From an uncultured Oscillospiraceae bacterium (GTDB lineage Bacteria > Bacillota > Clostridia > Oscillospirales > Ruminococcaceae): a stretch of 64,000 nt of DNA. This document shows, piece after piece, positions 1-64,000 of the stretch. Under the pieces are notes generated by a model. The model ran no database searches. It was not told where the DNA came from and was given only the letters and a program-made list of their open reading frames with translations. The stretch spans positions 34,006-98,005 of the forward strand of contig CATKAZ010000096.1 of assembly GCA_949745795.1 (NCBI GenBank), written 5' to 3'. Made by a program: the position numbers and the translations under genes. Each line of letters begins with the position of its first letter. Position 1 is the first letter of the stretch.

Positions 1-1149
1 CGAAGAATTACTCTGGATTATATTATTGAAGGGTATAGCCGCATGAAGCTATCAAAGCTTCGTCCTGAAATACTTAATATTCTAAGAATCGGGATTTATC
101 AGCTTAAGTTTATGGATAATATTCCTGACAGTGCGGCGGTGAATGAAAGTGTAAATATTGCCGGAAAGTTAAAGCTTGGCGGTCTTTCTGGATTTGTAAA
201 TGCGGTATTAAGAAATTTTTTACGAGACGGTAAACAGATAAAATATCCGGAAAATAATATTAAAAAATTGTCGGTTGAATATTCTGCACCGGAATGGCTT
301 GTTAATTTGCTTTTGGAAAATTATTCTGACAGTCAGACTGCTTCACTGCTTGAGAGTTCGGTTAAAAAGCCTCCCGTCACTATAAGGTTAAATAATCTTA
401 AAGGTGAAGCATCTCAAATAATTGAAAAGCTTTCGGATTTTTCTCCTGAAAGTACGGCAATTGACGGGTGTTTTAAAATCAGTTACAGCGATGTTACGAA
501 AACACAAGCCTTTAAGAACGGTTTTTTTCATGTTCAGGATATTGCTTCTCAGCTTTGCTGTATGGCATTGAATCCTAAAGAAGGAGAAACAGTACTTGAT
601 TTGTGTTCTGCCCCGGGTGGAAAAGCATTTACTCTTGCAGAGCTTATGAATGATAAAGGCAGAATATTAGCTTTTGATATCCATGCAAATAGAGTAAAAC
701 TTATTAAAAACGGTGCAGACAGACTGGGAATAAGCTGTATTGAAGCCAAAACTGGAAACGCTTCGGTTTTTGATAAGAATATTCCGATGGCAGATAAGAT
801 TTTATGTGATGTACCGTGCTCCGGTCTTGGAGTGATCAGACGCAAGCCGGAAATTAAGTATAAACACTTTGAGGAATTTGAAAGACTTCCGGAAATTCAG
901 TATAAAATATTGGAAAATGCAGTAAAATATTTAAAACCGGGCGGAGAACTGGTTTATTCAACATGTACTGTTAATCCTGTTGAAAATGATCGGGTTATTG
1001 ATAGATTTTTAATGGAAAATAAAAATTTTGAGGGAATAAAATTTCTTGAGGAATTGGGTACACCATTTGGCGATTTTAAAGTAACGCTTTTTCCGGAGAA
1101 CTTTAACAGTGATGGTTTTTTTATTTCTAAAATAAAAAGGACGGAATAA
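1..1149 (+). CDS. rsmB: 16S rRNA (cytosine-C5)-methyltransferase RsmB, 5' end cut by window edge
   Basis: NusB-like N-terminal region then SAM MTase motifs (DLCSAPGGKAFTLAE, CDVPCSGLGVIRRKPEIKY, YSTCTVNPVEN). Reading frame is open upstream of the listed ATG to base 1. Confidence 0.93.
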   Translation, partial: RRITLDYIIEGYSRMKLSKLRPEILNILRIGIYQLKFMDNIPDSAAVNESVNIAGKLKLGGLSGFVNAVLRNFLRDGKQIKYPENNIKKLSVEYSAPEWLVNLLLENYSDSQTASLLESSVKKPPVTIRLNNLKGEASQIIEKLSDFSPESTAIDGCFKISYSDVTKTQAFKNGFFHVQDIASQLCCMALNPKEGETVLDLCSAPGGKAFTLAELMNDKGRILAFDIHANRVKLIKNGADRLGISCIEAKTGNASVFDKNIPMADKILCDVPCSGLGVIRRKPEIKYKHFEEFERLPEIQYKILENAVKYLKPGGELVYSTCTVNPVENDRVIDRFLMENKNFEGIKFLEELGTPFGDFKVTLFPENFNSDGFFISKIKRTE

Positions 1150-1151
1150 AT

Positions 1152-2186
1152 TTGGAGAAAATAGATATTTTATCCTTGACTCTCACGGAACTTGAAATGG
1201 AAATGATAAATCTGGGAGAGAAAAAATTCAGGGCAAAGCAGGTTTTTCAGTGGCTGCATGTTAAGCAGATAAAGGATTTTAGTGAAATGAGTAATATTTC
1301 ATTGGAATTACGTACAAAAATCAGCGAGCATTTTTGTTTAAAATCACTAAATATGGTAAGAAGGCTTGAATCTAGTATAGATAATACTGTAAAATATCTA
1401 TATGAGCTTTCTGATGGTACGTTTGTTGAAACAGTTCTTATGGAATATAATTACGGACTGAGTATCTGTGTGTCTACCCAGGTAGGGTGCAGAATGGGCT
1501 GTAAATTTTGTGCGTCAACAATAGCAGGATTTGAAAGAAACCTTGAACCTTCTGAAATTCTTCTTCAGATTTATGAAACTCAAAGAGACTGCGGAAAGCG
1601 TATATCTGGTATTGTGCTTATGGGAATAGGGGAGCCGCTTGATAATTATAAAAACGTTGTGAAATTTTTGGAGCTTGTTTCTGCCTCCGAAGGATTCGGA
1701 CTGAGTCTCAGACATGTTACTCTTTCAACATGCGGAATAGTTCCGAAGATTCGGGAGCTTGCAGATTTACAGCTTGGACTTACACTGTCTGTTTCGCTTC
1801 ACTGTGCAGACAATGACGGCAGAAGTGAAATAATGCCTGTAAATAAATCCTATAACGTAACAGAGCTTATAGACGCTACAAAGGAATATATCAGAAAAAC
1901 CGGTCGGCGTGTTACTTATGAATACGCAGTTATTGACAATGTAAATTCGCTTAAAGGGGACGCTGAAAAGCTTGCTCACCTGATAAAGGGAATAAACTGT
2001 CATGTTAATTTAATACCGATTAATTCAGTAAAGGAAAGAAATTATAAATCAAGCCGTGAATCGGCTTTGCTGTTTCGGAAATACCTAACTGAGCTTGGAA
2101 TTAATGCAACTGTCCGCAGAACGCTGGGCAGTGATATTGATGCCGCATGCGGTCAGCTCAGGCGTGAAGCATCAAAAATAAAATAG
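1152..2186 (+). CDS. rlmN: Dual-specificity RNA methyltransferase RlmN (radical SAM), TTG start
   Basis: CRMGCKFCAST radical SAM motif, GIGEPLDNY, typical RlmN architecture, follows rsmB. Confidence 0.95.
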   Translation: MEKIDILSLTLTELEMEMINLGEKKFRAKQVFQWLHVKQIKDFSEMSNISLELRTKISEHFCLKSLNMVRRLESSIDNTVKYLYELSDGTFVETVLMEYNYGLSICVSTQVGCRMGCKFCASTIAGFERNLEPSEILLQIYETQRDCGKRISGIVLMGIGEPLDNYKNVVKFLELVSASEGFGLSLRHVTLSTCGIVPKIRELADLQLGLTLSVSLHCADNDGRSEIMPVNKSYNVTELIDATKEYIRKTGRRVTYEYAVIDNVNSLKGDAEKLAHLIKGINCHVNLIPINSVKERNYKSSRESALLFRKYLTELGINATVRRTLGSDIDAACGQLRREASKIK

Positions 2187-2206
2187 AGAATTAGAGGTGA
2201 AGGATA

Positions 2207-2932
2207 TTGAAGTATGTCAGCGCTACTGATATAGGACTTGTCAGGGAAGAAAATCAGGATATGGTAAAGGTAGAGGAATTCTATGGTAACGTACTCGCTG
2301 TTGTTTGTGACGGTATGGGCGGAGAGCGCTCAGGACAGGACGCCAGCAGAATTGCTATAAAGGAATTTTTTGAACGGTTTGATTCGGGGTATTCGCCGTA
2401 TCTTGACACTATAGGCGTGAGACAGCTTATGACAGCCTCAGTATCTGCTGCCAATTCGGTTATATATACAACAGCAAGAATGAATTACAGAAGCTTTGGT
2501 ATGGGTACTACTTGTGTTGCGGCTTATATAGATGATAAATATATTTATATTTTGAATGTAGGCGACAGCCGAGCGTACTATATTGACGAAAGCGGTTTAC
2601 ATCAGATAACATCTGATCACACATTGGTAAATCTTCTTCTAATGCAGGGTAAAATAGAACCTGATGAGGTGCATACGCATCCTAAAAGAAATATGCTTAC
2701 TAAAGCCGTAGGCGTTGAAAAGGTAATAAAGCCTGATTTTTTCCGAATGAAACGTGATGAAAAATTAACTCTTCTTTTGTGTTCTGACGGATTATCAAGC
2801 TATTGCAGTGACAACGAAATATTTAATATAATAAAATCGACTCCTTTAGAGGAAGTCACCGGTGCGCTTATTGACCTTGCACTCAGCAAGGGCGGACGGG
2901 ATAATATAACCCTTGCGGTAATAACAGACTGA
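2207..2932 (+). CDS. PP2C-family Ser/Thr phosphatase (Stp/PrpC-like)
   Basis: CDGMGGERSGQDAS, GDSRAYY, SDGLSSYCSD, GGRDNITL motifs; directly upstream of PASTA kinase. Confidence 0.93.
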   Translation: MKYVSATDIGLVREENQDMVKVEEFYGNVLAVVCDGMGGERSGQDASRIAIKEFFERFDSGYSPYLDTIGVRQLMTASVSAANSVIYTTARMNYRSFGMGTTCVAAYIDDKYIYILNVGDSRAYYIDESGLHQITSDHTLVNLLLMQGKIEPDEVHTHPKRNMLTKAVGVEKVIKPDFFRMKRDEKLTLLLCSDGLSSYCSDNEIFNIIKSTPLEEVTGALIDLALSKGGRDNITLAVITD

Positions 2933-2957
2933 TATAAACAGGAGTGTGGAGAATATA

Positions 2958-5123
2958 ATGGATAAGAACATTGGAAAGAAATTGGACGGACGTTATGAGA
3001 TTACAGAGCTTATCGGCGAAGGCGGAATGGCGGACGTTTATAAAGCTGTTGATATTGTAGATAACAAAATTATTGCAGTAAAGATTTTGAAAAAGGAATT
3101 TGCCGAAAGCGAAGAATTTTTAAGAAGATTCCGCAATGAATCCAAAGCAATAGCTGTTTTATCTCATCCGAATATTGTAAAAATTTATGATGTGGGATTT
3201 TCGGAAAAGATACAATTTATTGTAATGGAGTATATTGACGGTATTACTCTTAAAGAATATATGGAAAACGAGCGTGTTCTTAGCTGGAAGGATGCTGTTC
3301 ATTTTGTGACACAGATTCTGAGAGCGCTTCAGCATGCTCATGAAAGAGGTATTGTACACAGAGATATTAAGCCGCAGAACATAATGATGTTTACAGACGG
3401 TACTATAAAGGTCATGGATTTCGGTATTGCAAAATTTGCCAGAGAAGAGGGCAAAACCGCAACCGATCAGGCTATAGGTACTGTTCACTATATAAGTCCG
3501 GAACAGGCCAGAGGAGATATTACCGACGCTAAAAGTGATTTATATTCCGTAGGCGTTATGCTGTATGAAATGCTGACAGGTCAAAAGCCTTTTGATACTG
3601 ATAATCCGGTGTCAATTGCGGTAATGCATATGCATAATATTGCCGAACTTCCAAGAAGAATTAATCCGGATATTCCAACTCCTTTGGAGGAAATTATAGT
3701 TCATGCAATGGAAAAAAATCCTGATGACAGATATCAGACAGCAATTGAAATGATGCGGGATATTGATCGTTTTAAGGCTGATCCCGATGTAAAATTCGGT
3801 TATATTACACGCAGTCAGGAAACAGACGCCGCTACAAGATACTTTGCCGCTGTAAATGATACTCCGGAAGAAACATATAATAATGAAAAAGATCAGGGTG
3901 AAATTGATACTTATAATCATAATGATATATATGAAGATACTTATGATGAGGATTATACTGATTTTGATGAGGAGGAAAGACCTGCTAAGAAGTCTCTTTT
4001 TGTACCTATTCTTTCAGCAGTTACGGTTGTTGTAATAATGGTTGCGGTATTTTTTATCGCTACACTCGTTAAAGGCGTTTTCTCGGGTGACGGGCAAAAG
4101 AATTCTTCAGAATTTGCAATGCCGAACCTTGTCGGGATGGATTACAATCAGGCTCATGAAGCATATCCTAATCTTGATATACAGTTTGAAGCTACCGAGT
4201 GGTCTGAATTGGAAAAGGATAAAATTTTTGCACAGAATATCCCTGAGGGTGATGGTGTTAAAAAGGGTGAAGTTGTAAAAGTTAAAGTAAGCTTGGGCTC
4301 TAAAACCGTTAAAGTTCCAAACGTAAAAAATTATCATTATACTACGGCCGGAGATCTTCTGAGAGCTCAGGGACTTGAAGTTGAATTCCAATATCAGTCT
4401 AATGATGAAGTCGATGAGGAATTGGTTATTGATACTGAACCTTCTGCATTGGAAGAAGTACAGCCCGGATCTACAATACTGGTTTATGTAAGCAAGGGTT
4501 CGGAAATCGAGGAAATAGAAATGCTGGATTTTGTTGGTCAAAATATTAAGGACGCAAAGGTACAGTGCGGCGTTTGGGGACTGACCGTAAAAACTAAAAA
4601 GCAAGATTCCGGAGAAGAAGAAGGAACAATCCTGAAGCAGAGTATTGAAGAGGGCGAAAAAATTCCGGCGGATTCTACGATTATATTTACTGTAAGTACC
4701 GGAAAAGAGCCGGAGGGTGATGTTGAAATGAAGTTTTACTTCCCAAGCAGCGCTACGGGAAGATTTACCATTACCGCTTATCAGAACGGAGTGGCAATTT
4801 ATGAAAGCTTTACACTGTCGGCGGATTATTCAAAAGAAAATCTTATTACGGTACGGGGAAAAGGAAAAGACGCAACAATTACTATGGTTTTGACAAATTT
4901 GAGTAATAATCTTACCTGCGAGTTGGGACGTTACAGTATGAATTTTGAAGAAGGAACATTCTCGATAATTGACGAGGATATTGACAGAGCATTCCAGACT
5001 GTTGATGGACTATATGTAGAGCCTACGGACGCTCCGCCGGTTCAACAGCCTACAGATGCTCCGCAGGATCAGACAGATGCTCCGGTAGCGAATGATGATT
5101 CGTCCGGAGAAGGTGAAGAATAA
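2958..5123 (+). CDS. prkC: PASTA-domain Ser/Thr protein kinase (PrkC/PknB-like)
   Basis: Kinase motifs GEGGMADVYKA, HRDIKPQNIM, DFGIAK; one TM segment; three PASTA-like repeats; TDAP-rich tail. Confidence 0.94.
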   Translation: MDKNIGKKLDGRYEITELIGEGGMADVYKAVDIVDNKIIAVKILKKEFAESEEFLRRFRNESKAIAVLSHPNIVKIYDVGFSEKIQFIVMEYIDGITLKEYMENERVLSWKDAVHFVTQILRALQHAHERGIVHRDIKPQNIMMFTDGTIKVMDFGIAKFAREEGKTATDQAIGTVHYISPEQARGDITDAKSDLYSVGVMLYEMLTGQKPFDTDNPVSIAVMHMHNIAELPRRINPDIPTPLEEIIVHAMEKNPDDRYQTAIEMMRDIDRFKADPDVKFGYITRSQETDAATRYFAAVNDTPEETYNNEKDQGEIDTYNHNDIYEDTYDEDYTDFDEEERPAKKSLFVPILSAVTVVVIMVAVFFIATLVKGVFSGDGQKNSSEFAMPNLVGMDYNQAHEAYPNLDIQFEATEWSELEKDKIFAQNIPEGDGVKKGEVVKVKVSLGSKTVKVPNVKNYHYTTAGDLLRAQGLEVEFQYQSNDEVDEELVIDTEPSALEEVQPGSTILVYVSKGSEIEEIEMLDFVGQNIKDAKVQCGVWGLTVKTKKQDSGEEEGTILKQSIEEGEKIPADSTIIFTVSTGKEPEGDVEMKFYFPSSATGRFTITAYQNGVAIYESFTLSADYSKENLITVRGKGKDATITMVLTNLSNNLTCELGRYSMNFEEGTFSIIDEDIDRAFQTVDGLYVEPTDAPPVQQPTDAPQDQTDAPVANDDSSGEGEE

Positions 5124-5124
5124 C

Positions 5125-5985
5125 ATGCAGGGTATTATAGTAAAATCAATCGGAGGACTCTACTTTGCAGAGTCCTCCGACACCATATTTGAATGTAAGG
5201 CAAGAGGAGTTTTCAGAAAAAAAGGCATTGTTCCGTGCGTAGGGGACAGAGCTGAATTTGCAAACGGAGTAATAACTGAAATACTTCCGAGAAAAAATTA
5301 TATTATCAGACCTCCTCTTGCAAATCTTGATCAATTGATATTTGTGGTTTCGGTTACGGAACCGTCACCCAATCTGTTAATTCTCGATAAATTTATTGCA
5401 GTTGCGGAATATCAGAATATTGAGCCTGTGATAGTATTGACAAAGGTTGACCTTGAAGGCTATGACAATATACTTGATATATATCGTCAGGCAGGAATTA
5501 ATGTTTATATAATTGATTATAACAGTGAAAATCCCGCAGACCGGATAAGACAGCTTTTAAAGGATAAAATAAGTGCCTTTACGGGAAACAGCGGCGCAGG
5601 AAAATCAACTCTTCTCAATGAAGTGTGCGGAGATTTTAACATTCCGACAGGTGAAATAAGTCAGAAACTGGGAAGGGGCAAGCATACTACCCGACATGCT
5701 GAACTTTATAAAATGCCATGGGGCGGATATATCGCAGATACTCCCGGATTTTCAACCTTTGAAACAAATAAGTATAATATTATCAAAAAAGAAGAGCTTG
5801 CCGGATGCTTCAGAGAATTTACAAAATTTGACGGGGATTGTAAATTCCGTGACTGTTCGCATACTAAGGAAAAGGGATGCCGTATTATTGAGGCCGTAAG
5901 TAACGGTGATATACCGAAAAGCAGACATGAAAGCTATTGCTGTATGTACGAGGAAGCTAAACAAATAAAAGAATGGGAGCTGTAG
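5125..5985 (+). CDS. rsgA: Ribosome small subunit-dependent GTPase A
   Basis: Circularly permuted GTPase motifs TKVD, GNSGAGKSTLLN, DTPGFS and CxxxxCxH Zn site; follows prkC. ATG at 5125 chosen over 5092. Confidence 0.94.
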   Translation: MQGIIVKSIGGLYFAESSDTIFECKARGVFRKKGIVPCVGDRAEFANGVITEILPRKNYIIRPPLANLDQLIFVVSVTEPSPNLLILDKFIAVAEYQNIEPVIVLTKVDLEGYDNILDIYRQAGINVYIIDYNSENPADRIRQLLKDKISAFTGNSGAGKSTLLNEVCGDFNIPTGEISQKLGRGKHTTRHAELYKMPWGGYIADTPGFSTFETNKYNIIKKEELAGCFREFTKFDGDCKFRDCSHTKEKGCRIIEAVSNGDIPKSRHESYCCMYEEAKQIKEWEL

Positions 5986-5988
5986 TTA

Positions 5989-6630
5989 TTGGGACAGAAT
6001 ATTAAATGCTATATTTTTGCAGGTTCGCCGGACGCCGAATGTTCCGGGGTTGAATTTGACCGGCATAGTTATGTTATCTGTGCTGACGGCGGATATGCTT
6101 TGGCCAAAAAAATGGGTATAAAGCCTGATGTAATCATCGGGGATTTTGATACTTATAAGTCGCAGCTTCCGGAAAACTGTGAAATTATACGGCATCCCGC
6201 AGAGAAAGACGATACGGATACAATGCTTGCAGTAAAGCTTGCGTTAAACAGAGGGTTTAGGCATCTGGTTATATGCGGTGCGATCGGCGGCAGACTTGAC
6301 CATACTATGGCAAACATTCAAACTTTAAGATACATTTTCAAGCACGGCGCTTACGGAGAGCTTGCCGGAGACGGAAGTTATGTTACCATGCAGGGACCGG
6401 GCGTTAAGGTATACAGCCGTATGAGCGGATATTACTTTTCAATGTTCTCATATACTGAGGAATGCACAGGTATTACTGCCACAGGATTTCAGTATCCTTT
6501 GAAAAATGCCGTACTGAAAAGCAGTTTTCCATTGGGAGTAAGCAATAAGGTTACAGGTAAATCAGGTATTGTATCACTGGAAAAAGGCATTTTATTGATA
6601 ATTTTTTCAAAAGATATGAACCAAAATTGA
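5989..6630 (+). CDS. thiN: Thiamine pyrophosphokinase, TTG start
   Basis: CADGGYA, GDFDT, DDTDTMLAVKLAL, GAIGGRLDHT motifs; conserved position after rsgA. Confidence 0.9.
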   Translation: MGQNIKCYIFAGSPDAECSGVEFDRHSYVICADGGYALAKKMGIKPDVIIGDFDTYKSQLPENCEIIRHPAEKDDTDTMLAVKLALNRGFRHLVICGAIGGRLDHTMANIQTLRYIFKHGAYGELAGDGSYVTMQGPGVKVYSRMSGYYFSMFSYTEECTGITATGFQYPLKNAVLKSSFPLGVSNKVTGKSGIVSLEKGILLIIFSKDMNQN

Positions 6631-6674
6631 AAATCCGAATATAATGGAGTATAAACTTGATTGGAGGGAATGCA

Positions 6675-6764
6675 ATGAAAATAGTTGTTATTAAAAGTCC
6701 GAAATTTTTGTCAGGTATACTTAGAGTTATTTTCAAAATTAAAAAGGAAGAACCAACAGAATAG
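6675..6764 (+). CDS. spoVM: Stage V sporulation protein SpoVM-like amphipathic peptide, 29 aa (absent from ORF track)
   Basis: Translates to MKIVVIKSPKFLSGILRVIFKIKKEEPTE, resembling B. subtilis SpoVM (MKFYTIKLPKFLGGIVRAMLGSFRKD). Preceded by TTGGAGGGA RBS; position after thiN matches Bacillus synteny. Confidence 0.88.
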   Translation: MKIVVIKSPKFLSGILRVIFKIKKEEPTE

Positions 6765-6776
6765 TAAAACATAAAA

Positions 6777-6807
6777 AAGGGACTTTTTCAATTGTGAAAA
6801 GTCCCTT
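6777..6807. terminator. Intrinsic terminator hairpin
   Basis: AAGGGACTTTTTC-aatt-GTGAAAAGTCCCTT between convergent genes. Confidence 0.75.
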
Positions 6808-6813
6808 GATTCT

Positions 6814-7026
6814 TTATTTATTTTGTTCCATTTCGTTTCTTAGATTTTTTAAATTTTGGTTGCAGTAATATAATATTTCGTGCATAAGATTTACTCCGTA
6901 AGAGAAGTTATCACCGTCAGCAGGATTTAAGTCAGTACGGTAGGCAAGTATAAATAGAATTTCTTCAACTCCTCTTGATATTCTTAGAGTATTGTCAAGC
7001 TTATTAATTACATCTAAATCGGTCAT
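6814..7026 (-). CDS. Small hypothetical protein, 70 aa
   Basis: ORF with GAAAGGAAA RBS upstream of ATG at 7026 (MTDLDVINKLDNTLRISRGVEEILF...). Confidence 0.6.
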   Translation of the reverse strand: MTDLDVINKLDNTLRISRGVEEILFILAYRTDLNPADGDNFSYGVNLMHEILYYCNQNLKNLRNEMEQNK

Positions 7027-7049
7027 ATTTAATTTCCTTTCTGTTTTTA

Positions 7050-7078
7050 TTGACAACCCACGAAAGGAATGCTATAAT
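7050..7078 (+). promoter_or_regulatory. Consensus sigma-A promoter of putative sRNA unit 1
   Basis: TTGACA (7050-7055), 17-nt spacer, TATAAT (7073-7078). Confidence 0.8.
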
Positions 7079-7084
7079 AGATTT

Positions 7085-7161
7085 AGCAGATTCCTTTCGA
7101 GGGTTTGTGTGTATAACGGTAACGCTTAACTTGCGATGTGGGGCGTTATCGTTATTTTTTT
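7085..7161 (+). ncRNA. Putative small RNA unit 1 (promoter to intrinsic terminator, no ORF)
   Basis: Starts after consensus promoter; ends at stem AACGGTAACGC/GCGTTATCGTT plus T7. Near-identical copy at 7433-7521. Confidence 0.6.
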
Positions 7162-7328
7162 ATATCAGACTTTAATTTTTCAATCCCTCTGCGAACGGCT
7201 TCGGCTTTTTCAACATTTTCCTGCTTGCAATAAGCTTTTAATGTTTCAAAGCTTTCATTGTCAAGCCTTACAGTTATTCTTTCGCTTTTAGGATTTTCAA
7301 TTTTAGGTCTGCCTGTTCGTGGACTCAT
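7152..7328 (-). CDS. Ribbon-helix-helix (CopG/Arc-like) small DNA-binding protein, 58 aa (absent from ORF track)
   Basis: Translates to MSPRTGRPKIENPKSERITVRLDNESFETLKAYCKQENVEKAEAVRRGIEKLKSDIKK; GAGGTGA RBS; consensus promoter upstream. Confidence 0.82.
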   Translation of the reverse strand: MSPRTGRPKIENPKSERITVRLDNESFETLKAYCKQENVEKAEAVRRGIEKLKSDIKK

Positions 7329-7362
7329 GTTTTCACCTCACTTTATGTCTGCCACTAAAAAC

Positions 7363-7391
7363 ATTATAAACTATGTCTGCCAAAAAGTCAA
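7363..7391 (-). promoter_or_regulatory. Promoter of RHH gene 1 with direct-repeat operator
   Basis: Minus strand TTGACT-N17-TATAAT; TGGCAGACATA repeated twice (complement at 7344-7354 and 7372-7382, 28-bp period). Confidence 0.75.
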
Positions 7392-7408
7392 TACTTTTTT
7401 AAAAAATA

Positions 7409-7438
7409 TTGACTTCTTCCCCAAAATAATGCTATAAT
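7409..7438 (+). promoter_or_regulatory. Promoter of putative sRNA unit 2
   Basis: TTGACT (7409-7414), 18-nt spacer, TATAAT (7433-7438). Confidence 0.7.
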
Positions 7439-7444
7439 AGATTT

Positions 7445-7521
7445 AGCAGATTCCTTTCGAGGGTTTGTTGTTGTAACGGTAACGCTTTGTTTTCGATTGT
7501 GGGGCGTTATCGTTATTTTTT
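7445..7521 (+). ncRNA. Putative small RNA unit 2
   Basis: Repeats unit 1 (GCTATAATAGATTTAGCAGATTCCTTTCGAGGGTTTGT...); ends in TAACGGTAACGC/GCGTTATCGTTA hairpin plus T tract. Confidence 0.6.
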
Positions 7522-7683
7522 TCCCTCAAGCAGTAAATAAATACCTTGCCTTATTGCTTCACCTTTGGTTATTCCGTGTTCTTCACAATACTTTTTTAAT
7601 TTGGCTTCTGTTTGTGCATCAAGACGAATGCTGTAGCGAATATTCTTTGGATTTTCTGCTTTAGGACGTCCTATTTGTGACAT
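7513..7683 (-). CDS. Ribbon-helix-helix small DNA-binding protein, 56 aa
   Basis: MSQIGRPKAENPKNIRYSIRLDAQTEAKLKKYCEEHGITKGEAIRQGIYLLLEGKK; internal ATG at 7683 preferred over 7821 (GAGGTG RBS, promoter TTGACT-N17-TATAAT upstream). Confidence 0.85.
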   Translation of the reverse strand: MSQIGRPKAENPKNIRYSIRLDAQTEAKLKKYCEEHGITKGEAIRQGIYLLLEGKK

Positions 7684-7744
7684 ATGACACCTCACTTTCT
7701 GCCACACTATTATTATACAGTATGCGTGACAAAAAGTCAATACT

Positions 7745-7921
7745 TTATTTTTTGTCCTGTGACATAAGTAAATGAATGCCTTGCCTAATGGCTTCTGCTT
7801 TTGTGATGTTATTTTTTTCACAGTACTCTAATAATTGCTTATGCATTTCGTCATTAAGCCTTACTTTGACGTCATTTACTTTTGGACTGTCAGTAGGTCT
7901 GCCCATTTTTTTGGAACGCAT
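7745..7921 (-). CDS. Ribbon-helix-helix small DNA-binding protein, 58 aa (absent from ORF track)
   Basis: MRSKKMGRPTDSPKVNDVKVRLNDEMHKQLLEYCEKNNITKAEAIRQGIHLLMSQDKK; AGTGAGGTGA RBS. Confidence 0.83.
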   Translation of the reverse strand: MRSKKMGRPTDSPKVNDVKVRLNDEMHKQLLEYCEKNNITKAEAIRQGIHLLMSQDKK

Positions 7922-7938
7922 ATTATCACCTCACTTTA

Positions 7939-7980
7939 GAGTTCCAAATATATTATATACTATTGAGTTCCATAAGTCAA
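7939..7980 (-). promoter_or_regulatory. Promoter of RHH gene 3 with direct-repeat operator
   Basis: Minus strand TTGACT-N17-TATAAT; TGGAACTC repeated twice (complement 7939-7946 and 7965-7972, 26-bp period). Confidence 0.75.
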
Positions 7981-8009
7981 TACTTTTTAAAAATTTTTTA
8001 TTTTACCTA

Positions 8010-8123
8010 TTGACATTTTATGGTATTAATGATATAATAAAACTACGGAAAATATTTTTTGATTTTGCCTTCCTTATAGGCGATAGTAACGCTCTGTTTA
8101 ACAGCAGGGCGTTACTGCTATTT
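8010..8123 (+). ncRNA. Putative small RNA unit 3 (promoter plus hairpin), diverged
   Basis: TTGACA (8010-8015)-N17-TATAAT (8033-8038); AGTAACGC...GCGTTACT hairpin about 70 nt downstream; no ORF. Confidence 0.45.
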
Positions 8124-8261
8124 AATTGAGTTAATATTGATTTTTATGTCTTGACATTTTTAACGGTAATGCAAATGCGTTGCCGTTTTTACTTTTATCT
8201 GCAATAATTTCTCATAATATAGAAAGCATTTTCATATAAATTTATTATATGGAGGTGTATT

Positions 8262-8579
8262 ATGGAAGAATTAAAAACTGAAACAGCAGCGGAAAATTCT
8301 CAAGATACAGCGGATAGTTCGCAAGAACCTGTTGATTTAATTGAAATGGTAAGAGCAAAGCACAGTGAAGGAGCTGTGCATACCTCAGAACGCATGAGCG
8401 ACGTATTGTTTATGCAGTTGATTTTATGTGTCCTTTTAGTACTGGTATTTGCGGTTATTAAAATGATTGAGGCCGATACGACTGAATGGTTTGTGTCTGA
8501 ATTTAAAAGTATGACCAACGGCGCAGCGGAAGAGTTTATAAAACAAGCAGTCAGTAAGGCAGTGCAGTACATAAAATGA
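8262..8579 (+). CDS. Single-TM protein in SpoIVFA position (possible truncated SpoIVFA)
   Basis: 105 aa with one TM segment and no LytM/M23 domain; directly upstream of an M50 SpoIVFB-like protease. Confidence 0.5.
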   Translation: MEELKTETAAENSQDTADSSQEPVDLIEMVRAKHSEGAVHTSERMSDVLFMQLILCVLLVLVFAVIKMIEADTTEWFVSEFKSMTNGAAEEFIKQAVSKAVQYIK

Positions 8580-9136
8580 TTAATATACGTATTGCCGGAA
8601 TGAAAATCTCTTTTGAATTCGGATTTTTTGCAGTTGCGGCAGTTTTTTGTCTGCTGGACGCTCCGGAATTGGCTTTGACTGCGCTATGTGCTTGTGTTAT
8701 TCATGAGATCGGACACTGTGCCGCCGCAGTTATTTCGGATATAAAAGTAGAACAGCTTGTGTTTTGGGCAGGGGGAGTAAGAATGATTTCATCTTCACTG
8801 CTGAAACCCACATATTCTGAAATTTTTGTTCTTTTTGCCGGACCGTTTTTTAATTTTGGGGCAGCTTTGTTTTTTTATATTACCGGTGCGGACTGGGCAT
8901 TTTCAGTAAATTTGATATTAGGTTTGTTTAATCTTCTTCCGTTTTCAAATTTGGACGGGGGAGCGGTACTTAGAAAAATTCTTGAGCATTATGAATTGAA
9001 CAGCAGTTTAATTATGAGGGCAATAGCAATAATATCTGCCGCTGTTATAATTGCATTTTTTTATACTTTTAAGACAAACAATATAACAGGTTATATTACT
9101 GTTATTCTTTTGACGGTTTATGAATTCTGCTATTGA
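8576..9136 (+). CDS. M50 site-2 protease, SpoIVFB-like
   Basis: HEIGH zinc motif and NLLPFSNLDGG motif in a multi-TM protein. Confidence 0.85.
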   Translation: MINIRIAGMKISFEFGFFAVAAVFCLLDAPELALTALCACVIHEIGHCAAAVISDIKVEQLVFWAGGVRMISSSLLKPTYSEIFVLFAGPFFNFGAALFFYITGADWAFSVNLILGLFNLLPFSNLDGGAVLRKILEHYELNSSLIMRAIAIISAAVIIAFFYTFKTNNITGYITVILLTVYEFCY

Positions 9137-9196
9137 TTCTTATTCTGTTTTATAGTACAATATGAATATAACATAAATTTGAAAAGGAATATAAAA

Positions 9197-11038
9197 ATGC
9201 TGAGAGAAAAAATTGAAAGGTTTTTGCTGGACGTGCAGAAGCCTGCAAGATATATAGGCGGTGAGCCGGGAAGTGTTATAAAGGATAAAGAAAAAGTCAG
9301 CGTACGCTTTGCTTTTTGTTTTCCCGATTCCTATGACATAGGCATGTCTCATTTGGGAATGAAAATACTTTATTCGCTTACCAATCAGAGAGAAGATTAC
9401 TGGTGCGAGAGAGTATTTGCTCCCGGAACTGATTTTGAAGAAATTATGCGCAGGGAAAATATACCTCTTTATGCGCTGGAAAGTCTTGATCCTGTGAAGG
9501 ACTTTGATTTTATCGGATTTACTATGCAGTACGAGCTTTCTTATACGAATGTGCTGAACATGCTTGATTTGGCAGGTATTCCTGTATTTGCAAAGGACAG
9601 AGGTAACGAACTTTTTAATATTGTAGTTGCCGGAGGTCCTTGCGTGTGCAATCCCGAACCGCTGGCAGATTTTTTTGATCTGTTTATTTTGGGTGAGGGA
9701 GAAGAAGTAAATCTTGAACTTATGGATTTATATAAAGAGATGAAGAGTAAGGGAGCCTCCAAAAAAGAATTTTTAAGAAAAGCCGCAGATATTCAGGGGA
9801 TTTATGTTCCGTCGCTTTACGATGTCAGTTATAATGAAGACGGTACAGTCTGCCGCATTGCTCCTCTTGACGGCGTTTCTCCGGCAGTTAAAAAGCGTAT
9901 TATTGACGATTTTGATAAGGTTTTCTATCCGGAGGAGTTTGTAGTTCCGTTTACTGATATTGTCCACAACCGTGCGTCTGTAGAGGTTCTTAGGGGCTGT
10001 ATAAGAGGGTGCAGATTCTGTCAGGCAGGATTTTTATATCGGCCGTTTAGAGAAAAATCAGCGGAAACAGTATGCGGACAGGCAAAAGCGCTATGTGAAA
10101 ATACCGGATATGAGGAGTTATCCTTAGCGTCGCTGAGCACTTCCGATCACTCTGAAATTGCAGATATTCTAAGCGGATTAATACCGTATACGGAAAAGGA
10201 ACATGTAAATTTATCGTTGCCGTCTTTGAGGGTTGATAACTTTTCAAAGGAGCTTATGGACGAAATCAAAAAGGTACGCAAAAGCGGATTAACCTTTGCT
10301 CCCGAAGCAGGCACTCAGCGTCTGAGAGATGTTATAAACAAAAATGTTACAGAAGATGAAGTTATGAGAACCTGCCGTACTGCATTCGAGGGCGGATATA
10401 CAAACGTAAAGCTTTATTTTATGATGGGACTCCCAACTGAAACAGATGAGGACATTAAAGGTATTATTGAACTGGCACAAAGGGTAGTGGATCTTTTTTA
10501 TTCGATTTCGGGCAGACCGAAGGGAAAAGGCGTTCAGGTTTCGATAAGTACTGCAACGTTTGTGCCTAAGCCGTTTACGCCCTTTGAGTTTGAACCTCAG
10601 GCAACAAGGGAAGAAATAATGCATAAACAGCAGGTTTTAATGGACAGTATTTCTTCTAAAAAAATAAAGGCAAGCTGGCATGATCCGTCTACGAGTATTC
10701 TTGAGGCTGTACTGGCAAGAGGCGACAGACGACTTGGACAGGTCATTTATAAGTCGTGGCAGAAGGGCAGTAAATTTGACAGCTGGGGAGAGCATTTTAA
10801 TTTTGAAAACTGGAGCCAAGCCTTTGACGAATGCGGATTGACAATGGAATTTTATGCAAGCCGTAAAAGGGAATATGATGAAGTGATGCCATGGGATCAT
10901 CTTGATTATTATATATCAAAGGAATTTCTGGTCAGGGAAAATAAAAAAGCGAGAGCTGCTCAGACTACCGAACATTGCAGAAATAATTGTTCGGCGTGCG
11001 GAGTAAGCCGGGAAATCGGGAGGGCTTGTTTTGAATAA
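9197..11038 (+). CDS. B12-binding radical SAM protein, TIGR03960 family
   Basis: SVEVLRGCIRGCRFCQAGF motif, B12-like N-terminal half; conserved pairing with the following DUF2344 gene. Confidence 0.9.
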   Translation: MLREKIERFLLDVQKPARYIGGEPGSVIKDKEKVSVRFAFCFPDSYDIGMSHLGMKILYSLTNQREDYWCERVFAPGTDFEEIMRRENIPLYALESLDPVKDFDFIGFTMQYELSYTNVLNMLDLAGIPVFAKDRGNELFNIVVAGGPCVCNPEPLADFFDLFILGEGEEVNLELMDLYKEMKSKGASKKEFLRKAADIQGIYVPSLYDVSYNEDGTVCRIAPLDGVSPAVKKRIIDDFDKVFYPEEFVVPFTDIVHNRASVEVLRGCIRGCRFCQAGFLYRPFREKSAETVCGQAKALCENTGYEELSLASLSTSDHSEIADILSGLIPYTEKEHVNLSLPSLRVDNFSKELMDEIKKVRKSGLTFAPEAGTQRLRDVINKNVTEDEVMRTCRTAFEGGYTNVKLYFMMGLPTETDEDIKGIIELAQRVVDLFYSISGRPKGKGVQVSISTATFVPKPFTPFEFEPQATREEIMHKQQVLMDSISSKKIKASWHDPSTSILEAVLARGDRRLGQVIYKSWQKGSKFDSWGEHFNFENWSQAFDECGLTMEFYASRKREYDEVMPWDHLDYYISKEFLVRENKKARAAQTTEHCRNNCSACGVSREIGRACFE

Positions 11039-11684
11039 AGTAAGAGCAGTATTTGAAAAAAAGGGACGTGCCAAATATATTTCTCATCTTGACTTGAATC
11101 GCTGTATGCAGAGAACCTTCAAACGCTCAGGACTTCCCGTGTGGTATACGGAAGGCTTTAATCCGCATATTTATATAATGTTTGCTCTGCCGCTCTCATT
11201 GGGCTATGAAAGCTCTGTTGAAATAATGGATTTTAATTTGACGGAGGAAGTACCCTTTGATGTAATAAAAGAAACGCTTAACAGGGTTATGCCCGAAGGA
11301 ATAAAAATTGTAAAAGTTTATACCCCCGAAACAAAGCATACCGCTATAAAATACTCAGACTTTAAAATTGTATTCAAGGGCAGCGGAAAGCTTTTGCAGT
11401 CAGAATTTGAACGCTTTATGGAACAGGAGCAAATAAATACAGTTAAGAAAACCAAGCGAAAAGGTGAAAAGCTTATAGATTTAAAACCGGATATAAAAAT
11501 TATATCCGAAGAATGTCAGGAAGATAGATTTAAACTTGTTTTGAGACTTCCGGCAGGAACGGAAAAAAATATCAATCCGTCTTTGGTTACCGATCTGTTT
11601 GTTCCGTTTTGCAGTAACGGCTCTGAGGTTGAATCAGTGGAACGAATGCTAGTGATTTCTGAAAAAAATGAAGAATTTTTATAA
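11031..11684 (+). CDS. TIGR03936/DUF2344 family protein
   Basis: VRAVFEKKGRAKYISHLDLNRCMQRTFKRSGLPVWYTEGFNPHI; overlaps preceding radical SAM gene. Confidence 0.88.
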   Translation: MNKVRAVFEKKGRAKYISHLDLNRCMQRTFKRSGLPVWYTEGFNPHIYIMFALPLSLGYESSVEIMDFNLTEEVPFDVIKETLNRVMPEGIKIVKVYTPETKHTAIKYSDFKIVFKGSGKLLQSEFERFMEQEQINTVKKTKRKGEKLIDLKPDIKIISEECQEDRFKLVLRLPAGTEKNINPSLVTDLFVPFCSNGSEVESVERMLVISEKNEEFL

Positions 11685-11704
11685 AAAGGTCTTGCAATTT
11701 ATTT

Positions 11705-11866
11705 ACTTTTATGGTATGATAGTAAAGCATTTAAAATCCGCAGGCAATATGCTGTGCGAGAGTTTATGCCATTAAATGACATTAAACAGGGCAGTCCGCT
11801 GCCGCAGAGATTTATGCGGTCTCATAAAATGCGGTAAGAATGCCGGAAATCAGGAGGAAAAAAGCA
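11705..11866 (+). promoter_or_regulatory. rplS promoter and structured 5' leader (possible L19 leader)
   Basis: TTGCAA-N17-TATGAT, then about 130 nt with hairpins (e.g. CCGCA...TGCGG) before the rplS RBS. Confidence 0.45.
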
Positions 11867-12211
11867 ATGAACGCATTAGAAATTATCAGCAATTCCAGCA
11901 TTAAGGCTGAAGCACCGAAGTTCTCAGTCGGCGATACTGTTAAGGTACATGTAAAAATCAAGGAAGGCGATAAGAGCCGTATTCAGGTTTTTGAGGGTAC
12001 TGTTATTGCCAAGAAGCACGGCGGTGTAAGCGAAACATTTACTGTAAGACGTGTTGCTCACGGCTGCGGAATTGAAAGAGTATTCCCTCTTCACTCACCT
12101 GTGGTAGATAAGGTTGAAGTTGTAAGACACGGTAAGGTTCGCAGAGCTAAGCTTTATTATCTTCGTGATAGAGTTGGTAAGGCAGCTAAGGTTAAGGAAT
12201 TTATTAAGTAA
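11867..12211 (+). CDS. rplS: 50S ribosomal protein L19
   Basis: [47 protein letters not shown]...; AGGAGG RBS. Confidence 0.97.
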
Positions 12212-12224
12212 GATAAGGCAGTCT

Positions 12225-12288
12225 CCGGCAGATAAGTCTGCCGGAAGGCATTGTGCCTTCATGAGGGACGTTAAAGTCCCTTTTTTGC
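12225..12288 (+). terminator. rplS terminator region
   Basis: CCGGCAGA/TCTGCCGG hairpin, then GGGAC-gttaaa-GTCCC-TTTTTT. Confidence 0.75.
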
Positions 12289-12350
12289 TACTAGGGAATA
12301 CTAAGTGTAAATTTCAGTCTTAATTAATTTATGAAATCGAGGACAAAATA

Positions 12351-12977
12351 ATGGAAGAGCAGCAGATCATAGAAAATGCAGAGGAAAATGCAGAAGAAAA
12401 AAAGGCCAAAAGCTTCAGTGATTTTATGGAGGTTTGCGAATCGGTTATAATTTCTGTTTTTGTAGTTTTATTATTGTTTACTTTTATTGCAAGACCGGTG
12501 ACAGTTGACGGAAGGTCCATGGTTCCTACTTTGAATGATACTGATAAGCTTATTATGACTACCTTTTTTTACACTCCGAAGGTTGGGGATATTGTTATTA
12601 TAGAAAATAAGCATGCTTATTTTTATAAAGAGGGAACAACTGACATTGTAGAGGGCAGCAGTCTGAATAAACGTCTTGTTAAAAGAGTTATTGCTGTCGG
12701 CGGTCAGACTGTCGATATTAATTTTAACAGCGGTGAAGTTATTGTTGACGGAGAAGTGCTGAAAGAAAACTATATTAGCGAACCAACATTTCTTGATCCG
12801 GGAGCGTTTACATATCCTTTAACAGTTCCGGAAGGTTATGTTTTCGTTATGGGTGACAATAGAAATAATTCTACTGACAGCCGTGACGAACATGTTGGAT
12901 TTGTCAAAGAAGACGATGTTATAGGTAAGGCTTGGCTGCGGTTCTATCCTTTTGAAAAATTTTCTGTACTGGATTGA
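12351..12977 (+). CDS. lepB: Type I signal peptidase
   Basis: VDGRSMVPTL, KRVIAVGGQ, GDNRNNSTDSRD motifs; N-terminal TM. Confidence 0.94.
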   Translation: MEEQQIIENAEENAEEKKAKSFSDFMEVCESVIISVFVVLLLFTFIARPVTVDGRSMVPTLNDTDKLIMTTFFYTPKVGDIVIIENKHAYFYKEGTTDIVEGSSLNKRLVKRVIAVGGQTVDINFNSGEVIVDGEVLKENYISEPTFLDPGAFTYPLTVPEGYVFVMGDNRNNSTDSRDEHVGFVKEDDVIGKAWLRFYPFEKFSVLD

Positions 12978-12999
12978 TGGAAATTAAGGAGTACATGAC

Positions 13000-13965
13000 T
13001 TGGAAAAGCAAAATATTACAAAGGAGAAACGTGAGGCGCTTATTGACAGTATTCTTGCGGAAACTAAAACCGGAACTTACAAGCCTAAAAGTACAGTATC
13101 AGTGCAGACTGTGAGAAAACCGGAAGCTGTAAATAAATCTGATGAGAACCAGATTGTGGAATTGAACGGACTGGCGGCTGAGTCTACAGCCAAAGCTCCG
13201 ACAGCCGCAGCAGAAATGCAGGAAGAAAATAGGATCGTTGAATCAAGCCGTATTACTGCTGAAAAGATCGAAATGATCAGACGTAAAAAGCTTGAAGCAC
13301 AGAAGGCGGAAAAACTTAGAACAGAAATAACCCCATTAAATGCTTTAGAATCGGAAGAAAAAGCCGATTTGATTGAACGCCGTAAAAAATCCGTTTCATC
13401 TGTGATTTATGATATAGTCGATATAGCAGAATGGGTTATTACGGTTTCGTTTATAATTATTCTTTTGTTTACTTATATTTTGGGAATAGCGTCTGTTTCC
13501 GGAGGCTCAATGGAGCCTACTCTGAAAAACGGTGATACGCTTCTTGTAATGAGCGCAGGTTACAGCGCTGAAACCGGAGACATTGTTGTTATAGATGACA
13601 AAAAAGCTAATCTTATCGATGAATCTAACCGTGTTATTGAAAAGGATGGGTTGGGCTGCAAAATAGTAAAAAGAATTATTGCCAAAGGCGGAGATACCAT
13701 AGATATTGATTTTGAAAAGGGTGTCGTTTATGTTAACGGAAAAGCCTTGGAAGAAAATTATATAAACGAACCTACAACAAGGGATGAATTTGCCTTTGAT
13801 TATCCGCTTACTGTTCCGAAGGGATATGTGTTTGTTATGGGAGACAACAGAAATATTTCCAAGGACAGCCGTCATTCAGATGTGGGACTTGTGTCTGAGG
13901 AAGATATTATCGGAAAGGTTATTCTGAGGATGTATCCGTTTTCAGACTTCGGTACAGTAAAATAA
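13000..13965 (+). CDS. Type I signal peptidase, second copy with long N-terminal extension
   Basis: SGGSMEPTL, KRIIAKGGD, GDNRNISKDSRH motifs; about 125 charged residues precede the TM segment. Confidence 0.92.
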   Translation: MEKQNITKEKREALIDSILAETKTGTYKPKSTVSVQTVRKPEAVNKSDENQIVELNGLAAESTAKAPTAAAEMQEENRIVESSRITAEKIEMIRRKKLEAQKAEKLRTEITPLNALESEEKADLIERRKKSVSSVIYDIVDIAEWVITVSFIIILLFTYILGIASVSGGSMEPTLKNGDTLLVMSAGYSAETGDIVVIDDKKANLIDESNRVIEKDGLGCKIVKRIIAKGGDTIDIDFEKGVVYVNGKALEENYINEPTTRDEFAFDYPLTVPKGYVFVMGDNRNISKDSRHSDVGLVSEEDIIGKVILRMYPFSDFGTVK

Positions 13966-13985
13966 AGAGAAAGGGGAACAGATTT

Positions 13986-14852
13986 ATGGCAGAAATGGGG
14001 AATATTCAGTGGTTTCCCGGTCATATGACAAAAACAAGACGAATGATCCAGTCAAATCTTTCTCTTGTGGACGGCGTTGTGGAAATTCTTGATGCCAGAG
14101 TACCTGAATCAAGCAGAAATCCGGAGATGGACAGACTTGTTAAGGACAAGCCGAGAATGTTTATTTTAAATAAAGCAGATATGGCGGACGATAATGCTAC
14201 CGCAAAATGGATAAATCATTATAAATCAAAAGGATTTACTGTTATAAAATGTAATTGCAAAAACGGCGACGGAATAAAAAGTTTTCTTCCGGCAGTAAGA
14301 AATCAGCTTTTAAAGGAACTGATGGATAAACGCCGTGCAAAAGGTATTGAAGGCGCTCCCTTAAGACTTATGATCGTAGGCATACCAAACGTTGGAAAAT
14401 CGTCTTTTATAAACAGAATGGCGAAATCAAAAAAGGCTAAGGTTGAGGATCGTCCCGGAGTTACCCGTACGAAACAATGGGTAAAGCTTGGGGATAATGT
14501 TGAAATGCTGGATATGCCCGGTGTTTTGTGGCCTAAATTTGAAGATCAGGAAGTTGCAAGAAAACTTGCTTTTACAGGAGCTGTGAAAGATGATATTCTC
14601 GATATTGAAGCCCTTGCTTCACTTCTTCTTGAAAATCTTTCATTACTATATCCGCAGGCTCTTGAAGAACGATATAAAATTGATACGCAGGGAACAGGTT
14701 TTGAATTATTGGAGAATGTGGGAAGAAAAAGAGGTATGTTGATTTCAGGCGGAGAAGTCAATACTGAAAGAGCGGCAATTACTGTTCTAGACGAATTCCG
14801 AAGCGGAAAGCTCGGCAGGCTTACTTTGGAACTTCCGACGGAGGTGCGGTAA
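13986..14852 (+). CDS. rbgA: Ribosome biogenesis GTPase YlqF/RbgA
   Basis: WFPGHMTKTRRMI, NKAD, GIPNVGKSSFINR, DMPGVLWP (circularly permuted GTPase). Confidence 0.94.
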   Translation: MAEMGNIQWFPGHMTKTRRMIQSNLSLVDGVVEILDARVPESSRNPEMDRLVKDKPRMFILNKADMADDNATAKWINHYKSKGFTVIKCNCKNGDGIKSFLPAVRNQLLKELMDKRRAKGIEGAPLRLMIVGIPNVGKSSFINRMAKSKKAKVEDRPGVTRTKQWVKLGDNVEMLDMPGVLWPKFEDQEVARKLAFTGAVKDDILDIEALASLLLENLSLLYPQALEERYKIDTQGTGFELLENVGRKRGMLISGGEVNTERAAITVLDEFRSGKLGRLTLELPTEVR

Positions 14853-15457
14853 TGGACGCTTTGTGGGAATATGATGAGGCAGTCAGAAACAGTGTCGGGG
14901 TGTTTTGCGGCGCTGACGAGGCAGGCAGAGGTCCCCTTGCAGGTGATGTTTATGCAGCGGCAGTAATTTTGAATCCGGATAATTATATAGAAGGTTTAAA
15001 TGACAGTAAAAAGCTTTCCGAAAAGAAGCGTGAAAAGCTTTATGATGAGATTATCGAAAAGGCAGAAGATTACTGTATTGCAAGAGCAACCATTGCGGAA
15101 ATAGAGGAAATCAATATTCTCAACGCCGCCATGCTTGCTATGAAACGTGCTGTTTCAGGACTGACAGTAAAACCGGCACTTGTATTGGCAGACGGCAATA
15201 AAATTCCTGACGTACCATGTGAGGCAAGAGCTGTAGTAAAAGGCGACGGCAATTCGGCGTCCATAGCGGCGGCTTCAATACTTGCTAAGGTTACAAGAGA
15301 CAGATATATGCTTGAAATGGCAGAGAGGTATCCTGAATATGGATTTGAAAAGCATAAGGGGTACGGTACGAAGCTTCACAGGGAAAAAATCCTTGAGCTT
15401 GGTGCTTGCCCTATACATAGACCTTCGTTTTTGAAAAAGATTTATGCTAAAAAATAA
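14852..15457 (+). CDS. rnhB: Ribonuclease HII
   Basis: CGADEAGRGPLAGDV, NDSKKLSEKKRE, KGDGNSASIAAASILAKVTRD. Confidence 0.95.
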   Translation: MDALWEYDEAVRNSVGVFCGADEAGRGPLAGDVYAAAVILNPDNYIEGLNDSKKLSEKKREKLYDEIIEKAEDYCIARATIAEIEEINILNAAMLAMKRAVSGLTVKPALVLADGNKIPDVPCEARAVVKGDGNSASIAAASILAKVTRDRYMLEMAERYPEYGFEKHKGYGTKLHREKILELGACPIHRPSFLKKIYAKK

Positions 15458-15803
15458 TTACGGACGGGATTTCGAGCTGCGCATATACAGATATATTGAA
15501 AATGAGGGTATGAAAATTCTGACCCGAAATTATACTGTTAAAGGCGGAGAAGCCGATATAATTGCCGCTGACGGGGAATGCGTCTGCTTTATTGAAATAA
15601 AATTCAGAAGGCTGGAGGCATTTGATATTAACAGATGCGTCGGTATAAAAAAACAAAAGCGGATAATAAAATCCGCAGAAAAATATTTAAGGGAAACAGA
15701 CTGCAAACTTCAGCCTAGGTTTGATGTGGTTTTTGTTACAGCTGAGGACGAGGGGTTCAGTCTTGAATATATGAAAAACGCCTATGACGGTTCCGGCGTT
15801 TGA
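15444..15803 (+). CDS. YraN/UPF0102 family nuclease-like protein
   Basis: GGEADIIA...CFIEIKFR endonuclease-like core; overlaps rnhB. Confidence 0.9.
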   Translation: MLKNNYGRDFELRIYRYIENEGMKILTRNYTVKGGEADIIAADGECVCFIEIKFRRLEAFDINRCVGIKKQKRIIKSAEKYLRETDCKLQPRFDVVFVTAEDEGFSLEYMKNAYDGSGV

Positions 15804-15823
15804 TACTAAAAAGGGTGGTATTT

Positions 15824-17320
15824 ATGTATTATAAGAGTACACGAAACAGTGATATTAAAGTTGAAAGTGCAGTTGCTATCACACAGGGAATTTCAGAGGA
15901 CGGCGGACTTTTTGTTCCGGAATCCATTCCTGAACTGACTATGGACGAAATCAAGTATCTGTCAGGCTTAAATTATTCATGCAGAGCAGCTTATATTTTT
16001 AAAAAGTATCTTACAGATTTTACAGATGCAGAAATTCAATACTGTACAGATAACGCTTACAGTACCAAAAATTTTGAAACCGAAAATATAGCTGAAATAG
16101 CAGAGCTTTTTGACGGAACATATATGCTTGAGCTATGGCATGGTCCTACATGCGCATTCAAGGACATGGCTCTTCAGATTCTGCCTTATTTCCTTACTAC
16201 TTCCGCAAAAAAAATCAATTTGGATAAGAAGATTATTATTCTTGTTGCAACTTCGGGAGATACCGGTAAGGCTGCTCTTGAGGGCTTTAAGGACGTTGAA
16301 GGAACTCAGATTCTCGTTTTCTATCCGGAAGACGGTGTAAGTCCTATGCAGAAAAGACAAATGACAACACAGTCCGGATCAAATGTTGGCGTATGCGCAG
16401 TAAAGGGTAATTTTGATGACTGTCAAAACGGCGTAAAAGCAATCTTTACAGACAAGGATATCAAGGAAAAAATGAATGCTGCCGGACTAATGTTTTCAAG
16501 TGCCAATTCCATTAACTGGGGACGTCTTGTTCCGCAGATCGTTTATTATATTTCTTCCTATGCGTCTTTAGCCGAAAGCGGAGAAATTACTTTGGGTGAT
16601 AAAATTAACGTTGTTGTTCCGACAGGTAATTTCGGAAATATTTTGGCGGCTTACTATGCGAAGAAAATGGGACTTCCGATAAATAAGCTTATCTGTGCTT
16701 CAAACGTTAACAAGGTTCTTACAGACTTTATTGAAACAGGCGTTTACGACAGAAACAGAGATTTCTATGCAACATGTTCACCGTCAATGGATATTCTTAT
16801 TTCAAGCAATCTGGAAAGACTTCTTTATATGCTGACAGGTCAGAATGACGTTCAGATAAGAGAATGGTTCGGCAGTTTGGCAGAAACAGGTAGATATGAA
16901 GTAAATGATGAAGTTAAGAAAGTACTTAAGGAAGAATTCTTCGGCGGTTACTGTGATGACGAACAGACAAAGGCAACAATCAGCGAAATCTATAAAAAGT
17001 ATTCATATACATGTGATACTCATACAGCAGTTGCCGTAAAGGTTTACGAGGACTACAAAAAGGCAACGGGAGATGAAACAAAAACTCTGATTGCTTCAAC
17101 AGCGAGTCCATATAAATTCAGCGCAAGCGTTCTCGAAGCAATTGAAGGCAAAAAGTCAGACCTTGACGAGTATGATATGGTTGCAAAGCTTGCGGAGCTT
17201 TCTGATATTACCGTACCGTCTGCTCTTGCCGATCTTAAAAATAAAGAAAGAAGATTTACCGATTCTATTGAAAAGTCTGATATGAACAGTTATGTTCTTA
17301 AGGATTTCGGTTTGGCATAA
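15824..17320 (+). CDS. thrC: Threonine synthase
   Basis: YKSTRNSDIKVESAVAITQGISEDGGLFVPE, HGPTCAFKDMALQ PLP-lysine motif. Confidence 0.94.
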   Translation: MYYKSTRNSDIKVESAVAITQGISEDGGLFVPESIPELTMDEIKYLSGLNYSCRAAYIFKKYLTDFTDAEIQYCTDNAYSTKNFETENIAEIAELFDGTYMLELWHGPTCAFKDMALQILPYFLTTSAKKINLDKKIIILVATSGDTGKAALEGFKDVEGTQILVFYPEDGVSPMQKRQMTTQSGSNVGVCAVKGNFDDCQNGVKAIFTDKDIKEKMNAAGLMFSSANSINWGRLVPQIVYYISSYASLAESGEITLGDKINVVVPTGNFGNILAAYYAKKMGLPINKLICASNVNKVLTDFIETGVYDRNRDFYATCSPSMDILISSNLERLLYMLTGQNDVQIREWFGSLAETGRYEVNDEVKKVLKEEFFGGYCDDEQTKATISEIYKKYSYTCDTHTAVAVKVYEDYKKATGDETKTLIASTASPYKFSASVLEAIEGKKSDLDEYDMVAKLAELSDITVPSALADLKNKERRFTDSIEKSDMNSYVLKDFGLA

Positions 17321-18009
17321 TGGCGTTATTTGCAATTGGCGATCTTCACCTTGCTTTGAGCGTATCCAATAAGACAATGGATATTTTCGGCGGCTGGGAA
17401 AATTATATGGAGCTGCTTGAAAGAAACTGGCAAAAGCATATCACTTCTGAAGATACAGTTGTCCTTGCCGGCGACAGTTCATGGGCTATGAATATTCGTG
17501 ACGCCTATGAAGATTTCCTCTGGATTGAAAAAATGCCCGGAAAAAAGATTATATTAAAGGGTAATCATGATTATTGGTGGGGGTCACGTAAAAAAATGGA
17601 AGATACTTTTTCCTTATGGGGATTTTCTTCTTTGAATATACTTCACAATAATCATTATGCTTATGAAAATCATGGTATATGCGGTACCAGAGGCTGGGTA
17701 AATATGCCTGGCGAGCCGCAGGATGCAAAAGTATTGGCTAGAGAGGCAGGGAGGCTTACGGTTTCTATTGAGTCTGCCCTGAAAGAAAATCTTGAACCTA
17801 TTGTGTTTCTACATTATCCGCCGGTTTACGGAAATAATTGTAATCCCGATATACTTGATGTATTGTATAAGTATAATGTTAAACAGTGCTGGTATGGACA
17901 TCTTCACGGACCGTCGATTAAATATGCTATAAACGGAGAACGAGATGGCATTGATTTTCAATTGATTTCCAGTGATTTTTTACAATTTCAAGCGGTAAAA
18001 ATTTTATAA
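17320..18009 (+). CDS. Calcineurin-like metallophosphoesterase
   Basis: GDLHLA, GDSSW, KGNHDYWW, GHLHG motifs. Confidence 0.9.
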   Translation: MALFAIGDLHLALSVSNKTMDIFGGWENYMELLERNWQKHITSEDTVVLAGDSSWAMNIRDAYEDFLWIEKMPGKKIILKGNHDYWWGSRKKMEDTFSLWGFSSLNILHNNHYAYENHGICGTRGWVNMPGEPQDAKVLAREAGRLTVSIESALKENLEPIVFLHYPPVYGNNCNPDILDVLYKYNVKQCWYGHLHGPSIKYAINGERDGIDFQLISSDFLQFQAVKIL

Positions 18010-18111
18010 TTTGTTAAAAATGTAGAAGTGAAATTTTTATGTAGAAAAAAAATAATTAATATGATATAATGAATAAGGTATGCACTTATAAATAAATTGG
18101 AGGACTTAAAA

Positions 18112-19440
18112 ATGAGTTTAAAATCATCAACTAAGGTTGACGTAAATACACACGAATTGGTATTCACTGTAGATGCCGAAGCTTTTTCAGCTGCTGTAGA
18201 AAAGGCTTTTCAAAGACAGAAAAAGAGCATTACTGTTCCCGGCTTCAGAAAAGGCAAGGCAAGCAAGAAGCTTATTGAAAAATACTATGGCGAAGGCGTA
18301 TTCTATGAGGAAGCTATTAATGGTCTTATCAATTCGGAAATTCCGGATGCTATCAAGGACTCAGAGCTTGTTCTTGTTGATACACCGAGAATTGAAGTTG
18401 TTTCCGCAGATAAAGATAATGGAGTAGAGTTTAAGGCAATCTGTATAACAAAGCCTGAAATTACTGTTCCTGAATATAAGGGTATAAAGGCTCCAAAAAA
18501 TGTCAAGGATATAACAGATGCGGATATCGACGCTCAGATTGAACAAATCAAGCAGAGAAATGCAAGAATTATTTCAGTTGATGACAGACCGGCTCAGCTT
18601 AATGACGAAGTAATTATCGACTTTGAGGGCTTTATAGACGATGTTGCATTTGAAGGCGGAAAGGCAGATGAATTTCCTCTTAAGTTAGGAAGCGGACAGT
18701 TTATACCGGGTTTTGAGGATCAAATTGTAGGTCACTCAATCGGGGAAGAATTTGAAATTAATGTTACTTTCCCGGAAAACTATCAGATGGAGGAATATGC
18801 CGGAAAGCCTGCTGTATTTAAGGTTAAGCTCAATGCAATCAATGCTTCTGAGTATCCTGAATTTGATGATGAGCTTATTAAGGATACAACTGAATTTGAT
18901 ACTGTAGACGAGTGGAAGGATGATATCAGAACAAAGCTTGAAAAACAGGCAGAAACCAGAGCTAATTCTGAATTTGAAAATTATATTTTGCAGACTATTA
19001 TTGACACTACAGAAGGTGTAATTCCTAAGTGTATGTTTGACCACAGAGTAGACGGTCTTATCAGAAACTTTGAACAGGGACTTAAGCAGCAGGGAATGAG
19101 TGTTGATATATATCTTCAGTATACAGGTATGGATATGGATTCATTCAGAGAAACATTCCAGGAAAGAGCAGAAAATGAAGTTAAGCTGAGACTTGCTCTT
19201 GAAAAGATTGCCGATATGGAAAATATTCAGCCAACAGAAGAAGAAATTGACAGCCAGCTGCAGGAAGTGGCTGACGCTAATAATCTTTCACTGGAAGATG
19301 TTAAGCTAAGAATTCCTATGGACGATTTTATAACAGATTTGAGAGTTACAAAGGCTATTGAAATCGTAAAGGACAATGCAGTAATTGATAATACAATAAA
19401 TACTGAAAAAGAAAAGGCAGAAGATGAAGCTGCCGAATAA
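18112..19440 (+). CDS. tig: Trigger factor
   Basis: VPGFRKGKASKKLIEKYYG ribosome-binding signature, FKBP domain, SurA-like C-terminus; TTGGAGG RBS. Confidence 0.95.
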   Translation: MSLKSSTKVDVNTHELVFTVDAEAFSAAVEKAFQRQKKSITVPGFRKGKASKKLIEKYYGEGVFYEEAINGLINSEIPDAIKDSELVLVDTPRIEVVSADKDNGVEFKAICITKPEITVPEYKGIKAPKNVKDITDADIDAQIEQIKQRNARIISVDDRPAQLNDEVIIDFEGFIDDVAFEGGKADEFPLKLGSGQFIPGFEDQIVGHSIGEEFEINVTFPENYQMEEYAGKPAVFKVKLNAINASEYPEFDDELIKDTTEFDTVDEWKDDIRTKLEKQAETRANSEFENYILQTIIDTTEGVIPKCMFDHRVDGLIRNFEQGLKQQGMSVDIYLQYTGMDMDSFRETFQERAENEVKLRLALEKIADMENIQPTEEEIDSQLQEVADANNLSLEDVKLRIPMDDFITDLRVTKAIEIVKDNAVIDNTINTEKEKAEDEAAE

Positions 19441-19528
19441 ATCCGTTTATAATCGTGCTGCCCGAATCGGGCAGCCGACTTTGTAATACAGATAATAAGG
19501 CTTATGCTTTGAGAAAAGGAGAGAAAAT

Positions 19529-20116
19529 ATGAGTTTTGTACCTTATGTTGTGGAACAGACCAGCCGTGGAGAACGTTCTTATGATATTTTTTCCAGATTG
19601 CTTAATGACAGAATTATTATGCTTTCTGAAGATGTAAATGATACTACGGCAAGTCTTGTAGTGGCACAGCTGCTTTATCTTGAAGGACAGGATCCGGAAA
19701 AGGATATTTGTTTGTATATAAACAGTCCAGGCGGCTCTGTTACTGCCGGTATGGCTATTTATGATACAATGCAGTATATAAAGTGTGATGTTTCTACTAT
19801 TTGTATAGGTTTGGCAGCGTCAATGGGAGCATTTTTGTTATCCTCCGGTGCGAAGGGAAAAAGAATTGCCCTTCCAAACAGTGAAATTATGATTCATCAG
19901 CCTCTTATTTCAGGCGGACTTCAAGGTCAGGCAACCGATATAAAAATAAGAACGGAAAATTTACTCAAAACTAAAGAAAATCTAAATAGAATTTTAAGCG
20001 AAAATACCGGAAAAACATATGAGGAAATTTGTCGGGATACTGATCGTGATAATTTTATGACTGCTGCTGAAGCACAGGAATACGGTCTGATTGATAAGGT
20101 AATTAAACACAGATAA
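19529..20116 (+). CDS. clpP: ATP-dependent Clp protease proteolytic subunit
   Basis: [34 protein letters not shown] motifs. Confidence 0.97.
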
Positions 20117-20131
20117 TCGGGGAGGAAGTTT

Positions 20132-21427
20132 ATGCCGGATAAACCAATAAAATTCTGCAATTTCTGTGGAAAAAGCGAAGACAAGGTTCAGAGTATTTTT
20201 ACTGCCGGAGCATCTAATATATGCGATGAATGTGTTGTATATTGTTATGAATTGCTTATGGGACCGCTGGCTAAAACTAAAACGAGCAGAAAAGGTGAAG
20301 GCGAAGGTAAAAGTAAATTCGGAGATGAAACTACTATTAATTTACTGACTCCGGCTGAAATTAAGTCGGTTTTAGATGAATATGTTGTGGGTCAGGATAA
20401 AGCCAAAATAACTTTAGCTGTTTCTGTATATAATCATTATAAAAGAATAATCAGTCAGGAAAATGATGACGATGGTGTAGATATTCAGAAAAGCAATGTT
20501 TTGCTTTTGGGACCTACGGGAGTCGGAAAAACTTTTCTTGCATCTACTCTTGCTAAAATTCTTGATGTGCCTTTTGCAATTGCAGATGCTACAACTATTA
20601 CCGAAGCCGGTTATGTAGGTGATGATGTTGAAAATGTTTTGCTGAGGCTTATTCAGGCAGCTGATTTTAATATTGAAGCAGCTGAAAGAGGTATTATTTA
20701 TATTGATGAAATAGATAAGATAGCAAGAAAGTCTGAAAATACATCACTTACTAGAGATGTAAGCGGTGAAGGCGTTCAGCAGGCTCTTTTAAAAATCATT
20801 GAGGGGACGGTATCAAATGTTCCTCCTCAGGGCGGACGTAAGCATCCGAATCAGGAATTTATTCAGATAAATACAAAAAATATTTTATTTATATGCGGAG
20901 GTGCCTTTGACGGGCTGGAAAAATCTATATTGAAAAGAATTAATTCTTCTGCACTTGGTTTTGGTGCGGAGATAAATTCAAAAAAAGAAATAACAAAAAA
21001 TATTTTTCATAAGATTATTCCGCAGGATTTAGTGAAATTTGGTATTGTTCCTGAATTGGTGGGCAGACTTCCTATAATTACAGTGCTTGATGAATTAGAT
21101 GAACAAGCTTTAATTAGAATTTTAACTGAACCCAAAAACGCACTATTAAAACAGTATAAGAAATTATTTGATTATGATAACATAGATTTAATTGTTGAAG
21201 ATGATGCTTTGTTGGAAATTGCCAAAAAGGCAATTGCGCAAAAAACCGGTGCGAGAGGACTTAGAACTATTATTGAAGAAGTTTTGATGCAATCTATGTT
21301 TGAAGCTCCTTCTAATCCGGATATTACGGGTATTAAAATAACTGCTGAATCAATAATCGGTGATGAAAAACCATTATATATTACAAAAAGAAAACTAGGT
21401 AAAATGGAACAGATGTCAGAAAATTAA
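20132..21427 (+). CDS. clpX: ATP-dependent Clp protease ATP-binding subunit
   Basis: N-terminal CxxC Zn domain, GPTGVGKT Walker A, IYIDEIDK Walker B. Confidence 0.97.
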
Positions 21428-21439
21428 ATTTATATTAGA

Positions 21440-21468
21440 AATCCGTACAAAAAAAGTACGGATTTTTT
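21440..21468 (+). terminator. clpX terminator
   Basis: AATCCGTAC-aaaaaa-GTACGGATTTTTTT. Confidence 0.8.
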
Positions 21469-21479
21469 TAAAAAAAGCC

Positions 21480-21508
21480 TTGACAAAATCTATATAGTAT
21501 GATATACT
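21480..21508 (+). promoter_or_regulatory. Promoter of tRNA gene
   Basis: TTGACA-N17-TATACT, 25 bp upstream of the tRNA. Confidence 0.75.
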
Positions 21509-21533
21509 ATATAAGTACTCAAAACTTATATAT

Positions 21534-21610
<77 letters not shown>

Positions 21611-21915
21611 ATATAAATACGTCCTTTGAAGTAATTCAGAGGGCGTTTTTTTGTCTGAAAATATGAGTCAGTGCGCCATAAAAATCGGCTGAAAGCAACA
21701 GTCTGATATTACAAGAAATCGGAGCAGGAAAGCTATTAAATTAGCAATTCTGCTCCGTTATTTTTTACTCTGTTTTCACTTCAGCCATAAAATGATCGTA
21801 CATATTTTGTGCTGTTTCTTTATCCTATTAGATTTGATGTAATTATATTTTTTATTTCTTCATTTAATACATCTGCATTTTTACGAGAAGAGTTGTTTTT
21901 TATTTAAACTGATTT

Positions 21916-24255
21916 TTATTCAATCAATTTACGTTTCATTAAACATAAGTCAAAAACATTTATAACATTGTCATTATATAAGTCTCCTGCTTTCCAGTCG
22001 GTAAGCTTTGCATCAGGCATGGCAATCAGCCATTTCAGCATTGCCACAACGTCTGAAGTATTAAAGATGCCGTCTGCATTTACGTCGCCCTTTAAGGACT
22101 CGATTTTTTCATCTGCAAATGTCAGCAGATAGATAAACGGCGAATTCCAGTAAATTGTGATTTCGTTGGTTGAGTAGCTTTCCTGATTGTCGATATAGCG
22201 TTTTAGAATCGGAGCGTCGGAGCAATACGCCTTGACTGCACTGTCTTCCAGGAACTGACCTACACCACCGACTATCATGCCCGGCATAGGTTTATCTTGT
22301 GCAATAGAAGGTCTGTGATGAGGATGCTGAGGAGAAACTGTACCGCTGCCTGTGAGATAGCATACGCCAAGAGGATTGCAGCCGAGAATATAATTTTGAT
22401 CGCCCATAGCGGAGTTTTTGTACTTTACATCACCAGTCAGCTTGTAAGCGTTTCCCAGAATAATGCCAGCATTAGCAACGTTCATATTGCTGCCCCAGTA
22501 ATATGTTGGAATACCAACACCGTATGGACTGCTTTCCGAGCGTGATGCAAAACTGTCGGCTTGAGACAGGACGAATTTTTTCGCATTGATATAAAGCGGA
22601 TCTTCTGTATCGGCATTTGGCATTGTCAGAATAGCAATATTGCCGTAATCACCCATATGACCTGTATCCATGCCGGTTTGTACGGAGATTTTTTCAGCAG
22701 CGATCTGATAAATTTCGTCTTTTGTGGTTCTCCAAAGCTGAGCTGCTGCCCAGTAACGTTCTTCCTTGTCGGAGGTATCGTCATAAGCGCCGGTTACGAT
22801 GTCCGAGGGATTTTTATAAACCAGATTTGGATTATTTTCAAGTCATTTCCAGGCGTTTTTTGCCGCTTTCAGACAGTTTTCGGCAAATGCTTTGTCCTTA
22901 TCGAAATAAACCTCGTAAGCCAAAGCCATGGCACCGCAGAAGTCCGCAGTTGCAGTCGATGTGATAGGCGTCACTATCAATTCTGCGGTTTCTTCATCCG
23001 GCATTACATACCCCGGGAATGCCGCACATGTGACTTTGTGATGAACACCTCCGGATTTATCCTGCATTTTCATCATCCATTCAAGTTCATAACGTACTTC
23101 GTCAAGAACATCGGGTATACTGTTGCCGCTTTCGGGAATTCCGACATTGTCGGAAAACATTTCGGGCTTATTCAGATATGCATACATCAGGTCGGCAGCA
23201 GCCTTTGCACCGGGAACAACATATCTTCCGTAATCTCCCGCATCATGCCAGCCACCGCCGACGTCGATTTTTTCATTTGTTCCATAAACTGATGCAAGGG
23301 AATCATGGCAAGCCTTGTGACCAAATATATCATCATTTATTGATGTGCCGCATCTTTGTAAGTAAAACATTTTAAGTGTATCGTTAAGAACATTGTTATA
23401 AACATTGTCTGATATCTCAAATGTATATGAATCATCCAAATCACCGCAGGTAATGTAATATTTACCGGGCTTAGTAACGGCGGAGAAGTCACCCGTGCGG
23501 TTATTCTCGTCCGCAAGACTGTAATGCATCGTTGGAGAGAGGGTTCCTGTGTAAACGGGCTTTTTTGTTTCGGCATTTACAACAGTGAAATTATCAAAAT
23601 TGTCGGCGTTCTTAAATACGACAGTTTTCCTTGCGTCGGTAAGATATCCTACCTGATTCGTGATAATTGACGGCTCATATGCTTTACCTGAATTTTTATC
23701 GACCTTGCTGTCGTCGATTAACTCCAAAGAAACATTGTCAATGTAAATCGTATGCTCAGGCAGATTTTCCTCATAGTTACCACAATTGAATTGTAAACGA
23801 GCCATAATATCCGTATCGGCTTCCATAGTGAATTCATAGTCAATCGTCTGCGGTTCAGTGGTAAGTGATAAGGTTTTGGCTGTGTATGCCTGATAAGTAC
23901 CGCCGTTTTGTTGAATCATACCGTCAACAGTTCTGTTTGCCGTGGAAGAAATATCATATTTCAGACGATAAACACCGTTTTTATATAGAGGAATTATGTC
24001 ATAGTACACCTGAACTGCCCATGTCACATCACCGGTTGATGAAATTTTCAAGGCAAGTCTGCCGTCATCCGTTCCAAGACTGCATACGCCTCCTGTCTGA
24101 TAGTAGGTGGTCCAGCCGATTGTACCGTTGTCAAATGTTGAGTTACTGACAAGATTGGTACTTTCAGCGTAAATCGGTGTGTATGAGATTACGCTGCCCA
24201 ACATGATTGCAGAACATAGAACGGCCGTGCATTTTTTGAAAAAGTTTTGTTTCAT
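21916..24255 (-). pseudogene. GH9 endoglucanase (CBM4/9-like, Ig-like, GH9, dockerin) interrupted by one in-frame TGA
   Basis: ORFs 22843..24255 and 21916..22671 share one frame; a TGA at 22843-22845 splits ...NAWK*LENNPNLVYKNPSD.... Paralogous to the GH9 at 41692. C-terminal dockerin GDVNADGIFNTSDVV...NDNVINVFDLCLMKRKL. Confidence 0.88.
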
Positions 24256-24258
24256 AAG

Positions 24259-24885
24259 TTAAACCTCCTGTTTCAGATAATGTGAAATAAACGTATAAAC
24301 CGCATTGTGAACTTGAACCGGATAATAAGGAATTCCGGAATATTCCAACGCTTTTTTCTGACTGTTACTGTTACTTGTGTAGCTGTCGATACCGTAAAGA
24401 AAAATGAAAAAGCTATGCTGAAATTCCTTTTTGACTGTATTGTTTATTGACGGAAAGAATTTGTCCAGGCAAAGAAGTAGTATGTTAATAGCGTTATATG
24501 TAACCTGCTGTACCTCCGCAAGACGTTCGGTACGGCTGTTTTCTTCCAATTCGTAATGATTCCATGAGATAAGTTTCAGAAAATATCTGCGTTCATGCAA
24601 AGAAGCGGCAACTGCTTCGGCAAATTCGTGCAGGGTCATATTGTCGTGATTTGCGATTTTTTGCAGTACGACACACCATGACTGAAATTCTCTTGCAATC
24701 AAGGCAAGAAAAATTTCTTCTTTATTTTGAAAATAATTATAAATGGAAGTGCGCGTCATGCTGGTTTTTTCACCGATCTCACGCATGGAGATATTTCGGA
24801 AACTCTTGGTTTGATAAAGCTCCTCAAAGGCGTCGATAATTTCATTTTTTCGGGAATTAGTAAGCTCTTCTGAACCTCGTGACAT
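24259..24885 (-). CDS. TetR-family transcriptional regulator
   Basis: N-terminal HTH (ISMREIGEKTSMTRTSIYNYFQNKEEIF); 3 bp upstream of the GH9 gene in the same direction. Confidence 0.92.
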   Translation of the reverse strand: MSRGSEELTNSRKNEIIDAFEELYQTKSFRNISMREIGEKTSMTRTSIYNYFQNKEEIFLALIAREFQSWCVVLQKIANHDNMTLHEFAEAVAASLHERRYFLKLISWNHYELEENSRTERLAEVQQVTYNAINILLLCLDKFFPSINNTVKKEFQHSFFIFLYGIDSYTSNSNSQKKALEYSGIPYYPVQVHNAVYTFISHYLKQEV

Positions 24886-24911
24886 GGCAATGCTCCTTAT
24901 ATTTTCTAAAC

Positions 24912-24957
24912 TGACAACTTGTCATTTATATTATATATCTAAGCTGACAGTTTGTCA
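24912..24957 (-). promoter_or_regulatory. TetR-GH9 promoter with two palindromic operators
   Basis: TGACAACTTGTCA (24912-24924) and TGACAGTTTGTCA (24945-24957); minus-strand TTGACA-N17-TATAAT lies within the same region. Confidence 0.8.
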
Positions 24958-25012
24958 AGATAAATTGATTCATTAGAGGTAAAATTGACGGAATGTTATA
25001 AAATATGTTATA

Positions 25013-25807
25013 ATGCTTATATATGCGGAAGAGGGAGTGATAGTATTGCTTACAGAAAATGAGTGGAATGCTATTAATAATATACTTTTGGAGTTATATA
25101 CAATAGATGCTCCTGATAAATTTATTAATAAAATAATGAAATTTATAAAAATGCTGATTCCGTATACAAAGGGGTGGTTCATTATTTTAAATGATGATCA
25201 GGAAATCATAGGTGAAAAATCTTATTTTACGGGTTTTGATAAATCCTCGGAGAATAAATACATAAACTTTTATTATCAGGAGGACTATATTAAATATTTA
25301 TATGATTTTACTTCGGAAACAAGTGTTTATAGAGATACGAATATTCTTGAAAAGGATATCAGGGAAAAAACTGATTTTTATATAGAATTTCTAAAACCGG
25401 AGAATATAGTATTCGGATGCGGTATAATACTTATAAAAAATTCAAGGATAATCGGTATATTCAATCTTTTCAGAAATGAGGATGCCGGTGATTTTAATAA
25501 AAAAGAAATTTATATTTTAAACGTATTAAAAAAGCATATAGAAAATATTCTTTATAATATAACTCAATTAAGTTGTGATAAAATGTCAATCGGTAAAAGC
25601 ATTGATATTTTTTCAAGTGAATATCATCTTACGGTAAGAGAAACCGAAATACTGAAGCTTATTAATAAGGGATATTCAAACCGGGAAATTTCGGATAAGT
25701 TTGTAATTTCATTGTCAACAACTAAAAAACATATTTACAATCTTTATAATAAAACAGGAGTGTCGAGTAGGAGTCAGCTTATATCGCTTTTTCTTGACAG
25801 GGGATAA
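25013..25807 (+). CDS. LuxR-family HTH regulator with N-terminal GAF-like region; start uncertain
   Basis: C-terminal LTVRETEILKLINKGYSNREISDKFVISLSTTKKHIYNLYNKTG. Confidence 0.8.
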   Translation: MLIYAEEGVIVLLTENEWNAINNILLELYTIDAPDKFINKIMKFIKMLIPYTKGWFIILNDDQEIIGEKSYFTGFDKSSENKYINFYYQEDYIKYLYDFTSETSVYRDTNILEKDIREKTDFYIEFLKPENIVFGCGIILIKNSRIIGIFNLFRNEDAGDFNKKEIYILNVLKKHIENILYNITQLSCDKMSIGKSIDIFSSEYHLTVRETEILKLINKGYSNREISDKFVISLSTTKKHIYNLYNKTGVSSRSQLISLFLDRG

Positions 25808-25861
25808 ATAATATAGAACTAAAGTAGTAAATTGATTGTCGAATATTAAACTTTTTTATAA

Positions 25862-25890
25862 TTGAATAATTTTTGTTTCAGATGTATAAT
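25862..25890 (+). promoter_or_regulatory. Predicted promoter of the carboxylase operon or its leader
   Basis: TTGAAT-N17-TATAAT. Confidence 0.65.
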
Positions 25891-25909
25891 AAAAGCATAA
25901 AAGAAAGCA

Positions 25910-25955
25910 AAGGAGCTTTAAGATACCAAGCAGGTGTCTTAAAGCTCCTTTTTTA
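25910..25955 (+). terminator. Leader terminator/attenuator upstream of the carboxylase operon
   Basis: 18-bp stem AAGGAGCTTTAAGATACC-aagca-GGTGTCTTAAAGCTCCTT followed by T tract, starting about 20 nt after the predicted -10 box. Confidence 0.8.
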
Positions 25956-25980
25956 TTGCAGATAATATAAAAGGAGATAG

Positions 25981-26706
25981 ATGGTTATGCAAAAAATTTT
26001 TACTAAAGAATTTAGACCCGGTGAAAAATGGTCAGGATTAATCGGAAAGAATAAGTATATTCACTTTAAAGCCCTTGGTGATAATGCAAATGTATCTGTA
26101 CTTCTCTATAATATGAGAGATACATCTGAAAGATTTAATATGCCTGATTCACTTAAAGCTCAGTATACAGCTCATCTTACAAAAGGTAATGTACTAATGA
26201 GTGATAACGGACGGGTTTTAGCAAGTATTGTAGAAGACAGTCTTGGCTGGCATGATGCAATATGCGGTCATACAACCAGAAGAATGACAGATGAAAAATA
26301 CGGAAAGACAACATATCAGGAACAGGGAAATGAATTTTTCAGGTGCGGTGAGGAAAATTTTAAAATTGAACTTGTACGTAACAATATGAGTAAAAGAGAC
26401 ATTGTACCATGTGTAAATCTTTTTTCAAAGGTTTATGTGGATGAAGACGGAAGTATGAATTATGTTCCGAACCATTGTAAAAAAGGTTCAACGGTAACTC
26501 TCAGAACAGAGATGGATATAATTTTCGTTGTTTCAAATACACCGAATCCGCTGGATCCTTCTGCTGAATATCCGTCAGTTCCTGTAACTATGGAGGTTTA
26601 TGATGCACCTAAGACAGATCTTATGGATGAATGTGTGAATTACAGAGATGAAAATTACAGAGCGTTTGAAAATACATGGGATTATTACAATCTGCTTGGT
26701 AAATAA
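25981..26706 (+). CDS. DUF1989 protein (urea carboxylase-associated / carboxyguanidine deiminase subunit-like)
   Basis: UCA-type sequence; first of two DUF1989 genes before a biotin carboxylase fusion. Confidence 0.82.
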   Translation: MVMQKIFTKEFRPGEKWSGLIGKNKYIHFKALGDNANVSVLLYNMRDTSERFNMPDSLKAQYTAHLTKGNVLMSDNGRVLASIVEDSLGWHDAICGHTTRRMTDEKYGKTTYQEQGNEFFRCGEENFKIELVRNNMSKRDIVPCVNLFSKVYVDEDGSMNYVPNHCKKGSTVTLRTEMDIIFVVSNTPNPLDPSAEYPSVPVTMEVYDAPKTDLMDECVNYRDENYRAFENTWDYYNLLGK

Positions 26707-26727
26707 TTAAGGGAGGATAAACTTATT

Positions 26728-27375
26728 ATGTTTGGATTTATTGAAAAAGACAGTGAACTTAAAATAGAAGACGCTGTATATGATGAAGTACTTGAAGCAG
26801 GACTGGGCTGGATACATAAATTGAAAAAAGGGCAGTCTTTCAGAATACTTGATCTTGAAGGAAACCAGGCAGTAGATACAACATTTTATGATATGGCTGA
26901 TCCCGAAGATCATTATGGCGCCGTTCAGACGGTTGTTGCTCAGAAAAATATTTACCTTACAACGGGCAGTATACTGCGGGCTGAATCAGGCAAACCGCTG
27001 CTTGAAATAACCGCTGATAAGACCGGAAGACATGATACACTTGGCGGAGCTTGTTCATCACAAAGTAATACAGTACGTTATGCAAGAGAAAAAAGGTACA
27101 TGCATAACTGCCGTGACAGTTTTATGCTACAGCTTGCTGATTGCAAATTAGATATAAGAAAAAGAGATCTTGCGCCTAATATAAATTTTTTTATGAATGT
27201 TCCGATTACTAAAGAGGGCGGATATAAATTTGACGACGGTGTATCTGCTCCGGGAAAATATGTTGAAATGAAGGCTTTGGAAGATGTAATGATTCTTATA
27301 AGTAATTGTCCGCAGTTGAATAATCCGTGTAATGCGTATAATCCTACACCGGTAAGACTTCTTATATGGGATTGA
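26728..27375 (+). CDS. DUF1989 protein (second subunit-like)
   Basis: [24 protein letters not shown]...[16 protein letters not shown]; paired with the preceding gene. Confidence 0.85.
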
Positions 27376-27394
27376 TTATTAGGAGTGAAATATA

Positions 27395-30300
27395 ATGTTT
27401 AAAAAAGTATTGATAGCAAACAGAGGAGCTATTGCCGTAAGAATAGAGCGAACTCTGAAAAAAATGGGTATAAAAAGTGTTGCGGTATATTCAAAAGCAG
27501 ATCGTGACAGCCTTCATGTTGAATATGCAGATGAAACGTTCTATCTGGGAGAAGGCACAGCAAAAGATACATATCTTGATGTTGATAAGATAATTGAAGC
27601 TGCATTGAAAACAGGTGCTGAGGCTGTTCACCCCGGTTATGGATTTTTAAGTGAAAATACTGTTTTTGCAGCCATGTGTGAAAAAAATAATATCAAGTTT
27701 ATAGGACCGGATTCCAATCAGATAAAACTTTTCGGTTTAAAACATTCTGCGAGAGAAATTGCCGAACGTGCAAATGTACCCCTTCTATCCGGTACAGGAC
27801 TTTTAAACTGTATTGATGAAGCTGTTGAGGCAGCAGAAAAAATAGGATATCCGGTAATGATAAAAAGTACGGCCGGCGGCGGAGGTATAGGAATAAGAAT
27901 ATGCGAGACTAAGGATGAACTTGTTTCATCTTATGATAATGTTTGTCATCTTGCCGAAAGTAATTTTAATGATGCCGGAGTATTTCTTGAAAAGTATATC
28001 AGAAAAGCAAGACACGTTGAAGTTCAGATATTCGGAAATGAGTATGGTGAGGTAGCTGTACTTGGTGAACGTGATTGTTCGGTTCAGCGGAGAAATCAGA
28101 AAGTTGTCGAAGAATCCCCGGCTCCTAATCTTTCGGAAAAAGTAAGACAGGAAATGTATAAAGCCGCAAAAAGTCTTGCAAAAACAAGTGGTTACAGAAA
28201 TGCAGGTACCGTGGAATTTTTATATGATGAATCTGTTGAAAAATTCTACTTTCTTGAAGTAAATACAAGGTTACAGGTTGAACATGGTATAACTGAAGAA
28301 GTATATGGTGTTGACCTTGTTGAATGGATGGTGAAGGAAGCCTCAGGAGAACTTAAAGGTATTGAAAATTTTAAAGCTGTTCCGAATGGAAATTCTATTG
28401 AGATAAGAGTTTATGCCGAAGACTGCATTAATAATTTCCGTCCCGGTACAGGAAAAATAGATGATGTTATTTTTAGTAATAAAGCACGAGTAGAAACATG
28501 GATAAGAAAGAATACAGAAATATCGCCTTTATATGACCCAATGCTTGCAAAAGTTATAGTTCATGCCGAATCAAGAGAATCGGCTGTAAGCAAAATGCTT
28601 GAAGTCATTGATGAATCAAAGATATATGGTGTGACAACTAATCTTATGTATCTGAAAAGTCTTATTTCGTCTGATGATTATAAGGCAGGTAAACTTTTTA
28701 CTAAAATGCTTGAAGGCTTTATGCCGGAAGAAAATTCACTTGAAGTTCTTGACGGCGGTTTACAGTCAACTGTTCAGGACGCAGAAGGAATGATCGGATA
28801 TTGGACAGTCGGTGTCCCTCCATGCGGTGCTATGGATTCATACAGCTTCAGAATAGGAAACCGACTTCTTGGAAATTCTCCCAATGCCGCAGGTATTGAG
28901 CTTACTATGAGAGGCGGTACTTACAGGTTCAGAACAGCTGTAAGCTTTTGTATCACCGGTGCTGATATGTCAGCAACACTCGACGGAGAATCTTTACCCA
29001 TGTATACAGTAGTTAATGCCGCTCCGATGCAGGAACTTAAATTTAAAACCTGTACAAAAGGTATGAGAACATATCTCCTTATTGCAGGCGGTCTTGATGT
29101 ACCGGAGATAATGGGAAGCCGTTCTACATTTTGTGACGGTAAGTTTGGCGGTCACAACGGACGAGCATTAAGAACAGGTGATGTATTGCATCTTAATGAA
29201 AATTGTTTGATTAGCAGTAAGGTTTCATTTAAAAAAGAGTATATTCCGAAAATAGATAATACATGGAATATCGGTGTTATTCCGGGACCGCAGCCAACAT
29301 ATGAATACTTAAAGCCTGAGTATTTGAAAACATTGACAGAGTCTGAATACACGGTTAACTTTAACAGTGCAAGAACAGGTATAAGACTTAACGGTCCTAT
29401 TCCTCAATGGGTAAGGGAAGACGGAGGCGAAGCAGGACTTCATCCTTCAAACATTCATGATAATGCATATGCTATCGGAACTCTTGATCTTACAGGTGAT
29501 CAGTCTATACTATTAGGACCTGACGGTCCTTCATTAGGCGGGTTTGTTTGTTCAGTAACAACTGCCAAGGGAGAACTTTGGAAACTAGGTCAGTTACATC
29601 CGGGTGATAAGGTTCGTTTTCAGCTTATTACTCTTGAGCAGGCCGAAAAAATAAGAAAGGCTCAGGAAAAGAATATATCACTCGATTATACAGAAGTTAA
29701 TCTTCCGGAAAAAACAGATATTAAAGCTTCGTATGCTGTACTTGCATCAGGAAATCACGATAATACGAATTATAAAATCAGATTACAGGGTGAAGAAAAT
29801 ATACTTATTGAATATGGGGAAATGGAACTTAATATTGAATTGCGTTTCAGAGTACATATTCTTATGAATGAACTTGAAAAAAGCGGATTACCTATTATAG
29901 ATATGACACCCGGTATTCGTTCACTTCAGATACATTTTGACGTGGAGCATATTTCAGCAAGAGAAATGTGCAGTAAGGTAATAGAGGTAAATGCAAATTT
30001 ATCTGAACTTGATGACATAACAGTGCCGTCAAGAATTATAAAATTACCGCTTTCATGGGACGATCCGCAGACACAGCTAGCGGCACAGCGATATCAGCAG
30101 ACAGTACGTCCAAATGCGCCATGGTGTCCCAGCAATCCGGAATTTATCAGAAGAATAAACGGTCTTGACAGCATAAAAGATGTTCAAAATATTGTTTTTG
30201 ACGCAGAATATCTTGTGCTTGGACTTGGTGATGTTTATCTTGGTGCTCCTGTTGCCACACCTGTTGATCCGCGTCACAGAATGGTAACAACAAAATATAA

Positions 30301-30982
30301 TCCTGCAAGACCATGGACGCCTGAGAATGCAGTTGGTATAGGCGGAGCGTATCTTTGTGTTTATGGTATGGAAGGTCCCGGAGGATATCAGTTTGTAGGA
30401 CGAACTATACAAATGTGGAATCCGCTTAGGGAAACCGAATATTTCAAAAAAGGAAAACCATGGCTTCTCAACTTTTTTGACAGATTAAAATTTTATCCCT
30501 GTTCGGCAGATGAAATATTACAGTTCAGAGATGATTTCATCAGAGGAAAGTTTAATATTGAAATTGAAGAAACAACATTCCATCTTGGCGCATATAAAGA
30601 ATATCTTGAGAGTATCAAGGAGAGTGCGGCAAAGTTCAAGGCGCATCAGGAAGCGTCTTTTGAAGCAGAAAGACAGCGTTGGATAGAACAGGGACTTGAT
30701 CATTTTGTTTCCGAAACAGATGATCAGCAGCAGAGTAATGATGATATACTTCCTGATGGCTGTGAAGCTGTTACCGCAGCTATTCCGGGAAGTGTCTGGA
30801 AGGTCATTGCAGAAGAAGGTCAGAGGATTAGTGAAGGCGATACAATAGCCGTACTTGAAAGTATGAAAATGGAATTTCCGGTTGAAAGTGAATATGATGG
30901 AATGGTTGAAAAGGTATTTATAAAAACAAGTCAGCAGATCAATGCAGGTCAGATGATTGCCGCTATAAAAACGGAGGAATGA
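27395..30982 (+). CDS. Biotin-dependent urea or guanidine carboxylase (BC-CT-BCCP fusion, 1195 aa)
   Basis: N-terminal biotin carboxylase, central KipA/KipI-like CT domain (GPDGPSLGGFVC, LGDVYLGAPVATPVDPRHR), C-terminal VLESMKMEFPV biotin motif. Confidence 0.92.
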   Translation: MFKKVLIANRGAIAVRIERTLKKMGIKSVAVYSKADRDSLHVEYADETFYLGEGTAKDTYLDVDKIIEAALKTGAEAVHPGYGFLSENTVFAAMCEKNNIKFIGPDSNQIKLFGLKHSAREIAERANVPLLSGTGLLNCIDEAVEAAEKIGYPVMIKSTAGGGGIGIRICETKDELVSSYDNVCHLAESNFNDAGVFLEKYIRKARHVEVQIFGNEYGEVAVLGERDCSVQRRNQKVVEESPAPNLSEKVRQEMYKAAKSLAKTSGYRNAGTVEFLYDESVEKFYFLEVNTRLQVEHGITEEVYGVDLVEWMVKEASGELKGIENFKAVPNGNSIEIRVYAEDCINNFRPGTGKIDDVIFSNKARVETWIRKNTEISPLYDPMLAKVIVHAESRESAVSKMLEVIDESKIYGVTTNLMYLKSLISSDDYKAGKLFTKMLEGFMPEENSLEVLDGGLQSTVQDAEGMIGYWTVGVPPCGAMDSYSFRIGNRLLGNSPNAAGIELTMRGGTYRFRTAVSFCITGADMSATLDGESLPMYTVVNAAPMQELKFKTCTKGMRTYLLIAGGLDVPEIMGSRSTFCDGKFGGHNGRALRTGDVLHLNENCLISSKVSFKKEYIPKIDNTWNIGVIPGPQPTYEYLKPEYLKTLTESEYTVNFNSARTGIRLNGPIPQWVREDGGEAGLHPSNIHDNAYAIGTLDLTGDQSILLGPDGPSLGGFVCSVTTAKGELWKLGQLHPGDKVRFQLITLEQAEKIRKAQEKNISLDYTEVNLPEKTDIKASYAVLASGNHDNTNYKIRLQGEENILIEYGEMELNIELRFRVHILMNELEKSGLPIIDMTPGIRSLQIHFDVEHISAREMCSKVIEVNANLSELDDITVPSRIIKLPLSWDDPQTQLAAQRYQQTVRPNAPWCPSNPEFIRRINGLDSIKDVQNIVFDAEYLVLGLGDVYLGAPVATPVDPRHRMVTTKYNPARPWTPENAVGIGGAYLCVYGMEGPGGYQFVGRTIQMWNPLRETEYFKKGKPWLLNFFDRLKFYPCSADEILQFRDDFIRGKFNIEIEETTFHLGAYKEYLESIKESAAKFKAHQEASFEAERQRWIEQGLDHFVSETDDQQQSNDDILPDGCEAVTAAIPGSVWKVIAEEGQRISEGDTIAVLESMKMEFPVESEYDGMVEKVFIKTSQQINAGQMIAAIKTEE

Positions 30983-30987
30983 GTATT

Positions 30988-32691
30988 ATGAAGTATTTTC
31001 CTGAAAAGTTATCTTTAAAGTGGATAAATCAGGCTTACAACAATAATCAGCTTACTCCATATGAACTTGCCGATGAAATAATCAGAAGAGCCGAAAATAA
31101 TAAGGATAAAAATATCTGGATTGTTGCTCCGAATAAGGAACTTATGAAGAAATATATATCAAGACTTCCGCCTAAGAGCCGTGATAAACCATTATGGGGC
31201 ATTCCATTTGCAATTAAGGATAATATTGATCTTGAAGATGTTCCTACAACAGCTGCCTGCCCTGATTATTCATACACACCGAAAAAAAGCGCCTTTGTAG
31301 TGCAGAAGCTTATAGATGCAGGTGCATTTCCGGTTGGAAAAACAAATCTTGATCAGTTTGCAACAGGACTTGTAGGAACAAGGAGTCCGTATGGCGAGGT
31401 GCATAATGCTTATGACAGCCGAATGATAAGCGGCGGATCAAGTTCGGGTTCGGCAGTTTCTGTTGCGTTAGGTATGTCTGCGTTTGCTCTTGGGACTGAT
31501 ACTGCCGGTTCCGGCAGAGTACCTGCTATGTTGAATACACTTATAGGTTTTAAACCGGCTTTGGGCTCATGGTCAACCTCCGGTGTAGTTCCCGCATGTG
31601 CAAGCCTTGACTGTGTTACTGTTTTTGCTAACAGTCTTGAAGACGCTGAAAAGGTTAATGAGTATGCCAGGGGTTATGATAAGGAATGTGTATGGTCAAA
31701 AGAATACACTGAAAAAGGAATGAAGCTGCCAGAGAAAATATATTTACCGTTGAAAGAACCGAAATTTTTCGGTGACAATTCCGAAGTTCATAAATCTAAA
31801 TGGTATTCTTCGGCAGAAAGAATAAAAAAGCTTGGAATCACTGTTGAATATATAGATTATCAGATATTTTATGATGCGGCGCTTATTCTTTATGAAGGTG
31901 CATACGTTGCGGAAAGATGGGCAGATCTTAAAGATTTTATTAATGCAAATGAAGATAAAATTTTTCCTGTAACCAAAAAGATTCTTCAGTCAGGCGGAAC
32001 AGAAGAAAAAACGGCTGCAAAACTTTTTGATGATCTTCATATGCTTCAGTACTACAGGCATAAGGCAAATGAAATATTGAAGAATGCTGTTATGATAATG
32101 CCGACAGCAGGCGGAACCTTTACAAGAGATCAGGTAAGGGAAGATCCGATTAAAACAAATAGTCTTATGGGTCTTTACACAAATCACTGTAACCTGCTTG
32201 ACCTTATGGCTGTAGCAGTACCGGAAAATACAAAGGATAAAAATCTGCCGTTTGGAATTACTGTGTTCGGACTTGCTGATAGTACTGATTTGGTATTAAA
32301 AACCGCAGAAGCATTTCTTAATACTGAAAATATTGAGTTTGCAGTATGCGGACTTCATAAAAAAGGCTTATCACTTGAATGGCAGTTGACAGAGCTTGGT
32401 GCAGAGTTTGTTGAAAGTACAGTAACTGCAAAGGCGTATAAATTATATAAGCTCAATACCGAACCTGTCAAACCCGGGCTTATCAGAGACGAAACGGGCA
32501 TTGGAGAAAATATAAGTGTTGATATTTTCAGAATTCCGGTATCTAAGCTTGGAAATTTTATTGATAATGTAAAGCCGCCTTTATCAATTGGTAATATTGA
32601 ATTAAATGACGGCAGAATAGTAAAGGGTTTTCTTTGTGAAGAATATGCCTTAAAAGACGCAGTGGATATAACCTATAAAAAGAGATTTTAA
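30988..32691 (+). CDS. atzF: Allophanate hydrolase
   Basis: Amidase signature (GGSSSGSAVSVALGMSAFALGTDTAGSGRVPA) plus allophanate hydrolase C-terminal domain, directly after the carboxylase. Confidence 0.9.
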   Translation: MKYFPEKLSLKWINQAYNNNQLTPYELADEIIRRAENNKDKNIWIVAPNKELMKKYISRLPPKSRDKPLWGIPFAIKDNIDLEDVPTTAACPDYSYTPKKSAFVVQKLIDAGAFPVGKTNLDQFATGLVGTRSPYGEVHNAYDSRMISGGSSSGSAVSVALGMSAFALGTDTAGSGRVPAMLNTLIGFKPALGSWSTSGVVPACASLDCVTVFANSLEDAEKVNEYARGYDKECVWSKEYTEKGMKLPEKIYLPLKEPKFFGDNSEVHKSKWYSSAERIKKLGITVEYIDYQIFYDAALILYEGAYVAERWADLKDFINANEDKIFPVTKKILQSGGTEEKTAAKLFDDLHMLQYYRHKANEILKNAVMIMPTAGGTFTRDQVREDPIKTNSLMGLYTNHCNLLDLMAVAVPENTKDKNLPFGITVFGLADSTDLVLKTAEAFLNTENIEFAVCGLHKKGLSLEWQLTELGAEFVESTVTAKAYKLYKLNTEPVKPGLIRDETGIGENISVDIFRIPVSKLGNFIDNVKPPLSIGNIELNDGRIVKGFLCEEYALKDAVDITYKKRF

Positions 32692-32765
32692 TATTTATTA
32701 TACAATGGCGTATAGAACAATGAGGTTTTATACGCCTTGTAATTTAAAAACGGAGGTTAGTGAAA

Positions 32766-33164
32766 ATGGAAGCAGAATTTGCAAGAATTGAAATTATAGG
32801 AAATATGTCAAAGGTTTCGGAATTTATTGAACAGCTCGGAACAGAAAAGCATCTTAGAGAAATACATAAACTCGGTATTTCAGGTATAACTGTTTATAAT
32901 GCCTTAGGCTGTGGTGTGCAGAGTGGAAGTGCGGAATATATGCTTGAAATTAAGGAACAGTCTTTGAGACTTCTTCCGAAAAGCACGATGATAATGATTT
33001 GCGAATCAAGTAAAGTCGATAAAGTTATAGAATTTCTGAAAAAGGAATTTTATACCGGTCATATAGGGGATGGTAAAATTTTCGTATCGGATGTCAGAAA
33101 TGTAATTCGTGTCAGAACAGGCGAAGACGGTGCTGATGCTTTAAAAGAATCAAAAATAGACTGA
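32766..33164 (+). CDS. PII-like (GlnB-family) signalling protein
   Basis: C-terminal IGDGKIFVSDVRNVIRVRTGEDGADAL matches PII signature; divergent T-loop. Confidence 0.8.
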   Translation: MEAEFARIEIIGNMSKVSEFIEQLGTEKHLREIHKLGISGITVYNALGCGVQSGSAEYMLEIKEQSLRLLPKSTMIMICESSKVDKVIEFLKKEFYTGHIGDGKIFVSDVRNVIRVRTGEDGADALKESKID

Positions 33165-33185
33165 TTATAGGAAGTGTTTCGTTAT

Positions 33186-34595
33186 ATGAAAAAAATAGGT
33201 ATTTTCGGGGCTGTTTCAACAGGTGTTGGTATGCTTATTGCAACAAGTTGTTTTGTTTCATCTGCAAGCGGTTCAAGTGCTGTCGGGACTCCCTTTATAA
33301 TAGCTATTGTAATAGCTTGTATAGCAAATATGCTTGCTGTTTTGTCAATAGCTGAGTTGAATGCAATAATGCCTAATCTTACAGGAGGAATTGCACAGTA
33401 TACTCTTGCAGGACTCGGTCCGCTGCTTACAATAGTAACAATGGTTGGCGGTTATTTGATCAGTAATGTTTTTGCAGCGCCTGCCGAAGGTGCAATGTTT
33501 GCAAATGTAATGACAGAAATGACAGGTAAAGCCATACCGCCTGAAGTTTTTAGTATAGGTATAACAATAATTCTTGTATTTATAAATCTTAAGGGTGTCA
33601 ATATGTCTACAGTATTGCAGGAAATAGTTGCAACATTTATGGTGCTTTCACTTTTAATACTTAGTGTAATTGGTGCCTTTCAGCTTGGAACAAATGAATC
33701 TATTACTCAGGAAGCGGTTATTTCGTCTGAGTTAAAAGATATTCTTCCGTTGACCGCTGTTGCATTCTGGTTTTTTATAGGTGCAGAATTTATAGTACCT
33801 TTAGGGAAAGACATGAAAAATCCTAAAAAAGTGCCGTTGAGCATGATATTATCATTGGGAATAATGGGGCTTATTCAAATAATAATGGTATTTGGTTTTC
33901 ATAACTATACACCGTGGTCAGAGCTTGGTTCTGCCGCTTCACCGCATTTACTTTATGCTGTAAATATGCTCGGAGATTTCGGAAGATACTGGATGATAGC
34001 CGTTGCAATTTTTGCGGCTGTAAGTACGCAGAATTCGATTATTTGTTCAGTTTCGGAAATATGCTGCGGAATGGCAAAAATGAATCTATTACCGGCATTT
34101 TTCCGTAAGAAAAATAAGAACGGAGCGCCTTACTGGGTTATAATAATTCTTGGTGTAATTACCTGTCTTATTGAAGCATCAGGCATTTCAACCGGTGAAC
34201 AGGTTGCATTCCTTACTTTGACATGCTCACTATTCTGGATGCTTTCTTACATAACTTCACATATTAATGTTATTATTTTAAGAAGAAAAATGAAAAATGT
34301 ACCGAGAAATTTTAAAACTCCGCTTTTCCCGATTATACAAATAATAGGCATAGCATTACAGTTATATATGATGTTTAATATTTCTACTGATTCAAATCAA
34401 AAAATAAAAATATATATTCTTTGTTTGGTGTTATTTGCAGGACTTTTTATTTATGCTTTTATATGGGTTAAATATAAGCTTAAACTGCCTTTGATGAAGG
34501 GAATAGGTGTGCATCAGGTTATTCGAATGGAAAGTCCGGAATATCATAAAGTTCAGGATTATTTGAAAAATCAGAACGATAATACAAAAATGTAG
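33186..34595 (+). CDS. APC-superfamily permease
   Basis: About 12 TM segments with amino-acid permease-like N-terminus; same operon as carboxylase. Confidence 0.82.
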   Translation: MKKIGIFGAVSTGVGMLIATSCFVSSASGSSAVGTPFIIAIVIACIANMLAVLSIAELNAIMPNLTGGIAQYTLAGLGPLLTIVTMVGGYLISNVFAAPAEGAMFANVMTEMTGKAIPPEVFSIGITIILVFINLKGVNMSTVLQEIVATFMVLSLLILSVIGAFQLGTNESITQEAVISSELKDILPLTAVAFWFFIGAEFIVPLGKDMKNPKKVPLSMILSLGIMGLIQIIMVFGFHNYTPWSELGSAASPHLLYAVNMLGDFGRYWMIAVAIFAAVSTQNSIICSVSEICCGMAKMNLLPAFFRKKNKNGAPYWVIIILGVITCLIEASGISTGEQVAFLTLTCSLFWMLSYITSHINVIILRRKMKNVPRNFKTPLFPIIQIIGIALQLYMMFNISTDSNQKIKIYILCLVLFAGLFIYAFIWVKYKLKLPLMKGIGVHQVIRMESPEYHKVQDYLKNQNDNTKM

Positions 34596-34821
34596 TATAT
34601 TTTGTTGGCATTATTTTTTAGAAATGCAGAACAAATTATAAAAGTAATACCGCTTACACGGCAAAGGTTAAGATGCAGTGTGAGCGGTAGCATTTTTTAT
34701 TTGTATAATTTGAATTATATGTATAAATTTTTAATATTCTTAAGGAATTTTCAAGCTTTCTATGATATATTAAATGTAAAAGGGAATTGTCCTTTTTAAT
34801 GAGTAATATCCTGTCGGTGGA

Positions 34822-34873
34822 GTTTACTCAACAGTATTATTCAGTAAACTTGCTCTTGCTGAATAATACTGTT
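34822..34873 (+). promoter_or_regulatory. Mutually exclusive hairpins in the GH44 leader
   Basis: GTTTACT (34822-34828)/AGTAAAC (34843-34849) competes with AACAGTATTATTCAG (34830-34844)/CTGAATAATACTGTT (34859-34873). Confidence 0.5.
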
Positions 34874-34929
34874 TATATGTTTGTATACTCGATAAGAAAA
34901 TTCATATTATTTTGAGGAGGATCATAAAA

Positions 34930-37212
34930 ATGTATTTACGTCGTAAGCTTTCCGGATTTATTGCGGGAATATTGACTATGACATGTCTTGCACAGCCTAT
35001 AACGGTTATTGCGGAAAACTCTGCTTCAAGCTACAAAATGAATGTTTCGGTTAATTTGTCAGGTGAAAAGAAAAAAATCAGTCCTTATATTTATGGAATC
35101 AATCAGTACGGCAATGTAAACAATTACAAAAATGTTACCGTAAATGCAGTACGTCAGGGAGGCAATCGCTACACAGGTTATAACTGGGAAACAAACTGGT
35201 CAAATGCAGGTGAAGACTGGGTAAACAGTTCGGACACTAACATCGGAGATGTTTCTAACGGTGCAGGATATGCCGCAAGAAAGCTTTCAGCGGAATGTGA
35301 AGAATATAATGTACCTTATAAAATGACAACTTTACAGATGGCCGGATACGTTGCCGCTGATAAGAACGGTACGGTAACTGCAAATGAAGCTGCTCCGTCT
35401 GACAGATGGCTGGAAGTGTTTACACATAAAAATTCTGAGTATCTTCTTGAACCGGATCTTACAGATAACGCAGTTTATATGGACGAATATGTAAATTATC
35501 TGGTAAAAACATTAGGTGATTCAACAACATCAACAGGTATTCAGGGATATAGTCTTGATAACGAACCGTTTCTTTGGAATGATACTCATCCAATGCTTCA
35601 CCCGGAAGAATGTACGGCAAACGAACTTATTGAAAAATCAATAGATCTTGCAAAGACTGTAAAAGAAATTGATCCGAATGCCGAAGTTTTCGGACCGGCT
35701 CTTTGGGGAATGCTTCCTTGTATTCAGGCGGGAACAAGTGAAAACTTTACAGACGCTGAATGGAACAATATTAAGAATAATTATAATTGGTATTTGGATT
35801 ATTATCTTGAAAGTATGGCAAAGGCTGAAAGTGAAACGGGAAAGCGTCTCCTTGACGTTGTCGACGTTCATTACTATTCACAGGATTGCTCGACTGACGA
35901 CGGTAAGCTTCAGGCAGCAAGAAGCTTATATGATGAAAGCTATGTGGAAAACAGTTGGCTTCAGCCTTATTTTGGCGGATATTTTCCATTGCTTCCGAAT
36001 ATTCAGAAATCAATAGACAAATATTATCCGGGAACAAAAATTGCTGTTTCAGAATATAATCTTGCAGATATTGCAAATGAAAAGACAACGGGCAAGAATG
36101 TAATTGCCGCTATTGCCGAAACCGAAGCGCTTGGCGCATTTGCACAAAATGAAGTTTACCTTGCCACATACTGGGGAACGCTTCCGGAATGTCCATATGT
36201 AGAATCCGCTATAAATCTTTATACTAACTTTGACGGAGAAGGTTCGTCATTCGGCGATACGCTTGTTGAAGCAAAAACTGAAGATTTGTCTAAATCAGCG
36301 GCATTTGCGTCTATAGACGGAAACGATGATTCGGATGTTAAACTCGTTCTTTCAAATAAGGAAAAAACAAGTACTGAAAAGGCTTCTATTACTATTGACG
36401 GTTCATCTGCTGATTATAAAAGTGCTGTTGTTTACGCAGTAACACAGGACAGCAGCGAAATCAGAATTATTGATGTTCAGAATAATTTAAGCGGTAATAC
36501 TATTGAAGTTGAGCTGCCTCCGCTTTCTGTTGCACAGGTTGTAATTTCAGATGAATTGACTGACAAGAAAGAATATGAAGCGCCAAGCATTACTATAAAA
36601 GAAACGGAATATAATGTAAGTGATCTTGCAACAGCTGAGGACGGTTCATATATTATTCCGTTGGGTGATAAGGAAAATCTTAAAGAAATCATATTTGATG
36701 TAAACAGTTATTCAACAGAAGGTTCTGCATATTACAGCGGCGGCGGAGGACTTTGTTTCCCAAGCCTTACTCCGGTAAACGGCGGAGAGCCTTTTTGGGG
36801 TTTTAAAACTGTTAATTTCTCTAACGGTCAGTCAAAAATCGTTGTAGGCTTTGACGAGTATTTTACTGATACAAATCAAGAACAGGTAAAAGCTGTTGTT
36901 GACGGTAATGAAGCGCAATGGCAGCCTAACTGGTGGTTATTCTCCGAAAAACAGGGAGATAAAGGTACTGATGTAGTAGTAAATTATTCTAAAGTAACTC
37001 TTGTTTATGAATACGATAATGCGGAAAAGTTAATAGGTGATGCAAACGCAGACGGCAAGATAAATGTAAGCGATGTGGTTGCTTTATCTCAGTGGTTAAT
37101 AAATATTAAAACAGTAAAAATAGACGGAGAGCTTGCAGATGTAATTACCGATGATAAAATTAATATTTTTGACCTTATGGCTTTAAAGAGAATTGTAATC
37201 AATAATAAGTAG
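34930..37212 (+). CDS. GH44 endoglucanase/xyloglucanase with C-terminal CBM-like module and dockerin
   Basis: GGNRYTGYNWETNWSNAG, LQMAGYV, YSLDNEPFLWNDTHPMLHP (CelJ GH44-like); dockerin IGDANADGKINVSDVV...DDKINIFDLMALKR; signal peptide. Confidence 0.88.
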   Translation: MYLRRKLSGFIAGILTMTCLAQPITVIAENSASSYKMNVSVNLSGEKKKISPYIYGINQYGNVNNYKNVTVNAVRQGGNRYTGYNWETNWSNAGEDWVNSSDTNIGDVSNGAGYAARKLSAECEEYNVPYKMTTLQMAGYVAADKNGTVTANEAAPSDRWLEVFTHKNSEYLLEPDLTDNAVYMDEYVNYLVKTLGDSTTSTGIQGYSLDNEPFLWNDTHPMLHPEECTANELIEKSIDLAKTVKEIDPNAEVFGPALWGMLPCIQAGTSENFTDAEWNNIKNNYNWYLDYYLESMAKAESETGKRLLDVVDVHYYSQDCSTDDGKLQAARSLYDESYVENSWLQPYFGGYFPLLPNIQKSIDKYYPGTKIAVSEYNLADIANEKTTGKNVIAAIAETEALGAFAQNEVYLATYWGTLPECPYVESAINLYTNFDGEGSSFGDTLVEAKTEDLSKSAAFASIDGNDDSDVKLVLSNKEKTSTEKASITIDGSSADYKSAVVYAVTQDSSEIRIIDVQNNLSGNTIEVELPPLSVAQVVISDELTDKKEYEAPSITIKETEYNVSDLATAEDGSYIIPLGDKENLKEIIFDVNSYSTEGSAYYSGGGGLCFPSLTPVNGGEPFWGFKTVNFSNGQSKIVVGFDEYFTDTNQEQVKAVVDGNEAQWQPNWWLFSEKQGDKGTDVVVNYSKVTLVYEYDNAEKLIGDANADGKINVSDVVALSQWLINIKTVKIDGELADVITDDKINIFDLMALKRIVINNK

Positions 37213-37246
37213 TTTTTGTGCTAAAGACGAGATTACTTCTTAATAC

Positions 37247-37279
37247 AAAAAGCACGTCTTGTAATAGACGTGCTTTTTT
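37247..37279 (+). terminator. GH44 terminator
   Basis: AAAAAGCACGTCT-tgtaat-AGACGTGCTTTTTT. Confidence 0.8.
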
Positions 37280-37318
37280 CTGTAAAATATGTTATAATAA
37301 TTTGGGGGTGTAATAAAT

Positions 37319-38002
37319 ATGCGAATACTGATTGTAGAGGATGAAATGGATCTTTCTATGATTTTATCCGAAATGCTCGAAATGGAAGGGTATTATGTTG
37401 ATGCTGTATATAATGGTATAAGCGGTCTGGATTATGCTTTATCCGGAATATATGATATAATCATTCTTGATATTATGCTTCCGGGAATGGACGGATTACA
37501 AGTACTTTCCGAAATGCGCAGAAACAATATGAATACGCCGGTTTTAATGCTTCCTGCAAAATCAGAGATTGAAGATAAAGTAACAGGATTTGACAAAGGC
37601 GCTGACGATTATCTTACAAAACCGTTTAATACAAAGGAATTGCTTGCAAGAATACGTGCTTTATCAAGACGTAAGGAAAAAATATTTTTTGACGATAATC
37701 TTAAATTTGCGGATATAGTTCTTGATAAAGAAACACATGAAATATGTAAAAACGAACAGAAGGTAAAGCTTACAAAAAAGGAATTCAATATAATAGAGTT
37801 GCTGATTTTAAACAAAGGAAAAACTGTTTCAAAGGAATGCATTACTGTGAAAATATGGGGTTATGATACTGATATTGAGTATAACTCTATTGAAGTTTAC
37901 ATTTCGTTTCTCAGGAAAAAACTAAATGCAATAAATTCGCAAATCCATATATCTACTGTAAGGGGTATCGGTTATACGATCAAGGAGCGGAAAAATGGAT
38001 AA
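37319..38002 (+). CDS. OmpR-family response regulator
   Basis: Receiver (VEDEMDLS, DIIILDIMLPGMDG, KPF) plus winged-helix C-terminus. Confidence 0.93.
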   Translation: MRILIVEDEMDLSMILSEMLEMEGYYVDAVYNGISGLDYALSGIYDIIILDIMLPGMDGLQVLSEMRRNNMNTPVLMLPAKSEIEDKVTGFDKGADDYLTKPFNTKELLARIRALSRRKEKIFFDDNLKFADIVLDKETHEICKNEQKVKLTKKEFNIIELLILNKGKTVSKECITVKIWGYDTDIEYNSIEVYISFLRKKLNAINSQIHISTVRGIGYTIKERKNG

Positions 38003-39686
38003 GGAAATAAAGAGCCTTAGAAAAAAGTTTTTTATTTTTTCTGCATCTATTGCATTTGCTATAATTTTTATAATGCTTTTAGTATTAAATATTTTAATGC
38101 ATATGTCATATCAGAATGAATTGAAAACCGCAACGGATATGGTTACACAGACTGCTTATTCCAATGTAATGGATATTAATACGGAAGTTATATATTTAAA
38201 GGATACCGAAACTAATGATAACGGTGATTATATTATTCGGCGTAATCCTAATTTAGTCAAAAGTGTTACTCTTAACGGTGAAATCACCTGTTTAGATAAA
38301 AGCGCCGACTGGTACTGTGCAGGGGGCGGTATTTATTTTGAATTTATTGATGAGCATGATAATGCAAAATATATTCATAAAGAGTATAAATTTAATCAGG
38401 GAAATACAAAAATAACCGTTGATTTTACAAATAATTCTGATTTTATTTGTGATAATAAGCCTATTGTGACCGATATATCAAAAGCTTCTCAGGATAGGTT
38501 TTGGATTTCTATTGTCTGGTGGGCAATATCAAGTAATTCACATAATACGAATAATCCTGATGTTAAATTGGACATTGACAGTATAGAAATAAAATATACT
38601 GAAAATATATCAGCTGCATCATCCCAGAGTTTTGAAATTCAAAACCGTGATTTTAAAGATATATATCTTGCAGGCACACCTCAGACTTTAAGCAATTTCA
38701 ACTGTTTTTATTTTATAACAGATAAAAAGGATAATATTGTAGAAATTAATGAAGGTAATATTTCTCAAAAGATTTCAAAGAATGATATAATTTCATTTAT
38801 AAAAAGTACCTATAATTCCGATTTTATTATTGACAATATAAAATATTCTCATCATTTAACCGAAACGGATCACTATAAAATTCACGTATTTATACATAGT
38901 ACTCAAGGGGAAAAAAATAGCCGGCAGTTAATATTAATGTCGGTTCTGTCAGGAAGCAGCGTCTTTATTCTTTTAATTATACTTATTTATATTGTGTCAG
39001 GCAAAGCGGTAAAGCCCATAAGCGAAAGCTATAAAAAGCAAAGAGAATTTATTTCAAATGCCAGTCACGAGCTTAAAACTCCGATTACTGTAATCACGGC
39101 AACTTCTGAACTCATGGAAAAGAAAAACGGTTCAGACAGGCTTGTTAATTGTATTAAAATTCAATCCCAGAAAATGAGCAGACTTGTTAATGAAATGCTT
39201 ACCTTTTCAAGACTTTCAAATCATGAAAAGCAAACGGATGATTTTAAAAATTTTGATATGAGCAATGCTGTAAGAAATACAGCGTTGTATTTTGAAAGCA
39301 GAGCTTTTGAAGAGAAAAAACAAATAGTATCAAATATTCAGGAAAATATAAGCTTTACCGGAAATCAAAACAAAATAGAAGAGCTTGTTGAAATTTTACT
39401 TGACAATGCGCTTAAATATTCGGATGGAAATTCACAAATTAAACTTCATTTATATACTGAAAAAGAAAATATTATTCTTATCTGTCAAAATCAGTGCATG
39501 AACTTTAATACAGACGATATACCGTTCTTGTTTGAACGTTTTTATCGTGGCGATAAATCACATTCAAAAGAAACGGAAGGGTTTGGTCTTGGACTTTCAA
39601 TTGCAAAAGAAATAGTATTACTTCATAAAAGCAGTATTACTGTAAATTATAAAAACAATATTGTTAATTTTCAAATTAAATTCTGA
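37995..39686 (+). CDS. Sensor histidine kinase with CBM-like module in its extracellular region
   Basis: Two TM segments, SNASHELKTPITVI H-box, NALKYS N-box, GFGLGLSIAKEI G-box; region about 38175-38605 resembles the GH44 C-terminal module. Confidence 0.9.
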   Translation: MDKEIKSLRKKFFIFSASIAFAIIFIMLLVLNILMHMSYQNELKTATDMVTQTAYSNVMDINTEVIYLKDTETNDNGDYIIRRNPNLVKSVTLNGEITCLDKSADWYCAGGGIYFEFIDEHDNAKYIHKEYKFNQGNTKITVDFTNNSDFICDNKPIVTDISKASQDRFWISIVWWAISSNSHNTNNPDVKLDIDSIEIKYTENISAASSQSFEIQNRDFKDIYLAGTPQTLSNFNCFYFITDKKDNIVEINEGNISQKISKNDIISFIKSTYNSDFIIDNIKYSHHLTETDHYKIHVFIHSTQGEKNSRQLILMSVLSGSSVFILLIILIYIVSGKAVKPISESYKKQREFISNASHELKTPITVITATSELMEKKNGSDRLVNCIKIQSQKMSRLVNEMLTFSRLSNHEKQTDDFKNFDMSNAVRNTALYFESRAFEEKKQIVSNIQENISFTGNQNKIEELVEILLDNALKYSDGNSQIKLHLYTEKENIILICQNQCMNFNTDDIPFLFERFYRGDKSHSKETEGFGLGLSIAKEIVLLHKSSITVNYKNNIVNFQIKF

Positions 39687-39774
39687 CTCAGTAAAATAAA
39701 TGCTATAATTATCAATAAAGTGATATAATTGTTTATGACATAGTGATAAAATAGCAATGAAGGAGATGATATAA

Positions 39775-40728
39775 ATGCTAAAGGAACTGGGATTTTATAA
39801 GGGAATAAATTTTGGCGGATGGTTTTCGCAGTGTGCTTATGATGAATCACATTTTGATAGTTTCATAACAGAAAATGATTTTGCAAGGGTTTCATCATGG
39901 GGATTAGATCATATCAGATTGCCTATTGATTATAATATCATTGAATGTTCTGACGGAACAATGAATGAAAATGTTATGTCCAGAATAGATAAAGTTTTGG
40001 AGCTTTGCAGGAAGTATTCATTAAATACGGTGATTGATCTTCATAAAACAGCCGGATTTTCATTTGATACCTATTCTGAAAATGAATACGGGTTTTTTGA
40101 AAATATGAATTATCAGGAACATTTTTATAAGATATGGGAATACATTTCCAAAAGATATGGTAATCTTTCCGATAGAATAGCCTTTGAACTTCTTAATGAA
40201 GTTACAGACAAAGAATATTTAACAGCATGGAACAGTATTGTTAAGAAATGTATTGAAAGAATCAGAAATTTTGCTCCCGACACTTTAATTATGGTAGGAA
40301 GCTATTGGAATAATGATGCCGAAGCAGTAAAGGATCTTGATGCGCCTTATGACAGCAATGTTATATATAATATGCATTGTTATGAACCTCTTAAATTTAC
40401 ACATCAGGGAGCATACTGGACTGATAAGATAGATCCGGATTCAAGATATTCATTTGATCAAATGGGAATTACTGATGAGTTGTTTGAAAAACTTTTTTCC
40501 TCTGCAATAAAAAAGGCAAAGGATAATCATACTGAATTGTACTGCGGTGAATACGGCTTAATTGATTGCATTTCACCTGAAGACAGTATTAAGTGGTATA
40601 GGACTATTCATAATATATTTGAAAAATATGGTATAGGTCGCTGTGCATGGTCTTATAAAGAAATGGATTTCGGTATCTCCGATATAAGACTGGATACTGT
40701 GCGTCAAGAACTTCAGCAGTATTTTTAA
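39775..40728 (+). CDS. GH5-family beta-glucanase/beta-glucosidase-like enzyme, no signal peptide
   Basis: KGINFGGWF, HIRLPIDY, VIDLHKTAG, FELLNEV catalytic acid motif, YCGEYG nucleophile motif; N-terminus lacks a signal sequence. Confidence 0.85.
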   Translation: MLKELGFYKGINFGGWFSQCAYDESHFDSFITENDFARVSSWGLDHIRLPIDYNIIECSDGTMNENVMSRIDKVLELCRKYSLNTVIDLHKTAGFSFDTYSENEYGFFENMNYQEHFYKIWEYISKRYGNLSDRIAFELLNEVTDKEYLTAWNSIVKKCIERIRNFAPDTLIMVGSYWNNDAEAVKDLDAPYDSNVIYNMHCYEPLKFTHQGAYWTDKIDPDSRYSFDQMGITDELFEKLFSSAIKKAKDNHTELYCGEYGLIDCISPEDSIKWYRTIHNIFEKYGIGRCAWSYKEMDFGISDIRLDTVRQELQQYF

Positions 40729-40792
40729 CCATAAATTCGTCTATTGCAGTTTATTTCGGAATATGGTAAAATAATTGCAGGAGGACGAATTT

Positions 40793-41554
40793 ATGAGCTT
40801 TGAATCGGAAAGAAACATTGCCCGGCATTTATTTTCACAACGTGAGGACAATTTTGAGCATGCTTCATTTGACTGTGAAATGGCATTTTATGAAAGTATA
40901 TGCTCAGGGGATATTGTTCTCGTAAAAATGCTTGCAACTCCGCTTTGCGGTGATGGTTATGGAGTATTAAGCAAAGATGTTTTAAGAAATCTGAAATATC
41001 ATTTTGCTATATCTGCGGCACTGATTGCAAGGTTTTGCATTAAAAGCGGTATGACTACCGAAACAGCGTATCAGATGAGTGATTACTATATAATGAAGGC
41101 TGACGAGAGCAATTCTCAGGAAGAAATACATGATGCACATATGGAAATGATTGAAAACTATACTGTTAAGATGAGAAGAGTAAGAAACAGCCGGATTTAT
41201 TCCAAACAGATAGTAAGAGCAATTGATTATATTTGTGCTCATCTACATAACAGGATTTTTCTTGATGACGTTGCAAATTACCTTAAGCTGAGTTCGGCTT
41301 ATCTTTCAAGACTGTTTAAGTCAGAAACGGGAATATCCTTTAGTGATTATGTAAATCGAACAAAGGTTGAGTCAGCTGCTAATCTTTTGCGTTTTTCTGA
41401 ATATTCTGATCTTGAAATAAGTAATTTGTTTTGTTTTAGTTCTCAAAGCTACTTTATTAAAATATTCAGAAAGTATATGAAAATGACGCCTAAAGAATAC
41501 AAAAAAATATATCATATGCCTGATTTTATATCAAATAATACTAAACCGCTGTAA
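40793..41554 (+). CDS. AraC-family transcriptional regulator
   Basis: C-terminal double HTH: LDDVANYLKLSSAYLSRLFKSETGISFSDYVNRTKVESAANLL...FSSQSYFIKIFRKYMKMTPKEYKK. Confidence 0.92.
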   Translation: MSFESERNIARHLFSQREDNFEHASFDCEMAFYESICSGDIVLVKMLATPLCGDGYGVLSKDVLRNLKYHFAISAALIARFCIKSGMTTETAYQMSDYYIMKADESNSQEEIHDAHMEMIENYTVKMRRVRNSRIYSKQIVRAIDYICAHLHNRIFLDDVANYLKLSSAYLSRLFKSETGISFSDYVNRTKVESAANLLRFSEYSDLEISNLFCFSSQSYFIKIFRKYMKMTPKEYKKIYHMPDFISNNTKPL

Positions 41555-41570
41555 AATCAGCGGTTTTTTA
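41539..41570 (+). terminator. Terminator after AraC gene
   Basis: AAACCGCT-gtaaaatc-AGCGGTTTTTT. Confidence 0.75.
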
Positions 41571-41691
41571 TATGTCATTAATTTACTATTTTTATCAAGA
41601 TGTTTGTATATTTTTGTGCTGATTTTACGATACAATGTAATTATAAAAAACTGAAAATTTGAAACTGTAAAACTGAGAGGAGTTTTAATTT

Positions 41692-44600
41692 ATGAAAAAG
41701 CGTATATTTAAACGCTGCGCAGCCGCTCTTGCCGTTTGTGCGGTTATGTCATCGGCTATGCCGATTATTCCGTTAAATACTTTTGCCGCTTCTAATATTA
41801 TCAGCAATTCAACCTTTGACTATAATACTACCGGTTGGGGTACTTACAAGGAAAGCGGAGGGGTTTGTTCGTTAGGTACGGAAAATGGGAAACTTGCACT
41901 TACAGTAAACAATGTCGGAAGAGTCAGTCATGCTGTTCAGGTATTTTATGATATAGTTCCGCTTTATCAAAACGGAGTGTATCGCTTGAAGTATGATATT
42001 TCATCTACAACGGACCGATATATTGAAGCAATGATCCAGCAAAACGGAGGAACATATCAATCTTACACATGGAAGGGTCTTAATCTTACTTCTTCTCCTC
42101 AAACTGTTGATTACGAATTTACCATGACGGCTGAAACTGACATTATGGCTAAGTTGGTTTTCAATTGCGGTATTCAGGAAAAGCATGAAGGACAGCTTCC
42201 CGAACATAAAATTTATCTTGACAATGTTTCTTTAGAGCTTGTAGATGACAGTAAGGTGGATTATTCGGCATTCAGACCATATGAACCTCCGATAACTACC
42301 AATCAAGTAGGATACAGAAGTGACAGCAAAAAAACTGCTGTTTTCAGAAATGCAGACAGTGAAAGCGAATTTTCTGTTGTAAATGCCGATACAAATAAAG
42401 TTGTTTATACCGGTAAATTATCAGATGGTATAAATAATGTTTATGCAGGAGAAATAAATAAAATAGGTGATTTTTCTTCTGTTACGGAAACAGGAAAGTA
42501 CTATATAAAATGCGGAAATCTTGACAATTCTTATACCTTTGAAATTTCGGATAACGTTTATTCAAATCTTCTTGATGACAGTATAAGAATGCTTTATCTT
42601 CAAAGGTGCGGAACGGTTATACAGGACAGTGATTTCGGACATTCAGCTTGTCATACGGGAATCGCAACAATTTACGGAACAAATGACAAAATTGACGTTT
42701 CAGGCGGCTGGCATGATGCCGGTGACTATGGAAGATATATAGTTCCGGCTGCAAAGTCTGTTGCAGATTTGCTGTATGCATATGAAGCAAATCCAGAACT
42801 TTACAGTGACAGCATTGGTATTCCGGAAAGCGGAAACGGAACTCCCGATATACTTGATGAAGTTCGTTATGAGCTTGAATGGATGAAAAAAATGCAAAGA
42901 TCGGACGGCGGAGTATATCATAAAGTTACTTGTGAAAACTTTCCCGGATATGTTTCTCCTGAAGCAGAAACCGCTCCGCTTATCGTTACTCCCGTTTCTA
43001 CAACGTCAACTGCCGATTTTTGTGCATCAATGGCTTTGGCTTATGAATTTTATAAGGATATAGACGAGGCTTTTGCTCAGGATTGCTTAGAGCGTGCAGA
43101 ACTTGCATGGTCTTTCCTTGAAGCAAATCCGAATTTGATTTTTACTAATCCTACTGATATTACTACAGGAGATTATGGCGACAATTCTGATTATGATGAA
43201 CGTTACTGGGCAGCTGCGCAGCTTTACCGTGCAACCGGTAACAGCAAGTATGAGAATGCTTTAAACGGCATGTCGGCTTATAAGGGACTTGATTGGTCAA
43301 CCGTTGGAGATTACGGAAATATTGCAATTCTAACAGATAAGAAAATCAGCAAAGATTCATCAATCTATACAAAGGCCAAAAATATTGTTATATCTCAGGC
43401 GGATAAGTTTACTACTGTTTCTAATAATTCTCCTTATGGTGCTGCGATTACAAAGTTCGACTGGGGCAGCAACATGACTGTAGCTAATGCCGGAATTATA
43501 CTCAGTACAGCATATAATATTACAGGCGATGAAAAATATCTTAATGCTGCAAATGCTCAGATTGATTATTTGCTCGGAACAAATCCGGTCGGCGAATGTT
43601 TCTTTACCGGTTATGGAACGGTTTCACCGGAGAATCCTCATCACAGACCGTCTATGGCTGTTGGCAAATCAATGAAGGGAATGTTAGTTGGCGGCGTTAA
43701 TCAAAATCTGGAGGACAGTGCAGCGAAAGCTTATTGTCAGGGTCTGCCTGCCGCTAAGTGTTATGTTGACCATTCCGAAAGCTATTCCACTAATGAAATA
43801 ACTATATATTGGAATTCCCCGCTTACATATCTTGTTGCTCTTACAGATAATGAGGGTAAAGAAGAAAGTGAATTTACACTTGGGGATATTAATGGTGACG
43901 GACGTATAAATTGCTTTGATATGATTTTAGCAAAGAGGGGACTTATTAACGGTAAATTTGCAGACAGTGCCGCAGCTAAGGCAGCAGATGTTAATCAGGA
44001 CGGTAAATATACTGTTGCAGATGCTGTTCTTATTCAAAAGTTTCTTTTACGTCAAATAACAACTTTTCCTGTTGCAGAACAGACCGATTTCATAGATTAT
44101 GGTACTCCTATGAACGACAATGCAACTGTTACCGCGGATTTCAGAAAAGGTGAAACTCCGTTATTTATCGCTTCGGATGGCTGGACAAATGGAAGCTGCT
44201 TTGATTGCGGATGGTATAAACAGAATACCTCTTTTAAAGACAATGTGCTGAATTTGACAATTGATAAGGACAATACAGGAAAGTATAACTATTCCGGCGG
44301 AGAATACAGAACAAATGATTTTTATCATTACGGTTATTATGAAACATCAATGCAAGCTATAAAAAATGACGGTGTGGTATCATCATTCTTTACATATACA
44401 GGTCCTTCGGATAATAATCCTTGGGATGAGGTAGATATTGAAATTCTTGGTAAGGATACTACAAAGGTTCAGTTTAACTACTATACTAATGGAGTCGGCA
44501 ATCATGAGTATATGTATGATCTTGGCTTCGATGCATCTGAAGGCTTTCATACTTATGGATTTGACTGGCAGGCTGATCATATAACATGGTATGTTGACGG

Positions 44601-44760
44601 AAAGGCAGTTTACACTGCATATAATAATATTCCGACAACTCCGGGAAAAATTATGATGAATGTTTGGCCCGGTACAGGAGTTGATGATTGGTTAAGCTCG
44701 TTTAATGGAAATACTCCGCTTACCGCTCGTTATCAGTGGGTAACATATAATAAGCAGTAG
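41692..44760 (+). CDS. Bifunctional glucanase: CBM4/9-like, Ig-like, GH9, internal dockerin, GH16 lichenase
   Basis: GH9 motifs ([34 protein letters not shown]); dockerin [20 protein letters not shown]...[22 protein letters not shown]16 [10 protein letters not shown] and [18 protein letters not shown]. Confidence 0.92.
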
Positions 44761-44807
44761 TTATATAATTCAGTTTGAAATAGATATAAACTATATGTAT
44801 ACAAAAT

Positions 44808-44840
44808 TAAAGCCGAGGATTTATTCCTCGGCTTTAATTT
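44808..44840 (+). terminator. Intrinsic terminator
   Basis: AAAGCCGAGGA-tttat-TCCTCGGCTTTAATTT. Confidence 0.75.
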
Positions 44841-45021
44841 GCAGCGGAATATTATTAATTATAATAGAGGACTGGTGTCCTTTTACTTATAATAAGGAAT
44901 ATTTTGTCAAGCAGTAAAAGGTTAATTTGTACTTTACCATACAACTTACTTTATAAGTATTATTTTTAGGGAAAAGGATATACTAATTATACTAAAAAAT
45001 ATGTTTTGAAAGGAAATTGCT

Positions 45022-45456
45022 ATGATTGAGAATGATACAATAAGACTTCTGCGGGAATGCGATGCAGGTATAAAAATGGGGATTTCATCTATTGATGATT
45101 CTTTAAAATATGTCCAAAACTCTGAGTTAAGAGAGTATCTTGAAAAAAGTAAAAGGGATAATGAAGAGATTCAGCAGGAGCTTCAGGAACTTCTGCATGA
45201 TTATCATGATGATGGAAAAGAGCCTCCTGCTATGGCTAAGGGAATGTCATGGATAAAAACAAATGTCAAACTGGCAGTTAACGAATCAGATGACGCTGTA
45301 GCCGAGCTTATAACCGATGGATGCAATATGGGGGTTAAATCACTTGCACGTTATTTAAATCAGTATAAAGCAGCAGATGAAAAGTCTAAGGGTATTGCCG
45401 AAAAGTTAATCAGTATTGAAGAAAGATTAGCAGTTGATATCAGAAAATTTTTATAA
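45022..45456 (+). CDS. DUF2383-like helical protein
   Basis: 144 aa, predicted helical bundle (ferritin-like), GAAAGGAAATTG RBS region. Confidence 0.55.
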   Translation: MIENDTIRLLRECDAGIKMGISSIDDSLKYVQNSELREYLEKSKRDNEEIQQELQELLHDYHDDGKEPPAMAKGMSWIKTNVKLAVNESDDAVAELITDGCNMGVKSLARYLNQYKAADEKSKGIAEKLISIEERLAVDIRKFL

Positions 45457-45556
45457 ATAATATTATAGAGTGCGTAATTTGCGCACTCTTTTTCTGAATC
45501 AAATATTTCTTATTTGCTATATAATATAAAATTCCCTGTTTTTACAGGGAATTTTT

Positions 45557-45673
45557 TTAATTTCCTCCGGGACCGTCTTGTCGTTTACGTTTGTCAGGCT
45601 TGCTTTTTAGATGGGTACTTGTCCACTGATTGTTGACTGCCGTTTTCTCATTTTGTTTTTCATTTTTAGACAT
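45557..45673 (-). CDS. Small hypothetical protein, 38 aa (absent from ORF track)
   Basis: Translates to MSKNEKQNEKTAVNNQWTSTHLKSKPDKRKRQDGPGGN; strong GGAGGTG RBS 5' of ATG. Confidence 0.55.
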   Translation of the reverse strand: MSKNEKQNEKTAVNNQWTSTHLKSKPDKRKRQDGPGGN

Positions 45674-45838
45674 TTGTAACACCTCCGGCTGTAAAGTATT
45701 TTATACAAAATGAAATAAATTATACATATAGTAAGCTGCAATTTAACTTAAAGATTTGTAATTCTTTGTTGTTAATCTGTATGCATATTAAGTGACTGAT
45801 TTGAATATTTATATACAAAACAGTAAGGACGTGTTATA

Positions 45839-47110
45839 GTGAAAAGAAAACTATTAATTATTTTATGTATTGTTATTAGTATTGCATGCGGTTGTGCAGA
45901 TCAGTCAGAAAATTTAAAAACTGATTCAACGGGAGCAGTCACTCTTGGAATACAAACTATTGAGCAGCTTCAAGTTTTAGAACCATTTAACAAGGACATA
46001 GATGATACAAATTCTGATTATATTCCGTTAAATTATGAAAAACATCAGGCAATATGGCTTACTATGATGGATTATAATAATATTCTTAAAGGAAAAAATG
46101 AAAAAGAATTTACTGAAAGTATAAAATCGGTGTTTAATAATATAAAAAGTGCAGGATTTAATACTGTTTATGTTCATGTACGTCCTTATAATGATGCATA
46201 TTACGATTCGGAAATTTTTCCACGAGCAGAGTATTATTCTGAGGATATGGAATTTGATCCTTTTGAAATAATAGTAAGTGAAGGGCATAAAGAACAACTC
46301 TCCATACATAGTTGGATAAATCCTCTTAGATGTCAAACCGATCCACAGCTAAAAGAACTTGATGATAAGTATATTATAAAACAATGGTATAATGATAAAT
46401 CAAAAAACGGAACTTATATTATAAAAATTAAAGATAGATGGTATCTTAATCCGGCGTATGAAGAAGTAAGAGATTATGTGACTTCCGGAGTTAAAGAAAT
46501 AATCGAAAAATATAATATAGACGGTGTACATATTGATGATTACTTTTATCCTACACAAGATGATTCTTTTGATACAGCAGCATTTAAAGAATCCGGAAAA
46601 TCTGATTTGAAGCAATGGAGAACAGAAAATATTGATAATCTTGTTAAAGGTGTTAATAATACTGTAAAAAGTAAAAATACAGAAATGATTTTTGGGATAA
46701 GTCCACAGGGAAACATTGATTCGGATTGTAATGTTCTTTATGCAGATGTTAAAAAGTGGTGCAGTGAAGACGGCTACTGCGATTATATAGTTCCTCAAAT
46801 TTATTATGGTTTTGAGAATGAAAGTCTTCCATTTGAGAAAACTGTTAAGGAATGGATAAATCTTAACACAAATGAAAATGTAAAGCTTATAATCGGAATT
46901 TGTACTTATAAACTCGGCAAGGAGGATAAATGGGCAGGAAGCGGAAAAAACGAGTGGAAGGACAATGACGGAATACCTGCTAAACAAGCTAAATATGTTT
47001 TTGAAAGTAAGATAGATGGTTTAGCTGTTTATAGTTATGAATCGTTGTTTGATGATAATATAAAAGATGAACGGGAAAAATTATCGGCTGTATTGCTGGA
47101 AAATAATTAG
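45839..47110 (+). CDS. Lipoprotein, family-10 glycosyl-hydrolase-like (GHL10/DUF187), GTG start
   Basis: Lipobox SIACGC; KHQAIWLTMMDYNNIL, AGFNTVYVHVRPYNDAYYDSEIFP, DGVHIDDYFYP. Confidence 0.82.
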   Translation: MKRKLLIILCIVISIACGCADQSENLKTDSTGAVTLGIQTIEQLQVLEPFNKDIDDTNSDYIPLNYEKHQAIWLTMMDYNNILKGKNEKEFTESIKSVFNNIKSAGFNTVYVHVRPYNDAYYDSEIFPRAEYYSEDMEFDPFEIIVSEGHKEQLSIHSWINPLRCQTDPQLKELDDKYIIKQWYNDKSKNGTYIIKIKDRWYLNPAYEEVRDYVTSGVKEIIEKYNIDGVHIDDYFYPTQDDSFDTAAFKESGKSDLKQWRTENIDNLVKGVNNTVKSKNTEMIFGISPQGNIDSDCNVLYADVKKWCSEDGYCDYIVPQIYYGFENESLPFEKTVKEWINLNTNENVKLIIGICTYKLGKEDKWAGSGKNEWKDNDGIPAKQAKYVFESKIDGLAVYSYESLFDDNIKDEREKLSAVLLENN

Positions 47111-47128
47111 AGGGAGTGAAATTAATCA

Positions 47129-47536
47129 TTGAAGCAAAATAAAATTGTACAAATTCGTAAAAAAAAATATTATAATCTTATTACATCACTTTCTGCCGGC
47201 GTCTTGGTAATAATATCATTAAGCTGCGTTTGTGCGTTTTGTATAAGCAGTATTGATATTTCGGAAAGTGCTATTAATATTATGATTGATTTTGTTATGT
47301 GTGCCGGAGGGTTCATTTCAGGATTTCAATTTGGAAAATTGAAGAGACGCAAGGGAATAGCAGGCGGTTTGCTTTGTGGATTATGGCTTGCTTTGATTGT
47401 AACGTTTTTCGGATTATTATATATGAGAAAATTAGTGTTTTTAACAACAATCAGTAACTTATTTTTTTTATGTATATCGGGAGCGGTTGGCGGTGTGTTT
47501 GGTGTGAATACTAAAATTCGCAGACCACCGTATTAA
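47129..47536 (+). CDS. TIGR04086-like membrane protein
   Basis: Four TM segments; adjacent to SCIFF genes as in other Clostridia. Confidence 0.7.
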   Translation: MKQNKIVQIRKKKYYNLITSLSAGVLVIISLSCVCAFCISSIDISESAINIMIDFVMCAGGFISGFQFGKLKRRKGIAGGLLCGLWLALIVTFFGLLYMRKLVFLTTISNLFFLCISGAVGGVFGVNTKIRRPPY

Positions 47537-47644
47537 ACAGTAAATTATAAGAAATTTTATGAATTTTTTTGTAGAAACCTATTGAAAAAAGCAGAAATAT
47601 ATGATATAATATAGAGCAGTTTAAAAATAATTTGGAGGTTTTTT

Positions 47645-47782
47645 ATGAAGCATATTAAAACTATTAATAAAGCTAACCTTAAAGAAACAGCTAAAAAAGG
47701 TGGCTGCGGAAAGTGCCAGGCTTCTTGTCAGTCGGCTTGTAAAACTTCCTGCACAGTAGCAAATCAGAAGTGTGAAAGATAA
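47645..47782 (+). CDS. scfA: SCIFF ranthipeptide precursor, 45 aa, six Cys (absent from ORF track)
   Basis: MKHIKTINKANLKETAKKGGCGKCQASCQSACKTSCTVANQKCER; RBS TTGGAGG; followed by the radical SAM maturase. Confidence 0.96.
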   Translation: MKHIKTINKANLKETAKKGGCGKCQASCQSACKTSCTVANQKCER

Positions 47783-47798
47783 TTTTACTGGTTTGATA

Positions 47799-47836
47799 TT
47801 AAAAGGGACATTTAAGTAAGTGTCCCTTTTAAATTT
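47799..47836 (+). terminator. Hairpin between scfA and scfB (possible attenuator)
   Basis: TTAAAAGGGACA-tttaagtaag-TGTCCCTTTTAA, perfect 12-bp stem. Confidence 0.75.
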
Positions 47837-47848
47837 TTATGAGGTGAA

Positions 47849-49225
47849 ATGATGATACATAAGTATAAATTAAATGGTTACAATATTGTTTTGGATACAA
47901 ACAGCGGCGGTGTACATATTGTTGACGATCTAACATATGATTTGCTTGATAATGTAGAAGCACCGTTTGAAGATAAGTGTCCTCGGAATGTTGTTGAAAA
48001 GCTTTCAAGATTTTATCCGGAAGAGGATATAAATTCATGTTATGATGAAATTGTTCAGCTTTATAATGATAAGATTCTTTTTTCTGAAGATGACTATGAA
48101 AAGTTTGCAAAATATTCAGTAGCTTCTCCTGTTAAAGCAATGTGTCTGCACATAGCTCATGACTGCAATTTAAGATGTGAATATTGTTTTGCGTCTACCG
48201 GAGATTTCGGTAAGGGCAGAAAGCTAATGTCTTTTGAAACGGGTAAAAAGGCAATAGATTTTCTTCTTGAAAAGTCCGGAGACAGAGAAAATCTTGAACT
48301 GGACTTTTTCGGCGGTGAACCGCTGATGAATTTTAATGTAGTAAAGCAAATTGTCGAGTATGCAAGATCCAGGGAAAAAGAATTCGGCAAACGATTCAGA
48401 TTTACAATTACTACAAATGGAATGCTTTTAGATGATGATAAAATTGAATTCATCAATAAAGAAATGTCCAATGTTGTTCTTTCAATTGACGGAAGAAAAG
48501 ATGTTAATGATAATATCAGAAAAAGAGTTGACGGTTCAGGCTGTTATGATGTTATTCTTCCTAAATTTAAAAAACTGGTTGAAAAAAGAGGGGACAAGGA
48601 GTACTATGTAAGGGGCACATTTACAAAACATAATCTTGATTTCTCTGAAGATGTATTCAGTCTTTATAACGAGGGATTTGATCAGATATCAGTCGAACCT
48701 GTTGTGTGTGAACCGGAAGCGCCTTATGCTCTTACTGAAAAAGAACTGTCATCAATTTTCAGCGAGTATGAAAGACTGTCAGCCAGAATACTTGAAAATG
48801 AAAAGCATGGGGGAAAGTTTAACTTCTTCCACTTTATGTTGGATTTGGATCAGGGACCTTGTGCAATAAAACGATTGAGAGGCTGCGGCTGCGGAAATGA
48901 ATATGTAGCTATTACACCTGACGGGGATATTTATCCATGCCATCAGTTTGTTGGTCTGGAAGAATATAAAATGGGTAATCTTGAAGACGGTACCTTTAAC
49001 CTTGATATGAAGGCAGAATTTGCAGCATCTCATGTATATACTAAACCGGAATGTAAAAAGTGCTGGGCTAAATTTTATTGCAGCGGCGGATGCAATGCCA
49101 ATAATTATATATATGCCGGAGATATTCACAATGCACATAAATTTTCATGTCAGCTTGAAAAAAAGCGACTGGAATGTGCGATTATGATGAAAGCGGCAAG
49201 ACTTGAATGTGAAATAGCAGAATAA
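47849..49225 (+). CDS. scfB: Radical SAM SCIFF maturase (SPASM domain)
   Basis: CNLRCEYCFAS motif, GGEPLMNF, C-terminal CGCGNEYVAITPDGDIYPCHQFVG and CKKCWAKFYCSGGCNANNY. Confidence 0.95.
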   Translation: MMIHKYKLNGYNIVLDTNSGGVHIVDDLTYDLLDNVEAPFEDKCPRNVVEKLSRFYPEEDINSCYDEIVQLYNDKILFSEDDYEKFAKYSVASPVKAMCLHIAHDCNLRCEYCFASTGDFGKGRKLMSFETGKKAIDFLLEKSGDRENLELDFFGGEPLMNFNVVKQIVEYARSREKEFGKRFRFTITTNGMLLDDDKIEFINKEMSNVVLSIDGRKDVNDNIRKRVDGSGCYDVILPKFKKLVEKRGDKEYYVRGTFTKHNLDFSEDVFSLYNEGFDQISVEPVVCEPEAPYALTEKELSSIFSEYERLSARILENEKHGGKFNFFHFMLDLDQGPCAIKRLRGCGCGNEYVAITPDGDIYPCHQFVGLEEYKMGNLEDGTFNLDMKAEFAASHVYTKPECKKCWAKFYCSGGCNANNYIYAGDIHNAHKFSCQLEKKRLECAIMMKAARLECEIAE

Positions 49226-49231
49226 AAATAA

Positions 49232-49276
49232 AAAATCCTCTGATATCTATATTAGTATCAGAGGATTAAATTATTT
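49232..49276. terminator. Bidirectional terminator between convergent genes
   Basis: AATCCTCTGATA-tctatattag-TATCAGAGGATT. Confidence 0.75.
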
Positions 49277-49289
49277 ATAAGTTCAAATT

Positions 49290-50951
49290 TTAAAGTAATC
49301 TTTTAAGCATGATCGAATCGAATACATTTAGCTTATTATCGTCATTGACATCGGCATTTTTTAGCGCCTGATCTTTAAGTACAGAGGTTTTTACAAGATG
49401 TTTATTGAGAAGTACCAGGTCAGCTATTTCTATAGTTCCGTTAAGATTTATATCGCCTTTAAGTTCAGGTTTAGGATCAGTTTCATCAGTCGGCAGAGGA
49501 TTAACAGAACCGTCTGAATCAAGATTGCTTCCTTCGGATTCTGCATAAGTTTTGTAATAATCTGAAACTGATATTCCTGTTCCGTTTATACCTAATGGCT
49601 TTTGATGGTCAAGACTAATATACTTGCCTGTTTTTGATGTTTGCCATAATGATGGTTCAAAAAGTCCGTATTTTTCATCGTCCCATGTAAGGAAGTCATA
49701 TGATAAAAGACCGCCGGTATCACCTGAGTTCGGATTAAGGCACCAGAATGTATGATTAATATGATTGTCAACCATGTAGTCACGCAGAAGCTCCATCCAC
49801 TTTTGGTTTTCGGCACCATCCATGTGACCGCCCCATTCTCCTATTAACAACGGAGCAATATCCTGATCATTGATATATGCCCATGTATCATACCAGTAAT
49901 CGTCAAGCAGTGTTTGTGTTGTAAAATCTTTTTGGAACCAAGTCTGCGGCCATACGGACGGACCGTAATCATGCGGTGAGTACACTATTTGACTATTTCT
50001 GCTGTCAGAACCCAGTTCAATAGGATAATCTTTAACACCTCTTAGGTTTCCGCCCCACCATCCGGCATAATAGGGAGGATTAGATTCTGAATCAGGCTGA
50101 CCCCAAGTAAAGCTGTTGTTTCTAACCTGCTGCTCGACACCTTCAATAAGAATTAAAGCATTAGGGTGAACGTCAAGTATGGCATTAGCGCATTTTGTTG
50201 CTGCATAAGCCCAGTTATTCTCATCCTTTGAACCGTCCCATTTTGCAGCCTGAACGCCTTCTTGTCCCTTGCCGTGAGGTTCGTTTTTTAAATCATAAGC
50301 TAAAATAGTGTCGTCATTTTTATACTTATCTGCTAACCAAACCAGTGTATCAATCCAAATATCAGTTGTGATTACTGTACCGTCTTTTGTTTCTTTTCCG
50401 TACCAAAGATTATAATTATGTCCTGAATTATCTGAATGAGGACTATGGATATCAATTAGAGCTTTGATTCCATATTTTTTACATTTTTGCATAATTATAT
50501 CAAATATTTCTTCACTGGTTTTAAGTGTTTTACCGTCTTCGAGGACAAAATCCCTGTTTATGTCCACATAAGGCGGTTCATAACCGGCCTGAACGCTCTG
50601 TACAGGATTAGGTGTTCCATTCATCCAAGAATAAATAAGTTCTGTAGAGATAGGGAAACGTATAATATTAATACCCTTATCAGCTACATTTGAAAGAAAT
50701 TTATCACAGTCGGCTGCGTAAAGACCGTGCGGAACGTTTTCCGAGCAGTTGAAACCAAACCAGTTTGCCCCCGTCAGCCAAACTTGATTGCCGTCTTTAT
50801 CATAAAGTCTGCTTCCTACAGCATGAAGCCAGTCGTCATTGTTATCGTCAACAGCTGCTGAAGTTGTAAATCCGCCGAAAGCAGAAGTTATACTTGTTGC
50901 TGCAACAGTCAAAAGAGTAGCAGCAGCAATAAGCTTCTTTTTAAAGTTCAT
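49290..50951 (-). CDS. Secreted GH5 endoglucanase with dockerin
   Basis: Signal peptide; NIIRFPISTELI, AYDLKNEPHG, LIGEWGG motifs; dockerin KGDINLNGTIEIADLVLLNKHLV...DVNDDNKLNVFDSIMLKRLL. Confidence 0.92.
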   Translation of the reverse strand: MNFKKKLIAAATLLTVAATSITSAFGGFTTSAAVDDNNDDWLHAVGSRLYDKDGNQVWLTGANWFGFNCSENVPHGLYAADCDKFLSNVADKGINIIRFPISTELIYSWMNGTPNPVQSVQAGYEPPYVDINRDFVLEDGKTLKTSEEIFDIIMQKCKKYGIKALIDIHSPHSDNSGHNYNLWYGKETKDGTVITTDIWIDTLVWLADKYKNDDTILAYDLKNEPHGKGQEGVQAAKWDGSKDENNWAYAATKCANAILDVHPNALILIEGVEQQVRNNSFTWGQPDSESNPPYYAGWWGGNLRGVKDYPIELGSDSRNSQIVYSPHDYGPSVWPQTWFQKDFTTQTLLDDYWYDTWAYINDQDIAPLLIGEWGGHMDGAENQKWMELLRDYMVDNHINHTFWCLNPNSGDTGGLLSYDFLTWDDEKYGLFEPSLWQTSKTGKYISLDHQKPLGINGTGISVSDYYKTYAESEGSNLDSDGSVNPLPTDETDPKPELKGDINLNGTIEIADLVLLNKHLVKTSVLKDQALKNADVNDDNKLNVFDSIMLKRLL

Positions 50952-51031
50952 ATTGTACCTCCTAATCAAAATTAAAACCGCATTAATATACAATTTAATT
51001 ATAAACTATAAATAAAAAAATGTCAAGAAGT

Positions 51032-52375
51032 TTAGTTCAAACTATCTAAAATAACAGAAGCTATTTGTTCGGTTGAAACATCATAAGATTCTCTGTTTTC
51101 AATAAGAATGGCAAAAGCTATAGGGAAATCCTTGTCATCAACAAATCCTGTAAGCAGTGAGTTTTCTTCTTCTCCGTTCTTGACTTGTGCCGTACCGCTT
51201 TTAACTCCCAATGTATAGCCCGGAATTTTACCGGTATAATTCAGACCGTTTTCAAGCATTATGTCCTTTACTTCCGAAGCAGTCTGAGAAGAAAACAGTT
51301 GTTCCGAATAATTTGTAGATGCGCTTTCAACAGTTCTGCCGTTAACATTTGTTACATGGTCGATTAAATATGGCATGGTAGACTTTCCGGATTCATTTGC
51401 AATAGCGCTTTGCCACATCATCATCTGGCACGGACTGACAAGACTTGTACCCTGACCGATGCAGCTCCATTGAGTGTTGAATTCATTTTTATCTTCAAGA
51501 GTTGTTGAAGCTTTAGCACTGATAATACCGTCTATAGAAATTTCTGTTTCTTCAGAGCCGTTAACAGAGTATCCTAATTTTTTATAACAATTTTCAATAT
51601 CTGAAAGTGACCATCCGGAATCTTCCACCAACTGAGCGAAAAAGGGATTGCAGCTGTTTGCAAACGCTTCACGTATATTTTGAGTACCGTGACCGTATTC
51701 ATTATGACAGACTATGTCAAGTCCGGTATTGTTTGTGTACACACCATTGCATGTAAAGGATCTTTCCATAAGGGAGTCAATACCCATAGTTTCGATCGCA
51801 GAGATTAAAGTAGCCGTTTTTTGAGTTGAACCGGGAACGGTTTTATAAAATGCCTTACATAAAAGACTGCCTTCGGCAAGCTCCTCATATCCCTTTATAG
51901 GATCAACTGACGGACGGCTTACACATACCAGAATTTCGCCGGTTTTGTAATTGTAGGCTATAGCACAGCCGTCCTTATCTCCGAAGGCGCTGTAAACTTT
52001 TTCATTGGCGTCATGGCTGAGAGTGGAATAAATTGCGGCTTTTCCGCCTTTATATGTTATACCTGATGTAAAACTGTAATTGCTGAGCTTTTCTAAATTT
52101 TTTGCCACCAGAGTATTTGTCATCTGACCGCTGGCATCACCGATTAAATTTCCCAGATCTTTAAAATATCCGTCTGGATACTGTCCGATTTCGGCATTGT
52201 CATCAAAAATTATATCCCCGTTTCTGTCATAGATATATCCTAAATTTCTTGATCCTGAATTACTGATATAAAATGAAGCTTCCATTTGTATTTTGGCAAT
52301 CAGAATAACCATTCCTATAATGAATATAAAAATCATAAAGGTAATGAGTCGGCTTCCTCTTTTCAAACTTTTCAT
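51032..52375 (-). CDS. Penicillin-binding protein (class B transpeptidase, PbpA-like)
   Basis: STQK, SCN and KSGTAQ active-site motifs; N-terminal TM. Confidence 0.9.
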   Translation of the reverse strand: MKSLKRGSRLITFMIFIFIIGMVILIAKIQMEASFYISNSGSRNLGYIYDRNGDIIFDDNAEIGQYPDGYFKDLGNLIGDASGQMTNTLVAKNLEKLSNYSFTSGITYKGGKAAIYSTLSHDANEKVYSAFGDKDGCAIAYNYKTGEILVCVSRPSVDPIKGYEELAEGSLLCKAFYKTVPGSTQKTATLISAIETMGIDSLMERSFTCNGVYTNNTGLDIVCHNEYGHGTQNIREAFANSCNPFFAQLVEDSGWSLSDIENCYKKLGYSVNGSEETEISIDGIISAKASTTLEDKNEFNTQWSCIGQGTSLVSPCQMMMWQSAIANESGKSTMPYLIDHVTNVNGRTVESASTNYSEQLFSSQTASEVKDIMLENGLNYTGKIPGYTLGVKSGTAQVKNGEEENSLLTGFVDDKDFPIAFAILIENRESYDVSTEQIASVILDSLN

Positions 52376-53658
52376 ACAATTTTCCTCCTTCCTGCATTTT
52401 GTACATGAGGTCTTTCGGGAATAGGATATACCATAGCCTGACCGGCTTTAAGAAACCCTGCCATCAATCCGCAGGACAGCATAGAGCTTCCGCCTTGAGA
52501 TATAAATGGTATGGTAACTCCCGTAAACGGAATAATATTACACGAACCGAATATATTAAGAGACATTTGCGCTATAAATACTGCCGCAACTCCAACTGAA
52601 AGGGTTGTGTGAAAATAAGAACGAGGAGTGTTTATCAGAGCTGATACGATAATAAGCATAATCATGAATACTGCAAGGAGAGCAGTTAAAAGTCCCCATT
52701 CTTCGCTGATCGAAGAGAATACTATATCTGTATCGGCTGCCGGCACTTTGTAAAGTACTCCATGTCCCGGACCTTTTCCGAACCAGCCTCCCTCTGCGAT
52801 TGCAATAAGAGCCTGACACTGCTGCCAGCCGTTTCCGGTAGGATCGCTCCAGATGTCAACATGAAGTCTGTCCTGAACATAACCGGGTGCAAATTTAAGA
52901 GCAATTATGACAACAACCAGTCCGGCGGCACTGATGCCTATAAGAAGTTTTTTGGAAAGCTTGGCTTTAGGATAGCAGATACGCATTATAAATCCGCATG
53001 CCGCAACGGCAGCAAATGTCGGTAGACTTCCCAAATCTCTGCACCACCATTGCAGAAGCACAATCAGTCCCGTCAGTCCGAAAAGAATCCAATTGTCATA
53101 AACAATTCTTATTCCCAGTATTTTTTTCTTATTTTGCTGTGCTGCAAGAGAGGTAGCAAAAACAAGAGCAAAAAAGGGTTTGATAAACTCTGAAGGCTGA
53201 ATAGTTATGAAACCCAGATCGATCCACATACCTCTGCTGCCGGTAAAAAGTACAATAGAAATAATAAGTATTCCGATAATCCCGTAAAAAACATATTTGT
53301 ACTTTTCAATAAAGCGATAATTCTGAGCAAGTTTGAATCCTGCCTGACAGAAAACAAGTGCCATTACTGCAAAAATAAAATGTTTTACTGCAAACCCGAC
53401 TTTGCCGAAACATGACTGAAATATTACGCTCATATTCAGTACGGTTATAAGGAGAATATCAAGAGTATATGTATTTTGCTTTAAGAATTTTAATATAAAG
53501 AAATAGAGTATATCCGAACCTAAAATAATAGCTGAAAGAATTATAGGTGACATAATGCTGTCGTATTGTCCCTTAATGAAAACAATAGTCAAAAGTGAAA
53601 TATGAGTCAGCAATGAAAGAAATGTTATAATTGTATATGATAATCCGTTTTTATACAT
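52372..53658 (-). CDS. SEDS peptidoglycan polymerase (FtsW/RodA family)
   Basis: Polytopic; GFITIQPSEFIKPFFALV, GPGHGVLYKVPAADTDIVFSSISEEWG, PFISQGGSSML. Confidence 0.93.
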   Translation of the reverse strand: MYKNGLSYTIITFLSLLTHISLLTIVFIKGQYDSIMSPIILSAIILGSDILYFFILKFLKQNTYTLDILLITVLNMSVIFQSCFGKVGFAVKHFIFAVMALVFCQAGFKLAQNYRFIEKYKYVFYGIIGILIISIVLFTGSRGMWIDLGFITIQPSEFIKPFFALVFATSLAAQQNKKKILGIRIVYDNWILFGLTGLIVLLQWWCRDLGSLPTFAAVAACGFIMRICYPKAKLSKKLLIGISAAGLVVVIIALKFAPGYVQDRLHVDIWSDPTGNGWQQCQALIAIAEGGWFGKGPGHGVLYKVPAADTDIVFSSISEEWGLLTALLAVFMIMLIIVSALINTPRSYFHTTLSVGVAAVFIAQMSLNIFGSCNIIPFTGVTIPFISQGGSSMLSCGLMAGFLKAGQAMVYPIPERPHVQNAGRRKIV

Positions 53659-54117
53659 TTATGCTTTTACCCTCCTTATATAAAGTGCTTTTTTTCCTAT
53701 TTTTATTTCATCATTATTTCTGAGCTTTTTCTGTTTTATTTTTTGTCCGTTAACATATGTACCGGATGTAGAATCAAGGTCGGTAATTGTCCAGATGCCG
53801 TCTTCGAGGCTTAAAAGAGCATGGTATCTGGATACGGACATGTCAGAAAATCGTAAATCTGCTGAAATATGTCGTCCCATAAGTACTTCTTGTGAATTAA
53901 GCGTAAAGGTGAACTCTCCGCTGTAATCCATAAGAACCATGTGTCTTGCCGCTTTGCTCCACTGTTTTTGTACGGTTTTTTTCTCCTTCGCACAGAAGCA
54001 GATAATAACAAGTGCACATATATCAACGATTATCAGTCCGGCAGCTGAAATGATTTCTTTGAAAGCAGAAAGCTCTTCAACCATTTCACTTATAAATTCT
54101 GTGAAGTTGTCAAGCAT
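53659..54117 (-). CDS. FHA-domain membrane protein
   Basis: N-terminal TM, C-terminal FHA: LMGRHISADLRFSDMSVSRYHALLSLEDGIWTITDLDSTSGTYVNGQKI. Confidence 0.92.
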   Translation of the reverse strand: MLDNFTEFISEMVEELSAFKEIISAAGLIIVDICALVIICFCAKEKKTVQKQWSKAARHMVLMDYSGEFTFTLNSQEVLMGRHISADLRFSDMSVSRYHALLSLEDGIWTITDLDSTSGTYVNGQKIKQKKLRNNDEIKIGKKALYIRRVKA

Positions 54118-54404
54118 AACGTTTTTATCCTTTCTTTTTTATTGTATTTTAATAACATTATAATACATTTCAGAAAAATTTTCAACTGTAAGGACACTGA
54201 GCGGAATTTTTAGGATGTTTATGTAATTAATACTTTCTTTTGTTTTTTTATAAGGCTTGCAAAATATGACGAAATAAGCTATAATAAAGTGTGACGTTGT
54301 GATATAGGACCTGTCTTAATGAATATCAAAGCAAAAAGATCGGGTTTTCAGCATACCGCAAACTGAAAGGAGAAAATATTCATTTTAATGAATACTTAGA
54401 TAAT

Positions 54405-56837
54405 ATGGAAAAGAATATGATTAAGGATACAGAAAATAAAATAAAAGACTTATCTTTGCCGACAGTTGCCATGAGAGGACTTGTTTGTTTCCCAAGATTT
54501 GTAATGCATTTTGATGTTGCAAGGGAAATTTCCGTCAAGGCTGTAAAGACTGCGTTGAAAAATGACAGACTGGTTTTTCTTACTGCCCAGAAGGATGTTT
54601 ATATTGAAGAACCGAAGGATGAGGACTTGTATAGAATTGGTGTTGTTGCGGAAATACGGCAGACTCTTAAAACTCCAGATAATATTATGAGGGTTTTGGT
54701 GGAAGGACTTTACAGAGCAAAAATCAAAGAAACAATAATCGAAGACGGGATGATTGAGTGCACTGTTAAAAAGCTTCCGGATTACAGTCGTGTAAAGCCT
54801 GATCCGGTTGATGTCACTGCAATTGTCCGTTCTGTAAAGGATATATTTGAAACTTACGGCGAGCTTGTTCCGAGAATGCCGAAGGAACTTATCAGCTCAA
54901 TTATGTGTCAGAATGATCCCTACAAGCTATTTGAAAATATTGCATATAACATGAATCTTGAATTTCATGACAAGCAGATGCTTCTTGAAGAATCCAATAT
55001 TCTTTCAAAGCTTGGTATGCTTTATGCAAATATTGTACATGAGGTTGAAGTACTGGAGATTGAAAAGCAGATACATGATGAGGTAAGGAGTAATCTTGAC
55101 AAAAATCAAAGAGAATACTACCTCCGAGAACAAATGCGTGTTATTTCATCTCAGCTGGGTGAGGAAGATACTCAGGAGGAAGCCTTTGAATACATGGAAA
55201 AGATTTATGATTTGCATCTTTCTCCGGAAAGTACGGATAAATTGGTAAAGGAAGCTGACAGGCTTATGAAAATGCCGGTATCGTCTCAGGAAGCTTTTGT
55301 TATAAGAAATTATCTTGAAACAGTATTGGAACTTCCGTGGAATAAGGTTTCAAAAATAAAAGTTGATGTAAAAAAAGCGGCAAAAATTCTTGATAAAGAG
55401 CATTACGGACTGAAAAAGGTTAAAGACAGAATTCTGGAAAGTATTTCTGTTCATGCAATGATGCCGGAGGTAAAGGGGCAGATAATATGTCTTGTAGGAC
55501 CTCCCGGCGTCGGTAAAACTTCAATAGGAAAATCAATTGCCAAAGCTTTGGGCAGAGAATATGTGAGAGTATCTTTAGGCGGTGTTCGTGATGAATCGGA
55601 TATAAGGGGACACAGAAAAACATATGTCGGTGCTATGCCGGGCAGAATTATTAATGCATTAAAACAGGCAGGTACTAATAATCCGCTGATACTTTTTGAC
55701 GAAATCGATAAAATGGGTAATGATTTCAGAGGTGATCCTGCGGCAGCTATGCTTGAAGTTCTTGACAGTGAACAGAATAATGAATTTAGAGATCATTATA
55801 TTGAGCTTCCTTTTGATTTAAGTAAAGTACTTTTTGTAACAACAGCAAATACTACAGACACTATCCCCAAACCGCTTCTTGACAGAATGGAGCTTATTGA
55901 GCTTACAAGCTACACAAGAGAAGAAAAATTTCATATTGCAAGGGAGCATCTTGTTCCAAAACAGCAGAAAAAGCACGGTTTGAAGGGTACACAGATAAAA
56001 ATAAACGATACTGTTATATATGATCTGATAGATTATTATACAAAAGAGGCAGGCGTAAGAAACCTAGAAAGAATGATTGCAGAGCTTTGCAGAAAGGCGG
56101 CAAAGGAGATAGTTTCCGGAGATGCTAAAAAGGTAACATATACTTCTAAAAATCTTGAGTCATATATAGGAGCAAAAAAATATTTTGATGATGAAAAGAC
56201 AACTGAAAATGAAATCGGAGTTGTAAACGGTCTTGCATGGACTTCTGTGGGAGGAGTTTTAATGCCTTTGGAAGTGCTTATTCTGGATGGCAAGGGAACT
56301 ATTGAAACTACGGGATCACTTGGCGATGTCATGAAGGAAAGCGCTAAGCTTGCAGTAAGCTATGCAAGAAGTGTTGCGGATAAATATAATATTGCTTCGG
56401 ATTTTTATAAAAATAAGGACATTCATATTCATGCTCCTGAGGGAGCAGTGCCGAAGGACGGTCCGTCGGCAGGAGTTACAATGGTAACGGCTTTGGTGTC
56501 GGCACTTTCCGGTATACCGGTAAGATGCGATGTTGCAATGACCGGTGAAATTACTTTGCACGGTAAAGTACTGCCTATAGGCGGATTGCGTGAAAAAACA
56601 ATGGCAGCGTATAAAGCAGGTATTCATACTGTTATAATTCCGGCAGGCAACAGGGGAGATCTTGATGAGGTTGACGATGCTGTAAAGTCTGCTACAGAAT
56701 TTATATTTGTTTCAAGGCTTGAAGATGTTCTGAGTACTGCATTGTGCAAAACGAAAGATGAAAGTAATATACAGTCTGATATTATTTTAACTCCTGAAGA
56801 ATCAGCCGGAGGGCAAGCAGTATCAGTAAGATCATAG
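54405..56837 (+). CDS. lon: ATP-dependent protease Lon
   Basis: LON substrate domain, GPPGVGKTSIGKSIA, catalytic PKDGPSAGVTM and K in GKVLPIGGLREK. Confidence 0.97.
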   Translation: MEKNMIKDTENKIKDLSLPTVAMRGLVCFPRFVMHFDVAREISVKAVKTALKNDRLVFLTAQKDVYIEEPKDEDLYRIGVVAEIRQTLKTPDNIMRVLVEGLYRAKIKETIIEDGMIECTVKKLPDYSRVKPDPVDVTAIVRSVKDIFETYGELVPRMPKELISSIMCQNDPYKLFENIAYNMNLEFHDKQMLLEESNILSKLGMLYANIVHEVEVLEIEKQIHDEVRSNLDKNQREYYLREQMRVISSQLGEEDTQEEAFEYMEKIYDLHLSPESTDKLVKEADRLMKMPVSSQEAFVIRNYLETVLELPWNKVSKIKVDVKKAAKILDKEHYGLKKVKDRILESISVHAMMPEVKGQIICLVGPPGVGKTSIGKSIAKALGREYVRVSLGGVRDESDIRGHRKTYVGAMPGRIINALKQAGTNNPLILFDEIDKMGNDFRGDPAAAMLEVLDSEQNNEFRDHYIELPFDLSKVLFVTTANTTDTIPKPLLDRMELIELTSYTREEKFHIAREHLVPKQQKKHGLKGTQIKINDTVIYDLIDYYTKEAGVRNLERMIAELCRKAAKEIVSGDAKKVTYTSKNLESYIGAKKYFDDEKTTENEIGVVNGLAWTSVGGVLMPLEVLILDGKGTIETTGSLGDVMKESAKLAVSYARSVADKYNIASDFYKNKDIHIHAPEGAVPKDGPSAGVTMVTALVSALSGIPVRCDVAMTGEITLHGKVLPIGGLREKTMAAYKAGIHTVIIPAGNRGDLDEVDDAVKSATEFIFVSRLEDVLSTALCKTKDESNIQSDIILTPEESAGGQAVSVRS

Positions 56838-56846
56838 GAGGTTTTA

Positions 56847-57446
56847 ATGAATTATAATAAAGCAGAATTTTCGGCAGCGTACGGAACTTTTTCACAGATT
56901 CCTCCGTGCGAGCGTATTGAAATTGCATTTTCGGGACGTTCAAATGTTGGAAAATCTACATTAATAAATAAGATCTTTAATAGAAAAAATCTTGCCAGAG
57001 TCAGCTCGGTGCCGGGAAAAACCGCAACAATTAATTTTTATGGATTGGAAAATGTTTACTTTGTGGATCTGCCGGGGTACGGCTATGCAAAAATAGCAAA
57101 ATCCGAAAAGCGCCGATGGTCTGAATTAATTGAAGGGTATCTTAATTCCGATAGGGATATAAGACTTATTTTTCAGCTTATAGATATGCGTCATGCACCG
57201 TCGGCAGACGATATTCATATGATTAATTACCTTGTTGAAGCACAGCTGCCGTTTGTCATTATACTTACAAAGGCGGATAAACTGAAAAAAATGCAGCGTA
57301 TTGAAAGAATGGAAGCTTTTAAAACAGAAATTCCATACTTTAATGATATTCATATTATTCCGTTTTCATCTCAAACCTTTGAGGGTGTAGAAGAAGTAAG
57401 GAATATTATAGAGGAAATAGCTAATGAAGATTCAGAGGAGGTCTGA
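56847..57446 (+). CDS. engB: Ribosome biogenesis GTPase EngB/YsxC
   Basis: FSGRSNVGKSTLINKI, DLPGYGYAK, TKADK; conserved position after lon. Confidence 0.95.
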   Translation: MNYNKAEFSAAYGTFSQIPPCERIEIAFSGRSNVGKSTLINKIFNRKNLARVSSVPGKTATINFYGLENVYFVDLPGYGYAKIAKSEKRRWSELIEGYLNSDRDIRLIFQLIDMRHAPSADDIHMINYLVEAQLPFVIILTKADKLKKMQRIERMEAFKTEIPYFNDIHIIPFSSQTFEGVEEVRNIIEEIANEDSEEV

Positions 57447-57478
57447 ACCTTCAAACTAAATTGAAAGGAATGTTGAAA

Positions 57479-58777
57479 ATGTTTGTATCTGAAAATCTCG
57501 GAGTTAATGAAAAAGGTCATCTGACAATAGGCAAAATTGATACCGTAGAACTGGCTAAGCAGTATGGTACACCTCTCTATGTCATGGACGAAGCTTTGAT
57601 AAGAAAGCACTGTCAAAGCTATAAAAGCAGTATTGATAAGTTTTATGGCGGTAAAGGACTTGTATGCTATGCAAGTAAGGCGTTTTGCTGTATTGAAATG
57701 TGCAGAGTTATGAAGGACGAGGGAATCGGTCTTGATGTAGTTTCGATCGGCGAGCTTTATACTGCCACTAAAGCCGGATTTGACTGTGATAAGATTTGTT
57801 TTCACGGTAACAATAAAACCGATGAAGAGCTTGAGTATGCTGTTGATTTAAAGGTCGGAAGAATTATTGTTGATAATATTTACGAACTGGAAAGACTTGA
57901 TAAAATTGCTGAAAGCAAGGGTGTTAAGGCAAATATTATGTTCAGAATCAAGCCGGGTATCGACGCTCATACTCATAATTTTATCAGAACAGGTCAGATA
58001 GACAGTAAATTCGGATTCGCACTGGAAACAGGTGAAGCCATGGAAGCTGTAAAAAAAGCGCTCAGCTGTCCTAACATTAACCTTAAGGGTGTTCACTGTC
58101 ATATTGGTTCACAGATTTTTTCAATAAATCCTTTTGTTGAGGCTGCTGAAGTTATGCTGAAATTTATTTCTGATATAAAGCAGGAAACAGGTCATGAGGT
58201 TGTTGAACTTAATCTCGGCGGAGGTTTCGGTATTAAATATGCTGAAAATGATGATCCTGTTCCTTATGAGGCTTATATGGAAAAGGTTTCTGCTGCTGTT
58301 AAGAAGAGCTGTGAAAATCTGGGAATTACACAGCCGTTTATACTTATCGAACCGGGACGTTCAATGGCAGGTCCTGCCGGAATTACTCTTTACACATGCG
58401 GCGGAATTAAGAATATTCCTAATATAAGAACTTATGTATCAATTGACGGCGGTATGACAGATAATCCTAGATACGCTCTTTATCAGTCTGAATATGAGGC
58501 TCTTGTAGCCAATAAAGCAGATAAGCCCAGAGATAAAAAGGTTACTATTGCCGGAAAGTGTTGCGAGAGCGGCGATTTGATCGGTGAGGGTATGTCTTTA
58601 CAGGAAGCTGAACCGGGAGATATTATTGCAGTATGCGCAACAGGTGCTTATAACTACTCAATGTCTTCCAACTATAACAGAATTCCTAAGCCCGCTACAG
58701 TTTTTGTAAATAACGGAGATTCAAAAGTTGTTATCAAAAGAGAAACTCTTGATGATATAATCAGAAATGATATTTAA
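57479..58777 (+). CDS. lysA: Diaminopimelate decarboxylase
   Basis: YASKAF PLP-lysine region, HGNNK, GGGFGI, EPGRS, CESGD motifs. Confidence 0.94.
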   Translation: MFVSENLGVNEKGHLTIGKIDTVELAKQYGTPLYVMDEALIRKHCQSYKSSIDKFYGGKGLVCYASKAFCCIEMCRVMKDEGIGLDVVSIGELYTATKAGFDCDKICFHGNNKTDEELEYAVDLKVGRIIVDNIYELERLDKIAESKGVKANIMFRIKPGIDAHTHNFIRTGQIDSKFGFALETGEAMEAVKKALSCPNINLKGVHCHIGSQIFSINPFVEAAEVMLKFISDIKQETGHEVVELNLGGGFGIKYAENDDPVPYEAYMEKVSAAVKKSCENLGITQPFILIEPGRSMAGPAGITLYTCGGIKNIPNIRTYVSIDGGMTDNPRYALYQSEYEALVANKADKPRDKKVTIAGKCCESGDLIGEGMSLQEAEPGDIIAVCATGAYNYSMSSNYNRIPKPATVFVNNGDSKVVIKRETLDDIIRNDI

Positions 58778-58790
58778 TTGAACATAAAAA

Positions 58791-58822
58791 TTAATCCCTG
58801 CTTTATAAGCAGGGATTTTGTT
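58791..58822. terminator. Terminator between convergent lysA and aspS
   Basis: AATCCCTGCTTTATAAGCAGGGATTTTG. Confidence 0.75.
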
Positions 58823-58840
58823 GTATTGAGTAAAATAATT

Positions 58841-60628
58841 TTATTTTTCAATTTCAGTTTTTTTAACAACGTCAATTCCCAGTACGTCAAGGCTTTCCTT
58901 ATCTACAGGGGATGGGCATTCAGACATAAGCTCACTTGCGTTTTGTACTTTTGGGAATGCAGTAACATCTCTAAGACTTTCAGCTCCAAGCATAACCATT
59001 GCAAGTCTGTCAAGACCGATTCCAAGACCGCCGTGCGGAGGTGCGCCAAATTTATAAGCCTCGACAAGGAAACCGAATTTAGCTTCGATTTCTTCATTTG
59101 TAAGACCTAAAGCTTGGAACATTTTCTGCTGAAGTTCATAATCAGTAATACGAATTGATCCTGAGGATAGTTCTGTTCCGTTTAGTACTAAGTCAAATGC
59201 TTTCGCATAAACCTTTTCCGGAGCTGATTCAAGATACTGTATGCATTCATCGTTAGGCATTGTGAAAGGATGATGCATAGCAACATAACTGTTTGTTTCT
59301 TCGTCATATTCAAAGAACGGAAATTCTGTGATCCACAGGAAATTAAATTTATCAGCCGGAATAATATCAAGCTTTTTGGCAACGTGAAGTCGCAGCGCAC
59401 CTAGTACAGGCAGCGTAACTTTATTTTTATCGGCAATGATAAGAGCAGTATCGCCTTTTTCACAGCCGATTTTTGTCAGAATAGCATTTATTTCTTCTTC
59501 ACTGAAAAATTTAGCAAATGAGCATGACGGCTTTTCATCAACCCATCTTACGTAGGCAAGTCCTTTAGCGCCGATGCCTCTTACCATTTCGGTAAGTTTG
59601 TCAATTTCCTTTCTTGTTAGAACAGACGCTGAATTTTTTGCTACAATAGCTCTGACACTTCCGCCGTTTTTGACAGCGTCTGAAAATACTCCGAAACTGC
59701 AGTCAGCTACTAAGTCAGAGAAGTCCTGAATTTCCATATTAAAACGTGTATCAGGCTTGTCCGAACCGTAACGTTCCATTGCTTCGTTATAGCTTAAACG
59801 AGGCAGGGGAGTACTGATATCAATATTAAGTACATTTTTGAAAAGATATGAAATAAATCCTTCTGTCATGGAAAGAATATCTTCAACATCTACAAATGAC
59901 ATTTCAAGGTCAATCTGAGTAAATTCCGGTTGACGATCCGCTCTTAGATCCTCGTCACGAAAACATCTTGCAAGCTGAATATATCTGTCCATACCGGCAA
60001 CCATAAGGAGTTGTTTATAAATCTGAGGAGATTGGGGCAGTGCATAGAATTTTCCATTATGTACTCTTGACGGAATCAGATAATCTCTTGCACCCTCCGG
60101 TGTTGATTTCATCATCATAGGAGTTTCAATTTCAGTAAAATCATTTGCATAGAAATACTCTCTTGCCGCTTTTGCAATCTTATGACGCATAATCAAATTC
60201 TGCTGAAGGGGCTGTCTTCTTAAATCAAGGTAGCGATATTTCAGTCTTAATTCCTCGTTAACCTTTGTTTCATTTGTAATTTCAAAAGGAGGAGTCTGCG
60301 CCTTTGCCAGTATACGAAGGTCTGAAACAATAATTTCAATTTCTCCTGTTTTGATTTCCTTATTAATACTTGCACGTTTTGCGGTAACACCTTTTGCCAT
60401 AAGTACAAATTCACTTCTGCATGATGCGGCTTTTTCAAATATAGTTTTATCTGTGGTATCGTTAAAAGCAAGCTGTACGATTCCTGTCTTATCTCTTAAG
60501 TCAATAAAAATAAGATTACCCAAATCACGAATCTTTTGAACAAATCCGCCTACTATTACCTCAATTCCTTCTTGCGTTACTTCTCCGCAATAGTGTGTAC
60601 GCTTTAAGCCATTCATATTATCAGCCAT
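58841..60628 (-). CDS. aspS: Aspartyl-tRNA synthetase
   Basis: N-terminal OB fold, FRDEDLRADRQPEFTQIDLEMSF, GLGIGLDRLAMVMLG. Confidence 0.97.
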   Translation of the reverse strand: MADNMNGLKRTHYCGEVTQEGIEVIVGGFVQKIRDLGNLIFIDLRDKTGIVQLAFNDTTDKTIFEKAASCRSEFVLMAKGVTAKRASINKEIKTGEIEIIVSDLRILAKAQTPPFEITNETKVNEELRLKYRYLDLRRQPLQQNLIMRHKIAKAAREYFYANDFTEIETPMMMKSTPEGARDYLIPSRVHNGKFYALPQSPQIYKQLLMVAGMDRYIQLARCFRDEDLRADRQPEFTQIDLEMSFVDVEDILSMTEGFISYLFKNVLNIDISTPLPRLSYNEAMERYGSDKPDTRFNMEIQDFSDLVADCSFGVFSDAVKNGGSVRAIVAKNSASVLTRKEIDKLTEMVRGIGAKGLAYVRWVDEKPSCSFAKFFSEEEINAILTKIGCEKGDTALIIADKNKVTLPVLGALRLHVAKKLDIIPADKFNFLWITEFPFFEYDEETNSYVAMHHPFTMPNDECIQYLESAPEKVYAKAFDLVLNGTELSSGSIRITDYELQQKMFQALGLTNEEIEAKFGFLVEAYKFGAPPHGGLGIGLDRLAMVMLGAESLRDVTAFPKVQNASELMSECPSPVDKESLDVLGIDVVKKTEIEK

Positions 60629-60721
60629 AATATTTCTCCATTCTGCCGTATTATAATACAGTAAACTAAATTTTATAAAATTAGCGTGATTCCCTCACGC
60701 TAATGGTATTGTTTTATATTT

Positions 60722-60949
60722 TTATTTATGTTTTTTACCGGAGTATTCATTAACAATGATTTTTATTCTGTTAATAAGTAAGTATAAGATAAGTAATATA
60801 GAAACTATAAGCGGAATAACAAATATTATTTTTGTTACAGTGGGAAATTCACTTAATTTAATTATAAAAACAGTATATAAAGCTATTGCAATAAATAATA
60901 AAACAGATAATCCGGCAAGTAAAATATTTTTCAAAAAATTTTTATTCAT
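60722..60949 (-). CDS. Small two-TM membrane protein
   Basis: 75 aa, two hydrophobic segments; between hisS and aspS, ATG overlapping hisS end. Confidence 0.65.
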   Translation of the reverse strand: MNKNFLKNILLAGLSVLLFIAIALYTVFIIKLSEFPTVTKIIFVIPLIVSILLILYLLINRIKIIVNEYSGKKHK

Positions 60950-62250
60950 TATATATTTTCAAGTACCTCATCAAACATTTCTCCTATTGCAATATCAGAA
61001 AAATGTTTACTAAAAGAGGAATCGAGAATAATGTCAGTTTCTTCACCGGTTTTCATATTTTTTAATTTTGCTTTCTTTTCGTTTATTTCATTTTCCCCGA
61101 GAACCATAGTAAAGGCAGCTCCAAGCTTGTCAGAATACTTCATTTGTGATTTCAGACCACGTCCTACAGTATCGTATTCAACCCACAGACCAGAGCTTCT
61201 CAATTCAGCTGCAAGTTTCATAGCGTAAGGTACAATTGATTCGTCCATAGGTGCGATATATAGACTGCACTGCATATCATCGGCAAAAGATATTCCCTGA
61301 TTTTCCATTGTCAGAATAAGACGTTCAAGTCCCATAGCAAAGCCTAAAGCGGGAGTTTTCTGACCTCCCATTTGTTCGATAAGACCGTCATATCGTCCGC
61401 CGCCGCAGATAGTTCCCTGAGCGCCGATATCAGTTGTGACAAATTCAAATACAGTTTTTGTATAATAATCAAGACCTCTTACAATTTTCGGATCAACTTT
61501 AAACTTAATATTTAAATTATCAAGATAGGATTTTAATTTTTCAAAGTGTTCAGAGCATTCATCACAAAGATAATCAAGAATGAGGGGAGCGTCCTTGGCG
61601 ATTTCAGAGCAAACAGGACTTTTACAGTCGAGAATTCTCATAGGATTTTTTTCCAGTCTTGAAAGACAAGTATCACAGAGCTTGTCTTTTTTGTTTTCAA
61701 AATAGCCTTTAAGAGCCTTATGATATTCTGCCCTGCACTTAGGACAGCCTATGGAATTGATTTTCAGTTCAACATTTTTTATTTCCAGCATGTTTATAAT
61801 ATCGTTTGCCATTGAAATAACATCTGCGTCAGCAGACGGCAAAGAACTTCCGGCCATTTCGACACCGAATTGGTGAAATTCTCTAAGACGACCTGCCTGA
61901 GGACGTTCATGACGAAAGCAGGAAAGTATGTAAAAAACCTTTTGCGGCATAGCCTCGTTTAAAAGACCGTTTTGCATCATAGCTCTGATTGTTCCGGCAG
62001 TGCCTTCAGGGCGGAGAGTGAATTTTGTTTCTTTTGCGATAACAGAGTACATTTCTTTTTGTACTACATCTGTAGTTTCTCCTACCGAACGCTGAAACAA
62101 TTCCGTATTTTCAAAGGTAGGAATACGGATTTCTTTAAAGCCGTACATAGAAGCAACATCTCTTGCAGTGTTTTCAACAGTATTCCATTTGTTAATGTTT
62201 TTGGGTATTACATCTTCAGTTCCATTGGGTCTTTTTATAATTAACGCCAT
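60949..62250 (-). CDS. hisS: Histidyl-tRNA synthetase
   Basis: RPEGTAGTIRA, CFRHERPQAGRLREFHQFGVE, GGGRYDGLIEQMGG; ATG at 62250 chosen (GGAGA RBS). Confidence 0.96.
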   Translation of the reverse strand: MALIIKRPNGTEDVIPKNINKWNTVENTARDVASMYGFKEIRIPTFENTELFQRSVGETTDVVQKEMYSVIAKETKFTLRPEGTAGTIRAMMQNGLLNEAMPQKVFYILSCFRHERPQAGRLREFHQFGVEMAGSSLPSADADVISMANDIINMLEIKNVELKINSIGCPKCRAEYHKALKGYFENKKDKLCDTCLSRLEKNPMRILDCKSPVCSEIAKDAPLILDYLCDECSEHFEKLKSYLDNLNIKFKVDPKIVRGLDYYTKTVFEFVTTDIGAQGTICGGGRYDGLIEQMGGQKTPALGFAMGLERLILTMENQGISFADDMQCSLYIAPMDESIVPYAMKLAAELRSSGLWVEYDTVGRGLKSQMKYSDKLGAAFTMVLGENEINEKKAKLKNMKTGEETDIILDSSFSKHFSDIAIGEMFDEVLENI

Positions 62251-62383
62251 AAGAATCTCCAATCTGCCGCTTAAATATTTAAAAAGAATTTTTGTGCGGC
62301 GGACAAAAATATCATAGATTATAATAATGATCAGCAAACATTATTTAAATCGTCCCCGAAGGAACGATTTAAATTTTGTTCTT

Positions 62384-62788
62384 TTATATATTCGGACTGC
62401 CAATCTCACGCCAGTCAAGATCTCCTCTTTCAAGGGAAAGAATAAGAGCTTCAGCAGTTGCAATGTTTGTAGCAACCGGAACATTATGAACATCGCACAA
62501 TCTCAGAAGATTGATATCATTAGGTTCATTTGCTTTCGGATTAATCGGATCTCTGAAGAAAAGCAGTACGTCTATTTCATTGCATGATATTCTGGCGCCG
62601 ATTTGCTGTCCGCCGCCTTGAGTTCCGCCGAGGTAGCGGACTATTTCCAATCCGGTAGCTTCGCTTACCAATTTGCCGGTTGTTCCCGTTGCACATAAAT
62701 TGTATTTGGACAGTATACCGCAGTAAGCGGTGCAAAATTGAACCATAAGTTCCTTTTTGGAATCATGGGCTATTAAGGCTATTGTCAT
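62384..62788 (-). CDS. mgsA: Methylglyoxal synthase
   Basis: MTIALIAHDSKKELMVQFC...ATGTTGKL...GGTQGGGQQIGARI...DPINPKANEPND; ATG at 62788. Confidence 0.95.
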   Translation of the reverse strand: MTIALIAHDSKKELMVQFCTAYCGILSKYNLCATGTTGKLVSEATGLEIVRYLGGTQGGGQQIGARISCNEIDVLLFFRDPINPKANEPNDINLLRLCDVHNVPVATNIATAEALILSLERGDLDWREIGSPNI

Positions 62789-63070
62789 TTCTGGGTCCTT
62801 TCCATTACGCAGTGAGTAATACATATTTTTTTAAGAGTCTTTCTAAATTTATTTTTATAGGCAATGTAGTATTCAAATTATGCAGGCACAAAAGTGTATA
62901 CAAAGAATTTATACATGATAATTTGTAAAACTGCCTAGTTTTTTGTTTACTAACTCATAATATATTATACCATAAAATGAATAATTGTCAAAGAGAAATT
63001 TATGTTATTTATTAAAATCGTTTATGTTGAATGATTTAAGATGTTAGCATTTGTTGATTTTGACGAAATA

Positions 63071-63106
63071 TAAAAAAGCGAGAAGAATTTCCCGCTTTTT
63101 TATATT
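63071..63106 (-). terminator. PBP terminator
   Basis: AAAAAAGCG...CGCTTTTTT hairpin immediately 3' of the PBP gene. Confidence 0.6.
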
Positions 63107-63111
63107 ATTTT

Positions 63112-64000
63112 TTACTCATCATCTTGAGATGAAATTACAGTAGCAGTTGTTTCGGCGGCAGTAACTGTATTGCCGTTTTCATCTGTTACAGAGGTAGCGG
63201 CAGTAGTTTTAGGAGCTAAGAAATTAATAGTATCTGAACCGTTTGCACTGCCGTTTTCAGGAAAGTTTTTATAATATGCCTGAATAATGCTTCTGATCAT
63301 GTATTTTGAATATTCACCGCCCTCAACAATTCCTGCAAATGCGATTTGAGGATCGTCTGCCGGAGCAAATCCAACGAATGTGGAGTCTGTTAATTCTTCG
63401 CCGTTACGCCAGTTCTGAGGAGTACCGGTTTTAATAGCAACATCAAATCCTAAATTTGAAAGAGAATATTCTGCCGGAAAATTATTGCTCGATGCCAAGA
63501 TCATACCTTGAGTTATAAAATCATAAATGTAATCATAGTTAAGATCAATTTGTTCTGCAATGTCAGGTTCATGGTCTTTTACTTTTTCCGTCATTGAATA
63601 GTCATAAATACTGTCTACAAGATGAGGTTTATATCTAGTACCTTTGTTTGCAATAGTTGATGCCTGAACAGCCATTTGAAGGGGGGTAACCGCCATTTCA
63701 GACTGTCCGATACCTGCCTGTAATACCTGACCTACCGTCCAGTCAAGGTTAATATCATTAAATCTTTCCGGGGTAGCAAAGGCTCCTGCATAGTCTCCGG
63801 TTTCAATACCGGTATGCTGACCGAACCCGTACATTGTAGCATATTCGGTAAGCTTATCAATACCGAGTCTGCGGCTTAGCTCATAAAAATAAATATTACA
63901 AGAAACTCTAAGAGCTTCAGCGACTGCAATATCATTGTGATATCCTGTACATCCGTATATTTCGTCATAGAATGTCATTTTATGTGCACAATTAAAGGTA
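63112..64000 (-). CDS. Penicillin-binding protein 2-like transpeptidase, 5' end cut by window edge
   Basis: SCNIYFYELSRRLG, GIGQSEMAVTPLQMA, IKTGTPQNW motifs; frame stays open to base 64000. Confidence 0.88.
   Translation of the reverse strand, partial: TFNCAHKMTFYDEIYGCTGYHNDIAVAEALRVSCNIYFYELSRRLGIDKLTEYATMYGFGQHTGIETGDYAGAFATPERFNDINLDWTVGQVLQAGIGQSEMAVTPLQMAVQASTIANKGTRYKPHLVDSIYDYSMTEKVKDHEPDIAEQIDLNYDYIYDFITQGMILASSNNFPAEYSLSNLGFDVAIKTGTPQNWRNGEELTDSTFVGFAPADDPQIAFAGIVEGGEYSKYMIRSIIQAYYKNFPENGSANGSDTINFLAPKTTAATSVTDENGNTVTAAETTATVISSQDDE

Follow-up and report, generated by a model that had tools for sequence, protein, structure and literature searches.

A convergent antisense RNA in a phage-type RHH module predicted to silence the next gene by leader refolding

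Our data indicate that positions 7050-7161 of the window (the whole 64,000-nucleotide stretch of DNA analysed here) likely specify a convergent antisense RNA of a P22-immI/pMV158-type RHH module, in which the Shine-Dalgarno sequence (SD) of the next gene is blocked indirectly, by refolding of the mRNA leader. The anatomy, conservation, covariation, and energetics of this unit were established by computation. In the proposed mechanism, RHH1 would repress its own promoter, which would also drive the downstream gene (ORF70 here; in phages often an antirepressor gene). A small RNA made from the opposite strand, sRNA1, would form a duplex with the mRNA that extends from the RHH1 stop codon as far as the L arm of a hairpin in the leader. 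As long as L is free, it would pair with the R arm, leaving the next gene's SD open; once sRNA1 occupies L, the released R arm would pair with the SD and turn translation off. We infer that the RNAs are made and that the switch works in cells. A single DNA stretch would serve as promoter on one strand and as translation switch on the other.

The promoter of sRNA1 (7050-7078, plus strand) consists of TTGACA at 7050-7055, a 17-bp spacer, and TATAAT at 7073-7078, with TG ahead of the -10 element; the TTGACA-N17-TATAAT arrangement proposed by a sequence-only reading of this DNA is borne out as a 12/12 consensus match. The predicted sRNA1 of about 77 nt (7085-7161, plus strand) is antisense to the 3' end of RHH1 and the leader downstream of it, and comprises a 5' hairpin, a terminator hairpin (approximately 7113-7156), and U7. 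The T7 of the earlier reading is present at 7155-7161, whereas its 11-bp stem proved to have 15-18 pairs, counting G-T pairs. Overlapping ORFs begin upstream of the -10 element or extend past the terminator, in agreement with the claim that the transcript encodes no protein. The stop codons of the RHH genes lie inside the terminators as had been described, that of RHH1 at 7154-7152 (minus strand) in sRNA1 and that of RHH2 at 7515-7513 in the second unit. Terminator-like sites number 6 compared to 0.9 +/- 0.9 in shuffled sequence; the promoter count is weak alone (11 compared to 7.5), with the two best sites being the 12/12 matches at 7050 and 8010.

The 7050-7161 units had been read as a likely small RNA beside a convergent RHH gene, and this is partly supported: the features point to a discrete RNA of about 77 nt, which would be a convergent antisense RNA of an RHH-repressor/effector operon of the phage immunity kind and not a free-standing gene, and the adjacent RHH gene would be a component of the system and not a mere neighbor. 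We rejected a stand-alone sRNA acting in trans on unrelated targets, since the conserved cis geometry speaks against it. Rfam gave no match at or above the gathering score at the sRNA unit in the window and 18 related loci, so that the repeat is not accounted for by a known element family. A ctRNA_pND324 match at 8030-8117 was discarded, being far below the gathering score and on the opposite strand.

The proposed partner copy at 7409-7521 is a real near-copy of unit 1, with the exception that its promoter (7409-7438, plus strand) reads TTGACT-18-TATAAT and lacks the consensus -35 element and the 17-bp spacer. The predicted sRNA2 of about 78 nt (7445-7522, plus strand), likewise antisense to the 3' end of its RHH gene and the leader that follows, shares the 5' part of sRNA1 and differs in the terminator loop, which is where the two copies had been said to diverge. 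The repeat of 7071-7161 at 7431-7521 is likewise genuine, with a single 1-base indel (spacing 360, then 361), 87% identity over the first 75 nt, and 100% over the last 25; genome-wide it is present in two copies only, both in the window. Unit 2 has kept its sRNA and lost the switch because the RHH1 promoter now comes after it; sRNA2 could still target the ORF70 leader in trans. Furthermore, we found a third promoter and hairpin, absent from the earlier reading, at 8010-8125 (plus strand). This decayed or orphan unit has a 12/12 promoter (8010-8038), a hairpin (8084-8117), and a weak T-run; it is divergent from RHH3, has no remaining convergent RHH gene, and its read-through might reach ORF8262. 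A hairpin at 8162-8187 with a T-rich tail (AACGGTAATGCAAATGCGTTGCCGTT), preceded by TTGACA without a -10 element, is possibly a fourth, more decayed unit.

Three RHH genes lie on the minus strand: RHH1 (7152-7328, 58 aa, an Arc/CopG-type repressor), RHH2 (7513-7683, 56 aa, convergent with sRNA2), and RHH3 (7745-7921, 58 aa). All match the transcriptional repressor family phrog_876 (E 2e-15, 4e-14, and 5e-17, respectively) and, weakly, Arc-like repressors, with Pfam RHH below its cut-off; the genome holds three genes of this family, all in this array. A putative RHH1 operator (7345-7382, minus strand) consists of two identical copies of TGGCAGACAT (10/10) at a spacing of 28 bp, located within and beyond the RHH1 promoter, which RHH1 presumably binds. 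Upstream of RHH3, a putative operator has two copies of TGGAACTC, 26 bp apart (9/10), while the region upstream of RHH2 contains no convincing repeat at a spacing of 25-28 bp. Direct repeats 25-28 bp apart are found upstream of 35% of RHH genes compared to 2.4% of shuffles, and this is the correct spacing; a test at 18-25 was negative. Individual RHH genes seem to have operators of their own.

The probable target of sRNA1 is ORF70 (6814-7026, minus strand), on the far side of the convergent RHH gene, which encodes a small acidic protein (pI 4.7) and is followed by the terminator of the RHH-ORF70 operon (6777-6807, minus strand), a hairpin and then a T-run on that strand. ORF70 has no Pfam or PHROG family match and is no recognised antirepressor. 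A comparable orphan unit in a different Clostridia genome (L189) carries a homologous small ORF (E 1e-7), and among 299 host-family genomes searched ORF70 was found in one, its own. For small ORFs common to the comparable units of several genomes, Ka is below Ks in every pair compared (for example 0.14/0.76, 0.10/0.34, 0.09/0.54, and a weaker pair of 0.65/1.21); these ORFs appear to be under purifying selection.

In three genus relatives (L119, L120, and L122), thiN clusters with a SpoVM-like ORF and an M50-peptidase-like gene but no RHH gene, and in two of them ORF8262 lies between these neighbors. Since the RHH array is absent from all three, the approximately 1.4 kb that hold it are an island of this species. 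In the window, a 29-aa ORF (MKIVVIKSPKFLSGILRVIFKIKKEEPTE, 6676-6762, plus strand), which we take to resemble the sporulation peptide SpoVM, is kept beside thiN across the genus. Given the island's absence from relatives, the degenerate state of units 2 and 3, and the lack of evident phage genes among neighboring ORFs, the array could be the remnant of a dead prophage, functionless in this host today. We consider this improbable, though the strongest of the competing explanations: unit 1 retains a 12/12 promoter, an intact RHH gene, operator repeats, a terminator, and an intact predicted switch, and the low Ka of the shared small ORFs in comparable units also argues against decay.

Our data indicate that the pairing of an RHH repressor with an antisense RNA is widespread among clostridial and streptococcal phages and genomes. 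When phage records were searched at the DNA level, the RHH1 promoter and N-terminus matched Streptococcus prophages and C. difficile phages. In the three phage loci examined, a convergent promoter lies between RHH and the next gene, together with a terminator that ends at the stop codon of RHH; the next gene encodes an antirepressor or is a small ORF with an antirepressor gene behind it. Streptococcus, Clostridioides, and uncultured Clostridia all have phages with the layout of RHH, convergent sRNA, and next gene, in many cases ahead of antirepressors (named as such in the depositors' annotation of Javan119, Javan570, MismyG, and phiCDIF1296T); in Fusobacterium phage phiFN37 a Rha regulator follows the unit. 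The C. difficile phage phiCDIF1296T and the Streptococcus prophages offer a ready test set for antirepressor silencing.

We found more than 120 distinct relatives of the RHH-sRNA unit in total. Scanning IMG/VR with RHH1 and with RHH2 turned up 91 loci; together with phage records, one host-family genome, and the two window units, these yielded a first set of 69 distinct gaps, of which 68 remain when WIN2 is left out, grouped at 75% identity into 57 clusters. Bacterial genomes provided a second set of 57 new gaps. Relatedness among gaps was reduced by clustering. Across the 69 gaps, which are approximately 120 nt long, the best antisense promoter score averages 10.4, whereas dinucleotide shuffles reach 7.8 and the sense strand 7.7; scores of at least 9 occur in 91% of gaps and 9% of shuffles, and 67 of 69 share the position and the exact 17-bp spacer. 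A terminator was found in 58/58 representatives, giving predicted RNAs of 58-85 nt (median 71). The gap contains the entire promoter, with the -35 end at a median distance of 24 nt upstream of the start codon, and the predicted RNA begins 47-99 nt (median 60) upstream of the effector start codon, with the SD outside the duplex. We make no claim of a conserved U-turn (YUNR) loop, found in only 19/58 predicted loops. Of four host-family matches in the initial DNA search, L014, L016, and L017 shared only a promoter-like stretch and were dropped, while the fourth, L015, is a true module. In L015, at 1320-1850, an attenuator of this kind is flanked by a putative RHH gene of different build and by a short antirepressor ORF of the ORF6N type; therefore, the RNA device is not tied to one RHH type.

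When the mRNA strands are aligned on the -10 element, they share an inverted repeat L, a loop (the -10 complement), R, the -35 complement, and the SD. Read as mRNA, the sRNA promoter DNA is the loop of the L:R hairpin, the R arm, and the start of an anti-SD hairpin. In the ORF70 leader (minus strand), L is AACCCTCGAAAGGAATCTGCTA at 7084-7105, supported by the MFE leader fold and by L:R covariation and nearly all covered by sRNA1; R is TAGCATTCCTTTCGTGGGTT at 7055-7074, predicted to pair with L if sRNA1 is absent and with the SD if L is taken; and the SD, for which we predicted the opening cost, is AGAAAGGAAA at 7033-7042. Because the sRNA starts just inside L, it could bind L but not R. Blocking of L was modelled and the energies were predicted, with downstream starts and SDs set by rule.

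We found that the predicted cost of opening the SD in 68 leaders increases from 3.7 with L free to 9.1 kcal/mol with L blocked (p 4e-13), whereas in shuffled leaders it goes from 3.3 to 3.0 kcal/mol. The increase is seen in 68/68 leaders, exceeding 1 kcal/mol in 62 and amounting to 1 kcal/mol or less in six. In the second set, the 57 gaps from bacterial genomes, the cost increases from 3.1 to 7.35 kcal/mol (p 2e-9), by more than 1 kcal/mol in 48/57 and by 1 kcal/mol or less in nine. For unit 1 the values are 0.6 and 7.5 kcal/mol, a difference reached by 0/1000 shuffles. These results depend little on the assumed start site, and when L-R segments are swapped between loci the increase is 1.8 compared to 5.4 with a leader's own segment. 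Furthermore, we compared the fit of own and foreign partners by permutation among the 57 cluster representatives, a procedure chosen over a covariance model because the MAFFT alignment A3 misplaces the arms. The own-locus fit is far from chance for L:R (z -21.8) and R:SD (z -12.8), whereas the L:SD control lies at chance level (z -0.9); since this control keeps real sequences, the permutation answers the objection that any R fits any SD.

In pT181/pIP501 attenuation, an antisense RNA takes one arm of a hairpin and the alternative downstream hairpin is a terminator. Capture of an arm that yields an alternative hairpin is shared with the unit described here, whereas the alternative hairpin here holds the SD. 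The R:SD hairpin might nonetheless terminate transcription in the pT181/pIP501 manner, instead of or besides blocking translation, and in 28/68 leaders the 7 nt preceding the start codon do include 5 or more T. We regard this as unlikely, as the ORF70 leader has no such T-run (AAATTAAATATG follows the SD), nor do most relatives, and the stems are often A/U-rich and contain the SD itself.

The refolding switch is not found at every junction. Where the gene after the unit is another RHH gene with its own promoter, it is mostly missing: no increase in SD cost above 1 kcal/mol was seen at the RHH-to-RHH junctions of L134, L139, L149, L158, L165, L174, L178, L183, and WIN2, with the junction of L162 as an exception (2.7 to 5.7). 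L:R pairing is often kept at the switch-less junctions, which may reflect a second role of the palindrome or recent duplication. This retention, and the centering of the palindrome on the -10 element, would fit a DNA operator for the sRNA promoter, with the RNA acting, if at all, by simple antisense pairing; we give this little credence, since it leaves unexplained both the own-locus R:SD fit and the SD energy shift in both sets of gaps. Strong convergent promoters inside an operon could also interfere with transcription of the RHH-ORF mRNA, the RNA being a by-product, which is very improbable because collision requires neither L:R:SD complementarity nor a conserved leader geometry.

P22 sar is the long-standing textbook antisense RNA controlling a phage antirepressor. 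The P22 immI region (arc-sar-ant) and the present unit share an RHH repressor upstream in the same operon and a convergent antisense RNA of approximately 70 nt in the gap with its terminator at the RHH stop codon, which here are sequence features; many phage relatives also share the downstream antirepressor; ORF70 is without a family match. In P22, the gap is 68 nt and the antisense promoter lies inside ant, so that sar directly overlies both the SD and the start codon of ant (PMC13397905; P22 sequence checked). Here, in contrast, the gap is approximately 120 nt and the predicted RNA stays off both, with refolding instead. In pMV158 (PMC4485353), the gap is 60 nt and RNAII, 48 nt with a single-stranded 5' tail, is directed at the replication initiator. 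The copG-RNAII-repB region shares with our unit the RHH repressor, a convergent antisense RNA with its end close to the stop codon of copG, and translational inhibition of the next gene (predicted here). The downstream genes differ, being antirepressors or small ORFs here and not rolling-circle replication initiators, and the passages of PMC4485353 used here describe no L:R:SD switch. The C4 RNA of phages P1/P7 and the 24B_1 RNA also repress antirepressor genes (PMC12197685); C4 blocks a ribosome-binding site by pairing and is not the convergent, terminator-ended RNA of an RHH module. Relative to the P22/pMV158 layout, the indirect block of the SD by refolding would be a different RNA mechanism. 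In an open-access library of the literature, we found no description of this RHH-sRNA family.

Pfam assignments of the first downstream genes (n=64) include Rha (7), ORF6N (6), Bro-N (6), AntA (3), and P22_AR_N (2). After a small first ORF, the next long ORFs (n=30) include Bro-N (10), KilAC (ANT) (5), AntA (4), Rha (3), ORF6N (2), and HNH_3 (2), where a single protein can bear several of these domains. Our data indicate that phages may use this unit to keep antirepressor genes quiet, and suggest that the module may control other phage cargo as well. By inspection, HNH-type phage endonuclease-like genes replace the antirepressor after the unit or small ORF in five loci (L028, L047, L058, L072, and L160). 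The module would account for a group of small RNAs and small ORFs that lack annotation in gut bacteria.

We infer that the array in the window, which ends in the small acidic ORF70, descends from phage modules. Tandem chromosomal RHH-sRNA arrays beside housekeeping genes are found in other Clostridia (L134, L158, L165, L174, L149, L178, and L183). Such antirepressor-less arrays adjoin polA and a pseudouridine synthase gene, rpsI and truA, leuS, pckG, or spoVAC and amidohydrolase genes, and several, among them L165, L183, and L185, have a small ORF at their end and keep its switch intact. Terminator loops vary from unit to unit, and this, together with separate operators, would suit immunity groups. 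A conceivable but doubtful extension is that the orphan arrays, with their own operator and terminator-loop specificity and no antirepressor, are trans-acting immunity banks of Clostridia that silence antirepressor or early genes of incoming phages with matching leaders and operators. Among IMG/VR contigs, none contained the exact 19-nt 5' segment of the sRNA or the RHH1 operator-promoter, and the best leader from outside the window for sRNA pairing (L041) reached -79 to -80 compared to -142 kcal/mol for the cognate leader. With no exactly matching phage in IMG/VR and L041 far weaker than the cognate, we rejected phage targets in trans.

Elsewhere in the window, at 21462-21607 (plus strand), the Staphylococcus sRNA S774 of Rfam matched just above threshold; the match overlaps a tRNA and is probably a tRNA-flank artefact.

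Follow-up and report, generated by a model that had tools for sequence, protein, structure and literature searches.

In pT181 and pIP501, countertranscript-driven attenuation lets an antisense RNA decide between mutually exclusive leader hairpins, usually with a terminator upstream of rep. In P22, sar lies in the arc-ant region. In the P22 immI region, the 'ant moron' inserted in the late operon, the gene for a small RHH autorepressor precedes that for an antirepressor, and an antisense RNA of ~68 nt blocks antirepressor translation (PMC2629481, PMC12197685). In pMV158, the RHH repressor CopG is combined with a counter-transcript from the copG-repB intergenic region; this antisense RNA is complementary to a stretch just upstream of the translation signals and blocks translation (PMC4485353). 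The c4 antisense RNA of P1 and P7 controls an antirepressor near its ribosome-binding site (PMC12197685).

The window described here, by which we mean the whole stretch of 64,000 nucleotides analysed, comes from an uncultured Oscillospiraceae bacterium and carries an array of small RHH genes with interleaved, predicted antisense RNA units. This array is quite probably an inserted cluster of cassettes with two layers of negative control, a repressor and an antisense RNA. In the first layer, the RHH protein would repress its own promoter via two operator sites, so that transcription of RHH and cargo stays low. In the second layer, a strong intercistronic promoter directed toward the RHH gene would produce an antisense RNA of 60-80 nt ending near the RHH stop codon. 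In the ON state, the leader of the readthrough mRNA would fold into a hairpin of two arms, L and R, leaving the cargo Shine-Dalgarno sequence (SD) open. In the OFF state, the sRNA would cover L, and R, thus freed, would base-pair with the cargo SD; an R:SD hairpin with a U-run behind it may also terminate transcription. The architecture is, from the sequence, nearly certain, dual negative control of the cargo is likely, and the exact L:R:SD switch is probable.

Anatomy and site of the array

The minus-strand genes RHH1 (7152-7328, 58 aa), RHH2 (7513-7683, 56 aa) and RHH3 (7745-7921, 58 aa) are each preceded by a strong SD (AAAGTGAGGTG). RHH2 is enclosed by a longer mechanical ORF, within which its 56 aa begin at the ATG at 7683. 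When aligned, the three proteins have an invariant GRP arm, conserved P13 and R21, a VRL/IRL strand and a K(A/G)EAxRxGI helix. The first-pass annotation had described three paralogous RHH genes of 56-58 aa with these motifs and had proposed a profile search. All three are present; the curated Pfam models (RHH_1, RHH_3, BrnA, DUF6290) gave weak matches under gathering scores, and PHROG 876 ('transcriptional repressor') matched all three strongly (E = 2e-15, 4e-14 and 5e-17). Because of the PHROG matches, the assignment of the three sequences as RHH proteins is secure. Their only solved relative was 'Uncharacterized protein 56B' (2kel, E = 0.003). Pfam, NCBIfam, PHROGs and PADLOC found neither a toxin nor a toxin remnant near the RHH genes, in keeping with the earlier statement that they lack a toxin partner; toxin remnants, which would mark the RHH genes as orphan antitoxins of degraded toxin-antitoxin (TA) loci, were rejected on these searches. 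No recombinase adjoins the array in the window.

Promoters were scored as matches to a 12-position -35/-10 consensus, and each RHH gene has a minus-strand promoter scoring 11/12. That of RHH1 (TTGACT-17-TATAAT, 7391-7363) carries two TGGCAGACA operator sites 28 bp apart, which read TGTCTGCCA on the plus strand at 7346-7354 and 7374-7382. The RHH2 promoter (7740-7712) has a TGTCACGCA-type operator, and the RHH3 promoter (7980-7952) has two TGGAACTC operator sites.

The interleaved sRNA units, noted in the first pass, are real by their sequence anatomy. All three lie on the plus strand with extended -10 promoters, hairpin terminators and low fold z-scores (-3.9, -3.6 and -4.9 for sRNA1, sRNA2 and sRNA3). 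sRNA1 (7050-7161) has a 12/12 promoter at 7050-7078, a start at ~7085, and a terminator with T-run to 7161; the predicted RNA has a 5′ hairpin with CCUUUCGAGG and is antisense to the leader between RHH1 and a downstream gene, X. sRNA2 (7409-7522; promoter 7409-7438, 11/12) is nearly identical to sRNA1 in its 5′ part (87% identity over 75 nt) and is without an R arm or cargo of its own. sRNA3 (8010-8123; promoter 8010-8038, 12/12) is diverged and lies upstream of, and divergent from, RHH3; no cargo or RHH partner was found for it. No Rfam antisense or ctRNA family scored above its gathering threshold in the locus; the best ctRNA match, ctRNA_pND324, reached 26.9 bits against a cut-off of 45 and was on the opposite strand. 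An additional hairpin at 8158-8190 (plus strand; AACGGTAATGC-AAAT-GCGTTGCCGTT, then T's) looks like the sRNA1 terminator and is possibly the remnant of a fourth sRNA unit.

X (6814-7026, minus strand, 70 aa) sits between the sRNA1 promoter and spoVM, downstream of RHH1 on the same strand. Both sRNA1 and X are required parts of the cassette and fall outside the interval covered by the first-pass annotation. The X SD (GAAAGGAAA) is at 7033-7041. In the minus-strand leader, arm L (7090-7105) has its complement within the sRNA1 5′ end, and arm R (7055-7070) can pair either with L (15/16) or with the X SD (8 bp, TTCCTTTC:GAAAGGAA). A hairpin common to spoVM and X (6777-6807) is likely a bidirectional terminator, and a transcription unit running from RHH1 through the leader to X and ending at this hairpin is plausible. 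X has no family match in Pfam, PHROGs or PADLOC and no homologue in the 298 other family genomes (299 in all). Its AlphaFold model is a two-helix hairpin of moderate confidence (pLDDT 75), and its likeness to the cargo of three related loci (L067, L129 and L084; hhalign E = 1.3e-4, probability 54%) is suggestive only.

RHH1-sRNA1-X would thus be the complete cassette of the window, with RHH1 its predicted autorepressor; RHH2, RHH3 and sRNA3 seem to be further cassettes or ones lacking cargo. The earlier picture of repeated RHH/sRNA cassettes is right as to repetition, but only the first of the three looks complete, with X as its cargo; sRNA2 and sRNA3 have none. We infer autorepression, sRNA expression, ON/OFF switching and the function of X from this anatomy. 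Predicted pairing with the X leader amounts to -136 kcal/mol for sRNA1, -105 for sRNA2 and -39 for sRNA3. Because sRNA2 shares its 5′ end with sRNA1 and is predicted to pair with the leader, it may silence X in trans; it could also act on RHH2-RHH1 readthrough RNA.

The array is flanked by spoVM on one side and a spoIVFA/M50-like gene pair on the other. Two congeners have the spoIVFA-like gene after spoVM with no cassette in between. About 1.4 kb would therefore have been inserted in the window or lost in the relatives, and we read the array as an insertion because the site is empty in those relatives. The empty site, and arrays in other genomes, agree with the earlier description of the cassettes as chromosomal and multiplied. 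The SpoVM-like short ORF, MKIVVIKSPKFLSGILRVIFKIKKEEPTE (6675-6764, plus strand), comes directly after a thiN-like gene. Elsewhere in the window, an Rfam match to the Staphylococcus sRNA S774 (21462-21553, plus strand), just above threshold, overlaps a tRNA gene and is probably a tRNA artefact. By eye, 26000-32700 holds a gene cluster of urea carboxylase-like and allophanate hydrolase-like type, which includes two proteins resembling urea-carboxylase-associated ones. Also by eye, 22000-24300, 34900-37200, 41700-44760 and 49290-50993 encode several secreted proteins that resemble glycoside hydrolases and have dockerin-like ends, consistent with a cellulolytic Ruminococcus-type genome.

Related loci and their cargo

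We found 79 loci related to the RHH cassette, mostly in Oscillospiraceae and Lachnospiraceae MAGs. In most of them, a same-strand ORF with an SD starts ~110-130 nt past the RHH stop, and the stretch between that stop and the cargo start contains a promoter on the opposite strand. Beyond the RHH stop, 75% of 76 loci have an antisense promoter of at least 10/12, against 57% of 28 independent family-genome loci kept as a hold-out and 5.2% of 404 other ORF ends used as controls; at a score of at least 11/12 the fractions are 46%, 39% and 0.25%. The hold-out loci without such a promoter are partly RHH genes in front of another RHH gene. Pairing of sRNA and RHH elsewhere, whose absence had been set beforehand as a refuting result, is kept in roughly 60 or more loci. 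A predicted unit of RHH gene, antisense RNA and cargo gene thus recurs widely.

Among the first cargos of 62 loci, Rha occurs in 7, ORF6N in 4, DUF6809 in 2, and Bro-N and HTH_17 in 1 each; PHROGs adds HNH, and excisionase-like genes are also among the cargo of relatives. The remaining cargos are small unknown proteins. The first cargo is succeeded by Bro-N in 4/34 loci, by AntA in one and by KilAC in one. Overall, roughly one relative in five, and several phages as well, carry an antirepressor as cargo, and in the congener G002 a cassette (L133) stands before an 86-aa gene that, by eye, overlaps a Bro-N-like antirepressor gene. Phages of Streptococcus, Clostridioides and Fusobacterium have the same order of RHH, sRNA, small ORF and antirepressor; in several phage loci the antirepressor is the first or second cargo, and some Gram-positive phage cassettes lie within structural gene regions. 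The antisense promoter is of similar strength in phage loci L086, L088, L091 and L092, somewhat weaker in L087, and still weaker or different in L089 and L090. These likenesses suggest that the cassette family comes from phages or is shared with them, and that its cargo there is typically an antirepressor operon.

RHH genes are present in 35/299 family genomes, with up to 17 copies in one, and arrays with several RHH genes, sRNAs and paralogous cargo recur in other genomes. In the L127 and L131 arrays, the small cargo proteins are paralogous (MYTMDDLCANVLE..., MYTMDDLCASVLE..., MYTMEDLWFHALE..., MDTTENLWSNVLK...), which suggests cassette duplication with diverging cargo. At L132 (1467-2063) in G005, of the same genus, the RHH frame is open through the sRNA region into the cargo, a natural fusion. 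A plasmid origin was considered and rejected: in the two plasmid matches inspected (Geobacillus, Parageobacillus), the RHH domain forms the end of a longer protein, near ParA/ParM and with no sRNA.

Operator specificity, leader covariation and rival explanations

Paired half-sites flank the -10 in most RHH promoters of the related loci, and they track the RHH beta-strand. The strand ERITVRL goes with operator TGGCAGACA, NKISIRI with TGCCAGACA, NDxKVRx with GAGTTCC/GGAACTC, xRYSIRL with TGTCAC/GTGACA, xPIHVRL with GGGCTACA, and both YKLTVRV and YKITTRI with TGACxGTCA. Operator similarity is 0.43 for proteins with the same strand (61 pairs) vs 0.03 for those with differing strands (153 pairs), at 60-70% identity elsewhere, and the Mantel correlation between operator and strand is 0.29 against a null maximum of 0.115. 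In a sliding-window scan, covariation with the operator peaks on the beta-strand, with another peak on the EKAEA segment close to the second helix. Operator specificity thus appears to reside in the beta-strand. RHH1, RHH2 and RHH3 belong to three different strand classes and are therefore predicted to be orthogonal, each acting on its own operator.

On the mRNA strand, arm L of the leaders generally sits immediately upstream of the sRNA -10, and arm R covers the sRNA -35. For each of 57 dereplicated loci, the best pairing without interruption was scored and compared with pairing to partners from other loci. L:R pairing was 19.5 vs 13.4 when swapped (z = 15.2), R:SD pairing 18.3 vs 13.9 (z = 11.5), and the control pairing L:SD gave z = 0.1. 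Kinship among loci can inflate these values, and shuffling within -35 classes, which limits the inflation and does not remove it, left z = 10.9 for L:R, 6.8 for R:SD and 1.1 for L:SD. With the -35 hexamer removed, R against SD still gave z = 8.8. Examples of R:SD pairing include ATATCCTCC:GGAGGATAT (L010) and GCCTCC:GGAGGC (L033), as well as the window pairing given above. In a hold-out set of 15 loci, L:R and R:SD gave z = 6.0 and 3.8, but the L:SD control was raised too (z = 4.6), so this set does not isolate the switch mechanism. Blocking the sRNA footprint in silico lowered mean SD openness from 0.38 to 0.13 (Wilcoxon p = 1.8e-8), with a fall of more than 0.1 in 32/57 leaders and a rise in 2; several leaders are predicted to keep the SD closed in both states. 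For X in the window, SD openness fell from 0.65 to 0.00, and the MFE folds agree. Like the covariation and the operator code, the anatomy, conservation and empty site of the cassettes are computational observations.

These data bear on three other explanations. The same cassette might use its sRNA mainly for transcription attenuation of the pT181/pIP501 kind, the R:SD hairpin being an sRNA-induced intrinsic terminator. Cargo SD-to-start spacers are indeed T-rich (0.50 vs 0.29 in control genes, p = 2e-8), with TTTT runs in 43% vs 13% of controls, but more than half of them lack TTTT and many stems are AT-rich, and we consider this account doubtful. Attenuation and an SD lock can also coexist, and the hairpin could double as a terminator in many loci; in the window this is unlikely because the X spacer, AAATTAAAT, is without a U-run.

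RHH proteins are common as antitoxins, so one may ask whether X is a harmful small protein held in check by RHH and antisense RNA, in a type I-like arrangement, with the other RHH proteins as orphan antitoxins. The tight predicted double repression of a tiny ORFan product would suit such a system, as would the weak BrnA/RelB profile matches below cut-off. X, however, matches no toxin family in Pfam, PHROGs or PADLOC, its moderate-confidence model, a two-helix hairpin (pLDDT 75), looks unlike the short membrane peptides common among type I toxins, and the cargo slot of relatives holds antirepressors, HNH and excisionase-like genes; together these make the TA-like reading rather improbable. More improbable still is a chance cluster of decayed prophage remains, in which the sRNA-like promoters and palindromes arose by coincidence or serve some unknown regulator as DNA operators. 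In its favour, cassettes 2 and 3 lack parts, and a large palindrome spanning a -10 could act as an operator. Against it, antisense promoter conservation is far above controls and R covaries with the SD, which a DNA operator does not need. Moreover, RHH half-sites show no enrichment at the sRNA promoter (8% vs 5%), a result on which action of the RHH at that promoter was likewise rejected. Two-layer control by repressor and antisense RNA remains our preferred explanation.

Comparison with P22 immI and plasmid copy control

The first-pass annotation had likened the array to CopG plus counter-transcript RNA. The likeness of architecture holds, conserved in ~60 or more loci; RHH plus a convergent sRNA alone does not, as the leader to which the sRNA is antisense belongs to a cargo gene co-directional with the RHH gene. 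P22 arc-sar-ant appears no less close a match than plasmid copy control, because the array has a cargo, X, and the cargo of relatives is often a phage antirepressor. Like P22 immI, the window cassette would begin with an RHH gene (PHROG 876 match, paired operators covarying with the beta-strand) and hold an intercistronic antisense RNA gene with its own putative promoter, and Gram-positive phages keep the same gene order, some in structural regions. In contrast to P22, X is not a recognised antirepressor, the locus is not in a phage genome but between spoVM and the spoIVFA/M50-like pair, and the family has a covarying L:R:SD switch, many operator specificities and tandem arrays. Kinship between the two extends, as far as shown, to the RHH fold.

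With pMV158 copG-rnaII-repB, the window shares a CopG-type RHH and a putative intergenic counter-transcript. It differs in having no Rep gene, in the chromosomal or phage-borne location of its cassettes, in an RNA predicted to be longer than the 48 nt of pMV158 and to have a 5′ hairpin, and in an arm R that would sequester the SD by covarying pairing. As in pT181/pIP501, an antisense RNA would choose between leader hairpins, but the second hairpin here includes the SD. P1/P7 c4 is alike in antisense control and differs in arrangement, with no RHH autorepressor described, while type II toxin-antitoxin systems differ in that Pfam, NCBIfam, PHROGs and PADLOC found no adjacent toxin gene here. By strict tests the window locus belongs to neither P22 immI nor pMV158, and it would work like both if our reading is right.

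We found no description of RHH/CopG, antisense RNA and antirepressor together in Firmicutes in the open-access literature subset. The cassette is best described, from its sequence, as a diversified and multiplied variant of the P22 immI/pMV158 type, real, conserved and under-described. It is about as likely as not that, more broadly, Clostridia and Gram-positive phages share a widespread and so far unnamed class of mobile control cassettes, with orthogonal RHH proteins of readable beta-strand/operator code, an antisense RNA flipping a covarying L:R:Shine-Dalgarno switch, and interchangeable cargo, spread as stand-alone, integrase-less chromosomal arrays. The beta-strand/operator table lends itself to work on an RHH recognition code, and cargo can be located by position alone, which would allow new antirepressors and further proteins controlling phage or host to be catalogued. 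Diverse cargo and covarying switches also make the logic testable by comparison, including repressor and RNA orthogonality among side-by-side cassettes. P22 immI and pMV158 are separate textbook cases; in gut Clostridia the same two-layer logic would occur many times. In contrast to P22 and the plasmids, there would be many locks, each with its own key, guarding many different genes.
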